From Sediminitomix flava (GTDB lineage: Bacteria > Bacteroidota > Bacteroidia > Cytophagales > Flammeovirgaceae), in the NCBI RefSeq assembly GCF_003149185.1, contig NZ_QGDO01000001.1, positions 434,001-498,000 of the forward strand: 64,000 nt of DNA, written 5' to 3'. Positions 1 to 64,000 of this stretch are shown one piece after another (positions within the stretch are counted from its first letter, which is position 1; each line of letters begins with the position of its first letter). Made by a program: the position numbers and the translations under genes. Below the pieces are notes generated by a model. That model worked only from the letters and a program-made list of their open reading frames with translations, did no database searches and was not told where the DNA came from.

Positions 1-2570
1 TCTTCATCTAATGCTAAACTAAAATCATCTGAACCCTGACTATTTGTCACCACAAATGTCCATGAAGCTGCAGGACCGTAAAAGAAACTGTTGTTAGCCC
101 CATACAGATTTGGATTTAATGATATTGTTACTGTTTCTCCTTCTATAAAGTCAACATTCCAAAATTCTAGATAGACTTTGTTTTGAAATGCATTAATCTG
201 ATACTCTCCAAAATTTGATGATTCATAGTTCCATTTTAGAAGTCCACTGATACTTCCTGTTATTTGAACGCCATCAAACCCTATGATTTCAGAAAAAGAA
301 GCAGTTCCGTTTATATCATCTGAAAACTCAAATGATATTCCATTATTTAATTCATCTTTAGATATAGTTGTCCTTCCGGTTGGGTCTACTCCTGTATCAT
401 CAGAAATACCAATGAAGGTAAGGTCAGGAGCATATTCAATATCAAGTCCATATGAAAAATCATAATTTAATCCTCCATCATCACTTATACCAAATTCAAA
501 ATAATCAATCCCTCCACTGGCAAATATGTATCTCAACTTACCAGCATCTATATCAGCAATTGCTACTTCATAATCAGTACCATCAACAAACTCAAAATCT
601 CCAGCAGAAAAAGTACCATCTAGATCATTATCTAAGAATAGAGTTCCTGAATTATCTACTTCAGTATAAAGAATTTCTACACTTGTATGAAGCTCTCCTT
701 CATCTCCGCTTTGGTCTGGATAATAAATATCATCTGAAGAAAAAGTATAAATAGATTCATTGATTCTATAATACGTATACTGAGGTTCATCTATTACCAT
801 TGGTTTATCATGAAGATAGATATAAACCTGGCTCCCATCTGAAAAAATAAAATCAAGGTCTCCATCCCCATTAACATCTCCATAGTCTACAAAAGACATA
901 TTTGAGGGTAAATTTGTAATGCTATTATTTGTAGAGAAGTCATTATTAAATACATAAGTATCTTCAGAAGCATTTACAAAGATGTATAATGGATTCCAAT
1001 CATTCCCATGTAGATCAAAAAATACATGATCTTCTACATAAGTGGTTGTACTTTTAAATACACCTGATTGGATCTCATCATTTTGAAAAAGAACAAGATC
1101 CATCCCACCTTCAAGGTCATCTTCTAAAGCTATGAATTCAAGCCCTTTATCTAAATCAAAATCGCCTTCAAGTAATAATGTATAGTCGGTTTCAAAAAGA
1201 AAACTACTTTGATTAAACTCACCACCTTGATAGGTGGCTGTAAGTAGTCCCCCAGAAAGAGTAGTAACAATATTAACCTCTCCATTTACTAGAGGAGATA
1301 TTATCACATCTAAAGAATATACAGGGTCTGGAAAATCTATGCTGTTATATTTGACCAATAAGTTAGAAAAACTTTGATCTCCATTGTTTAACCAAGCTTG
1401 ATCTCCATTTAGAGAACTTAAAGCATAAATATCTAAATAACCATCTCTATTAAGATCGCCTATAGCTAAATCAAAATAGCCACCATTATCAACACCTAGT
1501 TGAACTGGTGTTAAACTAACAGTACCATCCCCATTATTAAAATATACCTCAACATAACCATCATCATTTACTGAAACTACATCTAAATACCCGTCTCCAT
1601 CTAAATCTGCAAATTCAAAAGCAAAGGTTTTATTTGAAGATGATTCAATTTCAATTGCTGAATTAGAAAATCCACCATCTCCATTATTGAGAAAGACTTT
1701 ATTATTTTCAGAAGACAAGGCAAGAGCTAAGTCAAGAAGTCCATCTCGGTTAAAGTCTACTAATTTAATATCATTGATAGTTTCAATTGGGCTAAAGGAA
1801 AAAGCACCATCATCAATGAGACTCATACTAAGAACACCATCATTTCCGACCGTAAATTCATAGTAATATGGAGTTAATTCACCACTCAATAAGGTAATTT
1901 GATCCGTTAATGTAACAGATATTTTTTCACCAGGTAAAAAGTTCACATCAGGATCAAAGGTCATAGTATTTCCAGCAAAACTGATACTTCCGTCAATTTT
2001 CCCTGAATAAGAACCATGAACAAAAACACTAGATGTAGATACAAAAGCTTGATCTATTCCATCACCAAACTCAACTACTATATCCTGATCATATGCTACT
2101 CCATCTTGATTTTGGTAAGGATTAAATGTTTTTAATTGTTCAACAACATAAAATGTTAGTTGATGAATATTAGAAGTACCCGTTCCATCTGTGATTGAAA
2201 AATTGTAGACATACTGTCCTCCTTCTATTCCAGCGTCTAATCTTAAAGGGTTTTCGAACCCTCCATAGTCAAACAGTCCATTGGAAATAAATATTGATTC
2301 ACCACTATTTATCTCTGAATCCCCTTCTCCTTGGACATAAAGAGTTCCTCCAGTAACAGAAACAGCTTCAATATAAATTTCTGTAAGGTTCTCGTGATCT
2401 CCACCATTATATGGAAAAAGTGTAGGATAGACTTCAAATGAAGAATTCGGCTCTACTAAAACTGTGATATTTTTTGATTCTGGTTGAGCAATAGCAGCAA
2501 CAGTAGTAGATATAATAAAAAATATAAGACTCAAAGGTTTTAGCGCAATGAGGCGATTAATAATAATCAT
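1..2570 (-). CDS. FG-GAP/VCBS repeat surface protein with Ig-like domains (C-terminus off window)
   Basis: An open frame of 856 codons runs from an ATG at 2570 down to the window edge with no stop, so the C-terminus is missing. Residues 1-28 form a signal peptide ending in AAIA-Q. Residues about 140-240 look like an SbsA-type Ig-like domain (Big_5). From about 270 to 600 there are repeated Asp-rich FG-GAP/VCBS units, for example VDFNRDGLLDLAL, ADLDGDGYLDVV, GDLNRDGYLDIYA and YGDVNGDGDLDFIF; these DxDxDG loops bind calcium in the family. A second Ig-like segment lies near residues 730-840. Such proteins are usually exported to the Bacteroidota cell surface, often by T9SS, but any sorting domain would lie outside the window. 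The substrate is unknown. It is transcribed divergently from the gene at 3188. Confidence 0.85.
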   Translation of the reverse strand, partial: MIIINRLIALKPLSLIFFIISTTVAAIAQPESKNITVLVEPNSSFEVYPTLFPYNGGDHENLTEIYIEAVSVTGGTLYVQGEGDSEINSGESIFISNGLFDYGGFENPLRLDAGIEGGQYVYNFSITDGTGTSNIHQLTFYVVEQLKTFNPYQNQDGVAYDQDIVVEFGDGIDQAFVSTSSVFVHGSYSGKIDGSISFAGNTMTFDPDVNFLPGEKISVTLTDQITLLSGELTPYYYEFTVGNDGVLSMSLIDDGAFSFSPIETINDIKLVDFNRDGLLDLALALSSENNKVFLNNGDGGFSNSAIEIESSSNKTFAFEFADLDGDGYLDVVSVNDDGYVEVYFNNGDGTVSLTPVQLGVDNGGYFDLAIGDLNRDGYLDIYALSSLNGDQAWLNNGDQSFSNLLVKYNSIDFPDPVYSLDVIISPLVNGEVNIVTTLSGGLLTATYQGGEFNQSSFLFETDYTLLLEGDFDLDKGLEFIALEDDLEGGMDLVLFQNDEIQSGVFKSTTTYVEDHVFFDLHGNDWNPLYIFVNASEDTYVFNNDFSTNNSITNLPSNMSFVDYGDVNGDGDLDFIFSDGSQVYIYLHDKPMVIDEPQYTYYRINESIYTFSSDDIYYPDQSGDEGELHTSVEILYTEVDNSGTLFLDNDLDGTFSAGDFEFVDGTDYEVAIADIDAGKLRYIFASGGIDYFEFGISDDGGLNYDFSYGLDIEYAPDLTFIGISDDTGVDPTGRTTISKDELNNGISFEFSDDINGTASFSEIIGFDGVQITGSISGLLKWNYESSNFGEYQINAFQNKVYLEFWNVDFIEGETVTISLNPNLYGANNSFFYGPAASWTFVVTNSQGSDDFSLALDE

Positions 2571-3187
2571 ATATTTTGGATTTGATAATTAGTCAGTTTT
2601 TAGCTTTGATAAGTCCAAAATAAATCAATGTTATCCTTTTTAGGAACTATAATTCCTAATTATTTAGCATATTATCAGAATAAAATTGATTTATTCATTT
2701 AAGTTGTACTATTCCTAGAAGTAAATAGGATTCAGTTAAGAAGTAATCTTCACACTTTTCCCTAATATTAAACTTCATTTAGAAAGTATACTCTTAAAAC
2801 AATTACAATGTTACATTTCGTATTTTTATTGTGCTCCATAAAGATTTTATTGAAAGCTTAGATTAATTTCTAGCAATTTGAACCTAGATTGAACCTTAAT
2901 AAATGTGAATCAGTTTTGAGAGTAACTTGGCGAAATAGATACCAAGAGACACAAAAAAATTAGAGACACACTTAGCACCTTGGTACCCCACTCGGGGTTA
3001 TTAACAAAGCAAACTTAATATTTCAATTACTGTATTCATTTAGCACTCTTATGTTGTTTAATAATTCAGTTTTTGTGGGACACTATGCATATTAGCTAAT
3101 CGAAAGTAAAATCCTTTTTGTAAAGTATACAACTGTAAACCTTCGTTTACATAGCTATAATCTCAATCCACTTTCTAAATAATTAAC
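2571..3187. other. 617-bp divergent intergenic region with a repeat-rich patch
   Basis: This spacer lies between two divergent genes for secreted proteins and holds no convincing ORF. Between 2940 and 2998 there is a compact patch. TACCAAG (2940-2946) is inverted as CTTGGTA (2979-2985), the 9-mer AGAGACACA occurs twice (2945-2953, 2962-2970), and a GC-rich hairpin ACCCC/GGGGT (2985-2998) follows. It could be regulatory or a small RNA; nothing in the sequence decides this. Confidence 0.4.
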
Positions 3188-4765
3188 ATGAACTTCAAAC
3201 ACTTACTATTTGGAGCCATAGCAACACTATGTCTTGGCTTAACAAACGTGCATGCTCAGAAAACTATCCCATCTGAGAATTGTGAAGAATTTTCGGTGAC
3301 AGTTACCCAAGATTGGGACTGTGAAGGTGAAATCATCAAACTAGATATTCAAGGAGGTAATCCGTACGAGGGTGAAGATTTTGCCTATAAGATTGATTGG
3401 TTTAGACACGATGGTCCTGTATTCCCAGAACTTTCAAATAAGGAATGTGCGACTAAGCTCCCTAGAGACCTTTATAGAGTAGTTATCAAGGATAAATTAG
3501 GATGTAAGATAGTTTTCTTAGTTCCTGCATTCGAAGGCCCTGAGCGACTAGGCGGTAATGTACATATTGTAGCACAAGATACTATTGGAAGCCCCAATGC
3601 AAATCCTGGAACAGGCGTAGCCACAGTAGATATTGTAGGGGGAATGCCATTTGAAGGTACAGGATATGATTATAAGGTAGATTGGTTTATCAAGGGTGGT
3701 GACCGTTTAGACCAATTCGCAAATCAGACTACAGCTACCGATCTTGCATTTGGTACTTACCAAGTATTTGTTACGGACGATAATGGATGTTGTTTAAATA
3801 TGTGTTTCAATATTCTTTGCGTAAACATGGAATGTGAAGAGTTAGTTGGAGCCTTGAACAATGAAGAGATGGTAGAAGAAGAACCAACTACTGATGGTGC
3901 AAGAGTTGGTATGATTGATATCTCAAAAGCTATAGGTAGTATGAGTACTGAAGAAGCTTATAAAATTGATTGGTACGGTCCGAATGGAGAACGTATTGAT
4001 CGTTTAGCTAACTCTATGCGTGCTGAAGACCTTATGGCTGGAGATTATCAAGTGAGTGTAAAATCTAACGACGGATGTCAAGTTGCGGTCATCTATACTG
4101 TTCCAAAAATTGAAGTTGACTGTAGTGAACTTGTTGAGAACAGCAGAACAATTACACCATCGGGTGAAGACAAGGCTTGTGGAGCTATCGAACTAGAAGT
4201 TTCTGGTGGTACCACTTTCCTTGACAAACCATATGATTATAAAGTTGACTGGTTTGTAAAAGGCGGTGACCGAATTGATCGATTGGCAAATAAATTGAAT
4301 GGTGATAAACTAGCTCCAGGAACATATCAAATAATGGTCTTCGATTACTACAGATGTTGTTTAACATTAGAAATTGAAGTTCCAGTAGGTGACTCTGAAC
4401 CAGTAACTACAGTTTCAAACACACCTTCTACTGATAGTGACATTGAAAGTACTGAAGATCAAACTACTGACGAGCCAATATTTGATGAGCCAATCATTCC
4501 TGTAAGGTTACTAGAAGTAAATGCATATCCGAACCCAGTAACGTATCAGTCTGGTTGCGAAATGAACCTTAATTTCAATGAGGAAATTCAAGGAGTTATC
4601 GAATACTATGTAGCCGGAGTGAAAAGAGGTGAAGAATTAGTAAACGGCTCAAGTCACAGCTGTAATTTGAGTGCTTACGATATAGGTTTGATCCATGTGA
4701 AGATCACATCTGATAAAGGAGTTGCTACGGTTTCTTGTATCAATCTCGGTTGTTCAGGAAAATAA
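3188..4765 (+). CDS. Secreted protein with four tandem SprB-like repeats
   Basis: 525 residues. A signal peptide (1-23, ending NVHA-Q) is followed by four repeats of about 95 residues. Each has a YKIDWF/YKVDWF core (near residues 66, 162, 258 and 351), then an L/RLAN segment, a G-T/D-YQV turn and a D..GC end. This layout resembles the SprB repeat (PF13573) of Bacteroidota gliding adhesins. An acidic Ser/Thr/Glu/Asp-rich linker (about 405-440) leads to a C-terminal domain starting LLEVNAYPNPV, which looks like a T9SS type A sorting domain, although the last residues (NLGCSGK) are not the usual KxxK-like end. There are many cysteines, often as CC or GC at repeat ends, so disulphides are likely. 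Probably a surface or released adhesin; the role is inferred. Confidence 0.8.
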   Translation: MNFKHLLFGAIATLCLGLTNVHAQKTIPSENCEEFSVTVTQDWDCEGEIIKLDIQGGNPYEGEDFAYKIDWFRHDGPVFPELSNKECATKLPRDLYRVVIKDKLGCKIVFLVPAFEGPERLGGNVHIVAQDTIGSPNANPGTGVATVDIVGGMPFEGTGYDYKVDWFIKGGDRLDQFANQTTATDLAFGTYQVFVTDDNGCCLNMCFNILCVNMECEELVGALNNEEMVEEEPTTDGARVGMIDISKAIGSMSTEEAYKIDWYGPNGERIDRLANSMRAEDLMAGDYQVSVKSNDGCQVAVIYTVPKIEVDCSELVENSRTITPSGEDKACGAIELEVSGGTTFLDKPYDYKVDWFVKGGDRIDRLANKLNGDKLAPGTYQIMVFDYYRCCLTLEIEVPVGDSEPVTTVSNTPSTDSDIESTEDQTTDEPIFDEPIIPVRLLEVNAYPNPVTYQSGCEMNLNFNEEIQGVIEYYVAGVKRGEELVNGSSHSCNLSAYDIGLIHVKITSDKGVATVSCINLGCSGK

Positions 4766-4793
4766 TTAATTAAGTATTAAGTGTTAAAGAAGT

Positions 4794-4831
4794 AAGCCCT
4801 CTAGCTAATAGTTAGAGGGCTTCTTCTTTTT
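4794..4831. terminator. Bidirectional terminator
   Basis: A 10-bp stem (AAGCCCTCTA / TAGAGGGCTT, 4794-4803 with 4813-4822) is followed by a T-rich run to 4831. It sits between convergent genes ending at 4765 (+) and 4831 (-) and probably serves both. Confidence 0.85.
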
Positions 4832-5817
4832 TAACCTAATATTTTTGTTGCTTCTTCTTCTAATCGATCTTTCTCGATAGGTACAACACCTAAATGTTCA
4901 CAAACCAAACCTCCTCCAAGGTTAGCTATTTCAGCAACTTTATCAACTGACATTCCTAGTGCCAAACAAGCCGATGCAATACTGATTACTGTATCTCCAG
5001 CACCAGACACATCTGCTATTTCTCTACGATGTGCAGGAATATGATATTCATTTTCAAAATCAGTAATATAAACTCCATGCTCTGAAAGAGTAATCATTGC
5101 AGAATCCACATTCATTTCATTCTTCAATGCTTTGGTTGCCGATTTTACATCTGCAAGAACATCTGAAGTAGGCTGATAATTTAACCCCTCCATCAACTCT
5201 TTCAAATTGGGTTTAAAAAGTGTAGCTCCACCATAAGAAAGAAAGTTTCTTTTCTTTGGATCTACAGTAGTAGGAATATTCTCTTCTTTAGCGAAAGCAA
5301 TAATTTCTTGAATCAAATTTTCATGAAGAACCCCTTTATCGTAATCCTCAAAAATGATAATATCAATCTTTTTAGAAGCTACAATTTTTTTAAGTTGAGC
5401 AATTAAGCTCTCTGATTCTCCATCGGAAATCTGATGACTCATCTCTTGATCAAGCCTTAGCATCTGCTGAGAGCCCGCCAAAATTCTATGTTTAACAGTT
5501 GTAATTCTGTCAGCACTCTGAATAATGCCTTCAGAACTCATACCATCTTCCTCCAACAATTGACTTAAGATACGTCCATCCTCATCTTCACCTACTATAG
5601 CACAAAGAATAGGGTTTGCTCCAAGTGCTTTAATGTTCCTAGCAACATTAGCGGCTCCTCCAAGTCTATTTTCCCTTTTTTCTGCATTTACAACAGGCAC
5701 AGGTGCTTCAGGTGAAATTCTACTTACCTTTCCCCACAAATATGAATCGATCATTACATCACCTACGATCAAGACATTCAACTGATTGAAGGCTTCAAAA
5801 TATTCGCTAACTGTCAT
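4831..5817 (-). CDS. rfaE1: D-glycero-beta-D-manno-heptose-7-phosphate kinase (RfaE1/HldE kinase domain)
   Basis: 328 residues, PfkB/ribokinase fold. It phosphorylates heptose 7-phosphate at C1 in the cytoplasmic ADP-heptose pathway that supplies LPS core heptose. Seen: the N-terminal NVLIVGDVMIDSYLWGKVSR block typical of HldE, SPEAPVPVV and RLGGAANVA substrate-binding segments (residues 35-60), and the PfkB signature DVSGAGDT with GAGD at 272-275, where Asp275 is the catalytic base. The length fits a stand-alone kinase; no cytidylyltransferase domain is fused, so that activity must be encoded elsewhere. Transcribed alone after the aminotransferase terminator. Confidence 0.93.
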   Translation of the reverse strand: MTVSEYFEAFNQLNVLIVGDVMIDSYLWGKVSRISPEAPVPVVNAEKRENRLGGAANVARNIKALGANPILCAIVGEDEDGRILSQLLEEDGMSSEGIIQSADRITTVKHRILAGSQQMLRLDQEMSHQISDGESESLIAQLKKIVASKKIDIIIFEDYDKGVLHENLIQEIIAFAKEENIPTTVDPKKRNFLSYGGATLFKPNLKELMEGLNYQPTSDVLADVKSATKALKNEMNVDSAMITLSEHGVYITDFENEYHIPAHRREIADVSGAGDTVISIASACLALGMSVDKVAEIANLGGGLVCEHLGVVPIEKDRLEEEATKILG

Positions 5818-5907
5818 AGTTTAGTTCTATTTCTCCTCGTCCAAATCTTACAGTGAGGAGTGACAATAAAAATTCTTATTTCTTTCTAAAAGCCAAAAAT
5901 AAGAATA

Positions 5908-5939
5908 TCCGTAAAACAACAAGATGTTTTACGGATACA
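5908..5939 (-). terminator. Terminator of the aminotransferase gene
   Basis: A 13-bp stem (TATCCGTAAAACA / TGTTTTACGGATA, arms 5908-5920 and 5927-5939) lies 20 bp after the stop at 5959. On the minus strand it is followed by a T-rich tail. Confidence 0.8.
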
Positions 5940-5958
5940 TTTGTATTATTCTATATTC

Positions 5959-7170
5959 TTAAGCAAGTTTTTCTAAAGCCGATTTGATACGACTACAAGC
6001 CTCTTTTAGCTCTTCATCAGAAGCAGCAAAAGAAATTCTTAGGCATTTTGGCGCACCAAATGAACCACCATCTACTACTGAAACATGAGCTTCATTCAAC
6101 AAATACATGGTAAGGTCAACAGAATTCTCAATTTTAGTATCTCCAAAAGATTTTCCGAAGAAAGCACTTACATCTGGAAAAATATAGAATGCCCCTTGTG
6201 GTAAATTTGTCTTAATACCATCAATTTCATCCAATAAAGATTTCACTAAATCTCTTCTTCTGAGATAAGCATCTTTCATTTTATTCGTCTCATCCAATGG
6301 TCCTGTAACTGCAGTAATTGCTGCTGCTTGAGTGATTGCACAAGTTCCAGAAGTTACTTGACCTTGAATTTTATTACATGCCTTAGCCACTTCTAGAGGA
6401 GCAGCAATATAACCTAGTCTCCACCCTGTCATGGCATGACCTTTTGAGAAGCCATTCACAATGATCGTTCTCTCTTTCATCCCCTCGATAGCTGCCATTG
6501 AAGCATGCTCTCCTCCAAAGTTGATGTATTCATAAATCTCATCTGAAATCACAAAGATTTCTGGATAATCTTTCAGTACCTCAGCCAAAGCTTCTAATTC
6601 TTCCTTCGTGTAAACCGAACCAGTAGGGTTACAAGGAGAAGAATACATGATTGCCTTTGTCTTAGGTGTAATAGCAGCTCTCAATTGCTCTGGAGTCACT
6701 TTGAAATCTTTTTCAAGACTACCTTCCACAAGCACAGGTACTCCTTCGGCAAGTTTTACTTGCTCTACATAAGTCACCCAATAAGGTGTAAATACGATAA
6801 CTTCATCATCTTTATTTACAACACTCAAAAGTACATTAATAAGTGACTGTTTAGCTCCTGTTGACACTACAATGTTTTCCGCTTTGTAGTCCAGACCATT
6901 ATCTCTCTTTAATTTACTTGCAATTCCTTCTCGAAGGGCAGGATAACCTGGTACTGGAGTATATTTAAAGTGATTGCCTGACTGGATAGCTTCAACTGCG
7001 GCATCTTGAATAAATTGAGGTGTTTTAAAATCTGGCTCACCTAAAGTTAGTTTGATAACATCATGCCCTTGTGCTTGAAGTTCTCTAGCTTTTACAGCCA
7101 TTGCAATTGTTGCAGATTCTGCCAATACATTTAAACGATCAGCTAATTGTGGTGTTGATCCTTGATTCAT
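5959..7170 (-). CDS. Class I/II pyridoxal-phosphate aminotransferase, aspartate type
   Basis: 403 residues from the ATG at 7170. It probably transfers the amino group of aspartate to 2-oxoglutarate using PLP. Seen, numbered from this ATG: LTLGEPDFKTP near the N-terminus (substrate loop), YTPVPGYPALR, NPTG at 181-184, SDEIYEY with Asp210, NGFSKGHAMTGWR with PLP-binding Lys243, and substrate Arg251. The frame stays open to a TTG at 7209, but MNQGSTPQLADRLNVLAESAT at the ATG matches where homologues begin, so the shorter form is preferred. It follows the small exported protein at 7294 by 123 bp and ends at its own terminator. Precise amino-acid specificity cannot be read from sequence. Confidence 0.9.
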   Translation of the reverse strand: MNQGSTPQLADRLNVLAESATIAMAVKARELQAQGHDVIKLTLGEPDFKTPQFIQDAAVEAIQSGNHFKYTPVPGYPALREGIASKLKRDNGLDYKAENIVVSTGAKQSLINVLLSVVNKDDEVIVFTPYWVTYVEQVKLAEGVPVLVEGSLEKDFKVTPEQLRAAITPKTKAIMYSSPCNPTGSVYTKEELEALAEVLKDYPEIFVISDEIYEYINFGGEHASMAAIEGMKERTIIVNGFSKGHAMTGWRLGYIAAPLEVAKACNKIQGQVTSGTCAITQAAAITAVTGPLDETNKMKDAYLRRRDLVKSLLDEIDGIKTNLPQGAFYIFPDVSAFFGKSFGDTKIENSVDLTMYLLNEAHVSVVDGGSFGAPKCLRISFAASDEELKEACSRIKSALEKLA

Positions 7171-7293
7171 TTTATGTAGTGTTTCGTTTTTGCCTTTTCC
7201 TGAGCTCAAAAATAAAAGGATTTCGTTGATCTCTTCTATTTTTTATGAAAATGAAACACGGATAAGTCAAATTCAACAGAATCCTAACAGGAC

Positions 7294-7626
7294 TTAAATA
7301 GGGATTTGATCCGATTTCCTACAGTCTTGATCATCTAAAACAAAAACTAGGTGATGTTTAGATTTAAAGATTTTAGTTTTTACATAATAATCATGCTCGC
7401 ATGATATCAATCTAATTTTATACCCTGCCTTAGTCAAACTAGTACGAACAGCTGTGCTTGCTTCTATTCTAGAAATCACTTGTTCATCTGTTTTTTCACT
7501 CTCTCTTTGAATTTCAATTACGGTTGGAATATATTCTCTGTCTTCATTCACAACTTCTATCAGAACCACTGAATTTGAGGATGAATGATAGAAAAAGGAA
7601 AATAATATTATTAGAAGATAGTGCAT
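7294..7626 (-). CDS. Small exported protein of unknown function
   Basis: 110 residues from an ATG at 7626. The first 15-18 residues (MHYLLIILFSFFYHSSS) form a short hydrophobic export signal. The rest, VVLIEVVNEDREYIPTVIEIQ onward, has alternating beta-strand character reminiscent of carboxypeptidase-regulatory or CnaB-like sandwiches, but it is too short for a firm call. A cysteine pair (SCEHDYY and DDQDC) may be bridged. It reads in the same direction as the aminotransferase downstream, 123 bp away, without a visible terminator between them. Function unknown. Confidence 0.6.
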   Translation of the reverse strand: MHYLLIILFSFFYHSSSNSVVLIEVVNEDREYIPTVIEIQRESEKTDEQVISRIEASTAVRTSLTKAGYKIRLISCEHDYYVKTKIFKSKHHLVFVLDDQDCRKSDQIPI

Positions 7627-7869
7627 AGTAAAAGGATTTTTGGCTAATGATGGATTAAAAAGAAGAGAAGTTGATAGTCTAGTACTCTAGTAGGGATATT
7701 TGTACGTATTGTTACAAGGCTTTCATAAAATTGCCTTTCTCTAATTTATCGATTATCAACGGCAATAAATATTCATAATCTATGAAAAGATGTCAAAATT
7801 ATTGTAGATTCGAGCAATTAGCACATGAGTTGAGTTTACACACTTTAACTCTTCGTAAATAACACTTTT

Positions 7870-9918
7870 ATGAAATTTTACTTAAAACCAATTCTAGCCA
7901 GTGTCATCTTAGGCGGAGCAATTTCTTGTACTGCTCCTCAAACAGAGGTGAAAACAGATGCTCCCGCATTAGACTTATCTAATATGGACACTACTGTTGC
8001 TCCTCAAGAAAACTTTTTCCAATATGTAAACGGAAGTTGGATTGAGAAAACAGAAATTCCAGCAGACAGAGGTCGTTGGGGTAGCTTTGATGGTCTTCGC
8101 GACCGCAATGAAGAAATCCTTATCAAGGTCTTGAAAGATGCTATTTCTAGCAATAAACTTAAAGCAGGTAGCGACGAGCAAAAAGCTGCTGATTTCTATG
8201 CTTCAGGTATGGATACTGTTGCTATTGAGGAAGCAGGACTTGAACCTTTAATTCCATATTTAGAACAAGTAGAAGGAATCAAGAATTTATCAGACCTTCA
8301 AAACTTGATTGCTGAATTCCATACGATTGGAAATGCAGTTTTCTTTGGGGTTGGTGTTTACCAAGACTTGAAGAAAAGTGATGAAATGGCTTTCTACATC
8401 GGACAAGCAGGACTTGGACTTCCGAATAAAGATTATTACACGAAGGATGATGATAAATCTGAAGAAATTCGTAAAAAATACCGCAAGTACATCCAAGATG
8501 TATTTGTAATGCTCGGGAAGAACGAAACGGAAGCTACTGCCCTTGCGGCTAAAGTTTGGGACATTGAAATGGCACTTGCTGATCAATCATGGAATCCTGT
8601 AGAGTTGAGAGACTATGAACGTCAGTACAACCCTATGAGCATTCAAGAAGTACAAGCCTTGACGCCATCTTTCAACTGGACAAGCTACTTGAATGACATT
8701 GGTGCACAACCAGAGAAAGCGATTGTAAGCCAAGTTAACTTTGTTACAGCATTGGAAAATGTATTCTCAAATACTTCAATTGAAGATTTGAAAGCATATA
8801 TGTACTTCCATATTGCAGACAACGGACGTAACTCTCTAAATACGAAGTTCTCAGAACTAGGATTTGATTTCTACGGAAAGACACTAAGAGGTCTTGAAGC
8901 AATGAGCCCTCGTTGGAAACGTATTTTGAGATCAACAAACGGTTCAGCAGGTTTTGCATTGGGTAAGCTTTATGTACAAGAAGCCTTCCCTGCCGAAGCT
9001 AAAGAGCGTGCAAATACAATGGTTTCTGAAATTAAAGAAGCTTTCAAGAATCGTATCGAGAACCTAGAATGGATGACTGATGAAACAAAAGCGCAAGCAT
9101 TGAGAAAACTTGCTGCTTTCAATGTAAAAATCGGTTACCCTGACAAATGGGAAACTTATGAAGACCTTGATGTTTCTGGAGATTATATTTACTATAAGAA
9201 TGTAGTAAACTCAAACAAGTTCGGCTTCAAGAAAAACATGAACGAGCTTGGTAAACCTGTTGATGCTACAAAATGGGGAATGACTCCTCAAACAGTAAAT
9301 GCATACTATCACCCACTTTACAATGAGATCGTATTCCCTGCAGCAATTCTTCAACCTCCTTTCTTCAACTTCAAGGCAGATGATGCTGTAAACTTTGGTG
9401 GTATTGGAGCTGTAATCGGTCACGAAATCACTCATGGTTTTGATGATAATGGCTCTCGTTTTGACGCTGAAGGTAACATGAAAATGTGGTGGACTGATGC
9501 AGACCGTCAATCATTTGATGAAAGAGCACAAGTTGTAGTTGAGCAATTCAACGGTTACGAGCCTATCAAAGGATTAAATGTAAATGGTAAACTAACTCTT
9601 GGCGAGAACATCGCTGACTTAGGTGGTTTGTCAGTAGCATATGATGCTTTACAAGCTTACTACGCTAAAAATGGTAGACCTGAAGATATCGATGGTTTCA
9701 CTGCAGAACAAAGATTCTTTATGTCATGGGCTACAATCTGGAGAACAAAGAGCCGTGAAGCTGCTTTGCGTCAACAAATCATGACAGATACACACTCTCC
9801 TGGTGAGTACCGTGCAAACGGACCTCTTACAAACATGGATGTTTTTTACAAAGCATTTGATGTGAAAGATGGAGATGCTATGAAGAGACCTTCAAGATTG
9901 AAAGCTTCAATCTGGTAA
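7870..9918 (+). CDS. M13-family zinc metallopeptidase lipoprotein (neprilysin/PepO-like)
   Basis: 682 residues. The N-terminus is a lipoprotein signal (ILGGAISC, Cys20), so it is probably anchored in the outer or inner membrane facing the periplasm. The zinc site is HEITH at 518-522 (His518, His522, catalytic Glu519) with the third ligand in ENIADLGG (Glu579, with supporting Asp583). Also present are the family NAYYHPLYNEIVFPAAILQ block upstream of the zinc site and a typical two-lobed length. M13 enzymes cleave oligopeptides on the N-terminal side of hydrophobic residues. It is a monocistronic unit: its own terminator follows at 9945, and the upstream gene is divergent. Peptide nutrition is the likely role, inferred from the family. 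Confidence 0.95.
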   Translation: MKFYLKPILASVILGGAISCTAPQTEVKTDAPALDLSNMDTTVAPQENFFQYVNGSWIEKTEIPADRGRWGSFDGLRDRNEEILIKVLKDAISSNKLKAGSDEQKAADFYASGMDTVAIEEAGLEPLIPYLEQVEGIKNLSDLQNLIAEFHTIGNAVFFGVGVYQDLKKSDEMAFYIGQAGLGLPNKDYYTKDDDKSEEIRKKYRKYIQDVFVMLGKNETEATALAAKVWDIEMALADQSWNPVELRDYERQYNPMSIQEVQALTPSFNWTSYLNDIGAQPEKAIVSQVNFVTALENVFSNTSIEDLKAYMYFHIADNGRNSLNTKFSELGFDFYGKTLRGLEAMSPRWKRILRSTNGSAGFALGKLYVQEAFPAEAKERANTMVSEIKEAFKNRIENLEWMTDETKAQALRKLAAFNVKIGYPDKWETYEDLDVSGDYIYYKNVVNSNKFGFKKNMNELGKPVDATKWGMTPQTVNAYYHPLYNEIVFPAAILQPPFFNFKADDAVNFGGIGAVIGHEITHGFDDNGSRFDAEGNMKMWWTDADRQSFDERAQVVVEQFNGYEPIKGLNVNGKLTLGENIADLGGLSVAYDALQAYYAKNGRPEDIDGFTAEQRFFMSWATIWRTKSREAALRQQIMTDTHSPGEYRANGPLTNMDVFYKAFDVKDGDAMKRPSRLKASIW

Positions 9919-9944
9919 TAAATAATTATTCTGATATACAACTG

Positions 9945-9981
9945 AAAGAGTTGATCATTAAATATGATCAACTCTTTTTTT
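9945..9981 (+). terminator. Terminator of the M13 peptidase gene
   Basis: AAAGAGTTGATCAT pairs with ATGATCAACTCTTT around a short AT loop, and the right arm runs into seven T. It begins 27 bp after the stop. Confidence 0.9.
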
Positions 9982-10196
9982 ATTTCATTCCTACACAAAA
10001 ACTATCGAATACTGAAATCAAAAACAAAGCACACAATTGATTACTATTAAACCTTTAACATAATGAGTGCAAACTTTTAACATGCGCTAACAAAGGCATT
10101 TACAGGCAAAAAGGTTCTTCAAATTTAGTTCATAAAAAAACTTCCTAATTCATCTTTAAGTAAAGCTAAGTTGATGTTTTTCAAGCTCACTTACCC

Positions 10197-10204
10197 TACT
10201 TTTG
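10197..10204 (+). promoter_or_regulatory. Bacteroidota -7 box for the TonB receptor
   Basis: TACTTTTG is a perfect TAnnTTTG match. A TTG at 10171-10173 lies 23 bp upstream, slightly longer than ideal. Transcription would start near 10210, which rules out the in-frame TTG at 10202 as start codon and supports the ATG at 10244. Confidence 0.65.
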
Positions 10205-10243
10205 TATCACAACATAACAAACAAGCAAAACATAACTTCACAA

Positions 10244-12982
10244 ATGAAACGTCAACTAAAACTTTATGCTTCAATACTCCTTGTATTGATTATTTTTCCT
10301 ATGCTTGGGTTTTCCCAAAGTACAGGATCAATAAATGGAAAAATCACAGATAGCGAAGGCAATGTTTTGTCTTATGCAATTGTGAGTATTGAGTCATCAA
10401 AGTATGCAACAACTTCAGATATAAATGGAAATTATTCGATTGGTGGTATTCCCGAAGGAAAACACATCTTACAAGTGGCTTACTTAGGCTATAACGACAG
10501 CCAAAAAGAGATCGAAGTAATTGCAGGAAAAAATACTAAAACGAACTTCATTCTTGATGAAAATGCAATTGAACTTGAAGGAGCAATTGTGTACGGTGCC
10601 GCTACACGTGGACAAGCAAAAGCATTTAATGAGCAAAAAAACTCACTCAGTGTAAAAAATGTCGTTTCATCAGAAGTATTTTCAACCATGCCTGACCGAA
10701 ATGGAGCTGAATCCTTACAACGTATTCCTGGTATTTCCATTGACCGTAATCGTGGAGAAGGACAAAACATTCAAATTCGTGGAATGGCTTCAGAATACAA
10801 CCAAGTACAAATGAATGGTACTCCACTTCCTGGTGGCGAAGGAGACCGTGGTGCAGCACTAGATTTCCTAGCCGCTGATCTAATGGAGTCTATTGAAGTC
10901 AGAAAAACACTAACACCTGATATGGATGGTGGAGCGATTGGTGGTGCAGTAAACTTCACGCTTAAAGATGCACCAGAAGTATTCACTGTGAAAGCTTTAA
11001 TATCTGGCGGTAAGAACTTTCATATCGACCCATTCAATGATGGTTGGGGATTAGGACAGCAGAACCACAATATTTATTTGGGAAATCGATTCTTCAATAA
11101 CAAGCTAGGTGTAATGGTAAATGCGAGTTACTACGAAACAAACCGTGGTACAGTATTGAACGAATACACCATTAACGATGAAGATCAATTAACACGTAAA
11201 CGTTGGAATGATTATGATGTAAGAAGAGTAAGAGCGGGTGTAAATACAGGATTAGATTACAGATTCAACGATAATCATGTCATCAGAGCTACTTATAATT
11301 ATAATCATTTTAATGATGACAGACGTAGAGGTCGTACAAACTTTAATTTCAAATATGATGACCTTGGAGATGTTTCTGACTTCTCTGAAGATCGAGAGAC
11401 ACAATCTCGTGCAAAATATACCAAAATGGATATGTACGGAATTGGAGGTGAAAACAAATTCAATAATGGTTTAGAACTAGATTATAAATTCACTCATATC
11501 CGTACTCGTGTACAGGAGCCTGATGGAACACAATATTATTTTTCAAGAGATTTAAGTCCTGATGTATTAGCAGGAAGAGATATTTGGGCATTAAGCGGTG
11601 AAGATGCTCTTGACCCTAGCAACAAATTGATAGCTGATAAACCTGCTAGAACAGACTTGAAAGAAAATATGGAAATTGACAATTCATTTGTATTAAATGC
11701 GGCTTTACCTTTCAATTTCTTGAACCAAAGATCTACCCTTAAAGCAGGTTATAAATATTGGAGTAAAACAAAAGATAACGAAGCTTCAAGATTCTCACAC
11801 GCAATCTTAGACCCCAACCTTTCTTTAGCCCCAGGTCAGTTTTACAGAAGAGATATGAGATTTACTGATGCTGAATTCGGGCAATATTATGATGTGAATG
11901 GCTCAGAAACATATTCGGTAAGAAATCAGAATTACCATGCTAATGAAACCATCAATGCTGCTTATTTGATGTCTGACTTAAACTGGACTTCCAAGTTTAC
12001 AACCTTAGTCGGTGTTCGTGTAGAACACACTACAAACAGTTATTCTGTAAATGAATATGAGGATGACAATGGAAGTTATATTAGAACTTTGAACGACAAA
12101 TCATCTTACATAAACGTTCTACCATCCATCAATGCTGTTTACAGAATAGATGATAAAAACAGCATTAAAGCCGCGGCAACAAAAGGTATTTCTCGCCCTT
12201 CATTTACCTCACTAATTCCAAGGGAAGTAATTGACGATGAAAACTTATCGATGAGTATTTCAAACCCAGACTTAAAGCCTGTAAATTCAACAAACTTCGA
12301 TTTGATCTTTGAGCGTTACACTTCAAACATGGGCTATTTTACAGCTGGTGCATTTGCGAAGTTCTTGGATAATCAAATTGTAAGTACTCAAATTTATGAG
12401 GAAAGAGAAGATGGAATCTGGACAATCACAAAACCAATGAACGGAGGTGATTCTCACTTATACGGATTTGAGGTTGCCTACAATCACAGCTTCAAAAACT
12501 TAGATCTACCATTTGTCAAGTGGATGAACATCATGGCCAACTACACTTTCACTATGTCTCGTCAGACGGTTGATATTTTGGCTGAAGAAGCTGGCAATGG
12601 CTTTGAAAAAGGGGAAGTAATTGACAATCGTACAGTGGTAATGGGAAATAGTCCAAGAGATATAGCCAATTTGATTCTTACCTATGACAACCCTAAAAAT
12701 GGTTTGATGGTATCATTGGCGGGTAACTACAGAGGCCCATTATTAATCTCGACGGATCCTTATGGAAATGAAATGAGAGATATTTATTTCAGTCAACAAT
12801 TCCATTTAGACCTTTCTGCAAGCTATCAATTCAGTAAGCATTACACCGTATTCACTCAGATGAATAACTTGACAAACCAAATGGAAAAAGAGATGTATGG
12901 TCATCCGTATGAAAGCTCAATTCTTCATCAGACTGAACAGTACGGACCAACTTTTACAATGGGTTTAAGAGCTGAATTCTAA
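10244..12982 (+). CDS. TonB-dependent outer-membrane receptor
   Basis: 912 residues from the ATG at 10244 (MKRQLKLYASILL...), which follows a promoter box at 10197. Signal peptide ends GFS-QS. Residues about 26-110 are a carboxypeptidase-regulatory-like domain (GSINGKITDSEGNVLSYAIV), then a plug domain (ESLQRIPGISIDRNRGEGQNIQIRG split over residues 150-230), then a beta-barrel ending in a terminal aromatic-rich strand (TMGLRAEF). The plug block with R(I/V)PGISI and IRGM resembles the Xanthomonas/Caulobacter-type receptor class. No SusD partner is present; instead a secreted beta-propeller follows 131 bp downstream. Imports an unknown ligand using the proton-motive force through TonB. Confidence 0.93.
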   Translation: MKRQLKLYASILLVLIIFPMLGFSQSTGSINGKITDSEGNVLSYAIVSIESSKYATTSDINGNYSIGGIPEGKHILQVAYLGYNDSQKEIEVIAGKNTKTNFILDENAIELEGAIVYGAATRGQAKAFNEQKNSLSVKNVVSSEVFSTMPDRNGAESLQRIPGISIDRNRGEGQNIQIRGMASEYNQVQMNGTPLPGGEGDRGAALDFLAADLMESIEVRKTLTPDMDGGAIGGAVNFTLKDAPEVFTVKALISGGKNFHIDPFNDGWGLGQQNHNIYLGNRFFNNKLGVMVNASYYETNRGTVLNEYTINDEDQLTRKRWNDYDVRRVRAGVNTGLDYRFNDNHVIRATYNYNHFNDDRRRGRTNFNFKYDDLGDVSDFSEDRETQSRAKYTKMDMYGIGGENKFNNGLELDYKFTHIRTRVQEPDGTQYYFSRDLSPDVLAGRDIWALSGEDALDPSNKLIADKPARTDLKENMEIDNSFVLNAALPFNFLNQRSTLKAGYKYWSKTKDNEASRFSHAILDPNLSLAPGQFYRRDMRFTDAEFGQYYDVNGSETYSVRNQNYHANETINAAYLMSDLNWTSKFTTLVGVRVEHTTNSYSVNEYEDDNGSYIRTLNDKSSYINVLPSINAVYRIDDKNSIKAAATKGISRPSFTSLIPREVIDDENLSMSISNPDLKPVNSTNFDLIFERYTSNMGYFTAGAFAKFLDNQIVSTQIYEEREDGIWTITKPMNGGDSHLYGFEVAYNHSFKNLDLPFVKWMNIMANYTFTMSRQTVDILAEEAGNGFEKGEVIDNRTVVMGNSPRDIANLILTYDNPKNGLMVSLAGNYRGPLLISTDPYGNEMRDIYFSQQFHLDLSASYQFSKHYTVFTQMNNLTNQMEKEMYGHPYESSILHQTEQYGPTFTMGLRAEF

Positions 12983-13043
12983 AGATTAATGTCTAATCCA
13001 ATAGGTAAACAACCTCGGATTTGTCCTAACCTAGAAGATTCTA

Positions 13044-13064
13044 AGCCCTACTTATAGTAGGGCT
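13044..13064 (+). other. Intercistronic hairpin
   Basis: AGCCCTAC pairs with GTAGGGCT around a 5-base loop. No T run follows, so it is more likely a transcript-processing or partial-attenuation element between receptor and propeller genes than a full terminator. Confidence 0.45.
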
Positions 13065-13113
13065 ATAGATTCAAAATCAACCTTTTTTGAATCCTTTAAA
13101 GTATTCGTTCAAC

Positions 13114-13920
13114 ATGAATAAGTACCTACAATTTATCGGAATCCTTGTCTTTCAATTTATGTCTTTAGCTAGTTCCGCTCAACAAAATCAAGAGATAAAA
13201 AGGTATAATGCTCCTGATGCCCGACAAGCTGTAGCCGCAGACAAAGAACATATTTATGTCATCAACAATCATAAAATTGTAAAAAGGCTAAAATCAGATG
13301 GAAGCATCGTGAAAATATGGGAAGATGAAAGACTTCATCATATGAACAGTGGGATTATTTTTGAGGGCAAACTGTATTGTGCACATTCAAATTACCCCAA
13401 CATCCCAATGTCTAGCTCAATTGAAATTTTTGATACGGAAACGTTAGAGCATATTGGTTCTCACAGCTTCGGAATAGCTTATGGTTCTGCCACTTGGATT
13501 GATCAAAAAGATGGTGAATGGTATGTGATGTTTGCTCACTATGATAAAGACTCAAACCGCCAAACCAATAGAGATGTTTGTTGGACTCAATTTGTAAAAT
13601 TTGATCAAGACTGGAAACGCAAAGGAGGATGGGTTTTACCTAAAGAGTTATCTGAAAAAACGACTCCTTACAGTATTTCGGGGGGCGTCTTTGCAGAAAA
13701 TGGGAAGCTAATTACTACACACCACCATTTTAAAGAACTTTACATTCTATCCTTTCCAGAAATGAGTTCTGAAATGAAGTGGGAAAAAACAATTGAATCA
13801 CCTATTCGAGGTCAGGGAATTGCATTTGATACGCACGAAAAAAACATTCTTTGGGGAATTGATAAAACTTCAAAAGAGGTAATCAAAACAAAATTTATTT
13901 GGGACGAAAACTTGAACTAA
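13114..13920 (+). CDS. Secreted beta-propeller-like protein paired with the TonB receptor
   Basis: 268 residues from the ATG at 13114. The frame extends to a TTG at 13087, but the ATG gives a clean signal peptide, MNKYLQFIGILVFQF to SSA-QQ. The mature part has repeating strand patterns with turns (ADKEHIYVINNHKIVKRL, IIFEGKLYCAHSNYP, SIEIFDTETLEHIGSH, GKLITTHHHFKELYILSFPE, GQGIAFDTHEKNILWGID), typical of a beta-propeller such as SMP-30/YncE or proteins often labelled cycloisomerase. No catalytic residues can be assigned. It sits just behind the TonB receptor and probably works on or binds the same ligand in the periplasm or outside. Confidence 0.7.
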   Translation: MNKYLQFIGILVFQFMSLASSAQQNQEIKRYNAPDARQAVAADKEHIYVINNHKIVKRLKSDGSIVKIWEDERLHHMNSGIIFEGKLYCAHSNYPNIPMSSSIEIFDTETLEHIGSHSFGIAYGSATWIDQKDGEWYVMFAHYDKDSNRQTNRDVCWTQFVKFDQDWKRKGGWVLPKELSEKTTPYSISGGVFAENGKLITTHHHFKELYILSFPEMSSEMKWEKTIESPIRGQGIAFDTHEKNILWGIDKTSKEVIKTKFIWDENLN

Positions 13921-13997
13921 CTAAAAGATATTTAAGAGCAACATTTTTAAAAAAGTCCCAACTAATTATAGATGAATAAGATTTAGATTACGATTGG

Positions 13998-14034
13998 AAA
14001 ACGGTATTGAATATTTCGATACCGTTTTTATTTT
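13998..14034 (+). terminator. Terminator of the receptor/propeller operon
   Basis: AAAACGGTAT (13998-14007) pairs with ATACCGTTTT (14019-14028), followed by TTATTTT. It sits between convergent genes. Confidence 0.85.
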
Positions 14035-14049
14035 ACTTACAGAATTCTT

Positions 14050-14589
14050 TTAAGAAGTTTTCTTTCTGTAGTTCAAATTCACCACGCCGTTATCATAGCA
14101 CTTCGTATCAATCAGCTCAAATTGTGTTTCTTTAGGCTTCCCTGGAAATAACGGTATTCCTTCTCCCAACAAAATCGGAATTAGACTGATCGTCATTTCA
14201 TCAATCAAATCATCATTTAAAAAAGCGGTAATAAGCTGCCCTCCTCCTACTAGCCAAATATCGTTCTCTTCTTCCTCCTTCAAGGTTTTGATCAATTTTG
14301 TAAGCTGTCCTGTAAAAATGCTCGTATTTGCAGTTTTTACTTTATAATTCTCATTGAAACTAAAAATATAAGACTTGGAATCACTGTAAGGCCAATCTAC
14401 TCCATAGCTCAAAATTTCATCATAGGTTTTACGCCCCATAATTACCGAACCTATCTGACTATAGAATTCTTGATAACCATAATCGGACTTTTCTGGATTT
14501 TCCATTGCGTAAAGCCAATCCAATGAACCACTTTTTCTTGCTATATATCCATCCAGCGTACTTGCTATCCAAAGTCTAACTTGTCTCAT
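14050..14589 (-). CDS. Dihydrofolate reductase/RibD C-terminal family protein
   Basis: 179 residues, ATG at 14589. The protein belongs to the RibD C-terminal/DHFR-like family of YyaP/YwjB type. Seen: RLWIASTLDGYIARKSGSLDWL at the N-terminus, SVIMGRKTYDEIL (family MGRKTY motif) near residue 50, DIWLVGGGQLI near 110 (nucleotide-binding glycines), and LGEGIPLFP near 145. These proteins bind NADPH, but the substrate is generally unknown. It is single and divergent from the marR gene. Confidence 0.85.
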   Translation of the reverse strand: MRQVRLWIASTLDGYIARKSGSLDWLYAMENPEKSDYGYQEFYSQIGSVIMGRKTYDEILSYGVDWPYSDSKSYIFSFNENYKVKTANTSIFTGQLTKLIKTLKEEEENDIWLVGGGQLITAFLNDDLIDEMTISLIPILLGEGIPLFPGKPKETQFELIDTKCYDNGVVNLNYRKKTS

Positions 14590-14723
14590 TTTTATATCTT
14601 GATTTGAAATTTGTTGTATTTAGGATAACCTTTTCAAAAACAAATAAGATCATAAACTAAAAATAATACAGAAGTTCCTTGAAAAGGATGAAGTATATAT
14701 TTGCAATTATTTTAATTAAATAC

Positions 14724-14738
14724 TTGTATGTACAAACA
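14724..14738 (+). promoter_or_regulatory. Putative MarR operator, copy 1
   Basis: The 15-mer TTGTATGTACAAACA has the inverted core TTGT-ATGT-ACAA. It starts on the -33 TTG of the marR promoter and recurs exactly at 15250-15264 in front of the next gene. Autoregulation is inferred from this. Confidence 0.7.
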
Positions 14739-14754
14739 TATTTATTCACCTTTG
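14724..14754 (+). promoter_or_regulatory. marR promoter
   Basis: TTG (14724-14726), a 20-bp spacer, then CACCTTTG (14747-14754), one mismatch from TAnnTTTG. Transcription would start near 14761, giving a leader of about 14 nt before the ATG at 14775. Confidence 0.65.
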
Positions 14755-14774
14755 TATCGCAAAATCAAAACAAC

Positions 14775-15206
14775 ATGAGTAAAACAAGAGAATCATACGA
14801 AGAACATTGCCTCTATTTTTCAACCAATACATTGGTTCGTCAAATTAATAAAATGGCAGATGAAGCTTTTGCCACAACTGGCCTAGCTCCTTCTTATGCC
14901 TACTTGATTTTACACCTTACCGATGAACCTGGTTTATCACAAAATGAATTATGTGATAGAATGCAATTGACTCCTTCTACCATGACCAGATTCATTGATA
15001 AACTTGTATTGAAAGGTTTAGCACGAAGAGAACAAGAAGGTAGAACGGTTTACATCTATCCAACAGATAAAGCTGAAGAAACAAAAGTTAGTGTAAAGAA
15101 TGCATTAAAAATACTCTACAATAGATATAATGAAGTTTTAGGAAAAGAATTAGCCGACCGTCTTACCCAAGATATTCATAAAGCTAATTTGACGCTAAAA
15201 AACTAA
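14775..15206 (+). CDS. MarR-family transcriptional regulator
   Basis: 143 residues from the ATG at 14775. The frame is open back to 14679, but that extension crosses the promoter and operator, so it is rejected. A winged helix-turn-helix is visible: PSYAYLILHLTDEPGLSQNELC, then RMQLTPSTMTRFIDKLVLKGLARR (recognition helix) and a wing around EQEGRTVYIYPTDK. A helical dimerisation tail follows. The cysteine in SQNELCDRM could be redox-sensing, as in some MarR proteins, but this is speculative. It is followed by a terminator and then by a flavodoxin-fold reductase that has the same operator, so it probably represses itself and that gene. Confidence 0.9.
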   Translation: MSKTRESYEEHCLYFSTNTLVRQINKMADEAFATTGLAPSYAYLILHLTDEPGLSQNELCDRMQLTPSTMTRFIDKLVLKGLARREQEGRTVYIYPTDKAEETKVSVKNALKILYNRYNEVLGKELADRLTQDIHKANLTLKN

Positions 15207-15214
15207 ATAATACG

Positions 15215-15236
15215 AAGGTTCATTGAACCTTTTTTT
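15215..15236 (+). terminator. Terminator after marR
   Basis: AAGGTTC (15215-15221) pairs with GAACCTT (15225-15231) around a 3-base loop and is followed by T. It begins 9 bp after the marR stop, so the next gene needs its own promoter; that promoter overlaps this hairpin. Confidence 0.75.
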
Positions 15237-15252
15237 AAAAGATATTAATTTG
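15223..15252 (+). promoter_or_regulatory. Promoter of the flavodoxin/NTF2 fusion gene
   Basis: TTG (15223-15225), a 19-bp spacer and TTAATTTG (15245-15252), one mismatch from TAnnTTTG. The -33 element lies inside the marR terminator, and the -7 box overlaps operator copy 2. Confidence 0.6.
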
Positions 15253-15264
15253 TATGTACAAACA
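15250..15264 (+). promoter_or_regulatory. Putative MarR operator, copy 2
   Basis: Exact second copy of TTGTATGTACAAACA. It overlaps the -7 box and the predicted transcription start. A possible ATG at 15254 lies inside it, so the real start is the ATG at 15278. Confidence 0.7.
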
Positions 15265-15277
15265 AAATAAAGAAGTG

Positions 15278-16225
15278 ATGAAAAAAGTAACTGTAGTACT
15301 TGCCCACGATAATTTTGAAAATTCAATAGCCAATCAGACAATCATTAAAGAGCTAAAGGAAGTTGATCAACTAGAAATTAGAAATATTTACGAGTTATAC
15401 TCCGACTATAAAATAGATGTAGAAGCTGAACAAAAAGCTTTGATAGATACTGATATTATTATTTTCCAATTTCCATTTTACTGGTACAGTGCTCCTGCTA
15501 TCTTAAAAGCTTATATAGATCAAGTTTTTGCATTCAACTTTGCGTATGGCCCTGAAGGAAATAAGTTAGAGGGAAAAGAATTTTTAATCAGTACTACAAT
15601 TGGTGGCCCTGCCGAAGCTTATACGCCAACAGGTTATAACCACTTCCGTATTGAACAATTGCTTTTACCGTTTGAGCAAACAGCTTATTTAGCAAAAATG
15701 AACTACCATCAACCTATTTATGAGCACAGGATGGTATATGTCCCTGGAGTTTACAATACAAAAGAATCAGTTGAAAATAATGCGATTCGTCAAGCTGAAA
15801 GATTAAAAGAACAAATAAATAATTTCAGACAAGAAGAAATTGAAATGAATACGCTTATCCATGAGTTTGTAGCTGAATGGTTTGGCAACTTTGATAAACT
15901 TGCGGAAAATGGATTCTTCATTAATCACTTAGATGGAAAAGTAATTTTCAAATTCCCTGAGGGTGAATATGAAGGACATGCAGGTTTTGCAAATTGGTAT
16001 GATTCCATTAAGGAAACTATCAAAGCTGATAACAAACATATGGTTGAAATTAAGTCGATTAAAAGAGATGGCGGATTCTACCGTGTGGCATTAGAAGTAG
16101 AAATAGATGCAGAGACCAATTCAGGAGAAGCACTAAAAATGAAAGTAAAAGAAGATTGGAAACTTACCATCGGACAAGATAAGCATATACATCTACATGA
16201 ATATTTTGTAGAAAAAATAGGTTAA
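15278..16225 (+). CDS. NAD(P)H:quinone-type flavodoxin-fold oxidoreductase fused to an NTF2/SnoaL-like domain
   Basis: 315 residues from the ATG at 15278; the earlier ATG at 15254 lies in the operator. Residues about 1-180 are a Flavodoxin_2/KefF-type NAD(P)H oxidoreductase: VTVVLAHDNFENSIAN (FMN phosphate loop), DIIIFQFPFYWYSAPAILKAYIDQVFAFNFAY (the family signature), and STTIGGPAEAYTP. Residues about 186-315 (MNTLIHEFVAEWFGNFDKL to LHEYFVEKIG) look like an NTF2/SnoaL cone-shaped domain. The usual family protein has only the first half, so this is a fusion. It probably reduces quinones or other electrophiles; regulation by the upstream MarR is strongly suggested by the shared operator. Confidence 0.85.
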   Translation: MKKVTVVLAHDNFENSIANQTIIKELKEVDQLEIRNIYELYSDYKIDVEAEQKALIDTDIIIFQFPFYWYSAPAILKAYIDQVFAFNFAYGPEGNKLEGKEFLISTTIGGPAEAYTPTGYNHFRIEQLLLPFEQTAYLAKMNYHQPIYEHRMVYVPGVYNTKESVENNAIRQAERLKEQINNFRQEEIEMNTLIHEFVAEWFGNFDKLAENGFFINHLDGKVIFKFPEGEYEGHAGFANWYDSIKETIKADNKHMVEIKSIKRDGGFYRVALEVEIDAETNSGEALKMKVKEDWKLTIGQDKHIHLHEYFVEKIG

Positions 16226-16253
16226 TCACTTACTTACCTATCGTAAAAAAGAA

Positions 16254-16283
16254 GCCCATCATTGAAGAGTTTTCATGATGGGC
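16254..16283. terminator. Bidirectional terminator
   Basis: A 9-bp stem (GCCCATCAT / ATGATGGGC). On the minus strand it is followed by TTCTTTTTTA, and on the plus strand by ATTATTTAT. Serves the convergent genes on both sides. Confidence 0.8.
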
Positions 16284-16345
16284 ATTATTTATATTAGTGT
16301 TACTTGAGTATGCATAGAATGTTGTTGAGATGATTGCTTACATTC

Positions 16346-17056
16346 TTATTTCGAATTAAGGTTTGAAATCATCAAAGTATTATACTCAGAATTTAGGATA
16401 CTGATATCTTTATTCAAGTCCTTCATTTCATCTGAGGGATAAATGAATTTCATAACCTCAATCCCGTTTATAAGCAATTGTTGCTTTTCCAATACCTGTT
16501 TTTTGATTTGTTCTGGAGTTATTGAACTTAGATCACTATTCTTACCTGACGCTTCCTCTACTAAATTTTCATACGCAGCTTGTGCTAATTTCAGATCTTG
16601 GAGCATTGAGCTAAAACCCAAGGAAACTACAGCTAAGGATAAAGGTTCATTATCCAAATCATGGAAAAAAGACTGCATAATTTCTGATTGAGAATTCTCA
16701 TTATTATTTGAAAGAGATTTCTCATAAACACGAATGGACTGAACTACTTGATTAACTTCTTCATTAAATTCTCCCTTCAATTTAAGTTCTTCCAATTCAG
16801 CAGCTTTCTGTAAAATTTGGAATCGGCAATCTCTCACTTGTTCGGCTTCCTCCAACTGCTTAAAAAGAAGTGAAGCTGAAGACTGATTGATACTTTCAAA
16901 GTCAGCAAACTGCTCTAAAAGTTGATCATAGAAAAAGCTTAATTGATGAACTTCTACATCAAATTCACTGAAAAGCCTAAGAAAATCTTGAATATATAGA
17001 GTTGTAAGACGGGTAGTAAGATAAGGGTAAAGTAAAGGCTCAATTTTAGGTAACAT
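16346..17056 (-). CDS. Helical hypothetical protein (DUF6261-like layout)
   Basis: 236 residues from an ATG at 17056. Predicted almost wholly helical, rich in Glu, Leu and Gln, with heptad-like stretches ([20 protein letters not shown] and [19 protein letters not shown]). No signal peptide or membrane segment. Size, the N-terminal [15 protein letters not shown] region and the paired long helices recall the Bacteroidota DUF6261 family, but I cannot confirm this without a profile search. It stands alone; the 287 bp upstream show only AT-rich sequence. Function unknown. Confidence 0.65.
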
Positions 17057-17343
17057 GTGTAGTGGATTAAATTAAAAAATATGGATTTTGATATACTTAA
17101 AGTAAAACCTTAGTATATGTATTCCAAGTATTTAAAGCCTTTTCCAATATTAAATTTTAAATCAGAATGGAAAATCTCGTGATTAGAATTGGATTGATTT
17201 GAATTGAGTAAAGAGAAGAAAAAAGGAAAAAATGAGCATTAGAAAAGTAGAAAGATCCCTACACGATCATCCCTCATACAAGTCAATTTTCAATACTCCT
17301 AAAAAATCACCACCATATTTTTAATACGATTACCGCTATTTTT

Positions 17344-17577
17344 TTAGAAGCGAGTACCTATCCCTTGGGAATGTAGTACTTCTCTACATCTGTATTTCGT
17401 TGCATTTTCCATGTCTGAAACGTAATGCAGATGATTCTTTTTGGACTCATAAACTTTCAACTTGCCCAAAGAAGCAATGTTTTCACAATCGTTAGGTATT
17501 TGTTTTACTTTTGACAAGTTTTTTACATTAAGATAAGTATCAATGTTTACCAAGTCGATTATTTTTTCGATAGTCAT
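17344..17577 (-). CDS. Small hypothetical protein
   Basis: 77 residues from the ATG at 17577. A longer frame starts at a TTG at 17610, but that codon is right next to a perfect -7 box (17613-17620), so the ATG, about 30 nt into the transcript, is preferred. The product is soluble and slightly basic, with segments MTIEKIIDLVNIDTYLN and SMHYVSD-like polar strands; no family is recognised. The well-placed promoter is the main reason to accept it. It could still be a spurious frame. Confidence 0.45.
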   Translation of the reverse strand: MTIEKIIDLVNIDTYLNVKNLSKVKQIPNDCENIASLGKLKVYESKKNHLHYVSDMENATKYRCREVLHSQGIGTRF

Positions 17578-17612
17578 AAGAGTAATATTTCGTAAGTCGT
17601 TGATTAACAATA

Positions 17613-17620
17613 CAAAGGTA
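17613..17620 (-). promoter_or_regulatory. Perfect -7 box for the 77-residue ORF
   Basis: On the minus strand the bases read TACCTTTG, an exact TAnnTTTG. No TTG lies at the ideal 19-20 bp; the nearest is 15 bp upstream. Confidence 0.5.
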
Positions 17621-17755
17621 GCAGGTCTGAAGACTCAATTTCTTACAGAAATCCGAATAAAATTTATATAAATCAGACAAAACCACCTCTTTTACTCTCT
17701 CAACATCAATTACTTAGCTTTTATTTCAATGAACTTTACAAAAACCATAAATAAA

Positions 17756-17788
17756 AAGCCTATTTCCTTAAAATCAGGAAATAGGCTT
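17756..17788 (-). terminator. Terminator of the membrane-protein gene at 17799
   Basis: A 13-bp perfect stem (AAGCCTATTTCCT / AGGAAATAGGCTT), followed on the minus strand by TTTATTTAT. Begins about 10 bp after the stop. Confidence 0.9.
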
Positions 17789-17798
17789 CTTATTTTAT

Positions 17799-18263
17799 TT
17801 ATACCTTATCTTTTGGCTTCGGATATTGTCTTTGCTTTTTGAATTTTTTGGTAAGATAGTTATGGATTTTGCCATAACCACTATCCTCTTGGTTTGACAA
17901 TTTAACGATATCTCCACCTTTAAACAGGATAGTCATTTCTTTAAATGTCATACCATTTGTTTCTATCTGATCTTCTTGCCAAGCAAAAAGTTGCTCCTTC
18001 ATATCCATTTCAGATTTTCTGAACCTTAATGGATAATTGACTTTCATTTTACCCCGATCAACACTCACTAATTTGATTCGGAACATCAGCATGACCAAAA
18101 CCACAACCGCTACAACTACCGAAATAACAAGTGAAACGATATGAAACCAACTCGCTCCATTCTCAGAGGCATTGTGATTTGTATATATAATTCCTCCAAT
18201 GAGTAAGACAAAGAAGGCTGTTAAGGCAAACACAGTATTTCCCTTAGGCTTTGATTGTATCAT
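17799..18263 (-). CDS. Small two-helix membrane protein of unknown function
   Basis: 154 residues from the ATG at 18263. A further in-frame ATG at 18317 lies inside the terminator hairpin of the upstream gene, so it is unlikely to be transcribed. Two membrane helices: NTVFALTAFFVLLIGGIIYT (about 10-28) and FHIVSLVISVVVAVVVLVMLMF (about 39-60). The rest, starting RIKLVSVDRGKMKVNYPLR, is a soluble beta-rich domain of PH-like character (KMKVNYPLRF, EMTILFKGGDIVKLSNQ), and a basic tail ends the protein. Similar layouts occur in Bacteroidota proteins of unknown role. Confidence 0.7.
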   Translation of the reverse strand: MIQSKPKGNTVFALTAFFVLLIGGIIYTNHNASENGASWFHIVSLVISVVVAVVVLVMLMFRIKLVSVDRGKMKVNYPLRFRKSEMDMKEQLFAWQEDQIETNGMTFKEMTILFKGGDIVKLSNQEDSGYGKIHNYLTKKFKKQRQYPKPKDKV

Positions 18264-18311
18264 AGCTTCAAGATTACTAAATGAAAAAAGTATATAAATA
18301 GATACAAAAAA

Positions 18312-18344
18312 AGACATGAAGAGGTTTAGATTCTCTACATGTCT
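18312..18344 (-). terminator. Terminator of the NeuD-like gene
   Basis: AGACATG-AGAG arms pair with CTCT-CATGTCT (one bulge base on each side), followed on the minus strand by seven T. It lies 10 bp after the stop at 18354 and overlaps the rejected upstream ATG of the next gene. Confidence 0.8.
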
Positions 18345-18353
18345 TTATCATGT

Positions 18354-18986
18354 TTAGACTACTTGAGCTGGAGAACCAAATACTGTTGTATTATCTTCTA
18401 CATCTTGTAAAACAAGTGAATTAGGACCAACTTGCGCTCCTTTTCCAATTTTTACTCCTCTTGAAATAATTGCTCCTGCACCAATCACAGCACCTTCGCC
18501 TACAACTACTCCAGTCTGAAGAACTGCTCTTGCTCCAATCTGTACAAAATCTCCAAGTTCAACATCTGCTTCAAGTACTACTCCTGCATTCAAAATACAG
18601 TGGTTTGGCACTTTAGACTCTGCTCCTACTACAGCTCCAGCATTAACCATGTTTCCGTGACCAAGAAATGCCATTGATGAAACACTCGCATCTTTATGTA
18701 CTGCATTTACAGGCATTACTTTTCTGCGGTCATTCAACATCGTCACGATTGCCTTACGCTGTTTAGGATCTTCGATAGCTACAAAAGCCTCAGCCTTCTT
18801 TCCGATATACTTCAAGAAACCATCGTCATTTGTTTTTCCTAAAATACTCACCTCTCCAACTGTAAGACCATGCGTTTCTTTGTCATCGTCCAACATACCG
18901 AAGATCAAAACATCTTGGCTATTGAAAATATCTAAGGCTACTTTACCTAAGCCTGTTGCCCCAAAAATGATTACAGGATTTTCCAT
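18354..18986 (-). CDS. NeuD/PglD-type sugar O/N-acyltransferase
   Basis: 210 residues. N-terminal Rossmann-like PglD_N domain (VIIFGATGLGKVALDIF, residues 5-21) and a C-terminal left-handed beta-helix of hexapeptide repeats (about 95-205; for example VNAGAVVGAESKVPNHCILNAG and VVVGEGAVIGAGAIISRG). His at NAVHKDASV matches the usual catalytic or structural histidine area. Enzymes of this family acylate amino- or sialic-acid-like sugars for surface glycans, using acetyl-CoA. There are no glycan genes beside it, so the acceptor is unknown. It is preceded by the proS terminator and ends in its own. Confidence 0.88.
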   Translation of the reverse strand: MENPVIIFGATGLGKVALDIFNSQDVLIFGMLDDDKETHGLTVGEVSILGKTNDDGFLKYIGKKAEAFVAIEDPKQRKAIVTMLNDRRKVMPVNAVHKDASVSSMAFLGHGNMVNAGAVVGAESKVPNHCILNAGVVLEADVELGDFVQIGARAVLQTGVVVGEGAVIGAGAIISRGVKIGKGAQVGPNSLVLQDVEDNTTVFGSPAQVV

Positions 18987-19052
18987 TTTATCTATGTATA
19001 AAGTCTATAGAATGCTCTTATACGATGTTATCCACATCTATGTTTAAACAAA

Positions 19053-19094
19053 AAAATTGGCGAGGTGGTACAAATGTACCTTCCCGCCAATTTT
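19053..19094 (-). terminator. Terminator of proS
   Basis: A two-part hairpin: outer AAAATTGGCG / CGCCAATTTT and inner GGTAC / GTACC. On the minus strand it ends in seven T. Starts 18 bp after the proS stop. Confidence 0.88.
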
Positions 19095-19112
19095 ATATGT
19101 ATAAAAAAGGTA

Positions 19113-20588
19113 TTAGTATGCTTTCGCAAACAATACTCTTTTTGTTGAAGGCTTACCAGTTTTTATACAAACACCTTCTTCATCTTTTGCATCTAAAGGA
19201 ATACAACGGATCGTTGCTTTCGTTTCTTCTTTGATCAACTCTTCTGTTTCAGCAGTACCATCCCAGTGAGCAGAAATAAATCCACCTTTTGTTTCAAGCA
19301 CTTCTTTGAACTCTTCGTAGCTATTTACTTCAGTGATGTTATCAGCTCTGAAGTCTGATGCTTTTTTGTAGATGTTCTCTTGAATTTCATCAAGAAGATT
19401 AGTGATCACTTCTTCCATCACCTCTACTTTGTAAGAAGATTTCTCTTTTGTATCTCTACGAGCGATCTCAACCAATCCTTGCTCCAAGTCACGGTGTCCC
19501 ATTGTTACACGAACAGGAACTCCTTTCATTTCCCAATCAGCAAATTTGAAACCAGGACGTACGGTATCACGGTCATCAAATTTTACTGAAATACCTTTCG
19601 CTTGAAGTGCATCTTTCAATGCATTTGCTTTCTCTGAAATTGCAGCTAATTGGTCATCTCCTTTGTAGATTGGTACAATCACCACTTGGATTGGAGCCAA
19701 TTTTGGAGGAAGAACAAGTCCTTCATCATCTGAGTGAGACATGATCAATGCACCCATCAAACGTGTAGAAACACCCCATGAAGTACCCCAAACGTGCTCT
19801 AACTCGTTGTTTTGGTTTGAGAAAGTTACATCAAATGCTTTCGCAAAGTTTTGTCCCAAGAAGTGAGACGTACCTGCCTGAAGTGCTTTACCATCTTGCA
19901 TCAAAGCCTCGATACAATAAGTTTCTTCAGCTCCAGCAAAACGCTCAGACTCTGTTTTCAAACCTCTTACTACAGGAACCCCCATAAACTGCTCAGCAAA
20001 TGTTGCGTAAACTTCCATCATTTGCTCTGTTTCTTGGATAGCCTCAGCCTTTGTTGCGTGCGCCGTGTGACCTTCTTGCCATAAGAACTCCGCTGTACGC
20101 AAGAAAATACGCGTACGCATTTCCCAACGAACAACGTTTGCCCATTGGTTCACCAACAATGGTAAGTCTCTGTATGATTGAATCCAGTTTTTATAAGTAG
20201 ACCAGATCACTGTTTCAGAAGTTGGCCTTACGATCAACTCTTCTTCCAATTTTGCATCAGGATCAACTACTACACCGCTTCCGTCTTCAGCATTCTTCAA
20301 ACGGTAGTGTGTAACTACTGCACATTCTTTTGCAAAACCTTCTACGTGATCCGCTTCTTTACTCAAATAAGATTTGGGAATGAACAACGGAAAGTATGCA
20401 TTAGAGTGTCCAGTATCTTTGAACATCTTATCCAATGTCTGTTGCATTTTTTCCCAGATAGCGAAACCGTAGGGTTTAACAACCATACACCCTCTAACTG
20501 CAGAATTTTCAGCCAAATCGGCTTTCTTTACAAGCTCGTTATACCAAGCCGAAAAATCTTCGCTTCTTTTTGGTAGCCCTTTTGCCAT
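19113..20588 (-). CDS. proS: Prolyl-tRNA synthetase (short, archaeal/eukaryote-type)
   Basis: 491 residues from the ATG at 20588 ([20 protein letters not shown], the usual start for this family). A GTG at 20687 would add 33 residues, but it overlaps a perfect -7 promoter box. Class II synthetase motifs are visible: RPTSETVIW and [20 protein letters not shown] (motif 2), and [16 protein letters not shown] (motif 3), then the anticodon-binding domain from [12 protein letters not shown]. No bacterial-type editing insertion is present, which is the type 3 ProS found in Bacteroidota. It charges tRNA-Pro with proline. Single transcription unit with about 95 nt of leader. Confidence 0.96.
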
Positions 20589-20686
20589 ACTTCCCGAATA
20601 ATTTATCTTAAAATTGTTAAAACCAATGTTGAAACTTTCAATATGATTATCTTTAGAGAAAGGATAAACCAATTCTCCAAAGGTCA

Positions 20687-20694
20687 CAAATATA
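20687..20694 (-). promoter_or_regulatory. proS -7 promoter box
   Basis: TATATTTG on the minus strand is an exact TAnnTTTG. No clear TTG lies 19-20 bp upstream. It implies a leader of about 93 nt before the ATG at 20588. Confidence 0.6.
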
Positions 20695-20849
20695 ACAGCT
20701 TTTTCTCATAGTACACCTTAGAAAAGCTTTTATCATTCAATTAACATTAAAAACTATCAGAAAGGATACTTTTTGTGTTTGATACTGCGTATTTTGTGAA
20801 CAAATGGAGAAATATTAGTTCTCTATTTACACTAAAACCTTATCGAAGT

Positions 20850-21890
20850 ATGCGCCTTAGATATCTATTTACCTTCATTCTATCAATCTTATCTTTTGGG
20901 GTATTTGCTCAAGAGTTTGATGACTTATATTTCTTTGAAGAAGATAAAATAACTGAGAACAAAACTCCTGTTACGCAACCTTCTTCATTGGAAGAACCTA
21001 AGTTTGACAGTCAATCATATTTTACTCCTAGTGTATCAACCACTCAGTTTGACACACAAATGGAACAGGCCTTAAGCGAGCAATATATCAATGCTGATAG
21101 ACTTGCCCAATTAATGAACGAAAACCCTGATAGCACTACTACAACCAATGAAGGTGCTATTCAAGAAAAATATACAAAACGTACAACTCCAAGATTTAGA
21201 AGTAGTATGACAATGGGAGTTAATTCTCCATTTAGCCCATACAACAGAACATGGGGCTGGTTCTATGATGGTTTTACCATGACTGGCTATGACATGTGGG
21301 GACGTACGATCCAATATGACCCGTGGTCTCAAATGGTATATGTTTACGATCCTATGAATGGAAATATCCCTGAAGTTTATTCAGCTTGGAACGTAGGTAT
21401 GAGCATGAGAGCCAGATGGGGGTATTCGCCTTACGGATTTGGCTTCAATGGTGGATTTGGCTACAACCCTTATGCTTGGGGTTGGGGTGGAGGCTTCGGA
21501 TGGGGAGGTTTTGGTCACCCATATGGCCCTTACGGATTTGGCAATCCTTACATGTGGGCAGGAAACCCATTTATTTACCCTCCTTATGGCGGTGTTTACC
21601 AAAGACCTATTCGCGTAGAAAGACCTTCTCCTAGAGTTATTGCAACAAGACGTCAATCAAATTTAAATGCATCAAAGTATCCTGCAAAAGTAAGAAGCGA
21701 ACTATACCGCCAAAATACAGCGACAAATCAAGCCACTCGTCAAAATAGAGAGATGCATAACCGAAGAATTGGGCAAAACAATACAAACAACCAATTCAAC
21801 AATAATTCTAATTATAGATCAAATACCTACAAGGCTCCGAGTTCAACAAGAACTAGTAGTTCTTCAATGCCTTCTAGACGTAGAAGATAA
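20850..21890 (+). CDS. Exported Gly/Tyr/Trp-rich low-complexity protein
   Basis: 346 residues from the ATG at 20850; a GTG at 20775 is possible but gives a poor leader. Signal peptide MRLRYLFTFILSILSFGVFA-Q. Residues about 20-120 are acidic and Ser/Thr/Gln-rich. Residues about 125-260 are a striking Gly/Tyr/Phe/Trp/Pro stretch (GYSPYGFGFNGGFGY, YAWGWGGGFGWGGF, PYGPYGFGNPYMW), and the last 90 residues are Arg/Asn/Ser-rich with an SSRRRR-like basic end. It is followed after 65 bp, without a terminator, by an outer-membrane porin, so the two may be co-transcribed. No enzyme motif is seen; an extracellular or structural role is possible. Confidence 0.7.
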   Translation: MRLRYLFTFILSILSFGVFAQEFDDLYFFEEDKITENKTPVTQPSSLEEPKFDSQSYFTPSVSTTQFDTQMEQALSEQYINADRLAQLMNENPDSTTTTNEGAIQEKYTKRTTPRFRSSMTMGVNSPFSPYNRTWGWFYDGFTMTGYDMWGRTIQYDPWSQMVYVYDPMNGNIPEVYSAWNVGMSMRARWGYSPYGFGFNGGFGYNPYAWGWGGGFGWGGFGHPYGPYGFGNPYMWAGNPFIYPPYGGVYQRPIRVERPSPRVIATRRQSNLNASKYPAKVRSELYRQNTATNQATRQNREMHNRRIGQNNTNNQFNNNSNYRSNTYKAPSSTRTSSSSMPSRRRR

Positions 21891-21955
21891 TTGTAATAGT
21901 TTATATCTATTTAGAGTTTAATTCTTTCTATATCGAAAGTTTCTCAAATTCAGCT

Positions 21956-23563
21956 ATGACAACACTTGATAAAATGAAAAATAAACAAACAATATTCTTT
22001 TTTTTACTACTGCTCCCTTTTTCTGCATTAGCTCAAATCGAACCTATTGGCTTCTACAAGGATGCTGTTCGATTTTCTAAGAATGAACTTGGAGGAGATG
22101 CAAGAATTCAAGCTTTAGGTGGTTCTGGAATTTCTCTAGGAGGAAATATGTCTAATGCTTATTTGAATCCTGCAGGTTTAGCATTTTACCGAAAAAGTGA
22201 AATGAGTATTACAGGTGTTGTTTCTATAAATCAAACAACAGCTACCAATAACACTGACTTTAGCACTGAAAAAAATACAAATTTCAATCTCCCTCAATTC
22301 GGTTTTGTAATAAAAGGTGAGTCAAAAGGAGCTTTTTCTATAAGTTTCAATCAACTTCAGAACTTTAATAATACAACATCATATTTTGGAAGGAATGATG
22401 GATTAAGCTCAATTACTAAGGAGTTTACTGAAGCAAATTATGGTTATTACGCTCCAGACCCTAATTGGATTTTTTCACCAGCTGAAGCCGCATATCAATT
22501 AGGTTTAGTAAGAGCTGTCGATCCTTCAGACCCTGATAATTACGATTATTACAACCTTGTAAATACGGCTCCAGATAGTCGAAGTGGATATATCGAAACA
22601 AGAGGAGGACATTATCAATTCGACGTGGGTTATGGTGAACAAATCAATAATCAATTGTCTTGGGGTGTTTCAGTTGGGATTCCTTATTTCAACTACAACA
22701 TGACAAGATATTATGAGGAAAATCAAAGTAGAAACTACTACGTAATAAATGGAGTTGAAAAAGATTTACCTACTCCTGAATATATTGGTTTAAATGAGAG
22801 TATTCGTAGCGAAAGTATTGGTATCAATGCTAAACTAGGTTTGATTTACAAACAATCTGATCGACTTAGACTAGGGTTTACATTTGAAACACCTACTTTT
22901 TATAGAGTTACAGATCAAAGCAGCTTTCGCTTAGCTACACAATGGGATACAAATTCATTCGATGAAAAATCTTTTGTACAGGACTTCTTAGGAGTTACAC
23001 CTAATGATAGCCATACAGGTGCTGTCACATCAGGTACAGAAAGCAGTGTATATCCTCTTCAGACAAGTTACAACCTCCGAACACCTATGAAAGCTAGTAT
23101 TGGTGCTTCTTATTTCTTCGGAAAATCTGGTTTCATAACTTTTGATGCCGAATATGTAGCTTACAATCAAATGAAAATCTCTAATGGCTATGATGTAACC
23201 TTTGATTCTGATGTAGACTTCATTGCCGACAATGATATTTTATCTGAAGAACATAAGGGTAGAGTGAATATCAGAACTGGTGCAGAATACAGGTTAAATA
23301 AAAACTTTTATCTAAGAGGTGGATATGCTTATTATCCAGACCCAACAGAAGCGGAGTATAGAGATGTTGATCAGTCGACACAATATATTACGGGTGGTCT
23401 AGGGTATAGAAATGCTAACTTTTTCATTGATTTCGCATTTATCAATACGCAATCAAATTCAAGTTATCAGCCTTTCCAACTTTACGCACCAGACCCAGTA
23501 CCTGTGTATGATATAGATAACAATACTAATCAAGTAGTTTTCACCTTAGGGAAAAGTTTCTAA
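21956..23563 (+). CDS. OmpP1/FadL-family outer-membrane transport protein
   Basis: 535 residues. Signal peptide NKQTIFFFLLLLPFSALA-Q; a second ATG at 21974 would give an equally good leader. The N-terminal DARIQALGGSGISLGGNMSNAYLNPAGLAFYRKSE block, with the LNPAG motif, marks the FadL/OmpP1/PorV-like beta-barrels, and a terminal aromatic strand (QVVFTLGKSF) closes the barrel. Such proteins import hydrophobic compounds, and some Bacteroidota relatives belong to T9SS shuttles; this one is not clearly PorV. It probably forms an operon with the low-complexity gene upstream and ends at a strong terminator. Confidence 0.88.
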   Translation: MTTLDKMKNKQTIFFFLLLLPFSALAQIEPIGFYKDAVRFSKNELGGDARIQALGGSGISLGGNMSNAYLNPAGLAFYRKSEMSITGVVSINQTTATNNTDFSTEKNTNFNLPQFGFVIKGESKGAFSISFNQLQNFNNTTSYFGRNDGLSSITKEFTEANYGYYAPDPNWIFSPAEAAYQLGLVRAVDPSDPDNYDYYNLVNTAPDSRSGYIETRGGHYQFDVGYGEQINNQLSWGVSVGIPYFNYNMTRYYEENQSRNYYVINGVEKDLPTPEYIGLNESIRSESIGINAKLGLIYKQSDRLRLGFTFETPTFYRVTDQSSFRLATQWDTNSFDEKSFVQDFLGVTPNDSHTGAVTSGTESSVYPLQTSYNLRTPMKASIGASYFFGKSGFITFDAEYVAYNQMKISNGYDVTFDSDVDFIADNDILSEEHKGRVNIRTGAEYRLNKNFYLRGGYAYYPDPTEAEYRDVDQSTQYITGGLGYRNANFFIDFAFINTQSNSSYQPFQLYAPDPVPVYDIDNNTNQVVFTLGKSF

Positions 23564-23587
23564 GAATTAGTATTCCTTAATTCATCA

Positions 23588-23626
23588 AAAAAGCCTTCAA
23601 CTGCTCTAAACGGTTGAAGGCTTTTT
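23588..23626 (+). terminator. Terminator of the FadL-type porin operon
   Basis: A 14-bp perfect stem (AAAAAGCCTTCAAC / GTTGAAGGCTTTTT), 24 bp after the stop. Confidence 0.92.
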
Positions 23627-24000
23627 CATTTTAAATAAAACTCACTTTTTGAAGTAAAGATTAGTTATACTTTCTAACAAGTATATTCGCCTGTAAATTT
23701 CACTTAACAGATAATTCTATTTCCTCTGGAAGCTTTCCTCAGAGATTCTGTTTCAACTACAAAAACCAACTCACAACCCATTACAACTACACCAATACTC
23801 AAATTTGATAGTAAAATCTTCAAAATTTAGGGTATAAATGAATTTCTTACAGCTTTCATGACAATTTTTGAAGTTCATTACTAACTAGACCTTGTAAATT
23901 AGGACACGAGATATTAAGGAACATTTGTAGTTGAGATTTTTTGATCAACACTACTTCTCAACACACATTATCATTTGACCACAGCTAAAAAACATTAAGA
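23627..24000. other. 374-bp spacer before the KDG kinase
   Basis: No ORF or RNA gene is seen. AACATTTG at 23921-23928 is one base off the -7 consensus and is the best promoter candidate for the kinase gene; its spacing to a TTG is too long to be sure. Confidence 0.35.
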
Positions 24001-25005
24001 ATGAACAAACATAAAATCATCACATTTGGAGAAATTTTGATGCGCTTATCTCCACCCAACACAAAAAGATTTACTCAAACTCAACAATTAGATATAAATT
24101 TTGGTGGAGCAGAAGCAAATGTTGCAGCATCCTTAGGAAACTTTGGTTTAAATGTGGAAATGGTTTCGGCACTTCCAAACCACGACCTTGCTGATGAAGC
24201 AATTCGTTTTCTAAAAAGATACGATGTAAACACGAAAAATATAATACGTAAAGATGGACGACTTGGTGTCTATTTCGCTGAAGGTGCAAGTATGCATAGA
24301 GGTGGAAAAGTGATATATGATAGATCAGACAGTTCTTTTACTCAGCTAGAAGTTGATACATTTAATTGGGAGGAAATTTTTAATGATGCTAGCTGGTTTC
24401 ATTGGAGTGGAATTACTCCTGCAGTTTCTGAAAATGCAGCATTAATCTGTGAGAAAGCAATTCAGAAAGCAAATGAAATGGGGCTTAAAGTCTCTATGGA
24501 TTATAACTTCAGAGCCAAATTATGGAAATGGGGTAAATCAGATACCGAAGTAATGCCAAACCTAATGAAAGGTTGTCACGTGATGTCTGGTATTCACCCT
24601 GATGTAGATGTATTAAAAGATGAAGTTTCGGATGAGGCATTTGCTCAATCAGGACAAGAATTAATGGATAAAAATCCAAATTGTCAAGTTGTCGTATTTT
24701 CATCTAGAGGTGTAAAATCGGCTAATCATCATACTTGGGCAGGAGCACTTTACGATGGTAAAAAAGTATACCGAAGCAAAAAATATGAGCTTACTCATAT
24801 TGTTGACCGTATTGGTGGTGGCGATGCCTTTATGGCAGGTATCATTTATGGCTTAAATACTTATGATAACCTCCAACCAGTTATTGACTTTGCGATTGCA
24901 TCTTCTTCACTAAAACATGGTATTGAAGGAGATTTCAATGCTGTTAGCAAAGAAGAAGTTCTACAACTAATGGAAAGTGATGGCGGTGCCAAAGTTTCTA
25001 GATAA
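24001..25005 (+). CDS. kdgK: 2-dehydro-3-deoxygluconokinase (PfkB family)
   Basis: 334 residues. It phosphorylates 2-keto-3-deoxygluconate (KDG) with ATP, the step after uronate or alginate monomer reduction that feeds the Entner-Doudoroff aldolase. Seen: ITFGEILMRLSPP and NFGGAEANVAASLGNFG (residues 7-50, substrate-binding region of KDG kinases), DYNFRAKLW (167-175) and the PfkB signature IGGGDAF (271-277) with catalytic Asp275. The long MRLSPP start and RAKLW block are characteristic of KDG kinases over other sugar kinases. It stands alone, with a terminator at 25030; no KDPG aldolase is adjacent. The secreted AGE-fold gene follows on the same strand. Confidence 0.9.
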   Translation: MNKHKIITFGEILMRLSPPNTKRFTQTQQLDINFGGAEANVAASLGNFGLNVEMVSALPNHDLADEAIRFLKRYDVNTKNIIRKDGRLGVYFAEGASMHRGGKVIYDRSDSSFTQLEVDTFNWEEIFNDASWFHWSGITPAVSENAALICEKAIQKANEMGLKVSMDYNFRAKLWKWGKSDTEVMPNLMKGCHVMSGIHPDVDVLKDEVSDEAFAQSGQELMDKNPNCQVVVFSSRGVKSANHHTWAGALYDGKKVYRSKKYELTHIVDRIGGGDAFMAGIIYGLNTYDNLQPVIDFAIASSSLKHGIEGDFNAVSKEEVLQLMESDGGAKVSR

Positions 25006-25029
25006 TCACTGAATTTCATATACATAAAG

Positions 25030-25062
25030 CTCCCCTTCAACAGGAAATGAAGGGGAGTTTTT
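25030..25062 (+). terminator. kdgK terminator
   Basis: CTCCCCTTCA (25030-25039) pairs with TGAAGGGGAG (25048-25057), followed by TTTTTATTTG. Confidence 0.92.
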
Positions 25063-25187
25063 ATTTGTGTAATAAATACAGATAAAGCTAAAACTTATAC
25101 TTTTTATTAAGTAAATTGGTCGCAGAATATGGATAATCAAAATTACTTTTTGACAACCAATTCTGATTTTTTAATAACCAATTAACT

Positions 25188-26957
25188 ATGAAAATGAAAA
25201 AACTTTACTCTATTAGTATTTCTCTAATAGGAGTACTAATCAACACGTGCCTATTTGGGCAACAAGTTCAAGTTACTAGTCCTTATTTTCAAAATCCAGA
25301 ACTCTTAATCGACTTCGCTGATGACTGTGCTAAGTTTTGGTCAGGTGTTCATGACCCGACCTATGGTGGGTTTTACACTTTCGTAAATAAGGAAGGTAAC
25401 GCTACAAATACCTCAGAAAAACACCTTGTATCTTTATCCAGAGATGCTTATGGCATGACTCGAGCATTTATGCTAACTGGAAATGAAGAATACTTACAGA
25501 TGGCTTCTTCTTCACTTGATTTTATTGACAATCATCTTTGGGATGAAAACTATGGTGGCTGGCACAGAAGTTCGAACAGGTCAGGTTCGTCTCCTAGAAC
25601 TGGAGATAAAACAGCATTTGATCAACATTATGCTCTTTTAGGAAACGCGGCATTCTATGAAGCAACAAGGAGTTCAAATACATGGAATGTCATAGAAAAG
25701 GGACTCGATCACATGAATGAAGTGTATTGGGATGATCGAACTGAGTATTTGGGGTATTTTCATAAAACAAATACACAAAGTGAGAACCCTAATGGCAAAT
25801 CATTTAACTCTACTGTAGATGCAATTACTACACACCTCTATCCGCTGTACCTTACTACAGGAGATCAGCAATACCTTGACCGATTAAATATTCTAAAATC
25901 AAATATGATTGAATACCTAGTTGGAAGTATGGATCAATCAGTCATTGGATTTGCAGAGGAGTTTGATAGTGAATGGAATATCGATCATTCTCAAAACCGC
26001 ACGATCATGGGACATGTTTTAAAGACGGCATGGTGTTTAGGACGAATCCATCGAATAGATCAAGATAATAATGCAATTAATGCTGCTGAAGTACTAATTG
26101 ATGATGTACTTCAAAATGGCTACGATCATATTTACGGAGGCCCATTCAAAGATTATGATCGTACCAATGGACAAATGATGATGTATGGTATTTCAGATAA
26201 GGCTAAAGCATGGTGGCAAATGGAACAAGCTATAACATCAGGATTCATACTCTTCGATATTACCAAAGATGAAAAGTACCTTCAAATGACCGAAGAAAGT
26301 TTAGACTTCTTCATGGATTATTTTGTAGATCCAACATATGGAGAAATTTATGCTGATAGGGCTCAGAATGGAAGTAAAATACCTCAATGGGGTGAAGATA
26401 AAGGAAATGACTGGAAGGCAGCTTACCACTCTATAGAGACAGCTTATTATGCTTATTTATACAGTCAATTACTCCTAAAGCAAGAAGGAGCTTCTTTATA
26501 TTATAACATTGAAGCAAGCAATACTGAACGCGAACTCCTGATGAATCCATTAGCTATTGATTTTGATAAGCTGAAAATTCAATCTGTGAGCCTTAATGGA
26601 GAGAATTTCACTGATTTCAATAGAGATACAAGAATTGTCACTCTTCCTGCAAATGTTGAAGGAAAACTAAAAGTCACATATATAATGGAAGGGCTTGCGC
26701 CTATATCTGTAATTGATCCATTAAGCAGCCCAACTGTAACAAATAACATTTCTATTTTCCCTAACCCTACAAAAGATGTTCTATTCATTGAAAGTAAAAC
26801 ATCTAATACTTCATACAGGGTATTAAATATATTAGGTAATCTCGAAATGAGCGGAACCTTAAATAAGTTAAGGGATCAGATAAATGTATCTAGTTTAAAA
26901 AGCGGTATTTACTTCCTTCAAGTAGATGATACTACGATCAGATTTATCAAGGAATAA
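25188..26957 (+). CDS. T9SS-secreted AGE-superfamily (alpha/alpha-barrel) protein
   Basis: 589 residues. Signal peptide MKMKKLYSISISLIGVLINTCLFG-QQ. Residues about 30-430 have the helical barrel pattern of the N-acylglucosamine 2-epimerase/cellobiose-mannose isomerase superfamily: FWSGVHDPTYGGFYTFV, SRDAYGMTRAFMLTGN, LWDENYGGWHRS, DQHYALLGNAAFYEA and THLYPLYLTTGD. Residues about 515-589 are a T9SS type A sorting domain (ISIFPNPTKDVLFIES to SGIYFLQVDDTTIRFIKE). Family epimerases are cytoplasmic, so a cell-surface version is unusual; it could be a lyase, hydrolase or sugar-binding relative of the alpha/alpha barrel. It follows kdgK, but a terminator separates them. Confidence 0.8.
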   Translation: MKMKKLYSISISLIGVLINTCLFGQQVQVTSPYFQNPELLIDFADDCAKFWSGVHDPTYGGFYTFVNKEGNATNTSEKHLVSLSRDAYGMTRAFMLTGNEEYLQMASSSLDFIDNHLWDENYGGWHRSSNRSGSSPRTGDKTAFDQHYALLGNAAFYEATRSSNTWNVIEKGLDHMNEVYWDDRTEYLGYFHKTNTQSENPNGKSFNSTVDAITTHLYPLYLTTGDQQYLDRLNILKSNMIEYLVGSMDQSVIGFAEEFDSEWNIDHSQNRTIMGHVLKTAWCLGRIHRIDQDNNAINAAEVLIDDVLQNGYDHIYGGPFKDYDRTNGQMMMYGISDKAKAWWQMEQAITSGFILFDITKDEKYLQMTEESLDFFMDYFVDPTYGEIYADRAQNGSKIPQWGEDKGNDWKAAYHSIETAYYAYLYSQLLLKQEGASLYYNIEASNTERELLMNPLAIDFDKLKIQSVSLNGENFTDFNRDTRIVTLPANVEGKLKVTYIMEGLAPISVIDPLSSPTVTNNISIFPNPTKDVLFIESKTSNTSYRVLNILGNLEMSGTLNKLRDQINVSSLKSGIYFLQVDDTTIRFIKE

Positions 26958-26981
26958 TTGTTGAAGCCATTCTTTAATTAT

Positions 26982-27030
26982 AAGTCCAATATTACATCTT
27001 TTTTTGAAGGTAATATTGGACTTGTTTTTT
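26982..27030 (+). terminator. Terminator of the AGE-fold gene
   Basis: A 14-bp perfect stem (AAGTCCAATATTAC / GTAATATTGGACTT), then TTTTTT after one G. Confidence 0.9.
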
Positions 27031-27350
27031 ACTTTTTTCTCTCTTTAGAATAAAGTCTTTATTTATCATTCTCTCCATTCTTTCTCTTCCCCCTTCTTTT
27101 CTAACTTTTGATTAAAAGAAAGTCAAAATCATCCTTATTTGAGTTTCTTTTAGGCGTATTCTTTACACGTGTTAACTTCCTATTGCAAAAAGACTTACCT
27201 ACTTGTGTTGCTCAAGATCGTTTAATTATATTAAAGCTTACGATGTTACAAGTCGTCATTTGATAAACACACGATACACACTTGATAAGGCTATTTTTAT
27301 TCTTAAAAAATACTTTATCAATAATAGAAACCAAAAACACACAACAGACC
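27031..27350. other. 320-bp spacer before hppD
   Basis: AT-rich, with several T and C runs early on. I see no gene and no clean -7 box. Frames that begin here at 27203 and 27282 (TTG) run over the hppD start and are not believed. Confidence 0.4.
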
Positions 27351-28481
27351 ATGGAAACCGTTTTCAATCCAAACTCAGAGTTAAATCAAGTTGAAGATTT
27401 TTTACCTCTGAAAGGTACAGACCACATCGAATTCTATGTAGGTAACGCAAAACAAGCAGCCTACTTTTATCAATCTGCTTTCGGATTTAAGCTCGTTGCG
27501 TACGCTGGTCCTGAAACAGGTGTGAGAGATAAAGCTTCTTATGTATTAGAACAAGGGAAATTACGATTTGTATTTACGACAGCTATGCACCCCGAATCAG
27601 AAATTTCTGATCATGTAAGAAGACATAGCGATGGTGTGAAAGTTTTAGCACTTTGGGTAGATGATGCTAAAAAGTCTTTCGAAGAAACTGTTAAACGTGG
27701 GGCTACCCCTATCTCTGAACCTGAAATCTATACAGATTCAAATGGTGAAGTAGTTATTTCAGCAATTGCTACTTACGGTGAAACAGTTCATAAGTTTGTA
27801 GAAAGAGAACAATACGATGGTCCTTTCTTACCTGGTTATGAGGCTAGATCATCCACTTTCGAAACAACTCCTGTAGGTTTCAAATATGTTGATCACTGTG
27901 TAGGGAATGTTGAGCTAGGAAGAATGGATGAATGGGTTAAATTCTATGAAGATGTTATGGGATTTAAGCTACTCCTCACTTTTGACGATGAAGACATTTC
28001 GACTGAATATACAGCACTAATGTCTAAAGTTGTGACTAATGGCAATGGTTTTGTAAAATTCCCAATCAATGAACCTGCTGAAGGAAAGAGAAAATCTCAG
28101 ATTGATGAGTATTTAGAATTTTATCACGGAGCTGGTGTGCAACATATTGCTATTGCTACTGACGATATTCTTTTTACTGTGGCTGAACTTCGAAAAAGAG
28201 GTATTGAATTCCTTCACGTACCTAATGAATATTATGAAGATTTAAAGGACCGTGTAGGTGCTATTGATGAAGATATTGAAGCTTTAAAAGACTTGAACAT
28301 CTTGGTTGATAGAGATGAAGAGGGATACCTTCTTCAAATCTTCACAAAACCCGTTGAAGATAGACCAACACTATTCTTCGAGATCATTCAAAGAAAAGGC
28401 GCTAACTCTTTTGGTAAAGGAAACTTCAAAGCATTATTTGAAGCAATTGAAAGAGAACAAGCAAGACGAGGAAATCTGTAA
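27351..28481 (+). CDS. hppD: 4-hydroxyphenylpyruvate dioxygenase
   Basis: 376 residues from the ATG at 27351 (METVFNPNSELNQVEDFLPLKGTDHIEFYVGN, where homologues start). It converts 4-hydroxyphenylpyruvate and O2 into homogentisate and CO2 in tyrosine catabolism, in the cytoplasm. Two VOC domains; the iron triad is visible as His182 (VDHCVGN), His265 (GVQHIAIAT) and Glu344 (LFFEIIQRKG). The C-terminal RKGANSFGKGNFKALFEAIEREQ is the family gate helix region. Homogentisate dioxygenase is not beside it in this window. Own terminator at 28553. Confidence 0.96.
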   Translation: METVFNPNSELNQVEDFLPLKGTDHIEFYVGNAKQAAYFYQSAFGFKLVAYAGPETGVRDKASYVLEQGKLRFVFTTAMHPESEISDHVRRHSDGVKVLALWVDDAKKSFEETVKRGATPISEPEIYTDSNGEVVISAIATYGETVHKFVEREQYDGPFLPGYEARSSTFETTPVGFKYVDHCVGNVELGRMDEWVKFYEDVMGFKLLLTFDDEDISTEYTALMSKVVTNGNGFVKFPINEPAEGKRKSQIDEYLEFYHGAGVQHIAIATDDILFTVAELRKRGIEFLHVPNEYYEDLKDRVGAIDEDIEALKDLNILVDRDEEGYLLQIFTKPVEDRPTLFFEIIQRKGANSFGKGNFKALFEAIEREQARRGNL

Positions 28482-28552
28482 ATTATTTCGGTTACAGTCT
28501 GTAAATACCGAAAAGACTGTGTATGTTTTATATTCATCTGTATTTGAAAAAT

Positions 28553-28581
28553 GGTTCTAGTATCTGCTAGAACCTTTTTTT
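28553..28581 (+). terminator. hppD terminator
   Basis: GGTTCTAG (28553-28560) pairs with CTAGAACC (28567-28574) and is followed by seven T. Confidence 0.9.
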
Positions 28582-28612
28582 ATTCCCTGTATTCTAATTT
28601 CAAATACAAAAA

Positions 28613-28637
28613 AAAGCGACCCAGAAAGGATCGCTTT
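28613..28637 (-). terminator. Terminator of the TonB receptor/DUF4625 unit
   Basis: AAAGCGA arms pair with TCGCTTT (two further C-G pairs inside), followed on the minus strand by a T run. It lies 24 bp after the stop at 28662. Confidence 0.8.
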
Positions 28638-28661
28638 CAAAATTATAAGAATTGATATTTC

Positions 28662-29291
28662 TTACAATTCTTCGTGGTCATGATCGCCATGCTCAATATG
28701 AATATCTTTAAATTCGATAGTTTCGTTACCAAACTCATCAAATACGAAAAGAATAGCGTGATACTCTCCTTCTGGAATCTCTACAACAGAACCATCAACT
28801 GGTAGATCTGCTTCATCTCCTTCCCAAGCTTTACCAGCCATAGCTCCTGTTTTATAGATATATTCAGGGATATCGAAGTGGTAATGCTCTAAGCTCACAC
28901 TTGATGAAGGATTATCGAAAGTTCCAATGAAATCCTCATTCCAACCGAAGTTATCCTCATCCTCATCTGTTGAAGCAGCTGATCTATGGTTATGTCCATG
29001 GTCATGTCCATCAAAGTTCGGGTGGATGTTCAATTTCCATGATACGATATCAGAGTCATCAATTGCTGAGAACTCTAAGATAGCTTCTTCACCTGCATGT
29101 AGCTCTACGTGCTCATGTTCATGGTCTTCAGAACTTGATCTGTGATTATGATCATGTTCTTCATCAGCCATAAAAATCTCGAATTCTGTAACTTCTGGTC
29201 CAGTTTTGTCAACACTGTCCTCAGAATCGTCACATGATGTCATAAATGCAGTAAGTGCAAAAGAAGCAGCAAAAATAATCGACTTTTTCAT
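28662..29291 (-). CDS. His-rich DUF4625-type lipoprotein, putative metal-binding partner of the TonB receptor
   Basis: 209 residues. Lipoprotein signal ending FMTSC (Cys20). The remainder resembles DUF4625: an Ig-like beta sandwich with acidic stretches. Three His-rich clusters stand out: residues 46-61 (HDHNH and HEHEH), 96-102 (HDHGHNH) and near 201-206 (HGDHDH). These are strong candidates for zinc, or perhaps nickel, copper or cobalt, binding. The gene starts 30 bp after the TonB receptor gene and shares its double operator, so it probably receives or buffers the imported metal at the cell envelope. The metal is inferred, not shown. Confidence 0.85.
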   Translation of the reverse strand: MKKSIIFAASFALTAFMTSCDDSEDSVDKTGPEVTEFEIFMADEEHDHNHRSSSEDHEHEHVELHAGEEAILEFSAIDDSDIVSWKLNIHPNFDGHDHGHNHRSAASTDEDEDNFGWNEDFIGTFDNPSSSVSLEHYHFDIPEYIYKTGAMAGKAWEGDEADLPVDGSVVEIPEGEYHAILFVFDEFGNETIEFKDIHIEHGDHDHEEL

Positions 29292-29321
29292 TTGTAAAGA
29301 TTTGTATACTATTAAGTTAAA

Positions 29322-31664
29322 CTAAAACCAAAGGCGAACACTAGCAGTCACATTACGTCCCTGCTCTGGTAGCCCTAATATTCTATATCTACTCAGATGA
29401 TCCATGTAATAGGTATCCAAGAGATTATCTATTCTAAAATTGAAAGATCCATGTAAATGCTCACTCACATCAAAGAAACAGCCCAAGTGTAAATTGACTA
29501 ATTGAAAGCCTTCTGTCATTGGCTCATTTCTGTCTACTCGATCTTGGTCAGCAGTAATTCTGTATTCTAGATTTATAAAAGGTCTATTAAATACACCGAC
29601 ATTACTCTGATACTCATATGAGAGTGTAGTCAAGGTAGAAATAGGAGGAGTAAACGGGAATGCGATAGGTTCTTCCAACCTTCTGTTATATAGATACTCT
29701 CCTACATGTTCTATTTTCCAAGATTGATTAAAGTTGAAGAATGTCTCCCATTCAAAACCTGTATGAATACCATCATCTTGTTTATATTGATAGATTTGAC
29801 CTGCATCAGGTAAATTTGAAGGAGTAGAAGAAGGTGATAAATAAATGTAATTCTTAAATAAGTAGAAGTAAGGACTTAATGTAAGTCCAAATCGCTCATT
29901 CTTAAAGGAAGCGACAAACTCAGCTTGATAACCAATCTCCTCATCTAAATCTGCATTACCCTTTTCATGCCTAAATGTACCATGATGCACTCCATTCATA
30001 GCCAACTCTGGTACATTAGGAGCTCTAAAAGACTTCGCAAAATTCAACTTAAAATCTAGTTCAGAAATAGGCGTATAATTCAGTCCGATGGCATAAGATA
30101 GATTTGAAAAATTCTTCTCCATTGCCTCATTTCTGTACCATGGTTTTTCAGGATCTTCAGGATTTGGGAAAATTTCATCGACATATTCATCCACTTCTAT
30201 TTGAATCAGATCATATCTAATTCCACCATCCAATTTCAGCTTATCAGAAAATGTATAAGCTCCAACCCAAAATGCACCCAACGCATCTTGACGGTAACTT
30301 GGAAGTAGGTGATCAAAACCCATCTCAGTATTTTGCTGATGTTCGCTGCTGATCCCTAAAGACTGTACAAAATTACTCCCCTCTCCGATTACAAGGAGGA
30401 TGTTAGAGGTATATGTCTCTAAATCTAAACCAAGTGCTAAGTATTCGTACTCTCCAAGAGGTCTTCCGTGCCTAGTAGGGTCTGAAAGTTCTCTTCTTTT
30501 ATTTTGCTGATAACCTAAGTCTATATGCAAGTGGTTTTCACCAAGTAAAAACTCTGAATTCAGAATCGTTTTAAAGTGATTTACTTCTTGCCTTGGTACT
30601 TCTGGTGTTCTACTCTTTAAGTCAAAAGTAGACAACCAATTAGAGGAAGGTATTCCGATAGCTCCAGGGAAAAAGCCCGAAATCTGATTATAATTGTTTA
30701 CCGTCAGAGCAATATTTCCCCAACTCTTATCGATACCAAATGTTCCTCCAATATTATATTCACTCCCTGAGGTATTTGCCAATGTTCTGTCTTCAATTGG
30801 AAATCGATAAGTCAGATAGACAAAATCATCTGCAGGAACACGATAATTCCCATAGTCTTGATATGAAGCATTTAGTTTCAAAAACTGATCATTGTTCATC
30901 TTAAGACCAAGGTTAAAAGCCGAACCTATACTTTGGTTATTACTTTTATAAACAGTATTTAGACTTACCTGTAAAGAATCTTCTGGTATTTTCCCTTCTT
31001 CCACATTTATAACTCCTCCCATAGCATCTGAGCCATACAAAAGAGAGGATGCTCCTTTAGCAATCTCAATGCCTTCTACACTCTCTTGGCTAATTGCCAA
31101 TCCGTGATCTGAGCCCCATTGCTGATCCTGTTGCTTAATTCCGTTTGTATTTACAACAATACGGTTAGCCGATAAACCTCGAATAACAGGCTTACTAACT
31201 CCCACACCTACTTTTTGAGTATTAATACCAGCTCGTTGAGCCAATGCATGACCAAGAGTGTTGGCTTGTTGCTTATATAGGTATTCGCTATTTAAATACT
31301 CGGTTACTTTGGACTGCTTGAAAATATCTTCTTTATGTTCTTCAATACTTACTTCATTCAATTCTACTAAAGAAGACTTGAGATAAATATGATAGGCTTG
31401 ACTTTCGGATAAATCAACATCAATAGTTTGACTGATAAAGCCCAATGATGATATTTCAAACTGAAACTTTTCCCCAGTTATGTCATAGAAGTCTACAATA
31501 CCTTCCGCATTTGTAATACCTCCTAACTGATCATCAGCAGATTTTATAGTTGCCCCTATGATTGGCAACATGGTACTTTCCTCTAGTACGTGTAAATGAA
31601 TATCTTGGGCAAAAGAATTTCTAGCCAAAAAGGCTATAATTAATATTAGTAAGTTTCTAACCAT
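29322..31664 (-). CDS. TonB-dependent receptor, putative metal uptake
   Basis: 780 residues from the ATG at 31664. The frame can be extended to a TTG at 31715, but that crosses the promoter and operators. Signal peptide ends NSFA-Q. Residues about 20-105 form a carboxypeptidase-regulatory-like domain (LHVLEESTMLPIIGATIKSA). The plug domain covers about 110-225 (LGHALAQRAGINTQKVGVGVSKPVIRGL, then IEIAKGASSLLYGSDAMGGVINV), and the barrel ends with the strand RNVTASVRLWF. It resembles the cobalamin/siderophore/zinc receptor class more than SusC. Paired downstream with a His-rich lipoprotein and preceded by a 24-bp inverted repeat, so a metal-starvation uptake function (zinc favoured) is inferred. 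Confidence 0.92.
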   Translation of the reverse strand: MVRNLLILIIAFLARNSFAQDIHLHVLEESTMLPIIGATIKSADDQLGGITNAEGIVDFYDITGEKFQFEISSLGFISQTIDVDLSESQAYHIYLKSSLVELNEVSIEEHKEDIFKQSKVTEYLNSEYLYKQQANTLGHALAQRAGINTQKVGVGVSKPVIRGLSANRIVVNTNGIKQQDQQWGSDHGLAISQESVEGIEIAKGASSLLYGSDAMGGVINVEEGKIPEDSLQVSLNTVYKSNNQSIGSAFNLGLKMNNDQFLKLNASYQDYGNYRVPADDFVYLTYRFPIEDRTLANTSGSEYNIGGTFGIDKSWGNIALTVNNYNQISGFFPGAIGIPSSNWLSTFDLKSRTPEVPRQEVNHFKTILNSEFLLGENHLHIDLGYQQNKRRELSDPTRHGRPLGEYEYLALGLDLETYTSNILLVIGEGSNFVQSLGISSEHQQNTEMGFDHLLPSYRQDALGAFWVGAYTFSDKLKLDGGIRYDLIQIEVDEYVDEIFPNPEDPEKPWYRNEAMEKNFSNLSYAIGLNYTPISELDFKLNFAKSFRAPNVPELAMNGVHHGTFRHEKGNADLDEEIGYQAEFVASFKNERFGLTLSPYFYLFKNYIYLSPSSTPSNLPDAGQIYQYKQDDGIHTGFEWETFFNFNQSWKIEHVGEYLYNRRLEEPIAFPFTPPISTLTTLSYEYQSNVGVFNRPFINLEYRITADQDRVDRNEPMTEGFQLVNLHLGCFFDVSEHLHGSFNFRIDNLLDTYYMDHLSRYRILGLPEQGRNVTASVRLWF

Positions 31665-31732
31665 ATTTAAATGCAATACAGTTGCAAACTTAGAAACCAA
31701 ATTCACTATTTGCAACTGTATTGCATTTAAAT
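31665..31732 (-). promoter_or_regulatory. Double operator / 24-bp perfect inverted repeat (putative Zur/Fur-type site)
   Basis: A 24-bp arm at 31665-31688 is repeated inverted at 31709-31732 with a 20-bp spacer, with no mismatch. Each arm itself contains the dyad TGCAA-N5-TTGCA, so there are two operator-like sites facing each other. One ends at the base next to the start codon (31664). In the spacer, TGAATTTG (31698-31705, minus) is one base off the -7 box, so bound dimers would block polymerase. The metal regulator is inferred from the downstream genes. Confidence 0.75.
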
Positions 31733-31814
31733 TGTCTAATAATCACGAACTAAAATGAAAAAAGTTCCTTCTGAATAAGATTTATTTTATATGAAGTTTT
31801 AATATTCTAAATCT

Positions 31815-32273
31815 TTACTTCTTCGAAAAGGATTTATCGTAAGTGTTTATCCAATCTTCTGGAGTAATTTTGCGGACTAGTTCAGCGATCAGATCATATG
31901 GAATATGATCGACTTTTTTAAATCGAATACAGCTTTTCCCCATATCCAATTTGTATTTGCTATGCTTCGGAAATTCTGTTACAAACCAATCCAACAGATC
32001 TGTATCAGCGTAAATTCCCATATGATAAAAACCAATGAAGTTTTTTTGAGAAGCAATATTTAGAAATGGAAGTGGAAGTTCTGGATTGCAATGGTAGCCT
32101 TTAGGGTACAATGAATGAGGCACAACATAACCGATCATTCCATAATTCATTGTTTCTTCAAAGCCTTCTGGTAAGTTTTCAAGAATAACATCTCTTAATT
32201 TCTCAAAAAATTCCTTCCGATCAGATGGAACCTGCTCTAGGTATTCTAAAGGAGTAGCTGCTTCAATTTTCAT
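31815..32273 (-). CDS. DUF1801 domain protein
   Basis: 152 residues. Typical DUF1801 (YdhG-like) features: DRKEFFEKLRDVILENLPEGFEETMNYGMIGYVVPHSLYP near the N-terminus, FLNIASQKNFIGFYHMGIY, and a C-terminal SCIRFKKVDHIPYDLIAELV helix. The family is small, cytoplasmic and of unknown biochemical role. It starts 8 bp after the stop of the VOC gene and is probably co-transcribed with it. Confidence 0.88.
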   Translation of the reverse strand: MKIEAATPLEYLEQVPSDRKEFFEKLRDVILENLPEGFEETMNYGMIGYVVPHSLYPKGYHCNPELPLPFLNIASQKNFIGFYHMGIYADTDLLDWFVTEFPKHSKYKLDMGKSCIRFKKVDHIPYDLIAELVRKITPEDWINTYDKSFSKK

Positions 32274-32281
32274 CTGTATGC

Positions 32282-32695
32282 TTATTTTGTTCTTCCCTCA
32301 ACTAATTTCTCGTATTCAATATCATTTGGCTCCCAAAGCTGAACCTTACTTCCTTCAGAATCCAAAATATGTACAAACTTACCGTAAGGAAATTCCTGTA
32401 TTTCATCTAAGACTTGGACTCCTTCAGATTTTAAAACCTCTACCAATTTCTCTAAATTCTCGACTCTGTAATTGATCATAAAGTCCTTCTCTGAAGGTTC
32501 AAAATACTTCGAATCTTCTTTAAAGGGGCTCCATTGTGAAAAACCTTTCTTTTCTGGTGTATCGGAATTTCGCCATTCAAAGTTTGTCCCATAAGGATCG
32601 GTATCTAAACCAAGATGTGTTTTATACCAATTCTTAGTCTTTTCAGGGTCTTTACACTTGAAAAAAATACCTCCTATACCTGTTACTCTTTTCAT
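32282..32695 (-). CDS. VOC family protein (glyoxalase/dioxygenase-like)
   Basis: 137 residues, one VOC unit pair: GIGGIFFKCKDPEKTKNWYKTHLGLD at the N-terminus and a second beta-alpha-beta-beta-beta half at about 75-130, with FVHILDSEGSKVQLWEPND as the usual end. Metal-binding His/Glu are only partly in place, so the substrate cannot be told. It stands between a small lipoprotein gene (20 bp upstream) and a DUF1801 gene (8 bp downstream), apparently one operon. Confidence 0.88.
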   Translation of the reverse strand: MKRVTGIGGIFFKCKDPEKTKNWYKTHLGLDTDPYGTNFEWRNSDTPEKKGFSQWSPFKEDSKYFEPSEKDFMINYRVENLEKLVEVLKSEGVQVLDEIQEFPYGKFVHILDSEGSKVQLWEPNDIEYEKLVEGRTK

Positions 32696-32715
32696 AAGTT
32701 TTAATGATTATTGAA

Positions 32716-33129
32716 TTACATGTTTCCAATGTAAAAAGGCACATTGTCACGAATAAGGTAATCTCTTCTAAAACCTTGTTTTTTTAGTTTAAGCGTAAGT
32801 GAAGAAACTTCTAAATCACCCTTAAACCCATCGTTACAATCAACGATCATATGCAATCGCTTTAGTTTTCCTTTATCCGTAAAAGTAGATTTAGAGAAGT
32901 CTAGATCAATGTCCTTATCTTTTTTAAAAATTTCTTTCAACTGCTCTAAATCTGATTTTGAGTTTGAGGAGCTCAACACTAAACTAGCTTCATCATCATT
33001 GATTACATATACCAAACTAGATTGAACAGCATCCTTTTCTTCTTCCCCTTTGTTTTTAGCCGATTCGGTAGAACAAGAAGTAATTAGAAGCAAGAATAGA
33101 ATTAGATTAAAGAATAAATAAGATTTCAT
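32716..33129 (-). CDS. Small lipoprotein of unknown function
   Basis: 137 residues with a lipobox LLITSC (Cys19). After a Glu/Lys linker comes a compact alpha-beta domain: DIDLDFSKSTFTDKGKLKRLHMIVDC and GDLEVSSLTLKLKKQGF. The pattern of a short helix, DFS-type strand, KGKL turn and VDC strand recalls the C-terminal repeat of Bacteroidota BlaR1/M56-like membrane peptidases, but this one has no peptidase part. Lies first in the three-gene unit with the VOC and DUF1801 genes. Function unknown. Confidence 0.65.
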   Translation of the reverse strand: MKSYLFFNLILFLLLITSCSTESAKNKGEEEKDAVQSSLVYVINDDEASLVLSSSNSKSDLEQLKEIFKKDKDIDLDFSKSTFTDKGKLKRLHMIVDCNDGFKGDLEVSSLTLKLKKQGFRRDYLIRDNVPFYIGNM

Positions 33130-33191
33130 CTCGTCATTAATTATATCAAAATTTAGATATGAAAAATACTAATTTTTAGAAGATATAAAAA

Positions 33192-33221
33192 AGCCCTAGC
33201 AGTACAGAGACTGCTAGGGCT
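33192..33221 (-). terminator. Terminator of the PKD lipoprotein gene
   Basis: A 12-bp perfect stem (AGCCCTAGCAGT / ACTGCTAGGGCT), followed on the minus strand by a run of six T. Confidence 0.92.
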
Positions 33222-33245
33222 GTGTTTATCATGACTTAAACTAAA

Positions 33246-34349
33246 CTATTGTACAAGCTCAATTGAGAAATCATCAAAACGAGCATCAACTGCACTGTTT
33301 GTCATATAAATCGCAATATGATCATTGTCTCCAGTTTCAAAATTCACAGTTGCTCTCACATATTCGTTTGCATCTGTCTGGTCATTGAAGTCTGAAGCAG
33401 TAATTGTAGCACCTTCTACACCTGCCAAGTCCTCTACGTGACCACCAAGAATAGCGACATTCAAATTACCGCCATCTCCAGCTTTCAAGGTATAATAGAA
33501 TGTTACATTGTATTCTGAATTTGGTCTAACTTCTACTAGCTGATACGCCATTCTTGAACCATCACCAGGTAGTTTACCTGCTTTGTTACCACTTTTCACA
33601 GGGCTAGAAGAACTTTGAATTTTACCACCCAAATTCGGTGACATATGCCATGAAGCATACAATTCGTCATTATCAGCTGACTCGAAACTAGGTAAAGAAA
33701 TCTCAGCAATTACACCTTCACTTACAGAAACTACCATTTCTTTCATTTCTGTTTCTCCTAGAATATCAGTAGCTGTCAATGTTACTGTATAATCTCCACC
33801 TGTAGCGTACTCATGAACTGGTGATTCTTCCGTAGATGTATTTTCATCACCAAAATCCCATGCATATGATACTGCATTTTCTGAAATATTACTGAAAGAA
33901 ACTTCAAGTGGTTTTGTTTCACTATAAGTAACTGTAAAGTCAGCAATCAACATAATCTCTAAAACAGTTACACTAACGATCTTTGAATTTGATTGATCTG
34001 TTTCATCAGCTGCCGTTAATTTCACGTCATAAATCCCTGGATCAGTATACGTATGAACAGGAGATTCATCTGTTGAAGTATTTCCATCACCAAAATCCCA
34101 TGCATAAGAAGAAGCATCAGAAGAAGCATTTGCGAAAGTTACTTCATATGGAGAATCTGGATTTTCATTTGAAAACGTAAAGTTTGCGATTGGCTTAACA
34201 ACTCTATCGCTCTCCACTACTTCATTAATACTATCTTCTGTTTCTTCACATGCCGTGAATGAAAGTCCTGAAAGGAATAATGCGGCTATTGAAATCTTCA
34301 ATAAGTAAGAAGTATTAAATATGTTGCTACTGGTCAATTTCTTTCTCAT
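33246..34349 (-). CDS. Two-PKD surface lipoprotein with C-terminal carbohydrate-binding-like domain
   Basis: 367 residues. Lipobox LSFTAC (Cys34). Two PKD domains are evident at about 52-130 and 134-211, each with YAWDFGD and a SPVH-Y-G-Y-V-LT-A-D ending. The C-terminal 150 residues (ISLPSFESADNDELYASWHMS to VDARFDDFSIELVQ) form a jelly-roll-like beta domain, of the kind seen in carbohydrate-binding modules. The gene lies 294 bp upstream of the PL7 lyase in the same direction but each has its own terminator. Probably binds polysaccharide, perhaps alginate, at the cell surface; inferred from context. Confidence 0.85.
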   Translation of the reverse strand: MRKKLTSSNIFNTSYLLKISIAALFLSGLSFTACEETEDSINEVVESDRVVKPIANFTFSNENPDSPYEVTFANASSDASSYAWDFGDGNTSTDESPVHTYTDPGIYDVKLTAADETDQSNSKIVSVTVLEIMLIADFTVTYSETKPLEVSFSNISENAVSYAWDFGDENTSTEESPVHEYATGGDYTVTLTATDILGETEMKEMVVSVSEGVIAEISLPSFESADNDELYASWHMSPNLGGKIQSSSSPVKSGNKAGKLPGDGSRMAYQLVEVRPNSEYNVTFYYTLKAGDGGNLNVAILGGHVEDLAGVEGATITASDFNDQTDANEYVRATVNFETGDNDHIAIYMTNSAVDARFDDFSIELVQ

Positions 34350-34534
34350 TGCTATAATCTTAAGTTGAATAATCAGACTGATTAGTCCATTAAAAAATCA
34401 TTTACATCAAATAATCTTTACGATTAGGTGAGTCGCGAACTCGAAAATAAAGGTAGTTAATACACTTAGTATCAAATACCATTTTCAGCTAGAATAATAC
34501 CATATTTGAATTTGTCAGTTTAATCTTAAAAAAA

Positions 34535-34569
34535 AGCCTAAAACAACCCGTTAAGGGCTATTCTAGGCT
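34535..34569 (-). terminator. Probable terminator of the PL7 lyase gene
   Basis: Outer AGCCTA / TAGGCT plus an inner GCCC/GGGT-type pairing, followed on the minus strand by a long T run. It is 75 bp beyond the stop at 34644. Confidence 0.65.
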
Positions 34570-34643
34570 ACAACACATTCATAACATTAACCAAATCTTA
34601 TAGCTCAAAAAGCTATTTTTTCATTCCGAAACAGACCGTCAAC

Positions 34644-35537
34644 TTAATCCAAATGCTCAGTAACAACTTTATACAAAACTACTTGAGCAGATTTTTCATA
34701 ATCTTTATTGTATTTAAAATAATTTCCTGTTTTGAAATAATTTTGATAGGCGTATCCATTCCCTACATAGTCATAAAGTTCAGTAAATGGAATATCAATA
34801 TCTTTAGCTTCACATTCTATTCCGTAATAGAACTTCCCTCCTTCAACCTTCAGTTTCATTGTAAAGATTTCATTATCCACTGTCGCAATTGTGATCTTCT
34901 CATCATCATCACTCGTCCAAACACCATCAGAAGGTTTTACATAATATTCCACTACAATATCTCCATCTTTCCATTGTATTTTAATTGTGGCTGGTGAACC
35001 TTCCAATCCTTCAGTTTCTTTACCATGAATCTGAGCTACGTAAGTTTGACCAGAACCTTCGCAGTAGTCTACCTTTAGGGTTGTTTCTAACACATGAGTT
35101 CCTGTTTGCATATACCAGTTGTCATTAGTATCAGGATTACCTTTCCAAAATTCGCGAAGTTCAGTTCTACAATACTTTCCTCCTCCTAAGTCTGAATAAC
35201 CAGAAGTTGTATATCCTGTAAACTTGGTATACATCGTATAACTCCCATCTTCATTTTGGTAGAAAAACTCATTCTGCTCATCAGTTAATCCATCAGCAGT
35301 AATAATATCTGGGTAGATTGAGGTTGCTTTTCCATTTTCCTTTTCAAGTGGCACAGATAAATACCAATTTTCCCATTTGATATTTACTTCTTCCTCTACA
35401 GGATCATCGACAGGAGTCTCAACAGGATCCTTATCATCATCAATTGGCTCAAATTCTTTCGATTCTTCAAAACAAGAAGAAAGCGAGAACACTAATGCAA
35501 AAAGTAAAGTCAAAGTCTGTAAGCTATATTTTTTCAT
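34644..35537 (-). CDS. Alginate lyase, polysaccharide lyase family 7 lipoprotein
   Basis: 297 residues. Lipoprotein signal LVFSLSSC (Cys22), then an acidic Asp/Glu/Pro linker and a PL7 jelly-roll from about residue 52. The three PL7 signatures are all present: RTELREF (124-130), QIH (169-171) and YFKTGNY (267-273); Arg, Gln, His and Tyr of these make the catalytic site. It cleaves alginate by beta-elimination, and the QIH form often goes with polyguluronate preference (QVH with polymannuronate is not a strict rule). As a lipoprotein it probably works on the cell surface or in the periplasm. Linked in function to kdgK at 24001. Confidence 0.95.
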   Translation of the reverse strand: MKKYSLQTLTLLFALVFSLSSCFEESKEFEPIDDDKDPVETPVDDPVEEEVNIKWENWYLSVPLEKENGKATSIYPDIITADGLTDEQNEFFYQNEDGSYTMYTKFTGYTTSGYSDLGGGKYCRTELREFWKGNPDTNDNWYMQTGTHVLETTLKVDYCEGSGQTYVAQIHGKETEGLEGSPATIKIQWKDGDIVVEYYVKPSDGVWTSDDDEKITIATVDNEIFTMKLKVEGGKFYYGIECEAKDIDIPFTELYDYVGNGYAYQNYFKTGNYFKYNKDYEKSAQVVLYKVVTEHLD

Positions 35538-35690
35538 ACTAAAAATCCGATTGTTCGATGGTCAAAATAGCATGTACCAAAACATCCTCATAATTGAAAA
35601 AATGATCTTAACAGAAAATGAACAATTTTGATATTAATAAATCTCGGATTTTCATAAAATAGATGGACACATTAAACGATTGAGCATAAA

Positions 35691-35718
35691 AAAACTCAAA
35701 CATTCCTGCTTGAGTTTT
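35691..35718 (-). terminator. hisF terminator
   Basis: AAAACTCAA (35691-35699) pairs with TTGAGTTTT (35710-35718), followed on the minus strand by TTTTTTATG. Eight bases after the hisF stop. Confidence 0.88.
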
Positions 35719-35725
35719 CAGTTTC

Positions 35726-36484
35726 TTAGTTTAATCTGACAGTGACTCCCGATTGTTGGAGTTGCTTTTTTAAGTCAGGAATTAAGACTTCTCCATAATG
35801 GAAAATACTTGCAGCAAGTGCGGCATCTGCGCCATTATCTTTGAAGATTTCCTCAAAATGATCTGCATTTCCAGCACCACCAGAGGCGATCACAGGTATA
35901 TTTAAAGTTTTGGTAAGCTGAGATGTCAATTCTAAAGCAAATCCATTTTTTGTTCCGTCATGATCCATAGATGTTAGAAGGATTTCGCCAGCACCTCTCT
36001 CTTGCACCTCATTCGCCCACGGAATTGTACGAACTTCAGTAGCTTCTCTACCTCCTTTCACATGAACAATATGTTCTCCATTTACCCAACGAGTATCTAT
36101 AGCAACTACGACACATTGAGCACCAAATTCATTAGATAATTCATTGATGAGTTCTGGTCTTCTGATTGCCGAGGAATTGATAGATACTTTATCTGCACCA
36201 GCTTTTAAAAGTGCGTAGACATCTTCTTTTGAAGAAATTCCGCCACCCACAGTAAATGGAATATTAATCTTTTGAGCAACCTTTTTAACCAACTCTGTTA
36301 GTGTTTTTCGTTTCTCAACCGTTGCGGTGATATCCAAAAACACCAATTCATCTGCACCTTGTTGGCTATACTTCTCTGCAAGCTCTACAGGATCACCAGC
36401 CGAACGGAGATTCACAAAGTTGACTCCTTTTACAGTTTCTCCATCCTTTATATCCAAACAAGGAATAATTCTTTTTGTAAGCAT
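35726..36484 (-). CDS. hisF: Imidazole glycerol phosphate synthase, cyclase subunit
   Basis: 252 residues, TIM barrel. With HisH it forms imidazole glycerol phosphate and AICAR from PRFAR and ammonia. Seen: [12 protein letters not shown] with catalytic Asp11, VAIDTRW with Asp130, and phosphate-binding glycines PFTVGGGI (77-83) and VIASGGAG (about 207). Last gene in hisH-hisA-hisF, starting 19 bp after hisA, and followed by a terminator. Confidence 0.97.
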
Positions 36485-36503
36485 AAGTTTTCGGATTAAA
36501 AAA

Positions 36504-37232
36504 TTAGCTATTTATTTTCTTAGCAAGCTGATCGATAGTCAATCTTCCCTCGTAGAATGCTTTCCCGACTACAACACCATAAATTCCAGCTTCATCCAAT
36601 GCAATAAGGTCTTCAATTCCACTCACACCACCACTAGCAATCAGTTCTAGGTCAGGAAATTCAGATTGGATTTCTTTGTAAAGATCAACAGATGTTCCTT
36701 GAAGCATTCCATCTTTGCTAATATCTGTACACAAAACAGAATTGACACCAAGCTTTTTATATGATCGGATAAACTCCGTCACTTCTAAATCTGAAGTTTC
36801 CATCCAACCATGAATAGCAATTTTACGGTCTTTCGCATCTGCTGCCAGAATAAATTTATCACTTCCAAATTTATTGAGCCAAGACTCAAATGTCGGACGA
36901 TCTTTAACGGCAATACTTCCACAAGTCAAGAAATGTGCGCCATGGTCAAAAGCTTTTTGTAAATCTTCTTCCGCTTGAATACCTCCACCAAAATCTACGA
37001 TCAGATTGGTATTGGCCGTAATTTCTTCTAATACTTTATGATTGGTTACTTTCTTGATTTTAGCTCCTTCAAGGTCAACTAAGTGAAGACGTTTGATACC
37101 TGCATCTTCAAATTGCTTGGCTAGGTCTAAAGGGCTTGCATCATAAACTTTCTTTGTCCCATAATCCCCTTGTGAAAGGCGAACACACTTGCCTTCTATT
37201 AAATCTATGGCTGGAATAACTTCTAATTTCAT
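36504..37232 (-). CDS. hisA: ProFAR isomerase
   Basis: 242 residues, TIM barrel paralog of HisF. It isomerises ProFAR to PRFAR, the substrate of HisHF. Seen: [19 protein letters not shown] with Asp10 and AADAKD with Asp132, the acid/base pair. Phosphate-binding loops IVDFGGGIQ and LIASGGVSG are in place. Lies between hisH (75 bp upstream) and hisF (19 bp downstream). Confidence 0.97.
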
Positions 37233-37307
37233 ATTGGAAACCGTACGTAATGAACTGAAAAATAAGTTTAAAGTATTGTTAGTTGATTGGAAACTGGCGC
37301 TTCCGAA

Positions 37308-37895
37308 TTAGCAATGATGAATGAAGTTCTCTAGTATTTTACTACCTACAGTACTGCTTTTTTCTGGGTGAAATTGTACTGCATGGAAATTGTCTTTAGA
37401 CAGAGAAGCACTGAAGTTTGTAGCGTAGTCTGTTTGAGCAATGGTATTATCTGACATTGCAGCATAAAAACTGTGTACAAAATAGACATAGCTATTTTCA
37501 TCCACATCTTTAAACAATGGACTTTTTAGGTCAAATACTCTATTCCACCCAATTTGAGGTACTTTCAAGTCAGAAGAAGGAAAACGTTTCACTTCTACAT
37601 CAAAAATACCCAGACATTCTGTATCTCTTTCTTCAGAGTGTTTACACAATAGCTGCAAACCTAAGCAAATCCCTAAAACAGGTTGCGTTAGCTCTTTAAT
37701 AACAGTATCAAGATTCTTTTCTTTAAGATACTTCATTGCAGAAGCAGCTTCTCCAACACCAGGAAAAATAACTTTATCAGCTGATTTCAACTCATCTGGA
37801 TCATCCGTTACAATTGGATCAATTCCCAAACGGTTCAAGGCATAAATCACTGACTGTACATTTCCTGCATTGTATTTTACAATAGCAACTTTCAT
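37308..37895 (-). CDS. hisH: Imidazole glycerol phosphate synthase, glutamine amidotransferase subunit
   Basis: 195 residues. Class I glutamine amidotransferase that feeds ammonia to HisF. The catalytic triad is visible: Cys77 in LGICLGLQLL, His176 and Glu178 in QFHPEKS; the oxyanion strand is FPGVGEAASAM. First gene of the hisHAF unit; a promoter at 37952-37959 and a hairpin-T6 leader precede it. Confidence 0.97.
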   Translation of the reverse strand: MKVAIVKYNAGNVQSVIYALNRLGIDPIVTDDPDELKSADKVIFPGVGEAASAMKYLKEKNLDTVIKELTQPVLGICLGLQLLCKHSEERDTECLGIFDVEVKRFPSSDLKVPQIGWNRVFDLKSPLFKDVDENSYVYFVHSFYAAMSDNTIAQTDYATNFSASLSKDNFHAVQFHPEKSSTVGSKILENFIHHC

Positions 37896-37914
37896 AAATG
37901 AATGATTAGAAATG

Positions 37915-37942
37915 AAAAAACCACGCTCATACCTGAGTGTGG
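37915..37942 (-). promoter_or_regulatory. Terminator-like hairpin in the hisHAF leader
   Basis: CCACGCTCA / TGAGTGTGG arms (37921-37929 and 37934-37942) give a 9-bp stem, with one A-C mismatch in the minus-strand RNA, and six T follow at 37920-37915. It is 20 bp before the hisH ATG and just after the predicted transcription start, so it could act as an attenuator or reinforce the end of upstream transcription. Confidence 0.5.
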
Positions 37943-37951
37943 GTAGCTACA

Positions 37952-37959
37952 CAAACTTA
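37952..37959 (-). promoter_or_regulatory. hisHAF -7 promoter box
   Basis: TAAGTTTG on the minus strand is a perfect TAnnTTTG. The region 19-22 bp upstream is T-rich without a clear TTG. Confidence 0.6.
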
Positions 37960-38005
37960 CAGAATAAGAAGATTATTTAAAAAAAATCCAATTCAATAAA
38001 ATAAT

Positions 38006-38050
38006 TAAGCACTTACACATTCTTTTTAAAGAAGAATACATAAGTGCTTA
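38006..38050 (-). terminator. NfeD-gene terminator
   Basis: A 10-bp stem TAAGCACTTA / TAAGTGCTTA, with further pairing ATTCTT / AAGAAT-like inside. The tail on the minus strand is AT-rich (ATTATTTTATTG). Begins 24 bp after the stop at 38074. Confidence 0.65.
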
Positions 38051-38073
38051 TCTATTTTCAAAAGTAATCAACT

Positions 38074-39411
38074 TTAATCTTTGATCTCTCTTACTTTCAG
38101 TGAAGTTCCTTCTTGAGAAATTACTTCAACACGAGTTCCTTTTTCTACATAAGTTCCTCTTGTATATGCATCATAAATTTCTCCATCAACTTCAATTTTA
38201 CCAGATGGTCTAAGTACCGTATCTGCAACTCCTATTCTACCGACCATTTCTTCATCATTGAAAGATGAAGTATAACCATCTGCTCTATCCATGGTTTCTG
38301 GCAAACCGACCTTCTTGATAATTGCTGAATCGCCTAAACGGGAAGCGCCATAGAAAAAGAGTGCTATGGTACCTAAAAGCCCGATACCAACTACCATTAG
38401 TGCTTCTTGTATTGAAGATGTATCCACGAAAGTAAAATCAAATGAATTATTATTTAACATGACAAGTACCATTCCTGTCAGACTCAAAAAGATTCCTGAA
38501 ATACCTGCTATTCCAAAACCAGGAATGACAAAGACCTCCAAGCCTATCAAAATAAGACCAATTAAGAAAATCATGATTTCCCAATTGGCTGCGAGTCCAT
38601 TCAGATAATAAGGAACAAAGTAAAGAATAGCTGCTATAAAAGATGCTGCTATTGGGAAGCCTACACCAGGAGTTTGTAACTCGAAATAGATTCCTCCTAA
38701 AATAATAAGAATCAAAATTCCACTTACAAATGGATTTAGGAATAATGAAATAGCTTTCTCTGTTTGAGAAAGTTCAAAGCGTTCTATTGTAATATTTTCA
38801 TTTCCTTGTCTTTCCAAGATTTCATCTATGCTACTGACCTTGGCATCACAAAATCCATTTTTCTTTGCTTCTTCAACAGAAAATGTCAAAACTTTCCCTT
38901 CTTCAGAAACACCTTCAACTACCAAATCTTGGTCCACCATAGCTTCTGCTATTTGAGGATTACGCCCTTTAGCCTCAGCTGTAGATCGCATCATCGATCG
39001 CATATAAGATTGGTATTTGTCTGGTGCTGCTTCACCTGTATTACCTGTCACAACTGTAGCAGCCCCAATACTTGATCCTGGTTCCATATAAATAGAGTCG
39101 CAAGCAATCGAAATCAGAGCTCCAGCAGATGCTGCATCATGATTGATAAAAACATAAACAGGTTTATCAAATTCTAGGATGGCAGAACGAATCAGATCGG
39201 CATCGGTAACTGCTCCACCATACGTATCCATATCAATGATCACAAACTCGTATTTGTCGTTTTCAGCTTCTTCCAAAGCCAAATCAACATATCTACTCAT
39301 TCTCGGATCAATTTCAGCCCTAATTTCCATCACTAATGCACTTTGAGCAAAAAGTGACATTGGAAGAATAAAGAGAGCGAAAAGAAATATTTTTGAAATT
39401 ACCTTATGCAT
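38074..39411 (-). CDS. NfeD family membrane serine protease-like protein
   Basis: 445 residues. Order: signal peptide or first helix (1-23), ClpP-like serine protease domain (25-200), four to five membrane helices (about 225-355), and an OB-fold NfeD domain at the C-terminus (about 375-445). Catalytic Ser95 is in HDAASAGALIS, and the general-base Lys132 is likely in APDKYQSYMRSMM. The full-length NfeD1b-type protein is linked to membrane quality control with stomatin-like proteases. No stomatin partner is next to it, though in many bacteria one is adjacent. Confidence 0.93.
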   Translation of the reverse strand: MHKVISKIFLFALFILPMSLFAQSALVMEIRAEIDPRMSRYVDLALEEAENDKYEFVIIDMDTYGGAVTDADLIRSAILEFDKPVYVFINHDAASAGALISIACDSIYMEPGSSIGAATVVTGNTGEAAPDKYQSYMRSMMRSTAEAKGRNPQIAEAMVDQDLVVEGVSEEGKVLTFSVEEAKKNGFCDAKVSSIDEILERQGNENITIERFELSQTEKAISLFLNPFVSGILILIILGGIYFELQTPGVGFPIAASFIAAILYFVPYYLNGLAANWEIMIFLIGLILIGLEVFVIPGFGIAGISGIFLSLTGMVLVMLNNNSFDFTFVDTSSIQEALMVVGIGLLGTIALFFYGASRLGDSAIIKKVGLPETMDRADGYTSSFNDEEMVGRIGVADTVLRPSGKIEVDGEIYDAYTRGTYVEKGTRVEVISQEGTSLKVREIKD

Positions 39412-39604
39412 AAATCTATGTATTTAGTGTCTAGTCTATTTTATAACAAATAAAAAGTCTTTTTGTGGTCAATTAAAAAATGTAGTTGAATCTCAATTTG
39501 AATATACGATTTAAAATGAAAAAAGTGTTCGTTGATAAAGCTTTCAAAGAACGAATGATAGTTTTATTAACTTTACCTTTAATAGATAACGAAGACTTAG
39601 ATAA

Positions 39605-40699
39605 ATGAATATTTTATTCCAAAACCAAAAAATTGATCAAAATACGATTCTAAATAAAGATTGGGATCAACAACTCCCCTCTTTTTTAAATAGCGCTCTT
39701 GAATTTTGCCATGATTGGTATAATGGAAAAAAAGAATTCACCTTACACACTTCTGGTTCTACAGGTACACCAAAGCCAATTCAACTCAAAAGAGAACAGT
39801 TAGAAATTTCTGCCACAAATACCGTAAATGTACTCAACCTACAGGCCACTGATCATGCATTATTATGTATGAATACTGATTTTGTGGCTGGAAAAATGAT
39901 GCTGGTTAGAGCAATGGTTGCAGATATGGATATCACTATTGTTCAACCTACTAAAAATCCTTTTGAGAATCTTTCTGAAGCTATTCATTTTGATTTTACG
40001 GCAATGATTCCTATGCAAATAGAAGCTTGCCTGAATGACTCTAAAGCCAGTAAAGCTCTAAATCAGATGAAAGCGATTCTGATTGGAGGAGCACCTCTTA
40101 CTTATGCTCAAATAGAATTATGTAATGAAAAGCTGACTGCTCCTACTTTCCTAACTTACGGAATGACTGAAACAGTTTCGCATATTGCATTAAAAGTTAT
40201 CAATGGTGAGGATATTAAGGAAGACTTCAAAGTTTTTGATGATGTAGAAATTGGAGTTGATGAAAGAGAATGCCTTCACATAAAAGCTCCCGTTACTTTA
40301 GATCAAAAAATTCAAACCAACGATATTGTAAAACTGACTTCTGATAAATCTTTCATTTGGTTAGGCAGAGCTGACAACATCGTGAACTCTGGAGGAATCA
40401 AAATTCAGATAGAGGAAGTAGAAAAAGAAATGGCTGTCATTTTATTTGACCTCGATATTCCGAATCCATTTTTTATTACTGCAATAGAAGATGAAGTGTT
40501 AGGAGAGAAAATAATAGGTCTGATTGAAGAAGGAGATCGGGAAATTCATTCAGATCAGCTTTTGGAAAAGCTAAAAACTCGCCTTCCAAAATATCATGCT
40601 CCAAAAGAATTATACCTTGTTTCAGCATTTGAACGAACACCGACTCATAAAATCCAAAGAAAACAAACGGTAGATAAACTAATAAAGCCTTCCAACTAA
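39605..40699 (+). CDS. menE: o-Succinylbenzoate-CoA ligase (MenE-like)
   Basis: 364 residues, a short acyl-adenylate enzyme as is usual in Bacteroidota. It activates o-succinylbenzoate with ATP and CoA in menaquinone synthesis. Seen: phosphate loop LHTSGSTGTPKPI (47-59), TYGMTET (184-190), LGRADNIVNSGGIKI (253-267), and a C-terminal PTHKIQRKQ with the catalytic lysine. The N-terminus is truncated relative to long acyl-CoA synthetases. No other men genes are adjacent. The exact substrate is inferred from length and family. Confidence 0.85.
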   Translation: MNILFQNQKIDQNTILNKDWDQQLPSFLNSALEFCHDWYNGKKEFTLHTSGSTGTPKPIQLKREQLEISATNTVNVLNLQATDHALLCMNTDFVAGKMMLVRAMVADMDITIVQPTKNPFENLSEAIHFDFTAMIPMQIEACLNDSKASKALNQMKAILIGGAPLTYAQIELCNEKLTAPTFLTYGMTETVSHIALKVINGEDIKEDFKVFDDVEIGVDERECLHIKAPVTLDQKIQTNDIVKLTSDKSFIWLGRADNIVNSGGIKIQIEEVEKEMAVILFDLDIPNPFFITAIEDEVLGEKIIGLIEEGDREIHSDQLLEKLKTRLPKYHAPKELYLVSAFERTPTHKIQRKQTVDKLIKPSN

Positions 40700-40709
40700 T
40701 GGAAGGCTT
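40685..40709. terminator. Shared terminator of menE and thx
   Basis: A 10-bp stem (AAGCCTTCCA / TGGAAGGCTT) overlapping the menE stop codon. Plus-strand tail CATTTTC; on the minus strand the tail is A/T-mixed. Confidence 0.7.
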
Positions 40710-40751
40710 CATTTTCTAATTTCAAAAGTTAATAATTGATTAAGTAAATAG

Positions 40752-40898
40752 TTAAGCCATTACTAGCGCTTCTTGTTCGCGCTCTTTTTGAGTTTTTACA
40801 GGTTTAGCTAAATGGTTTCTTGGTTTTTGTGGTCTTCTCGCACCGAAAGAGCCCTTTTTAATCTTGCCTCGTTTAGTTTTTTTGTCTCCTTTTCCCAT
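40752..40898 (-). CDS. thx: Small ribosomal subunit protein bTHX with C-terminal extension
   Basis: 48 residues, ATG at 40898. The N-terminus MGKGDKKTKRGKIKKGSFG with following ARRP matches ribosomal protein THX (about 26-30 residues in Thermus), which sits in a cavity at the top of the 30S head. The core is followed by about 20 extra residues, QKPRNHLAKPVKTQKEREQE then ALVMA, longer than the Thermus form. Very basic, no start in doubt. Too short for most ORF lists. Divergent from pyrF. Confidence 0.88.
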   Translation of the reverse strand: MGKGDKKTKRGKIKKGSFGARRPQKPRNHLAKPVKTQKEREQEALVMA

Positions 40899-41079
40899 AA
40901 ATCAGAAAAATTTTAAGTAAAACAACGATTAAGAAAAAATTGATTTAGTTCGAATCAATTCATATTTAATTAATATAATAAATTCATTTATAGGCTACAA
41001 GGCCAAGTAATAATCTAAATGCATTAATATGTTTGAAAACGATTGCTTATTTCTCCTTTTTCTACAACTCTGAAATTGC

Positions 41080-41087
41080 TAATTTTG
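41080..41087 (+). promoter_or_regulatory. pyrF -7 promoter box
   Basis: TAATTTTG is an exact TAnnTTTG. The leader before the ATG at 41116 is about 22 nt. No TTG lies at the ideal distance. Confidence 0.65.
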
Positions 41088-41115
41088 CAGAACTCAATTT
41101 TACAAAAAGAGAAAG

Positions 41116-41931
41116 ATGAATAAAGCAGCGCTATTCGAGCAAATTCAAAAGAAAAAATCATTTTTGTGTGTTGGTTTGGATACTGATCCTTCAAAAATCC
41201 CTGCACATTTATTAGATACAGAAGATCCGATCTTCGAATTCAACAAAGCTATCATCGATGCTACCAAAGATTATTGTGTGGCTTATAAGCCGAATATCGC
41301 TTTCTATGAAGCTCTTGGCGTAAAAGGATGGGAAAGCCTTCAAAAGACTTTAGACTACATTCCTTCTGAGATTTTCACGATTGCCGATGCAAAACGTGGG
41401 GATATCGGAAATACTTCAAAAATGTATGCGAAAGCTTTCTTCGAATCTATGAATTTCGATTCGATTACTGTTGCTCCTTACATGGGTGAAGATTCTGTTA
41501 CTCCTTTCTTAGAGTTTGATAATAAATGGGTAATTCTTCTTGCTGCTACCTCAAACAAAGGTGGACTAGACTTCCAATATCAGAAAATTGAAAACGGTCA
41601 GATGGTTTTTGAGAAGGTATTGGAGAAAAGTCTGGAATGGGGAAATGAAAAAAACCTAATGTACGTTGTTGGAGCTACTCGTGCTGATTTCTTGGAAAAA
41701 GTAAGAAAGATTGTTCCTAACAGTTTCTTACTTGTGCCTGGTGTTGGTGCTCAAGGAGGAAGTTTAGAAGAAGTTGCAAAGTATGGTATGAATGATACTT
41801 GTGGCTTGCTTGTAAACTCTTCAAGAGGAATTATTTATGCTTCAAATAGTGAAGATTTTGCTGAAGTAGCAAGTGCTGAAGCTAAGAAATTGCAAGAACA
41901 GATGGCTGTAATGCTAGAAAAATATAGCTAA
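41116..41931 (+). CDS. pyrF: Orotidine 5'-phosphate decarboxylase
   Basis: 271 residues, the long type-2 PyrF. It decarboxylates OMP to UMP. The catalytic segment [12 protein letters not shown] gives Asp91, Lys93 and Asp96 of the D-K-D set. Also [14 protein letters not shown] at the N-terminus and [11 protein letters not shown] (phosphate loop) near residue 215. A single-gene unit with its own promoter and a strong terminator. Confidence 0.96.
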
Positions 41932-41954
41932 GAATAGATTTCATATTCTTTTTT

Positions 41955-41992
41955 AAAAAACACCTTTTTCGCTTCAAGAAAAGGTGTTTTTT
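41955..41992 (+). terminator. pyrF terminator
   Basis: AAAAAACACCTTTT pairs with AAAAGGTGTTTTTT (41955-41968 with 41979-41992), and more T follow. Confidence 0.93.
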
Positions 41993-42078
41993 ATTTTATA
42001 TCAACCGAACTTACATCAACTTGGGAATTGGGAACTTAGATTGTAGTTTTCATTAAAACATCCGCTGATTATTTTCCC

Positions 42079-42669
42079 ATGTCACAAAGAACTGCTTTCT
42101 CACTATTCCTCTTCGTATTAATTCCTTTAGTTTCTTTTGCCCAACATCATGAAGAAACTAAAACAGCATCTCACTCATCACATACAGGTACACACACTCA
42201 TGGAAGACATCAGTTTGGTGTAACAATAGGGCAAACACATATTCCTGATGGACTAGACTTTGGCTTTAATTTGGTGGATATCGACAAAGATGTGTTTGTT
42301 ACTACTCTTGGGTTGAATTACTTCTATCTTCTCCCTAAAAATTTTGGTATTGGTATCATTGCAGATATCGAGTTAGAAAAATACTTCATCGACCTCCCTG
42401 AAAGAGAATTACTAAGGGAAAATGTTTTCATTATTGCTGCAATTGCATCATACAATATTGTGGGAAGTGGTGTATTTATACGCTTTGGTCCTGGTATTGA
42501 GATCGAAAAAAATGAAAATTTCGGATTACTAAAATTTGAAGCCGAATGGGAATTTATAAAAGGGGATAATTGGGGTATTGCCCCTTTCGTTGCATACGAT
42601 GTAAAGAAAGAATACAATACTTGGGAAGCCGGACTTAGTTTTATCCGCTTTTTTGGAAAATCAAATTAG
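42079..42669 (+). CDS. His-rich exported small beta-barrel protein
   Basis: 196 residues. Signal peptide MSQRTAFSLFLFVLIPLVSFA-Q, then a His/Thr/Ser-rich stretch (residues 23-44, HHEETKTASHSSHTG and THTHGRH) followed by alternating strands to a terminal aromatic (GLSFIRFFGKSN), which looks like a small OmpA/OmpW-type barrel. The His segment suggests metal binding at the periplasmic N-terminus. It is flanked by pyrF and GH97, neither clearly linked. Function unknown. Confidence 0.7.
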   Translation: MSQRTAFSLFLFVLIPLVSFAQHHEETKTASHSSHTGTHTHGRHQFGVTIGQTHIPDGLDFGFNLVDIDKDVFVTTLGLNYFYLLPKNFGIGIIADIELEKYFIDLPERELLRENVFIIAAIASYNIVGSGVFIRFGPGIEIEKNENFGLLKFEAEWEFIKGDNWGIAPFVAYDVKKEYNTWEAGLSFIRFFGKSN

Positions 42670-42682
42670 TCTCAAAAAAGTT

Positions 42683-42711
42683 AGACCCATCCTAAAAATT
42701 AGGACAGGTCT
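42683..42711 (+). terminator. Possible terminator after the His-rich barrel gene
   Basis: AGACC and TCCTAA arms pair with TTAGGA and GGTCT, with a CA/CA internal loop. The tail (CTTTCATATTTACTTT) is only moderately T-rich. Confidence 0.5.
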
Positions 42712-42826
42712 CTTTCATATTTACTTTCTCAAAACAAACAGAATAGTTAAGGAGACATCATAGTTATGGATATCAGACAAAATTAGGAATGCCTCCTTGT
42801 TAGTTATAATCGCTAGTATGTTGTAT

Positions 42827-44974
<2,148 letters not shown>

Positions 44975-45182
44975 TCATTTTTGTTGATGCAAATATGTGT
45001 GTTCAATACACCAGAAAAAAGACTTAGTAGCTCAAAAGTAGACAACCAAAAAACATAAACACCTAATAATCAATTCATTTAATGATTTATTTGTAATGTA
45101 AAAAGTAGATCTCATTTCATGAGAAAAGCATAATAAATATACTTTTCATGCATAAAAACTAGTCTCATATACTATGAAATGT

Positions 45183-45224
45183 AAAAAAGAGTAATCAAAT
45201 ACTCTGATTTAATTACTCTTTTTT
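45183..45224 (-). terminator. Terminator of the gene at 45244
   Basis: A 13-bp stem (AAAAAAGAGTAAT / ATTACTCTTTTTT); on the minus strand T follow after the hairpin. Begins 20 bp after the stop. Confidence 0.85.
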
Positions 45225-45243
45225 ACTTTCAGATATTATCTGC

Positions 45244-46716
45244 TTAGAAGAAACTGTAAGTTAATTTTATGCTACATGATAAATTCCCCCCTTTACTTCC
45301 ATAAGTATAAGAAGAATTAGAAATAGAGGTAACTGTATTTACCGGATGATTAAAGTCAATTGGAATATAATTCTCGGAATCCATCCATTGATAATCAGCT
45401 ACTGAAATCACACTTAATTTCAACTCTGGACTTAAAAAGTAATTAAAGTTAGCAAATATCCGAGCTTGTACTCCTTCTTCATTAAAATCTAGTCTATTTT
45501 TTTCATCTAACTCACTACTTGGAATAAACTTTATATAGTCTGCACTATATCCAAGTTCAAAATAAGCCCTTAGATTAGGATAATAAGCGTATTTTTGAGC
45601 AAAATGGAGTGAAATATTGGGTTGGGTTATTTGACTATAATTATCTCCATCAAAAGTAAAATATTCTTTCTTTCCATTAAGAATGGAACCTCGAATTTTG
45701 GCTTCGATAATATTTTGCCAATTAAGATTTATTGGATGCTCATAAGTAACTTCAGCCCCGAAATTCAATAATAAATAATTTGCTTTTAGAGTATATGGAG
45801 GGCCGTCATATCTGCCTGCTTGGTATTCCTCTTGATAATTGTAACCAGGAGTCACAAATAAGGCATATCCAAGTCCATTTTTTCTTACTGGTAAATTCCC
45901 ATAAGACCACATATCCTTTAGAATATAGTAATATTTCATTGTATCATTTTTTGAAATATCTTTTGATTCTAAAAAAGAGTCTATTATCTCTAGTTCATCT
46001 AATTCATTTTTTCTATGGTTTAGAAGTCTTTTATTCTTTAATCCTGTCAAAAGTGTTGCGAACTCTTGTACATGATTTTCCCCAAAATTGCTAGAAACCC
46101 CAACTTCAGATAAAGCTTTAAGAATAAAGGCTGCATGACTCACATCTTGTATTTGTTCTATTCTCCCTTTTCCAATTTTCAAAGGAATATAAATGTAAGT
46201 ATTAACTTTTCGAATGAAATTTTCATCTTCACTACCTCCATAAATCCACAAATTATCATATATATTTATGTTTGAAGTAAAGTTCAGTTCATAGAATGTT
46301 TTGGCATTTAGAAAAAATCTATTGACTAAATAGAGATTGAAATCTGCATTATACAATCGATCTTTATTTATCGACTCCTCAAAATTGCCTTCACTATACT
46401 CCCATTTATTATTTAAAAAATCTAATTTTTGGTTGAAAAAAATATCAAGTTGTTGCTGTCTAGAAGATGTATTATGGGAATAGCTGTACTTTGTTTTGTT
46501 ATCTAATGTAAAACGTCTTAGAGAAAACTCAGTATAGTCCTCACTATCATACTTTTTCAAGTAGCGATTATTAAAGTCAATTTCAGTATCCAACGTCCTT
46601 CGTTTCAAGTTAGGATACTGATAATCTGAAAGTTTGAGATTACTCTCTTGAGCAAGAATCACTTCTGAAAGTACTAAGGAAAGAATAATAGTGCCAAGTA
46701 AAGTTTTAAGGTTCAT
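45244..46716 (-). CDS. Outer-membrane beta-barrel-like protein of unknown function
   Basis: 490 residues from the ATG at 46716. The frame extends to a TTG at 46749, but MNLKTLLGTIILSLVLSEVILA-Q is a normal signal peptide. The rest alternates polar and hydrophobic residues in strands with long loops and ends in a typical barrel strand (CSIKLTYSFF). It contains a helical stretch at about 230-290 (HVQEFATLLTGLKNKRLL). No family was recognised. Two 11-bp direct repeats 21 bp apart lie upstream (46829-46860). Confidence 0.75.
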   Translation of the reverse strand: MNLKTLLGTIILSLVLSEVILAQESNLKLSDYQYPNLKRRTLDTEIDFNNRYLKKYDSEDYTEFSLRRFTLDNKTKYSYSHNTSSRQQQLDIFFNQKLDFLNNKWEYSEGNFEESINKDRLYNADFNLYLVNRFFLNAKTFYELNFTSNINIYDNLWIYGGSEDENFIRKVNTYIYIPLKIGKGRIEQIQDVSHAAFILKALSEVGVSSNFGENHVQEFATLLTGLKNKRLLNHRKNELDELEIIDSFLESKDISKNDTMKYYYILKDMWSYGNLPVRKNGLGYALFVTPGYNYQEEYQAGRYDGPPYTLKANYLLLNFGAEVTYEHPINLNWQNIIEAKIRGSILNGKKEYFTFDGDNYSQITQPNISLHFAQKYAYYPNLRAYFELGYSADYIKFIPSSELDEKNRLDFNEEGVQARIFANFNYFLSPELKLSVISVADYQWMDSENYIPIDFNHPVNTVTSISNSSYTYGSKGGNLSCSIKLTYSFF

Positions 46717-46828
46717 TTCGATGAAAAATGTTAAGTAAAAAAAGAACAAATAGAATTGGGTTCGAACTTGAAATGAAACTATATAAATGATTGATATATA
46801 AACTTACTGATTAAGATTCTAAAAGAAT

Positions 46829-46860
46829 ATTTAACTTAAAAAACTTACTATTTAACTTAA
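46829..46860 (-). repeat. Two 11-bp direct repeats, 21 bp apart, upstream of the barrel-like gene
   Basis: ATTTAACTTAA occurs at 46829-46839 and 46850-46860. Centre-to-centre distance is 21 bp, two DNA turns, as in LytTR-type or other tandem response-regulator sites. They lie 113-144 bp upstream of the ATG. Confidence 0.5.
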
Positions 46861-46901
46861 GTTTAAACTTATCTTTGAAGTATTTAAGGTTTATAAAATA
46901 G

Positions 46902-46947
46902 AAATCCTCTCTCAAAATCAGCTAATTACTGAATTGAGAGAGGATTT
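46902..46947 (-). terminator. leuS terminator
   Basis: A 14-bp perfect stem (AAATCCTCTCTCAA / TTGAGAGAGGATTT), 25 bp after the leuS stop; the tail is T-rich. Confidence 0.85.
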
Positions 46948-46971
46948 ATTTTATATTAAAAACGAAGATTA

Positions 46972-49737
46972 TCAAACTACAATATTGATAATACGCTTTG
47001 GTACTACGATGATTTTCTTAGGTGTTTTTCCTTCAACCCACTTCTGTACAATCTCGTTTTTCAATACGTCTTCAGCAATAGCATCTTTGTCCATATCCAA
47101 AGCATAAACTACTTTTGTACGCATTTTACCATTGATCGATACAGGATATTCATGCGTTGATTCTACCAAGTATTTCTCATCATGAACAGGGAACTCAGCC
47201 TTAAAGATAGATTCCGTATTTCCGATCTTGTGCCATAATTCTTCAGCAATATGAGGAGCATAAGGAGCCAAAAGAATCAACATTGGTTCTAATACCTCAC
47301 GCTTGTCACATTTTGCCAACTCACGAGAAGCTACCATAAATTGAGATACTGAAGTGTTGAACGATAAGTTTTCTACATCTTCAGCAGCTTTCTTGATCGT
47401 TTGGTGAAGAATCTTCATCTCAGCAGGAGTCGCTTTATCGTCTGAAACAATGCTTTCTCCATTCTCATTGATGTACAATTTCCAGAAACGTTTCAAGAAT
47501 TTAGCAACACCTTCTATTCCGTCAGTTTTCCAAGGTTTCGCATCTTGAAGTGGCCCTAAGAACATTTCGTACATACGAAGTGTATCTGCACCGTATTTCT
47601 CGATGATTACATCAGGATTTACAACATTGTATTTCGATTTAGACATTTTCTCTACCAAGCTACCACAGATGTATTTTCCATCTTCTAAAATGAATTCTGC
47701 ATCAGCATAGTCTTGTCTCCACTCTTTGAAAGCTTCTGTATCCAAAACATCTTTTTCTACGATATTCACATCTACATAAAGTGTTTGTGTTTCGTAGTTG
47801 TCTTTCAAGCCATGAGAAACGAACTGATTCGTTCCTTTTACTTTATAAACCAAGCTAGAACGTCCTTGGATCATTCCTTGGTTTACCAATTTCTTGAATG
47901 GCTCTTCATGACCGATGAAGCCCATATCGTACAAGAACATATTCCAGAAACGAGAGTACAATAAGTGACCTGTTGCGTGCTCTGTTCCTCCTAAGTAGAA
48001 GTCAACTTCTTTCCAGTATTTTACTGCTTCTTTGCTTGCGAATGCCTCAGCATTGTTCGCATCCATATATCTTAAGAAGTACCAGCTAGACCCTGCCCAA
48101 CCTGGCATTGTAGTCAATTCGTAGTGGTACTGATCTTCGTATTTCCAATCTGTCGCACGTCCTAGTGGCGGCTCACCTTCAGCAGTTGGTAAATATTCAT
48201 CTACCGCAGGAAGCTCCAATGGCATTTCAGATTCTTTGATCAAATGAGGGATTTCATTTTCATCAAAATAAACCGGAACTGGCTCACCCCAATAACGTTG
48301 ACGACTAAATACCGCATCACGAATACGGAAGTTTACTTTTGCATCACCTACGCCCAATTCAACTGCTTTATTGATTGCGGCCAAAATAGCTTCATCTGAG
48401 TGCATTCCGTCCAAGAAACCAGAATTGATCATTTTTCCTTTCTTGATTTCTGTTGGATCTTCCAAATCTTCTGTTCCTTCAATCACTCGAATGATTGGTA
48501 GATCAAAATGATTTGCAAAACGGAAATCTCTATCATCTGAAGAAGGAACTGCCATAACAACTCCTGTACCGTAGCCTGCCAATACATAATCAGCAATCCA
48601 AAGTGGTACATCTTCTCCAGTCAATGGGTTCTTCACGTATGAACCTGTAAATACACCAGAAACGGTTTTAACATCCGCTTGACGTTCTCTTTCCGAACGG
48701 TTCTTCGCTTTTTCAACATACTCTTCTACTGCAGCTTTTTGCTCTGGAGTAGTCAATTCTGTGATAGCCTCATGTTCGGGTGCCAAAACAACGTAAGTAA
48801 CCCCAAAGATTGTATCAGGACGAGTAGTGAAAGCTGTAAGGTGAATATCTTTATCTACTACTTTGAAATCCAACTCACAACCGTTCGATTTACCGATCCA
48901 GTTACGTTGCATTTCTTTTACAGAGTCAGACCAATCTAAGTCATCTAAGTTTCTCAAAAGACGATCTGCGTAAGCTGTGATACGCATCATCCATTGTTTC
49001 ATTTTCTTACGCTCAACAGGATGTCCTCCACGCTCAGAAACACCATCTTTCACTTCGTCATTGGCAAGTACAGTACCCAATGCAGGACACCAGTTTACCA
49101 TTGCCTCTGACAAGAAAGTCAAACGATACTGCAATAAGATGGTAGCTTTCTCAATTTCTGAGAACCCTTTCCATTCTTCAGCAGTAAACACTGTAGCATC
49201 TTCATCTTTTTCAGCATTGATTCCCTCAGAACCATTAGCTTCAAAATGAGCTACAAGATCATTGATATGACGAGCTTTATCCGCATCTTTATCATACCAA
49301 GCATCAAATAATTGTGCAAAAATCCATTGTGTCCATTTGTAGAAAGAAGGATCAGAAGTACGAAGCTCACGTCCCCAATCATAACAAAAACCAATCTTGT
49401 TCATTTGGCTTTTGAATGTAGCAATGTTTTGCTCTGTAGTGATTGCAGGGTGCTGCCCTGTCTCAATTGCATATTGTTCAGCAGGTAAACCAAAAGAGTC
49501 AAAACCCATTGGATGCAGTACATTGAATCCTTTGAGCATCTTATAACGGCTCACGATATCTGAAGCAATATACCCCAGTGGGTGCCCTACGTGAAGACCC
49601 GCTCCAGATGGATAAGGGAACATATCCAATGCATAAAATTTCGGTTTCGATTCATCTACTTCTACTTTATAGATGTCGTTTTCGCTCCAATAGCTTTGCC
49701 ACTTGGCTTCAAACTCTTTGTGATTATACTCAGCCAT
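46972..49737 (-). CDS. leuS: Leucyl-tRNA synthetase
   Basis: 921 residues, class I synthetase. HIGH-type motif HVGH at 49-52 in PYPSGAGLHVGHPLGY and KMSKS at 697-701 in VEKMSKSKYNVVNPD. The editing (CP1) domain contains TTRPDTIFGVTYVVLAPEH and GTGVVMAVPSSDDRDFRFA. The C-terminal anticodon-binding helices and a final zinc-less beta domain follow. The N-terminal long form with an insertion (residues about 160-210) is as in other Bacteroidota LeuS. Single gene with about 64 nt of leader. Confidence 0.97.
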   Translation of the reverse strand: MAEYNHKEFEAKWQSYWSENDIYKVEVDESKPKFYALDMFPYPSGAGLHVGHPLGYIASDIVSRYKMLKGFNVLHPMGFDSFGLPAEQYAIETGQHPAITTEQNIATFKSQMNKIGFCYDWGRELRTSDPSFYKWTQWIFAQLFDAWYDKDADKARHINDLVAHFEANGSEGINAEKDEDATVFTAEEWKGFSEIEKATILLQYRLTFLSEAMVNWCPALGTVLANDEVKDGVSERGGHPVERKKMKQWMMRITAYADRLLRNLDDLDWSDSVKEMQRNWIGKSNGCELDFKVVDKDIHLTAFTTRPDTIFGVTYVVLAPEHEAITELTTPEQKAAVEEYVEKAKNRSERERQADVKTVSGVFTGSYVKNPLTGEDVPLWIADYVLAGYGTGVVMAVPSSDDRDFRFANHFDLPIIRVIEGTEDLEDPTEIKKGKMINSGFLDGMHSDEAILAAINKAVELGVGDAKVNFRIRDAVFSRQRYWGEPVPVYFDENEIPHLIKESEMPLELPAVDEYLPTAEGEPPLGRATDWKYEDQYHYELTTMPGWAGSSWYFLRYMDANNAEAFASKEAVKYWKEVDFYLGGTEHATGHLLYSRFWNMFLYDMGFIGHEEPFKKLVNQGMIQGRSSLVYKVKGTNQFVSHGLKDNYETQTLYVDVNIVEKDVLDTEAFKEWRQDYADAEFILEDGKYICGSLVEKMSKSKYNVVNPDVIIEKYGADTLRMYEMFLGPLQDAKPWKTDGIEGVAKFLKRFWKLYINENGESIVSDDKATPAEMKILHQTIKKAAEDVENLSFNTSVSQFMVASRELAKCDKREVLEPMLILLAPYAPHIAEELWHKIGNTESIFKAEFPVHDEKYLVESTHEYPVSINGKMRTKVVYALDMDKDAIAEDVLKNEIVQKWVEGKTPKKIIVVPKRIINIVV

Positions 49738-50144
49738 TTTGCTTATTTATAATTTATCATCTAACGATTACTAATCAAAAGCATATTCTGCTTCAAGTTG
49801 GCAAAAGTACTATTTTTTCAAAAAAATCACTATGTAAACAGAAGAGAATCCAGTTCTTTTAAAGAAGGTGACGAATTAAAAGAGGTAGACTGATTTATCA
49901 TTGTAAAAGTTTTTCAAAAAAAGATACCTAAACAATAAGCTCTTAACATGGCATTACAGTAGCTGTTTCTATTTTAGGTATTGAACCTAGCTTTATACTT
50001 TATATATCGCTTATTGACTTTGACTTTTTTTATTCAGAATACTAATATCTCCTACTGTTTGTGCATTTACTTTTTCATGAAAAAGACTTTCTAGAGCAAA
50101 ACACATATTTTCGTAAACATTGCACCAGCTTATATTAGATTCAT
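49738..50144. other. 407-bp divergent region leuS / histidine kinase
   Basis: Holds the leuS -7 box at 49802-49809. TACCTAAA (near 49925) is inverted as TTTAGGTA about 45 bp on, with nothing else of note. No RNA gene is seen. Promoter for the kinase is not recognised. Confidence 0.45.
49802..49809 (-). promoter_or_regulatory. leuS -7 promoter box
   Basis: TACTTTTG on the minus strand is an exact TAnnTTTG; a TTG lies only 9 bp upstream, so the -33 element is unclear. Confidence 0.6.
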
Positions 50145-51446
50145 TTGATCAAGGCAATTCCAAAAGTATATATAGAAAGTATTTTAGGCGATAGCAGCTT
50201 TCCTTTTGAGCATCGTATCCAGAACCTTGCGTTTTTTATAGGTCTTTCTGGGACATTGGTCTTTAACTTTTTACTTTTTTTTATAGAAATAGACCTGCCT
50301 TACCGTCTAATGATGATGTTTTTGGGACTTATTTTTGCTGTATGCTTTTACTTTAGTAGGGTACATAGAAAGTATATTCTCACCCTATGTATAGAATCCG
50401 CATGTGAAGTTGTTATCATACTCTACGAATGGAAGAATTTAGGCGGATTTGACTCTTCATTAATCTCTTTAATCTTAGTCTTATTTATAATAAAACCCCT
50501 TCTAGTCAATTTTAGGTATCATCTATACGTCAGTGGTTTCTATGCTTTAGTTTTATTTGCCATATTTTACCTTGATATCTATTATCAGCATCTACTAGTT
50601 ATTCCTTATCAACCATCTGATGTAGACCGCTTACAAGTCATCGTCAATTTTGGTATTATAGGTCTAGTTATTTTCTTTTTTAAAAGAGAGTATGAGAAAA
50701 GATTAGAGGAAAAGGGAGCAATTCAATCCCAACTTGAAAATGCATTGGTTAAGGAGAAAGAACTGAATCAGATCAAGACAGAGTTTATCCAAATGGTTTC
50801 ACACCAATTTAGGACACCTCTGACAAGCATTTACAGCTCTACGGAACTTTTGGATTTGTCTCTCCAAAATGAGGGTTTAGCGACAGAAAAGAATAAACTG
50901 AAAATTGATAGAATATATGATGCTGTAAACTTATTGACGGGAATGCTAGAGAAACTCTTAGCTTTTGAAAAAGTAGATTCTGAAGCTATTCGAGTTAGAA
51001 AAATAAACTCCAACTGTATTCTATTAGTAAAAGACTGTGTTGATAAATTTAACTTCAAAAATGAATCGAAAATCAATGTATCTGTCAGTTACATCAATAG
51101 TCCTAAACCTGTATCTGTAGACCCTACATTATTTAAGGAAGTCATACACCAGCTCTTAGAAAATGCTATAAAGTTTTCAGAAAATGACGCTAAAATTAAT
51201 ATAGATTTAGGATTCACTGATACCTATTTTAAACTGAAAATTTCAGATAAAGGGATTGGCATTCCCGAAACAGATATTGAACATATTTTTGACCCATTTT
51301 TCAGAAGTCAAAATGCCAAAAATATAAAGGGTAATGGTATCGGACTTGTTTTCGCTAAAAAGTTTGTCAGTTTACACGATGGAATAATATCTGTTGAAAG
51401 TAAAGAAGGTATTGGAACTGTATTTAAACTTTCATTTCCTTACTAG
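50145..51446 (+). CDS. Orphan membrane sensor histidine kinase (TTG start)
   Basis: 433 residues. The only early start is a TTG at 50145: a stop lies at 50136, and the first ATG (residue 56) would remove the first membrane helix. Five to six membrane helices occupy residues about 27-180. A helix (181-210) leads to the H-box with His220 (MVSHQFRTPLTS), then the ATPase domain: Asn340 in LLENAIKFSEN, DKGIGIP (368-374) and GNGIGL (396-401). No response regulator is next to it. The convergent patatin gene begins 1 bp after its stop. Signal unknown. Confidence 0.88.
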   Translation: MIKAIPKVYIESILGDSSFPFEHRIQNLAFFIGLSGTLVFNFLLFFIEIDLPYRLMMMFLGLIFAVCFYFSRVHRKYILTLCIESACEVVIILYEWKNLGGFDSSLISLILVLFIIKPLLVNFRYHLYVSGFYALVLFAIFYLDIYYQHLLVIPYQPSDVDRLQVIVNFGIIGLVIFFFKREYEKRLEEKGAIQSQLENALVKEKELNQIKTEFIQMVSHQFRTPLTSIYSSTELLDLSLQNEGLATEKNKLKIDRIYDAVNLLTGMLEKLLAFEKVDSEAIRVRKINSNCILLVKDCVDKFNFKNESKINVSVSYINSPKPVSVDPTLFKEVIHQLLENAIKFSENDAKINIDLGFTDTYFKLKISDKGIGIPETDIEHIFDPFFRSQNAKNIKGNGIGLVFAKKFVSLHDGIISVESKEGIGTVFKLSFPY

Positions 51447-51447
51447 C

Positions 51448-52233
51448 TTAGAACTTTACTTTATTTGGGTTCAAGAATTTTTCTGGCGAATCTCGAAACT
51501 CCTTTCCCACATTCAAACCTGCTTGATAATACAATTCCATTCCTTTAAAGTCTAGAGCTCCTACATGTGGCATATTAGGCTCAATGATATAATCACAGTA
51601 CTGCTTACTGATTTCTGTATTTCCTCTGATGCTCATCATAAATATTTTTTCAGCAAAAACACGGAGACTATGATAGTTTTCAGGGTAATACATCTTATTG
51701 ATATCCACACCAATGATCTTATCCGTTTGATTTATCAATACATTAGCTGGTAAATTCATTAGAACACCTCCATCCACACATTCTTTTCCTTGAATTTGAA
51801 CGGGCTTAAAAAGTATTGGGATAGAACATGAGGCAATAACTGCTTCATGAAGATTACCATTATCGATAACTAAAACTTTTTCGGACTCTAGCTCGGTAGC
51901 AATTGCTGTAAATGGTTTCTCTAATTCTGAAAAATCTTTGGGTAGATACTTTTCTAAAATCTTTTGTAGCCCACTCATCTCCATCAATCCCACTTGATTA
52001 GTAAAACCAGACCAACCAACTATTGAAAATAAAGACTGTTGTTTGAATAGATTTAGCATTTGTTGAGACGTATAACCAGCAGCATAAAAAGCACCAATTA
52101 TAGAACCTATACTAGTACCTGCTACGGCTGAAATTTGAGGTCTAAACTTTTCAGTAGCTTCTAAAAAGCCAATATGCATCGCCCCTCTAATTCCTCCGCC
52201 ACTCAAAGCTAAGCCAATATTGTTGCTATCCAT
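51448..52233 (-). CDS. Patatin-like phospholipase, copy B
   Basis: 261 residues. Oxyanion-hole loop GGGIRG (12-17), nucleophile Ser41 in GTSIGS and Asp154 in the DGG motif (CVDGGVLMNLP). These make a patatin Ser-Asp dyad; members hydrolyse phospholipids or other acyl esters. No signal peptide; cytoplasmic RssA-like. It is the downstream member of a pair, 75 bp behind a paralog of the same strand. The 3' end meets the histidine kinase end with a 1-bp gap, so transcripts must overlap or stop inside genes. Confidence 0.9.
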   Translation of the reverse strand: MDSNNIGLALSGGGIRGAMHIGFLEATEKFRPQISAVAGTSIGSIIGAFYAAGYTSQQMLNLFKQQSLFSIVGWSGFTNQVGLMEMSGLQKILEKYLPKDFSELEKPFTAIATELESEKVLVIDNGNLHEAVIASCSIPILFKPVQIQGKECVDGGVLMNLPANVLINQTDKIIGVDINKMYYPENYHSLRVFAEKIFMMSIRGNTEISKQYCDYIIEPNMPHVGALDFKGMELYYQAGLNVGKEFRDSPEKFLNPNKVKF

Positions 52234-52308
52234 TTTGTAATATTTAGTAGTCCCACTTATAGGGTTATACTAAATGCTACAAAAATAGTTTCTAGTCATC
52301 CTAATTTT

Positions 52309-53103
52309 CTATAATTTTCCTTGAGGCTTAAATTCTTTCTTGGTGAATAAGGTAGGATTTTTCACAAAGTCTCGTCCTGTTTTTACTCCTATATGGTAAA
52401 GTCTTTCAATCTTATCAAAGTCTAAAACAGAAGTATGTTCTATTTCGGGAGAAACAAAATAATCACAGTACTTGAGGTTTCGCTTTACATTATGACGAAC
52501 AGACATTAAAAATACTTTTTCTGCCAAGACCAATAAATTATCCTGCTTACTGCTCGGGTAACGCATGTTATTCAAATGCACCCCTATCACTTGATCCACT
52601 CTTCCATGAAGTACATCAGCTGGCAAACTATTTAGAACACCTCCATCTACACAAGCTCGGCCGTTTATCTCAACAGTTTGAAAAATGATTGGAATAGAAC
52701 AAGAAGCTAAAACAGCTTGATGTAAATCCCCCTCTTCAATCACAAGCAACTCCTCCTCATCCAATGCACAAGCGGTGACCGCAAAAGGTTTTTCTAATTC
52801 ACTGAAATCTTTTGGTATATGCTGTTCTAAAAGTTTCTTCAGACCTGACATTTCCATCAAACCTTTTCGGAATCCATTCCAACTCACGAATGAACGTAAG
52901 CTAGTTCCTTTGAATAATGCCATTATTTCTTTCGAGGTAAATCCAGCACAATAAAATGCGCCTACTATTGAACCTGCACTTGTTCCTGCTACAGCCTTTA
53001 CATTGGGTCTATAACTTTCAAAGGCATCCAGAAAACCTACATGAATTGCCCCTCTAATTCCACCTCCACTTAAAGCCAACCCTATCTCTTTACTTTCAAT
53101 CAT
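52309..53103 (-). CDS. Patatin-like phospholipase, copy A
   Basis: 264 residues, clearly similar in every motif to the gene at 51448: GGGIRG (13-18), Ser42 in GTSAGS, Asp153 in CVDGGVLNSLP, and shared GLMEMSGL and IPKDFSELEKPF blocks. Probably a tandem duplication. The last 60 residues differ most. No terminator is seen between the two copies, so one transcript is probable. Confidence 0.9.
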   Translation of the reverse strand: MIESKEIGLALSGGGIRGAIHVGFLDAFESYRPNVKAVAGTSAGSIVGAFYCAGFTSKEIMALFKGTSLRSFVSWNGFRKGLMEMSGLKKLLEQHIPKDFSELEKPFAVTACALDEEELLVIEEGDLHQAVLASCSIPIIFQTVEINGRACVDGGVLNSLPADVLHGRVDQVIGVHLNNMRYPSSKQDNLLVLAEKVFLMSVRHNVKRNLKYCDYFVSPEIEHTSVLDFDKIERLYHIGVKTGRDFVKNPTLFTKKEFKPQGKL

Positions 53104-53461
53104 TTACGAACTAATTAGAAGATTTTTATTTCAGCTAATCGAGTATAGCTGTTCTTAGAAGTTAACAAAAAGACAATGAAAAAAAGGGAATTGGCATAAG
53201 GTCATTTCATGAAAATATAGACATAAAAAGTGCTTTATTTCTTTAATTAATCTTCTTCTTGAAATCTTAAAATATTTCAAGAAGACACTAAAATTTAATA
53301 GCTCAAAAAGACAGCATAAGACACTTTTCTTTATTCTTATTCAGAAAAGTACAAGTACATGAAAAATTAATAGCCGATTGCAACTTTAAGTTTATAACTA
53401 GACTTATTTACAAACTATTCATACAGTAAATAAACTCAAACTCGTAAACGCTAAACTAACT
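53104..53461. other. 358-bp divergent region with a 12-bp perfect palindrome
   Basis: Between the patatins (minus) and the Lys-rich gene (plus). It contains an inverted repeat at 53254-53285 (reported separately) but no recognisable gene. Several AT stretches could serve as promoters, none a clean TAnnTTTG. Confidence 0.5.
53254..53285. repeat. Inverted repeat in the divergent patatin / Lys-rich spacer
   Basis: TCTTCTTGAAAT (53254-53265) and ATTTCAAGAAGA (53274-53285) are perfect 12-bp inverted arms around an 8-bp AT loop. No gene reads into it, so it is not an ordinary terminator. Confidence 0.7.
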
Positions 53462-53767
53462 ATGGACTATAAAAAGCTAAGAAAAAACGCCCACAGAAAA
53501 GTGAACAAATTCATCGATCAGCTTGAGACACTTGAAAAGAAAGACAAAAAAGTAGCGAAAGATCTCAAGTCTGATTACAAAAAAAATGTAAAGAACCTTA
53601 AAGTTCAGAAAAGTGAACTTGAGAAAAAATTTCAGAAGTTCGAAAAGTCAGTAGAAAACAAGAACAAGGAAAAAAGAGATAAACTGCATCAAGAATTTGA
53701 GATTGCATCTAAAAAGTTCAAAAAGAAACTGAACAAGGTAAAAGATCAAGTGAAAAGCGCAGCATAA
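53462..53767 (+). CDS. Small Lys/Glu-rich coiled-coil protein
   Basis: 101 residues with about a third Lys and many Glu; no Trp, Pro or Cys. Helical heptads run along its length (LETLEKKDKKVAKDLKSDYK to SELEKKFQKFEKSVENK). No signal peptide. Basic charge overall suggests contact with nucleic acid, membrane phosphates or another coil, but no family is recognised. Ends in a very strong terminator, so it is a single-gene unit, probably well expressed. Confidence 0.7.
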   Translation: MDYKKLRKNAHRKVNKFIDQLETLEKKDKKVAKDLKSDYKKNVKNLKVQKSELEKKFQKFEKSVENKNKEKRDKLHQEFEIASKKFKKKLNKVKDQVKSAA

Positions 53768-53780
53768 AGAACTAGAATAC

Positions 53781-53822
53781 ACAGTAAATCTGAAGAGAAG
53801 TCTTCAGATTTACTGTTTTATT
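53781..53822 (+). terminator. Terminator of the coiled-coil gene
   Basis: A 16-bp perfect stem (ACAGTAAATCTGAAGA / TCTTCAGATTTACTGT, 53781-53796 and 53801-53816) with a GAAG tetraloop, then TTTATT. Confidence 0.94.
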
Positions 53823-53877
53823 TTAATGCATTTTCACTTTAGTTGACTCATTCCTTTTTCTTAGATATATTCAAAGT

Positions 53878-53885
53878 TAAATTTG
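53878..53885 (+). promoter_or_regulatory. -7 box for the helical-repeat gene at 53914
   Basis: TAAATTTG is an exact TAnnTTTG. The leader would be about 23 nt. No TTG at 19-20 bp. Confidence 0.6.
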
Positions 53886-53913
53886 CAGTATTCTAAGGTG
53901 TGAAATAAGGATT

Positions 53914-55647
53914 ATGAAGTCACTATTGCTCTGTTTTATTTTAATATCATTTTCAACTTCTATTTTTGCTCAATCTGATTGTGAAAATGGATTTGAATCT
54001 AAGCTTAAGTCATATTCTCAAAAAGAACTTGAGCTAAAGATTGATTCTTTAATTGGGGTTTGTCCCGAATGGAGTGAAGCCTACCTTTATAAAGCAAGTA
54101 CTTTCAGACTTGATTGGAAAAAACAGCTAGAGTTTACGCAATTAGCAATTTCTAAAGACAGTGCGGCTCATGCTTATCTCTACAGAGCATATGTTCGTAA
54201 AAAAGGGTACGAAGATAAATTGAGTACGTCATTATTCAATACACTTTACACCGAAGGATATTCTAGTAACTACCAAAATTCTGTACATTCTCGCCAACGT
54301 TTTGTACTTGAAAAAAGGCTAGAAAATGAATACAAAATCATGCAATCTGCATTTTCTGATGACCTTAAGAAAGTAGAGACTTTAGAACATCAAAAGACAT
54401 CATTTTACTACTTCTTAAGTGGTATCAGATATCAATTTGAAGAGAACTTTCAACTTATGGAAGAAGCTTTTCAGACTGGTATTGAGACTTATAATTCAGA
54501 AACAAGTCGAAAGAGCTATCAAGATTTCCCTGATTTAGAAGCTCAACTTTATAATGGTCTTTTTCAGTCAAAAGCTAGATTAGCCAAATACGATGAATTA
54601 GAAAGCCTTTACGATAAAATTCCAGAATATTTAAAAGAGGAAGAAAGTATAAAAATCAGTGTAGCTGAAGCCTATTTTGTAAAAAATGATTACGAAAAAG
54701 TAAATGAAATATTGGAAGAAGGACTTTTCAGTGAAATGACTGAACTGAAAGCTTTCAGATGGCTAAACGATCTTTATAATGGGAATTGGGCTGAAGGAAA
54801 GAATCTAGCTCGTTTATTCCGAAATTCCTTTGCCAATTTCATGCTCAGAGATAAACTTATGAATTGGGTTCTACAAAACCCTGAAACTCCTCATAATACA
54901 AAAGAGGCTAAGCTCATCTTTGAGACACTTTTTGTAAAGCAAGAAATCTTTCAGCTAGAAGGGCTACAACCTTTTCAACTCGATGTTCCACTCGCTAGAG
55001 AAGAGGCTATTGTGTTCTGTGACCGATTCTTATCTAAGAAACCCAATGATATTTATTTCAGAGCTTACCGTCTAAAATACCTTGGTCTTCTTGGTAAAAT
55101 GGTGAGTCTAGAAGATGAGTTTTCTCCACTTTGGAAACAAATTAAGAATAAGGAAGACCTTCTCTTAAATGTTGGTTATGATCTTTTTGATGCCATGTTC
55201 TATGCAGGGAAATACAACAAAGCTTATCTAGTTCATTACAAACTGAAAATCTATGATGAGAAAGCGCTGATCATGCGTTCAAAAGCTAGAGAAGCTCTTT
55301 TAAATTACACTAGAAGTGGAAATGTAAAATCTTTTATAGAACCCCTAAATATTGGCTACCAAAAATTATTGAAAGCCAATAATACAATGCTTTGGTACGA
55401 CAATGGTAGTTTTCTAAAATACCTAACGGCATACCTTTGTCTATACGGATATGATGTAGAAGGACTTACAATGCTGCCGTTCACGCATTCTTTTGATACA
55501 TTACAGGAAAGTATTCCTGATACAGACTGGTTAACAGCATATTTCTTATCGACTACTTCTGAAGATCGTGCTTTGTATCAACGAAAAATAAAGCAAGTAC
55601 CTGCCATGCAATATTTTCTGAACAAAGTCTTGAATAAAAACTTATAA
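53914..55647 (+). CDS. Exported helical-repeat (TPR-like) protein of unknown function
   Basis: 577 residues. Signal peptide MKSLLLCFILISFSTSIFA-Q. The body is all-helical with TPR-like spacing (for example PEWSEAYLYKASTFRLDWKKQ and EDLLLNVGYDLFDAMFYAGKYNKAYLVHYKLK), no enzyme motif, and a cysteine pair near the N-terminus (DCENGF, GVCPEW). Its stop overlaps the stop of the convergent gene at 55642 by 6 bp. Probably a periplasmic or outer-membrane-facing scaffold; unknown. Confidence 0.75.
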   Translation: MKSLLLCFILISFSTSIFAQSDCENGFESKLKSYSQKELELKIDSLIGVCPEWSEAYLYKASTFRLDWKKQLEFTQLAISKDSAAHAYLYRAYVRKKGYEDKLSTSLFNTLYTEGYSSNYQNSVHSRQRFVLEKRLENEYKIMQSAFSDDLKKVETLEHQKTSFYYFLSGIRYQFEENFQLMEEAFQTGIETYNSETSRKSYQDFPDLEAQLYNGLFQSKARLAKYDELESLYDKIPEYLKEEESIKISVAEAYFVKNDYEKVNEILEEGLFSEMTELKAFRWLNDLYNGNWAEGKNLARLFRNSFANFMLRDKLMNWVLQNPETPHNTKEAKLIFETLFVKQEIFQLEGLQPFQLDVPLAREEAIVFCDRFLSKKPNDIYFRAYRLKYLGLLGKMVSLEDEFSPLWKQIKNKEDLLLNVGYDLFDAMFYAGKYNKAYLVHYKLKIYDEKALIMRSKAREALLNYTRSGNVKSFIEPLNIGYQKLLKANNTMLWYDNGSFLKYLTAYLCLYGYDVEGLTMLPFTHSFDTLQESIPDTDWLTAYFLSTTSEDRALYQRKIKQVPAMQYFLNKVLNKNL

Positions 55648-57027
55648 GGCTTCTTGCTGTCTGATGGATTCTACAATTTTGACTTTATCTTTTAAAATTG
55701 AAAAATCATAGACTGTTCGACCTTCTTGATCGACATTTACATCAGCCTCAAGATCTAATGCGACTTCTTCTACCACATCTTCAATAAAAGATTCAGAGAG
55801 GTCTTCTCCTGCTATTTCTGCATTTTTGATTAGGTAAGAACGCTCAATAACTGCATCTGATTCTGTGAAAATGATTTGAAATAGCTCCTTTCTGACAGCA
55901 TCTTTCTGCTCTTTGTGTTTTTTCTTTTTCATAGACCAATATCGAAGCCCTGGAACTGCAAAAAATACAAAGGAAAAGGCCATTGGAATCCATCCCAAGA
56001 AAACTCGAACAGTATTAACCTGCTCTCCTATAGCTTGATATAACTCAGGATCATAACTCGCATTCAGAATATAAACAGATGCTAAAAGGTTAAAAAGATT
56101 TATACCAACTATCCATGTATTTGTCGAAGAACTATTTCCTGTCAAGTTCGGAATTTTAGAAGATTGATCCCAAAACCACTGATATGCCTCATCATAAGCT
56201 TGAGAAGAACTCAATTTTAATTCTTCAAACTTAGCAAACAAGACTCCTTTATCGTGAATTTGAGGCTCTCCTCCAAATCTCACAATCACATCAGAATAAA
56301 AATCAGCAGCCCTTTCCCCTGTAAAACCAGTCAGAGCAGTTGCTTCTGTTTCAATAGCCACTCCTTTATTCTCTCTTATGAAGTTTGCCATTTTTTTATG
56401 TTGAAGAAGTGGGTCTTTTGGAGCGGAAGGAGGGCCAAACACAAAATCATAAACGGACTGTAAGAAACTCTTTTTATTCTTTACTTTATGCTCACGATGT
56501 GTTTGTTCATAACGATACCTTTCCCCTCTGAACATCGTCATCAAATTAAACCCTCGAAGTAAATCCGTCATAAAAAACATCATTGTTGGGCTGATTGAAA
56601 CTCCCTGTCCAGACGAACCTCTATCATCATCATCCGAACTACCAGAAAACTGTAATACGATACTTGCAACCAATAATGCTAAAAAAATCACGAAGTAAAC
56701 AACTAACATTAGGGCTATCCAAACTTTAAAAAACAGGACAAAAAACTCCCATAAGTAGCCTTTTACATCTTCCCATTTTTCTTTCAGAGTTTTACTATTT
56801 CTTAGTCGGAGTGCATCTCCAAAATTATAGATTAATCCCCCTTCATCGGTCACTTGCAATTGACAATGATACTTTTCGAGCATTTTATCTAACGCATATT
56901 TTGCTTCATCAGTATTATTCCCCGTAAAACTCACCACATCTCCAAGCGTAATTTTTTTAGACTTCCCCTTAGAAATTGACGACTCGATTTTCTTTACGAT
57001 TTGATTTGTACTTTCCTGATGCGACAT
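55642..57027 (-). CDS. Membrane protein with three winged-helix-like repeats
   Basis: 461 residues. Three similar modules lie at about 25-72 (ITLGDVVSFTGNNTDEAKYALDKML to DEGGLIYNFG), 222-270 (VAIETEATALTGFTGERAADFYSDVI to HDKGVLFAKF) and 395-443 (LIKNAEIAGEDLSESFIEDVVEEV to DQEGRTVYDF). Each has a helix-TG-helix-DxG-aromatic pattern like a winged helix. Between them are membrane helices: about 93-127, 145-160, 305-322 and 343-362, with an Asp/Ser/Gly linker at 128-142. Not a known transporter. A regulatory or scaffold membrane protein is possible. Convergent overlap with the helical-repeat gene. Confidence 0.75.
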   Translation of the reverse strand: MSHQESTNQIVKKIESSISKGKSKKITLGDVVSFTGNNTDEAKYALDKMLEKYHCQLQVTDEGGLIYNFGDALRLRNSKTLKEKWEDVKGYLWEFFVLFFKVWIALMLVVYFVIFLALLVASIVLQFSGSSDDDDRGSSGQGVSISPTMMFFMTDLLRGFNLMTMFRGERYRYEQTHREHKVKNKKSFLQSVYDFVFGPPSAPKDPLLQHKKMANFIRENKGVAIETEATALTGFTGERAADFYSDVIVRFGGEPQIHDKGVLFAKFEELKLSSSQAYDEAYQWFWDQSSKIPNLTGNSSSTNTWIVGINLFNLLASVYILNASYDPELYQAIGEQVNTVRVFLGWIPMAFSFVFFAVPGLRYWSMKKKKHKEQKDAVRKELFQIIFTESDAVIERSYLIKNAEIAGEDLSESFIEDVVEEVALDLEADVNVDQEGRTVYDFSILKDKVKIVESIRQQEAL

Positions 57028-57223
57028 AAGCTAGATAATTTGGCCCGAATTTGTATCTAAAAAACGTAGACTCAAACTGAAAAGTTGAAGAATATCAATG
57101 CATTAAAAGCTTTTATTACTTAAGTAATATCTTATTCAGACTTATTTCAAAACTAGCTTCAAGTACATCTCCAAATGAGCTTATAAGCGTATTAGTTACG
57201 ATTTTTTACTTTACATAAGCTAA

Positions 57224-57253
57224 TTGTAGTAAGTAAATGATCACCTAATTTTG
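57224..57253 (+). promoter_or_regulatory. Full promoter of the efflux gene
   Basis: TTG (57224-57226), a 19-bp spacer, TAATTTTG (57246-57253). This is the clearest complete Bacteroidota promoter in the window, 35 bp before the ATG. Confidence 0.78.
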
Positions 57254-57287
57254 CCACTCAAACTTCAAATAGAACAAGAACTAAAGA

Positions 57288-58487
57288 ATGAAATTAAGTC
57301 AATCATCACTCATCCTATTATTAAGTGCTATTGTAGCAATTACTCCATTGAGTATTGATATGTACTTACCTGCCATGCCAAGTATTGCTGAGGCATTTGG
57401 AGTTAGTTTACATATGGCTGAAGCTACGGTTAGTATCTTTTTTCTAGGCTTTGGTTTAGGACAATTATTTGGTGGATTTATTTCTGACCAATACGGTCGT
57501 AAACAAACTACTTTACTTGGACTCATTATTTTTACCTTCGCTACATTAGGCATCTTAAATGTCCCTTCTATTGAAGGAATGCTGATTTGTAGATTTATTG
57601 AAGCTTTTGGTGGTGGATTTGTAGCCGTAAATGCTGCGGCTATTGTACGAGATCGCTTTGAACCTAAAGATAGCGCACGTATTTTATCGACTGTAGCAAG
57701 TATCATGATGATAGCACCAATGGTTGCACCACTTATCGGTTCATTTATTATAAAATTTGGGGAATGGGATTACATTTTCTATTTCTTATCAGGTTATGCA
57801 TTATTCCTTTTTGTAGCTGTAGCATCATTACTTGATCAGAAAAAAGTGAAAAGAGAAAAAGTATCCTTCAAACAAGTACTTCAAAGTTATACAACTGTCT
57901 TCAAACACAGACAAGGTTTTGGGTATTTGCTTACAGGTTCATTCGCTACAGCAGGAATGTTTACTTTCATAACGAAAGCATCATTTATTTATATGGAACA
58001 TTTCAAAATTTCTGAATCAATGTTCCCTATTTATTTTGGTGCAAATGTGTGCTTTATGATCGTGTTAAGTAAAACGAGTAGTCATTTGGTAAAGAAATGG
58101 CAGCCCAAAAGATTACTTAAAATCGGCTTGCTTCAAATGCTTACGGCAGGAAGTTTACTGTTTTTATACACTGCTTTCGAAAGCCAACCGAACCTCTATG
58201 TTATTTTACCTTTAAATGTAATCTATGTAGCATCATTAGGCTTTGTTTTCGGAAATGTAGATGCTTGTTGTTTAGCATTTTTCCCTAAAAACGCAGGTGT
58301 TGCAAATGCACTTTTTGGTGTTACAAAGTTTGGGTTTGGAGCAGTAATGGGGCTTATCGTAGGTTTATTTGAAGGCTATGGTTTTGCTGCACCATTTATG
58401 GTCATGTTCATTACAAGTGTCTTAGCTAACTTTACATTCACAACGATGACACCAGAACCTAAGAAAGACTTATCTTTTGCTAGCTAA
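57288..58487 (+). CDS. Bcr/CflA-family multidrug efflux MFS transporter
   Basis: 399 residues, 12 membrane helices. N-terminal motif D1/A pattern: DMYLPAMPSIAEAFG and GGFISDQYGRKQTTLLG between helices 2 and 3, the Bcr/CflA signature, then RFIEAFGGGFVAVNAAAIVRDRF. Exports drugs such as chloramphenicol or bicyclomycin by proton antiport in the inner membrane. It has its own promoter, no adjacent regulator, and a bidirectional terminator downstream. Confidence 0.93.
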   Translation: MKLSQSSLILLLSAIVAITPLSIDMYLPAMPSIAEAFGVSLHMAEATVSIFFLGFGLGQLFGGFISDQYGRKQTTLLGLIIFTFATLGILNVPSIEGMLICRFIEAFGGGFVAVNAAAIVRDRFEPKDSARILSTVASIMMIAPMVAPLIGSFIIKFGEWDYIFYFLSGYALFLFVAVASLLDQKKVKREKVSFKQVLQSYTTVFKHRQGFGYLLTGSFATAGMFTFITKASFIYMEHFKISESMFPIYFGANVCFMIVLSKTSSHLVKKWQPKRLLKIGLLQMLTAGSLLFLYTAFESQPNLYVILPLNVIYVASLGFVFGNVDACCLAFFPKNAGVANALFGVTKFGFGAVMGLIVGLFEGYGFAAPFMVMFITSVLANFTFTTMTPEPKKDLSFAS

Positions 58488-58504
58488 ATCATTCAGACAT
58501 AAAA

Positions 58505-58535
58505 AGGACAATAGAATTAAAAACTCTATTGTCCT
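58505..58535. terminator. Terminator between convergent genes
   Basis: An 11-bp perfect stem (AGGACAATAGA / TCTATTGTCCT). On the minus strand five T follow; on the plus strand no T run, so it best serves the zinc-ribbon gene. Confidence 0.8.
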
Positions 58536-58571
58536 CAGCGATTTCAAGTTATTACAATTATTCTATTATAC

Positions 58572-58904
58572 TTATGCTTTATCAGCGATCAACTGCTTAT
58601 AAGAGTATTTGACTAAACATTGAGATTTCTCATATACCTTAGCTACTTTACTTGCAGAAAATGCTCCCATCATCAAAACGAAAGGTACTGCAATTGGCTT
58701 TATACCAATAAGTACTAGAGAAGAGATTATCGTTATCTTAAATATTGATTTAATCCTATCTAAAGTTTCCCCAAACTCATCTTGGTCTGCCAAGAAGATA
58801 TCTTTCTGGCAATGTTCACATTCAAAGTTTGTGTTAGTTGTTTTATAGATATCAGTCACTTTAATCAATTTGCTTTCAGAGCCACAATGTGGACATTTTG
58901 CCAT
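58572..58904 (-). CDS. Small zinc-ribbon membrane protein
   Basis: 110 residues. Zinc ribbon in the first 35 residues: CPHCGS and CEHCQK, spacing C-x2-C ... C-x2-C. A hydrophobic hairpin follows (about 52-80, FKITIISSLVLIGIKPIAVPFVLMMGAF) and a soluble basic tail. Role unknown; zinc ribbons of this kind often mediate protein or nucleic acid contact at the membrane. Confidence 0.75.
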   Translation of the reverse strand: MAKCPHCGSESKLIKVTDIYKTTNTNFECEHCQKDIFLADQDEFGETLDRIKSIFKITIISSLVLIGIKPIAVPFVLMMGAFSASKVAKVYEKSQCLVKYSYKQLIADKA

Positions 58905-59280
58905 GAGTTTGTAAAATTAAGTTGTCGTGTGTTTAGAATAACACAAAGGTATTGTACGCTTTACTCTGAAAAACTGACCAATATTCCTCTAAAGAAAAGA
59001 TCTTACTCAATTCTACGATTTGTTAAAAAATTTCTCATAAAAAGCCCTAAAATATTTATAATGTGAAATAATTTACACTTATTCACGTAATAATCTATTG
59101 AAATCAATGATGTTTGTAGACAACTATTTGCTAAATGGCAAATATGCGAACATTTATTAGGCCATTATTCTAATCGGGAAATGAAATGAAAGTTGCACTT
59201 TTCCTTTAAGAAACTACAAAACCTTATAGCTAAGGTTGATTTGGATTAGATAAAAAACCAATTCCTTAATTAGAGTCGAT
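58905..59280. other. 376-bp intergenic region, nothing recognised
   Basis: AT-rich; the only symmetry is a short ATTTGC / GCAAAT inverted pair near 59128-59145. No ORF or promoter box of the TAnnTTTG type was found. Confidence 0.45.
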
Positions 59281-60369
59281 ATGAATAAAGAAGTACTGTT
59301 TGAAAGAGGGGGGATGTCGTTAGTAAGAACTGAAGAACCCGAGCAAGATATAGTAGATTTAGTTTCATCCACGTTATTTGGTACACCAGGCTCTATTCAG
59401 TATAAACATCTAGACACTCCTGATTATATTCATCAAGTTGCCAATCCATATTTTCTTGCACTACGAAGAAATGGGAATTTGATGGGAACAATCACCATTT
59501 GCGAACGTCCTATTTTACATGCTCCAAGTCCTACTTCAGCTTATCATGTCCGTTATTTTTCTTTTAATGAGAAGTTCAGAAGAAAAGGAAGAGAGTCTCA
59601 AAAAAGACAAAAATCGAATGTTTTATTGGACATGATTTTCAACAAACTAGAGCATGACAGTTTCCCTGAAGAAGGAAATGCTGTTTTCTATGCTTATGTT
59701 GAAATGGAGAATGTACGTTCAGCTGAAATGTGTGAGCGATTTGGTTTTCAACCTGTAGGCGAATTCACTACCTCTATTTTCAGTAGATTCTATCCTAAAA
59801 GAGATAAGAATGTAGATGTTTTAGCAAAAGAAGATGAAGCGCAAATGACAGGCCTTCTTCAAGATTACTATAAGGATTATGGTTTTTATACCCTTGAAAA
59901 TACCTTTAGAAACAATCAGTATTTTGTTCTAAAAGAAAAAGGAGAAATCATAGCTGGTATTCAAGTAACTCCTGCACATTGGGTTATGGAAGAAATGAAT
60001 GGATTAACGGGTAAATTTATCCTTAACTTTGGTGCTAAATTGCCTTTTCTTTCAAAATTATTCAATCCAGAAAAATATAGTTTCTTAGCTTCAGACAGTA
60101 TTTATTGTAAAAAAGGTTATGAAGATCGTTTCTCAACTTTATTAGAATCAGTTTGTGCGATTACTGGATACCACAGTATAAATATGTGGGCAGATATCAC
60201 TTCTTCATTACATGATTTGATCGATACAATACCAAGTAAAGGCTTACTTGATAAGTTTGCGGGTAATAACAAAGCTACAGTAATCGTCAAAAATTCAGAA
60301 GTTGGTGAAGATGTCTATAAAGAAATTGAAAGAAGACCAACCTACATTTCAGGCTTCGATTTAGCTTAA
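59281..60369 (+). CDS. GNAT-family acetyltransferase-like protein
   Basis: 362 residues. The first half has a GNAT core: FLALRRNGNLMGTITI (strands 2-3), YHVRYFSFNEKFRRKG (beta4-alpha3, the acetyl-CoA-binding R-R/K-x-G segment) and ENVRSAEMCERFGFQPVGEF (the final strand pair). The second half (about 180-362) repeats the pattern weakly (NQYFVLKEKGEIIAGIQVT), so it may be a double-GNAT protein. No signal peptide. Its substrate is unknown. A terminator follows at 60391. Confidence 0.8.
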   Translation: MNKEVLFERGGMSLVRTEEPEQDIVDLVSSTLFGTPGSIQYKHLDTPDYIHQVANPYFLALRRNGNLMGTITICERPILHAPSPTSAYHVRYFSFNEKFRRKGRESQKRQKSNVLLDMIFNKLEHDSFPEEGNAVFYAYVEMENVRSAEMCERFGFQPVGEFTTSIFSRFYPKRDKNVDVLAKEDEAQMTGLLQDYYKDYGFYTLENTFRNNQYFVLKEKGEIIAGIQVTPAHWVMEEMNGLTGKFILNFGAKLPFLSKLFNPEKYSFLASDSIYCKKGYEDRFSTLLESVCAITGYHSINMWADITSSLHDLIDTIPSKGLLDKFAGNNKATVIVKNSEVGEDVYKEIERRPTYISGFDLA

Positions 60370-60390
60370 AATTTCGATATAAATAATATG

Positions 60391-60430
60391 AAGTGTTTAT
60401 CTCAAATTCTAGTAGGTAAACACTTTTTTT
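60391..60430 (+). terminator. Terminator of the GNAT gene
   Basis: AAGTGTTTA (60391-60399) pairs with TAAACACTT (60417-60425), then T to 60430. Confidence 0.85.
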
Positions 60431-60468
60431 AGCCCCAAAGGTAAACCCGTTAGAATAAGCAAACACAA

Positions 60469-61077
60469 TTAAGAAGGAATAATACTTTCTTCACTTTTTA
60501 CTTTTTTCAGTTCTTCCCTTACCACATTGTATTCTGGCTCAAAGAGTTTGCAAGACTTCAAGTAATAGAAAAGAATTTCTGAGAGTAATAATTCATCAAA
60601 TTCAGCTCTGAGCTTCTTAGCCTTGGAAGAAAAATAGACTTCTTTTAGTAATTGACCAATCCATAAAATCTTTGTAGTCTTGATCATTCTTGCCTCTGCA
60701 AGATTGCGCAATTGATAAATAGCCACTTCAAAGCATTCATTAGCAATCAGCTTTTTACAATTATCCTTTATAAAAAGAATTGCCTCAGTGTTGTATCCCC
60801 CTGCCTTCACTTCCTTTAATCCTTCATTGATTTTATTTAGTCCTTGCTGATGCGAAAAGAGTGTAGACCTCAAATTCCCTTCAGTTATTGCCTCCCGAAT
60901 TCCAAGTTCAGCAGCTGCTACGGCTTCTCGTATATCCCCCATTCCAAAATAGCAATCACTCAGTAATTCAAAAATCTTAGGTGAATGCTTTTGATCTGCC
61001 TTCAAAACATTGATCAAAATTTCTTGGGCTTCTTTATAGTTGTGCTTTCTGATTTTGCTAACAACAGTATTGATCAC
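60469..61077 (-). CDS. Helical TPR-like hypothetical protein (GTG start)
   Basis: 202 residues. No in-frame ATG lies before residue 47, so a GTG at 61077 (MINTVVSKIRKHNYKEAQEILINV) is the best start. The N-terminal 75 residues look like two TPR units (YKEAQEILINVLKADQKHS, KIFELLSDCYFGMGDIREAVAAAELG); the rest is helical. No signal peptide. Function unknown. Confidence 0.6.
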   Translation of the reverse strand: MINTVVSKIRKHNYKEAQEILINVLKADQKHSPKIFELLSDCYFGMGDIREAVAAAELGIREAITEGNLRSTLFSHQQGLNKINEGLKEVKAGGYNTEAILFIKDNCKKLIANECFEVAIYQLRNLAEARMIKTTKILWIGQLLKEVYFSSKAKKLRAEFDELLLSEILFYYLKSCKLFEPEYNVVREELKKVKSEESIIPS

Positions 61078-61357
61078 GATTTAAAAATTTGGGTTCAAAA
61101 AAATATTACATTATATAATTTCTAAAAAAATTGTTAATAACTCAATAGTTAAGGCCATTATTATCAATGATTAATGATTGAATATCAGTTTTTTGTAAAT
61201 GTATTTTTCAAGAAGGTAATTTTGGGCATAATTCCTTTTACTGATTTCTACTAACTTGTATTAGAATTAACAAGCAGTAAAATATCTATGCTTTGTTACA
61301 GGAGTGTAGAAGCTTTACAATAAAAGATAAACACAATCTATTCACACATTACTAAGG

Positions 61358-63022
61358 ATGAAGACAGATATTCAAATAGCAAGAGAAACCACATTATTAC
61401 CTATTTCGGCTATTGCTGAAAAGATCGGGATTCAAAATGATGACCTTATTCCTTACGGAAAATATATAGCTAAAGTACCACATCAATTAGCTGAGAAGAA
61501 AGATAAAAAAGGCAAACTAATCTTAGTATCTGCTATCACTCCTACCAAAGCTGGTATTGGCAAAACGACCGTCTCTATTGGGCTTTCGTTAGGGTTAGAA
61601 AAGATAGGAAAGAAAACAGTTGTTGCTTTAAGAGAACCATCTTTAGGCCCTTGCTTCGGAATGAAGGGCGGAGCTGCAGGAGGAGGATACGCACAAGTGC
61701 TTCCAATGGAAAATATCAATCTTCACTTTACGGGTGATTTCCATGCGATCACTTCTGCACACAATATGATTTCTGCCTTGCTTGACAATTATCAATTTCA
61801 AAACAAAGGAACAGATAAACAACTCAAGCAAATTGTATGGAAAAGAGTTTTAGATGTCAATGATCGATCTTTAAGAAACATCGTGACAGGTATGGGAGGT
61901 ATTTCAAATGGTATTCCTACCGAATCAGGGTTTGACATCACCCCTGCCTCTGAAATCATGGCGATCTTCTGTCTTTCGAAAGATATTGAAGATTTAAGAA
62001 ACAGAATTGATAACATCTTATTAGGTTATACTCATTCCAATGATGCTTTCTACGTAAAAGACCTCAACATAAGTGGAGCTATCACTGTACTTCTGAAAGA
62101 TGCCCTTGATCCTAACTTGGTACAAACAACAGAACATTCTGCGGCCTTTGTACACGGAGGGCCTTTCGCCAATATTGCTCATGGTTGTAATTCTGTCATC
62201 GCCACAAAAGTAGCTCTCAATCATGGAGACTACGTCATTACTGAAGCTGGTTTTGGTGCTGACCTTGGTGCTGAAAAATTCTTGAATATCAAATGTAGAG
62301 CTGCAGGTATTTCTCCATCAGCTTCAGTACTTGTAGCAACATCTCAAGCATTAAAAATGCACGGAGGAGTTGATGAAAAAGAAATTAAACAGCCTAATGC
62401 CGAAGGACTAAGAAAAGGTTTGGAGAATGTAAAAGTTCATGTAGAAAACCTTAAGAATTTCGGACAAACAGTTATTCTTACCTTCAATAAATACTATTTC
62501 GATACTGAGGAAGAAATCCAACTTGTGAAAGATTGGGCAACTGATATGGGAATCCGTTTTGCCATCAATAATAGTTTTGTAGAAGGTGGAGAAGGAGCCG
62601 TTAATCTTGCACAAACTGTTGTAGATGCCATTGAAGAAGATGAGTCTAAACCACTTTCTTTTACATACGAACTAGAAGACAGTATCGAAACTAAAATTGA
62701 GAAAGTTGCTAAAAGTATCTATAGAGCAAAGGATATAGAATTGAGCAATACAGCACAGCTTCGCTTGAAACGTATCAAACGTTTAGGATTTGAAAACTTA
62801 CCGATCTGTATCGCCAAAACTCAGTATTCATTCTCAGACGATGCTAAAGCATACGGCGCTGTGAAAGATCACACACTGCATATCGAAGACTTTGTAATTA
62901 ATAGTGGAGCAGGCTTCATTGTAGTGATTGCTGGTAATATTATGAGAATGCCAGGTCTCCCAAAAGAACCACAAGCTTTACACATTGACTTAGTAGATGG
63001 TCAGATTGAAGGATTGAGCTAA
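61358..63022 (+). CDS. fhs: Formate-tetrahydrofolate ligase
   Basis: 554 residues. Makes 10-formyl-THF from formate, THF and ATP, feeding one-carbon metabolism. P-loop [12 protein letters not shown] (60-71), [25 protein letters not shown] (family signature 1), and [19 protein letters not shown]. Length fits the single-domain bacterial enzyme. Isolated; it ends with a 17-bp perfect stem. Confidence 0.97.
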
Positions 63023-63051
63023 CAGCTCCACTCCTATTTATTAAGACTACA

Positions 63052-63095
63052 ATAATGAAAGAGGTGACTTCAAAAGAGGTCACCTCTTTCATTAT
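63052..63095 (+). terminator. Very strong hairpin after fhs
   Basis: A 17-bp perfect stem (arms 63052-63068 and 63079-63095, central GAGGTGAC/GTCACCTC) around a 10-base loop. The T-rich strand is within the right arm rather than after it. Probably the fhs terminator, 30 bp after the stop. Confidence 0.75.
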
Positions 63096-63320
63096 CATAC
63101 ACCCTCCGTTATTCACAAGCGTTAAAATATTTAACTTAATGACTGCTATTTGTTCACAGCTATTTCCATATAAGCTTTAATGAGCACGAACAAACTTTAA
63201 AGGAATCACTTATTTCTCAGTTGAGGCGGTTTTGCTGATGTATTTCAAATCATGAAAATCATGAGAATTTGAAAAATCAAGAAACAAGAATCTGAAATAC
63301 AACAACAAACAGTCTTATCT

Positions 63321-64000
63321 ATGAGAAATGTACTAAGAAATACAAGAGCGTTGTTTACGAATTCTAAAATTAGAATTGCTGGTATCGGACTCTGTTCTAT
63401 GTTAGCATTAGCCTCTTGTCAGGACGATGAAGATGAAGCCTTATACGACCAAGTTACTACGAGTGCTTCAACTTCTGTACAGTACGACTATCTCGTACCT
63501 GCAGGTACTGCCTCTATTAATGGAGACAGTGAAAATGCAGACAAAAATGATTTTGTAGTTGATGCAAAGCCAGGTACAGTGATAGCACTGGAAGCTGGTG
63601 ATTATCCCGATTTGAACTTGAAAAACCTTCATGGTAGTTCGGGAAATCCTGTTACAATTATCAACTATGGAGGAAAAGTAAATATTGGTACTAATGCTTA
63701 CAGTACAGTAGTAAAAGTGATTGACTGTACAAACTTCCGATTTACAGGTAGTGGTAGTGGCGATTCTTATGGTATTTCTATTGACGGTAGTAATGCCAAA
63801 ACAGGAGAACACACCATGGAAGTTTATGGTGTTTCATCCGACTTTGAAATTGACCACATTGAAGCTTTTAGAAGTACCTTTGCTGGATTGGTAATTAAAT
63901 CTGACCCTAAATCATTTAACCCAGAAGTTTGGAGAGAAAACTTCGAAATGAAAAATATCTCAGTTCATGATAACTATTTCCATGATACAGGAGGGGAAGG
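63321..64000 (+). CDS. Right-handed parallel beta-helix lipoprotein (C-terminus off window)
   Basis: ATG at 63321; 226 codons before the window ends. Lipoprotein signal: MRNVLRNTRALFTNSKIRIAG... to LALASC (Cys33). The mature part has beta-helix turns: GTVIALEAGDYPDLNLKNLHG, PVTIINYGGKVNIG, CTNFRFTGSGSG, MEVYGVSSDFEIDHIEAF, and ISVHDNYFHDTGGEG at the edge. Such Bacteroidota lipoproteins are polysaccharide-active or adhesive; family membership (for example PL6-like) cannot be settled from this part. A shorter frame on the other strand over this gene is a shadow. Confidence 0.8.
   Translation, partial: MRNVLRNTRALFTNSKIRIAGIGLCSMLALASCQDDEDEALYDQVTTSASTSVQYDYLVPAGTASINGDSENADKNDFVVDAKPGTVIALEAGDYPDLNLKNLHGSSGNPVTIINYGGKVNIGTNAYSTVVKVIDCTNFRFTGSGSGDSYGISIDGSNAKTGEHTMEVYGVSSDFEIDHIEAFRSTFAGLVIKSDPKSFNPEVWRENFEMKNISVHDNYFHDTGGE

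Follow-up and report, generated by a model that had tools for sequence, protein, structure and literature searches.

The question raised by this locus is what role a perfect inverted repeat could play when it lies directly before the start codon of a gene for a TonB-dependent receptor. In the window (the whole stretch of Sediminitomix flava DNA analysed here, 64,000 nucleotides), a repeat search of positions 31300-32100 returned one inverted repeat, with two 24-nt arms at 31665-31688 (near arm) and 31709-31732 (far arm) that are 100% complementary and separated by a spacer of 20 nt; the original prediction had described it correctly, including the dyad within each arm. This dyad, TGCAA-N5-TTGCA, is present in exactly two copies in the 64 kb, one per arm, at 31672-31686 (core TGCAATACAGTTGCA) and 31711-31725 (core TGCAACTGTATTGCA), neither arm being assigned to a strand, and the core centres are 39 bp apart. 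Shuffled versions of the 64-kb sequence contained 0.15 dyads on average and reached two in 1 of 100 shuffles, and the whole genome holds six exact dyads compared to three copies of the pattern read backwards. The near arm directly adjoins the receptor ATG (31664-31662); a longer TTG start in the list of open reading frames (31715) would cross the repeat, and a signal-peptide-like stretch follows directly after the ATG. Judged from sequence, we consider it quite likely that the mirror repeat represents paired operators at which Zur, a zinc-sensing repressor of the Fur family, would bind over the predicted promoter of the receptor gene.

The receptor gene (29322-31664, minus strand) encodes a 780-aa TonB-dependent outer-membrane receptor with Pfam Plug and barrel domains. 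Its best PDB match, and closest relative of solved structure, is ZnuD of Neisseria (4rdr, E 2.5e-21), but it differs from ZnuD in its N-terminal CarboxypepD-like domain and its score against the NCBIfam ZnuD model (130.8 bits) is far under the cut-off of 950, and it was filed as ZnuD-like only. A search of a contig collection with the receptor protein gave nine stretches that matched a pattern, none of them a relative. A gene for a His-rich lipoprotein (28662-29291, minus strand; DUF4625, Pfam PF15418, E 5.5e-13) lies 30 bp 3' of the receptor gene, the two are probably in the same operon, and a terminator-like hairpin with a T run (28612-28638, minus strand) is found 3' of the lipoprotein gene. 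Homologues of the lipoprotein were identified in four other receptor loci (L032, L035, L036 and L037). DUF4625-like His-rich lipoproteins were also observed about 60 bp 3' of a motif site of their own in two genomes, at loci in which no receptor was seen (L075 1575-2153, with an exact site, and L102 1578-2123, with a one-mismatch site). No riboswitch or other known RNA element was matched at gathering score in an Rfam scan of 28000-33000.

To locate further sites in the host genome, a sequence-only model was constructed from 10 sites 5' of homologous receptors in other genomes, aligned with their reverse complements; it contains no host-genome sites, but the dyad that was searched for had first been taken from the host. 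Eleven places were found at E<=10. Each of these matches is weak on its own (E 0.13 to 8.3), so the argument for a zinc regulon rests on their positions, and nine of the 11 are located at seven zinc-type loci (genes were called from open frames by simple rules, without a gene caller). Two of the nine are the operators at the ZnuD-like receptor locus with the 24-bp mirror (C1:465671 and C1:465709), and two, at 37 bp spacing, occupy the interval that separates a Fur-family gene from a TonB receptor gene (C2:723007 and C2:723045). About 4 kb from the latter, one match (C2:719020) precedes a gene row encoding MerC, FolE and two COG0523 proteins, one of which reached 557.3 bits against the ZigA zinc-chaperone model, whose cut-off is 600. 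The other matches are 5' of a MerC protein (C6:219692), 5' of an ABC ATPase and an FtsX-like permease with His-rich stretches (C4:211122), between a TonB receptor gene and a gene that we take to be DUF2480 (C3:840509), and 5' of a small His-rich gene followed by a TonB receptor gene (C3:179125). The two places outside these loci are C4:45390 and C1:918139, the latter in a coding frame that is glycosyltransferase-like by eye. Among control sites, i.e., the first 11 by position of 223 one-mismatch matches in the host, two were outside coding frames and none was beside a regulon homologue.

A dyad shared by several zinc-type genes within one genome, as is expected of a Zur regulon, was thus found. 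It is the motif enrichment before metal-type genes that had been proposed as a check, and the regulon-wide placement of the sites favours the original reading of a zinc regulon under a Zur-type repressor of the Fur family, with the receptor and the His-rich lipoprotein predicted to be under the control of the operators. Zur regulons elsewhere include zinc chaperone GTPases, FolE and the gene of the regulator, and commonly, though not universally, zinc-independent ribosomal-protein paralogues; none of the latter was found among the classified neighbours, which are a part of all neighbours. In their position before TonB receptor genes, zinc chaperone GTPases, FolE and the regulator's own gene, the sites resemble Zur operators of other phyla; the title of a study of the Caulobacter Zur regulon refers to TonB-dependent outer-membrane proteins (PMC4176598). 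They may differ from Zur operators elsewhere in their form, TTGCAAC-N3-GTTGCAA, and in being often paired at 36-40 bp and fused to the Bacteroidota -7 box.

Confinement of the motif to this locus would have counted against the original prediction, but both dyads and pairs recur across genera. In 18 genomes of the same family, the exact dyads summed to 180 compared to 49 for the reversed pattern, with the excess absent in two genomes (2 vs 2 in G014 and 7 vs 6 in G012). Scoring of up to 150 candidates per family genome with the model gave 74 matches at E<=1, of which 69 did not lie in a coding frame and 47 had a homologue of the host's predicted regulon next to them (62 and 40 of 67, respectively, when the seven training places are removed); 27 of the 74 were in a coding frame or had no neighbour from the known set. 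Around zur-like genes, 36 exact dyads were found within about 3 kb, in 34 of the 80 named loci, compared to none for the reversed dyad and a total of eight for 12 anagram dyads (mean 0.67); these loci are the best 80 of 580 and many derive from one order, hence they are non-independent. Thirty of the 36 dyads did not fall in a coding frame; 12 had a recognised homologue next to them, and of the remaining 24, 17 face a small protein that is MerC-like by eye. A keyword search of the open-access literature, which took in few subscription papers and no regulon databases, returned no description of a Zur site in Bacteroidota.

Several other genes were seen repeatedly in these surroundings. MerC-like membrane proteins (L063 4096-4497, L064 3762-4184, and relatives) are among the commonest genes behind sites, and in many Chitinophagales-type loci a MerC-like gene faces an SCO1-like gene (both by eye) near the zur-like gene. 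A small FAD/NAD oxidoreductase (Pyr_redox_2) is beside sites in five genomes (L111 scanned; L136, L151, L156 and L160 by eye) and a membrane acyltransferase (HGSNAT_cat) in two, twice in one of them (L137 scanned; L135 and L143 by eye).

The host genome contains three Fur-family genes (L007, L008 and L009). The paralogue nearest to classical Fur is L007; the similarity is weaker for L008 and L009, whose matches include E. coli Zur and M. tuberculosis FurB. L008 (C2:722629-722928) is our candidate for the regulator because it has two sites of its own (one mismatch each, 62 and 99 bp upstream) and because of its neighbours. Its protein clears the PF01475 cut-off and may be described as Zur-like, short of NCBIfam Zur: it scores 38.4 bits with the NCBIfam Zur model (below the cut-off of 167) and 39.7 bits with the PerR model (cut-off 180), and in the structure ranking Fur 5nbc comes before E. 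coli Zur 4mtd (E 1.3e-7 and 2.1e-6, respectively). The similarity to E. coli Zur is weak, although both belong to the Fur family and two CxxC pairs align. The residues H89, H91, C94, C97, C130 and C133 are invariant in nine aligned Fur-family proteins, and since these metal-ligand residues are common to all nine, they do not discriminate between Zur and Fur. Only 11 of the 80 zur-like genes are preceded by a site with at most one mismatch in the 230 bp before them (reversed control two of 80), which means that autoregulation is not general. Among 19 distinct Fur-like genes in the loci examined, 10 are preceded by such a site at a distance of no more than 200 bp and five have a pair at 37-39 bp spacing, in a set that is biased because many loci were chosen for their sites.

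Alternatively, the protein that binds the sites might be Fur, the iron regulator, or a paralogue of PerR type, in which case the regulon would sense iron, heme or peroxide. Iron regulation is frequent among TonB receptors, the genome offers three Fur-family proteins, of which L008 scores marginally higher with the PerR than with the Zur model, and the top score of the receptor is with a heme-receptor model (TIGR01785, 164.9 bits), above its ZnuD score although below the cut-off of 316.85. We nevertheless regard this as unlikely, because the sites surround the L008 paralogue together with FolE and COG0523 GTPases, whereas no site of up to one mismatch was found within 200 bp upstream of the other two Fur paralogues; it is L007, not L008, that is nearest to classical Fur, and the receptor's best solved relative is ZnuD.

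With a Zur-like repressor as the preferred regulator, the doubling of the operator can be considered. The original prediction regarded it as unusual, a view that did not hold, because pairs are a recurrent layout: exact pairs separated by 5-35 bp were found in 84 of the 390 genomes examined from the order and in 50 of 129 genera (reversed control none of 390), and in the host genome pairs at 37-39 bp are present at three of the seven predicted loci, two of them with one-mismatch sites (39 bp at the receptor locus, 37 bp at the Fur-family gene with one mismatch in each site, and 38 bp at the MerC locus on C6 with one mismatch in the second site). A gap range of equal width, 36-66 bp, gave a match in 22 of the 390 genomes, so close pairs are favoured. 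Among the 75 pairs listed, which are a part of all pairs, the spacing is 36-40 bp in 51, 27-29 bp in 11 and different in 13; G010, G075 and G094:C56, which are simple-repeat-like by eye, were retained in the pair counts. By eye, genus g28 and family f11 show additional spacings near 51-53 and 60-62 bp, and the 60-62 bp pairs resemble divergent promoters in which each operator is fused to a -7 box. Pure helical phasing is a doubtful explanation, since the peaks at 27-29 and 36-40 bp fit one turn while the classes at 51-53 and 60-62 bp (by eye) continue the series poorly. The fixed spacing may reflect the blocking of two sigma contacts, a contact between dimers, or both.

In published work, the Bacteroidota sigma-A -7 box TAnnTTTG sits at -12 to -5 (PMC9723704, PMC6847099). 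At the receptor locus, TAAGTTTG (31692-31685, minus strand) is a full match to TAnnTTTG, its TTTG entering the near operator, and from the published position transcription would be predicted to start near 31680, which leaves a leader of about 16 nt. It has a G at -9, which counts against the candidate, because G is almost never found at this position in F. johnsoniae promoters (PMC6847099). The original prediction had placed a near-consensus -7 box in the spacer, where TGAATTTG (31705-31698, minus strand), probably the box that was meant, is indeed present as a near-match; we judge the operator-fused TAAGTTTG to be the better candidate. The far operator contains a TTG (31713-31715, minus strand) that precedes TAAGTTTG by 20 bp; it is a doubtful candidate for a -33 element, one that the independent promoter test described below did not support. 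With the published box position, the near core would cover approximately -6 to +9 and the far core, at 38 bp spacing, approximately -43 to -29, and because of this core geometry both promoter contacts are read as blocked. The geometry thus agrees with the original placement of one operator over the -7 and start region and the other upstream.

Fusion of operator and -7 box is not restricted to this locus. TAnnTT occurs directly before an inner operator edge (giving TAnnTTTGCAA) in 46 of the 75 listed pairs, and in the 30 pairs with flanks, i.e., those with locus sequence, a fused box was found at 17 of 60 inner edges and one of 60 outer edges (one outer edge is clipped at a contig end). Thirteen of these 17 boxes have a gene within 350 bp ahead, seven of them with a gene on both sides and hence uninformative on direction; six agree clearly in direction, two are without any gene and two are opposite to the only gene. 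Compared to the Bacteroidota sigma-A promoter (TTTG or TAnnTTTG; PMC6847099, PMC9723704), the -7 box is shared and fused at inner edges, but a -33 TTG at constant distance is not seen in other promoters of these genomes. A first count of 162 non-Zur -7 boxes, from loci that are biased and partly homologous, had given a TTG peak at gap 19 (13 matches vs about four per other gap). A second sample of 1.2 Mb, made up of 60 other 20-kb stretches drawn from 13 genomes and containing 864 genes and 108 boxes, no longer showed the peak (three TTG at gap 19 vs a mean of 2.81 at other gaps), and a general -33 TTG element was dropped; the -7 box itself numbered 108 in this sample, compared to 33 and 64 for two control boxes. 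The -33 motif is weak in the F. johnsoniae data as well (PMC6847099).

Orthologues of the receptor gene show how closely operator and gene start can be joined. In nine of nine orthologues (L023-L031) from one genus (g3, probably Flammeovirga), the ATG is in the middle of the operator, as TTGCAATT-ATG-TTGCAA, and in eight of the nine TAnnTTTG is fused to the operator (by eye), from which a nearly leaderless mRNA is predicted, with its first codons set by the operator. In one of them both half-sites are altered in step (TGCGA...TCGCA), which argues that the dyad is the selected unit. Four other homologues (L033, L038, L047 and L048) have one exact upstream site each and L022 a one-mismatch site; no site of up to two mismatches was present in the scanned stretch of L032, L035, L037 and L039-L042, hence the motif is not universal before receptor homologues.

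The perfection of the mirror is a rare local feature. Exact mirroring of the two 15-bp cores was seen in 11 of the 75 listed pairs (mean of 3.06 for shuffled pairing, largest value 10 in 2000). Among the 30 flanked pairs, no other mirror that runs without a break across a perfect core is as long as the 24 bp found here, in which the core is extended by 2 bp inwards and 7 bp outwards; the next longest is 19 bp. A different pair (L183) has imperfect cores, yet 17 mirrored bp in its outer flanks. Since a perfect 24-bp mirror exceeds what two operators need, and since the excess of mirrored cores over shuffled pairing fits local duplication, the arms might mark the termini of a mobile element that has since been lost, or might stem from an inverted duplication that arose by chance. 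We find this highly improbable: dyads are kept before homologous genes across genera and pair spacings are preferred, and a duplication may account for the origin of the second site, not for its retention.

The repeat might also act as RNA, through a hairpin in a read-through transcript that extends up to the start codon and blocks translation. Such a transcript could be supplied by the upstream gene on the same strand (31815-32273), as no terminator-like site was predicted between this gene and the receptor gene. The minus strand of 31640-31760 folds at -40.8 kcal/mol (z -7.45, matched by none of 200 shuffles), and in F. johnsoniae initiation is reduced by structure near the start codon (PMC6847099). 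However, the motif-bearing receptor orthologues have a single dyad, so the operator is the conserved part, and a transcript from the predicted start would be without the far arm, the hairpin mattering for read-through RNA only. We therefore think it very unlikely that the repeat acts primarily in this way; the hairpin could be a side effect at the receptor locus.

For paired Zur operators, the following mode of action is envisaged. When zinc is plentiful, a Zur dimer on the near operator would mask the -7 box together with the start site, while another dimer on the far operator would mask the -33 zone, so that RNA polymerase would be excluded; when zinc is scarce, Zur would be released and the receptor and the His-rich lipoprotein would be produced. 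We tentatively extend this to a more general, and rather doubtful, proposal, in which the Bacteroidota Zur operator and the sigma-A promoter are merged: the near operator might emerge out of the -7 box (TAnnTTTGCAAC), the second dimer might occupy the zone of sigma region 4 at a constant distance, and the spacings of 27-29 and 36-40 bp (51-53 and 60-62 bp in some groups) might reflect promoter geometry beyond dimer contact, with the mirror at this locus possibly adding a hairpin that silences read-through.

As a prediction from genome comparison, these results offer, for a large phylum, an operator of zinc starvation and a set of genes that can be put to the test. The candidate members of its zinc regulon include MerC-like membrane proteins, a His-rich lipoprotein and an FtsX-like ABC transporter. 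The putative operator would be one that is built onto the unusual -7 box of the Bacteroidota.
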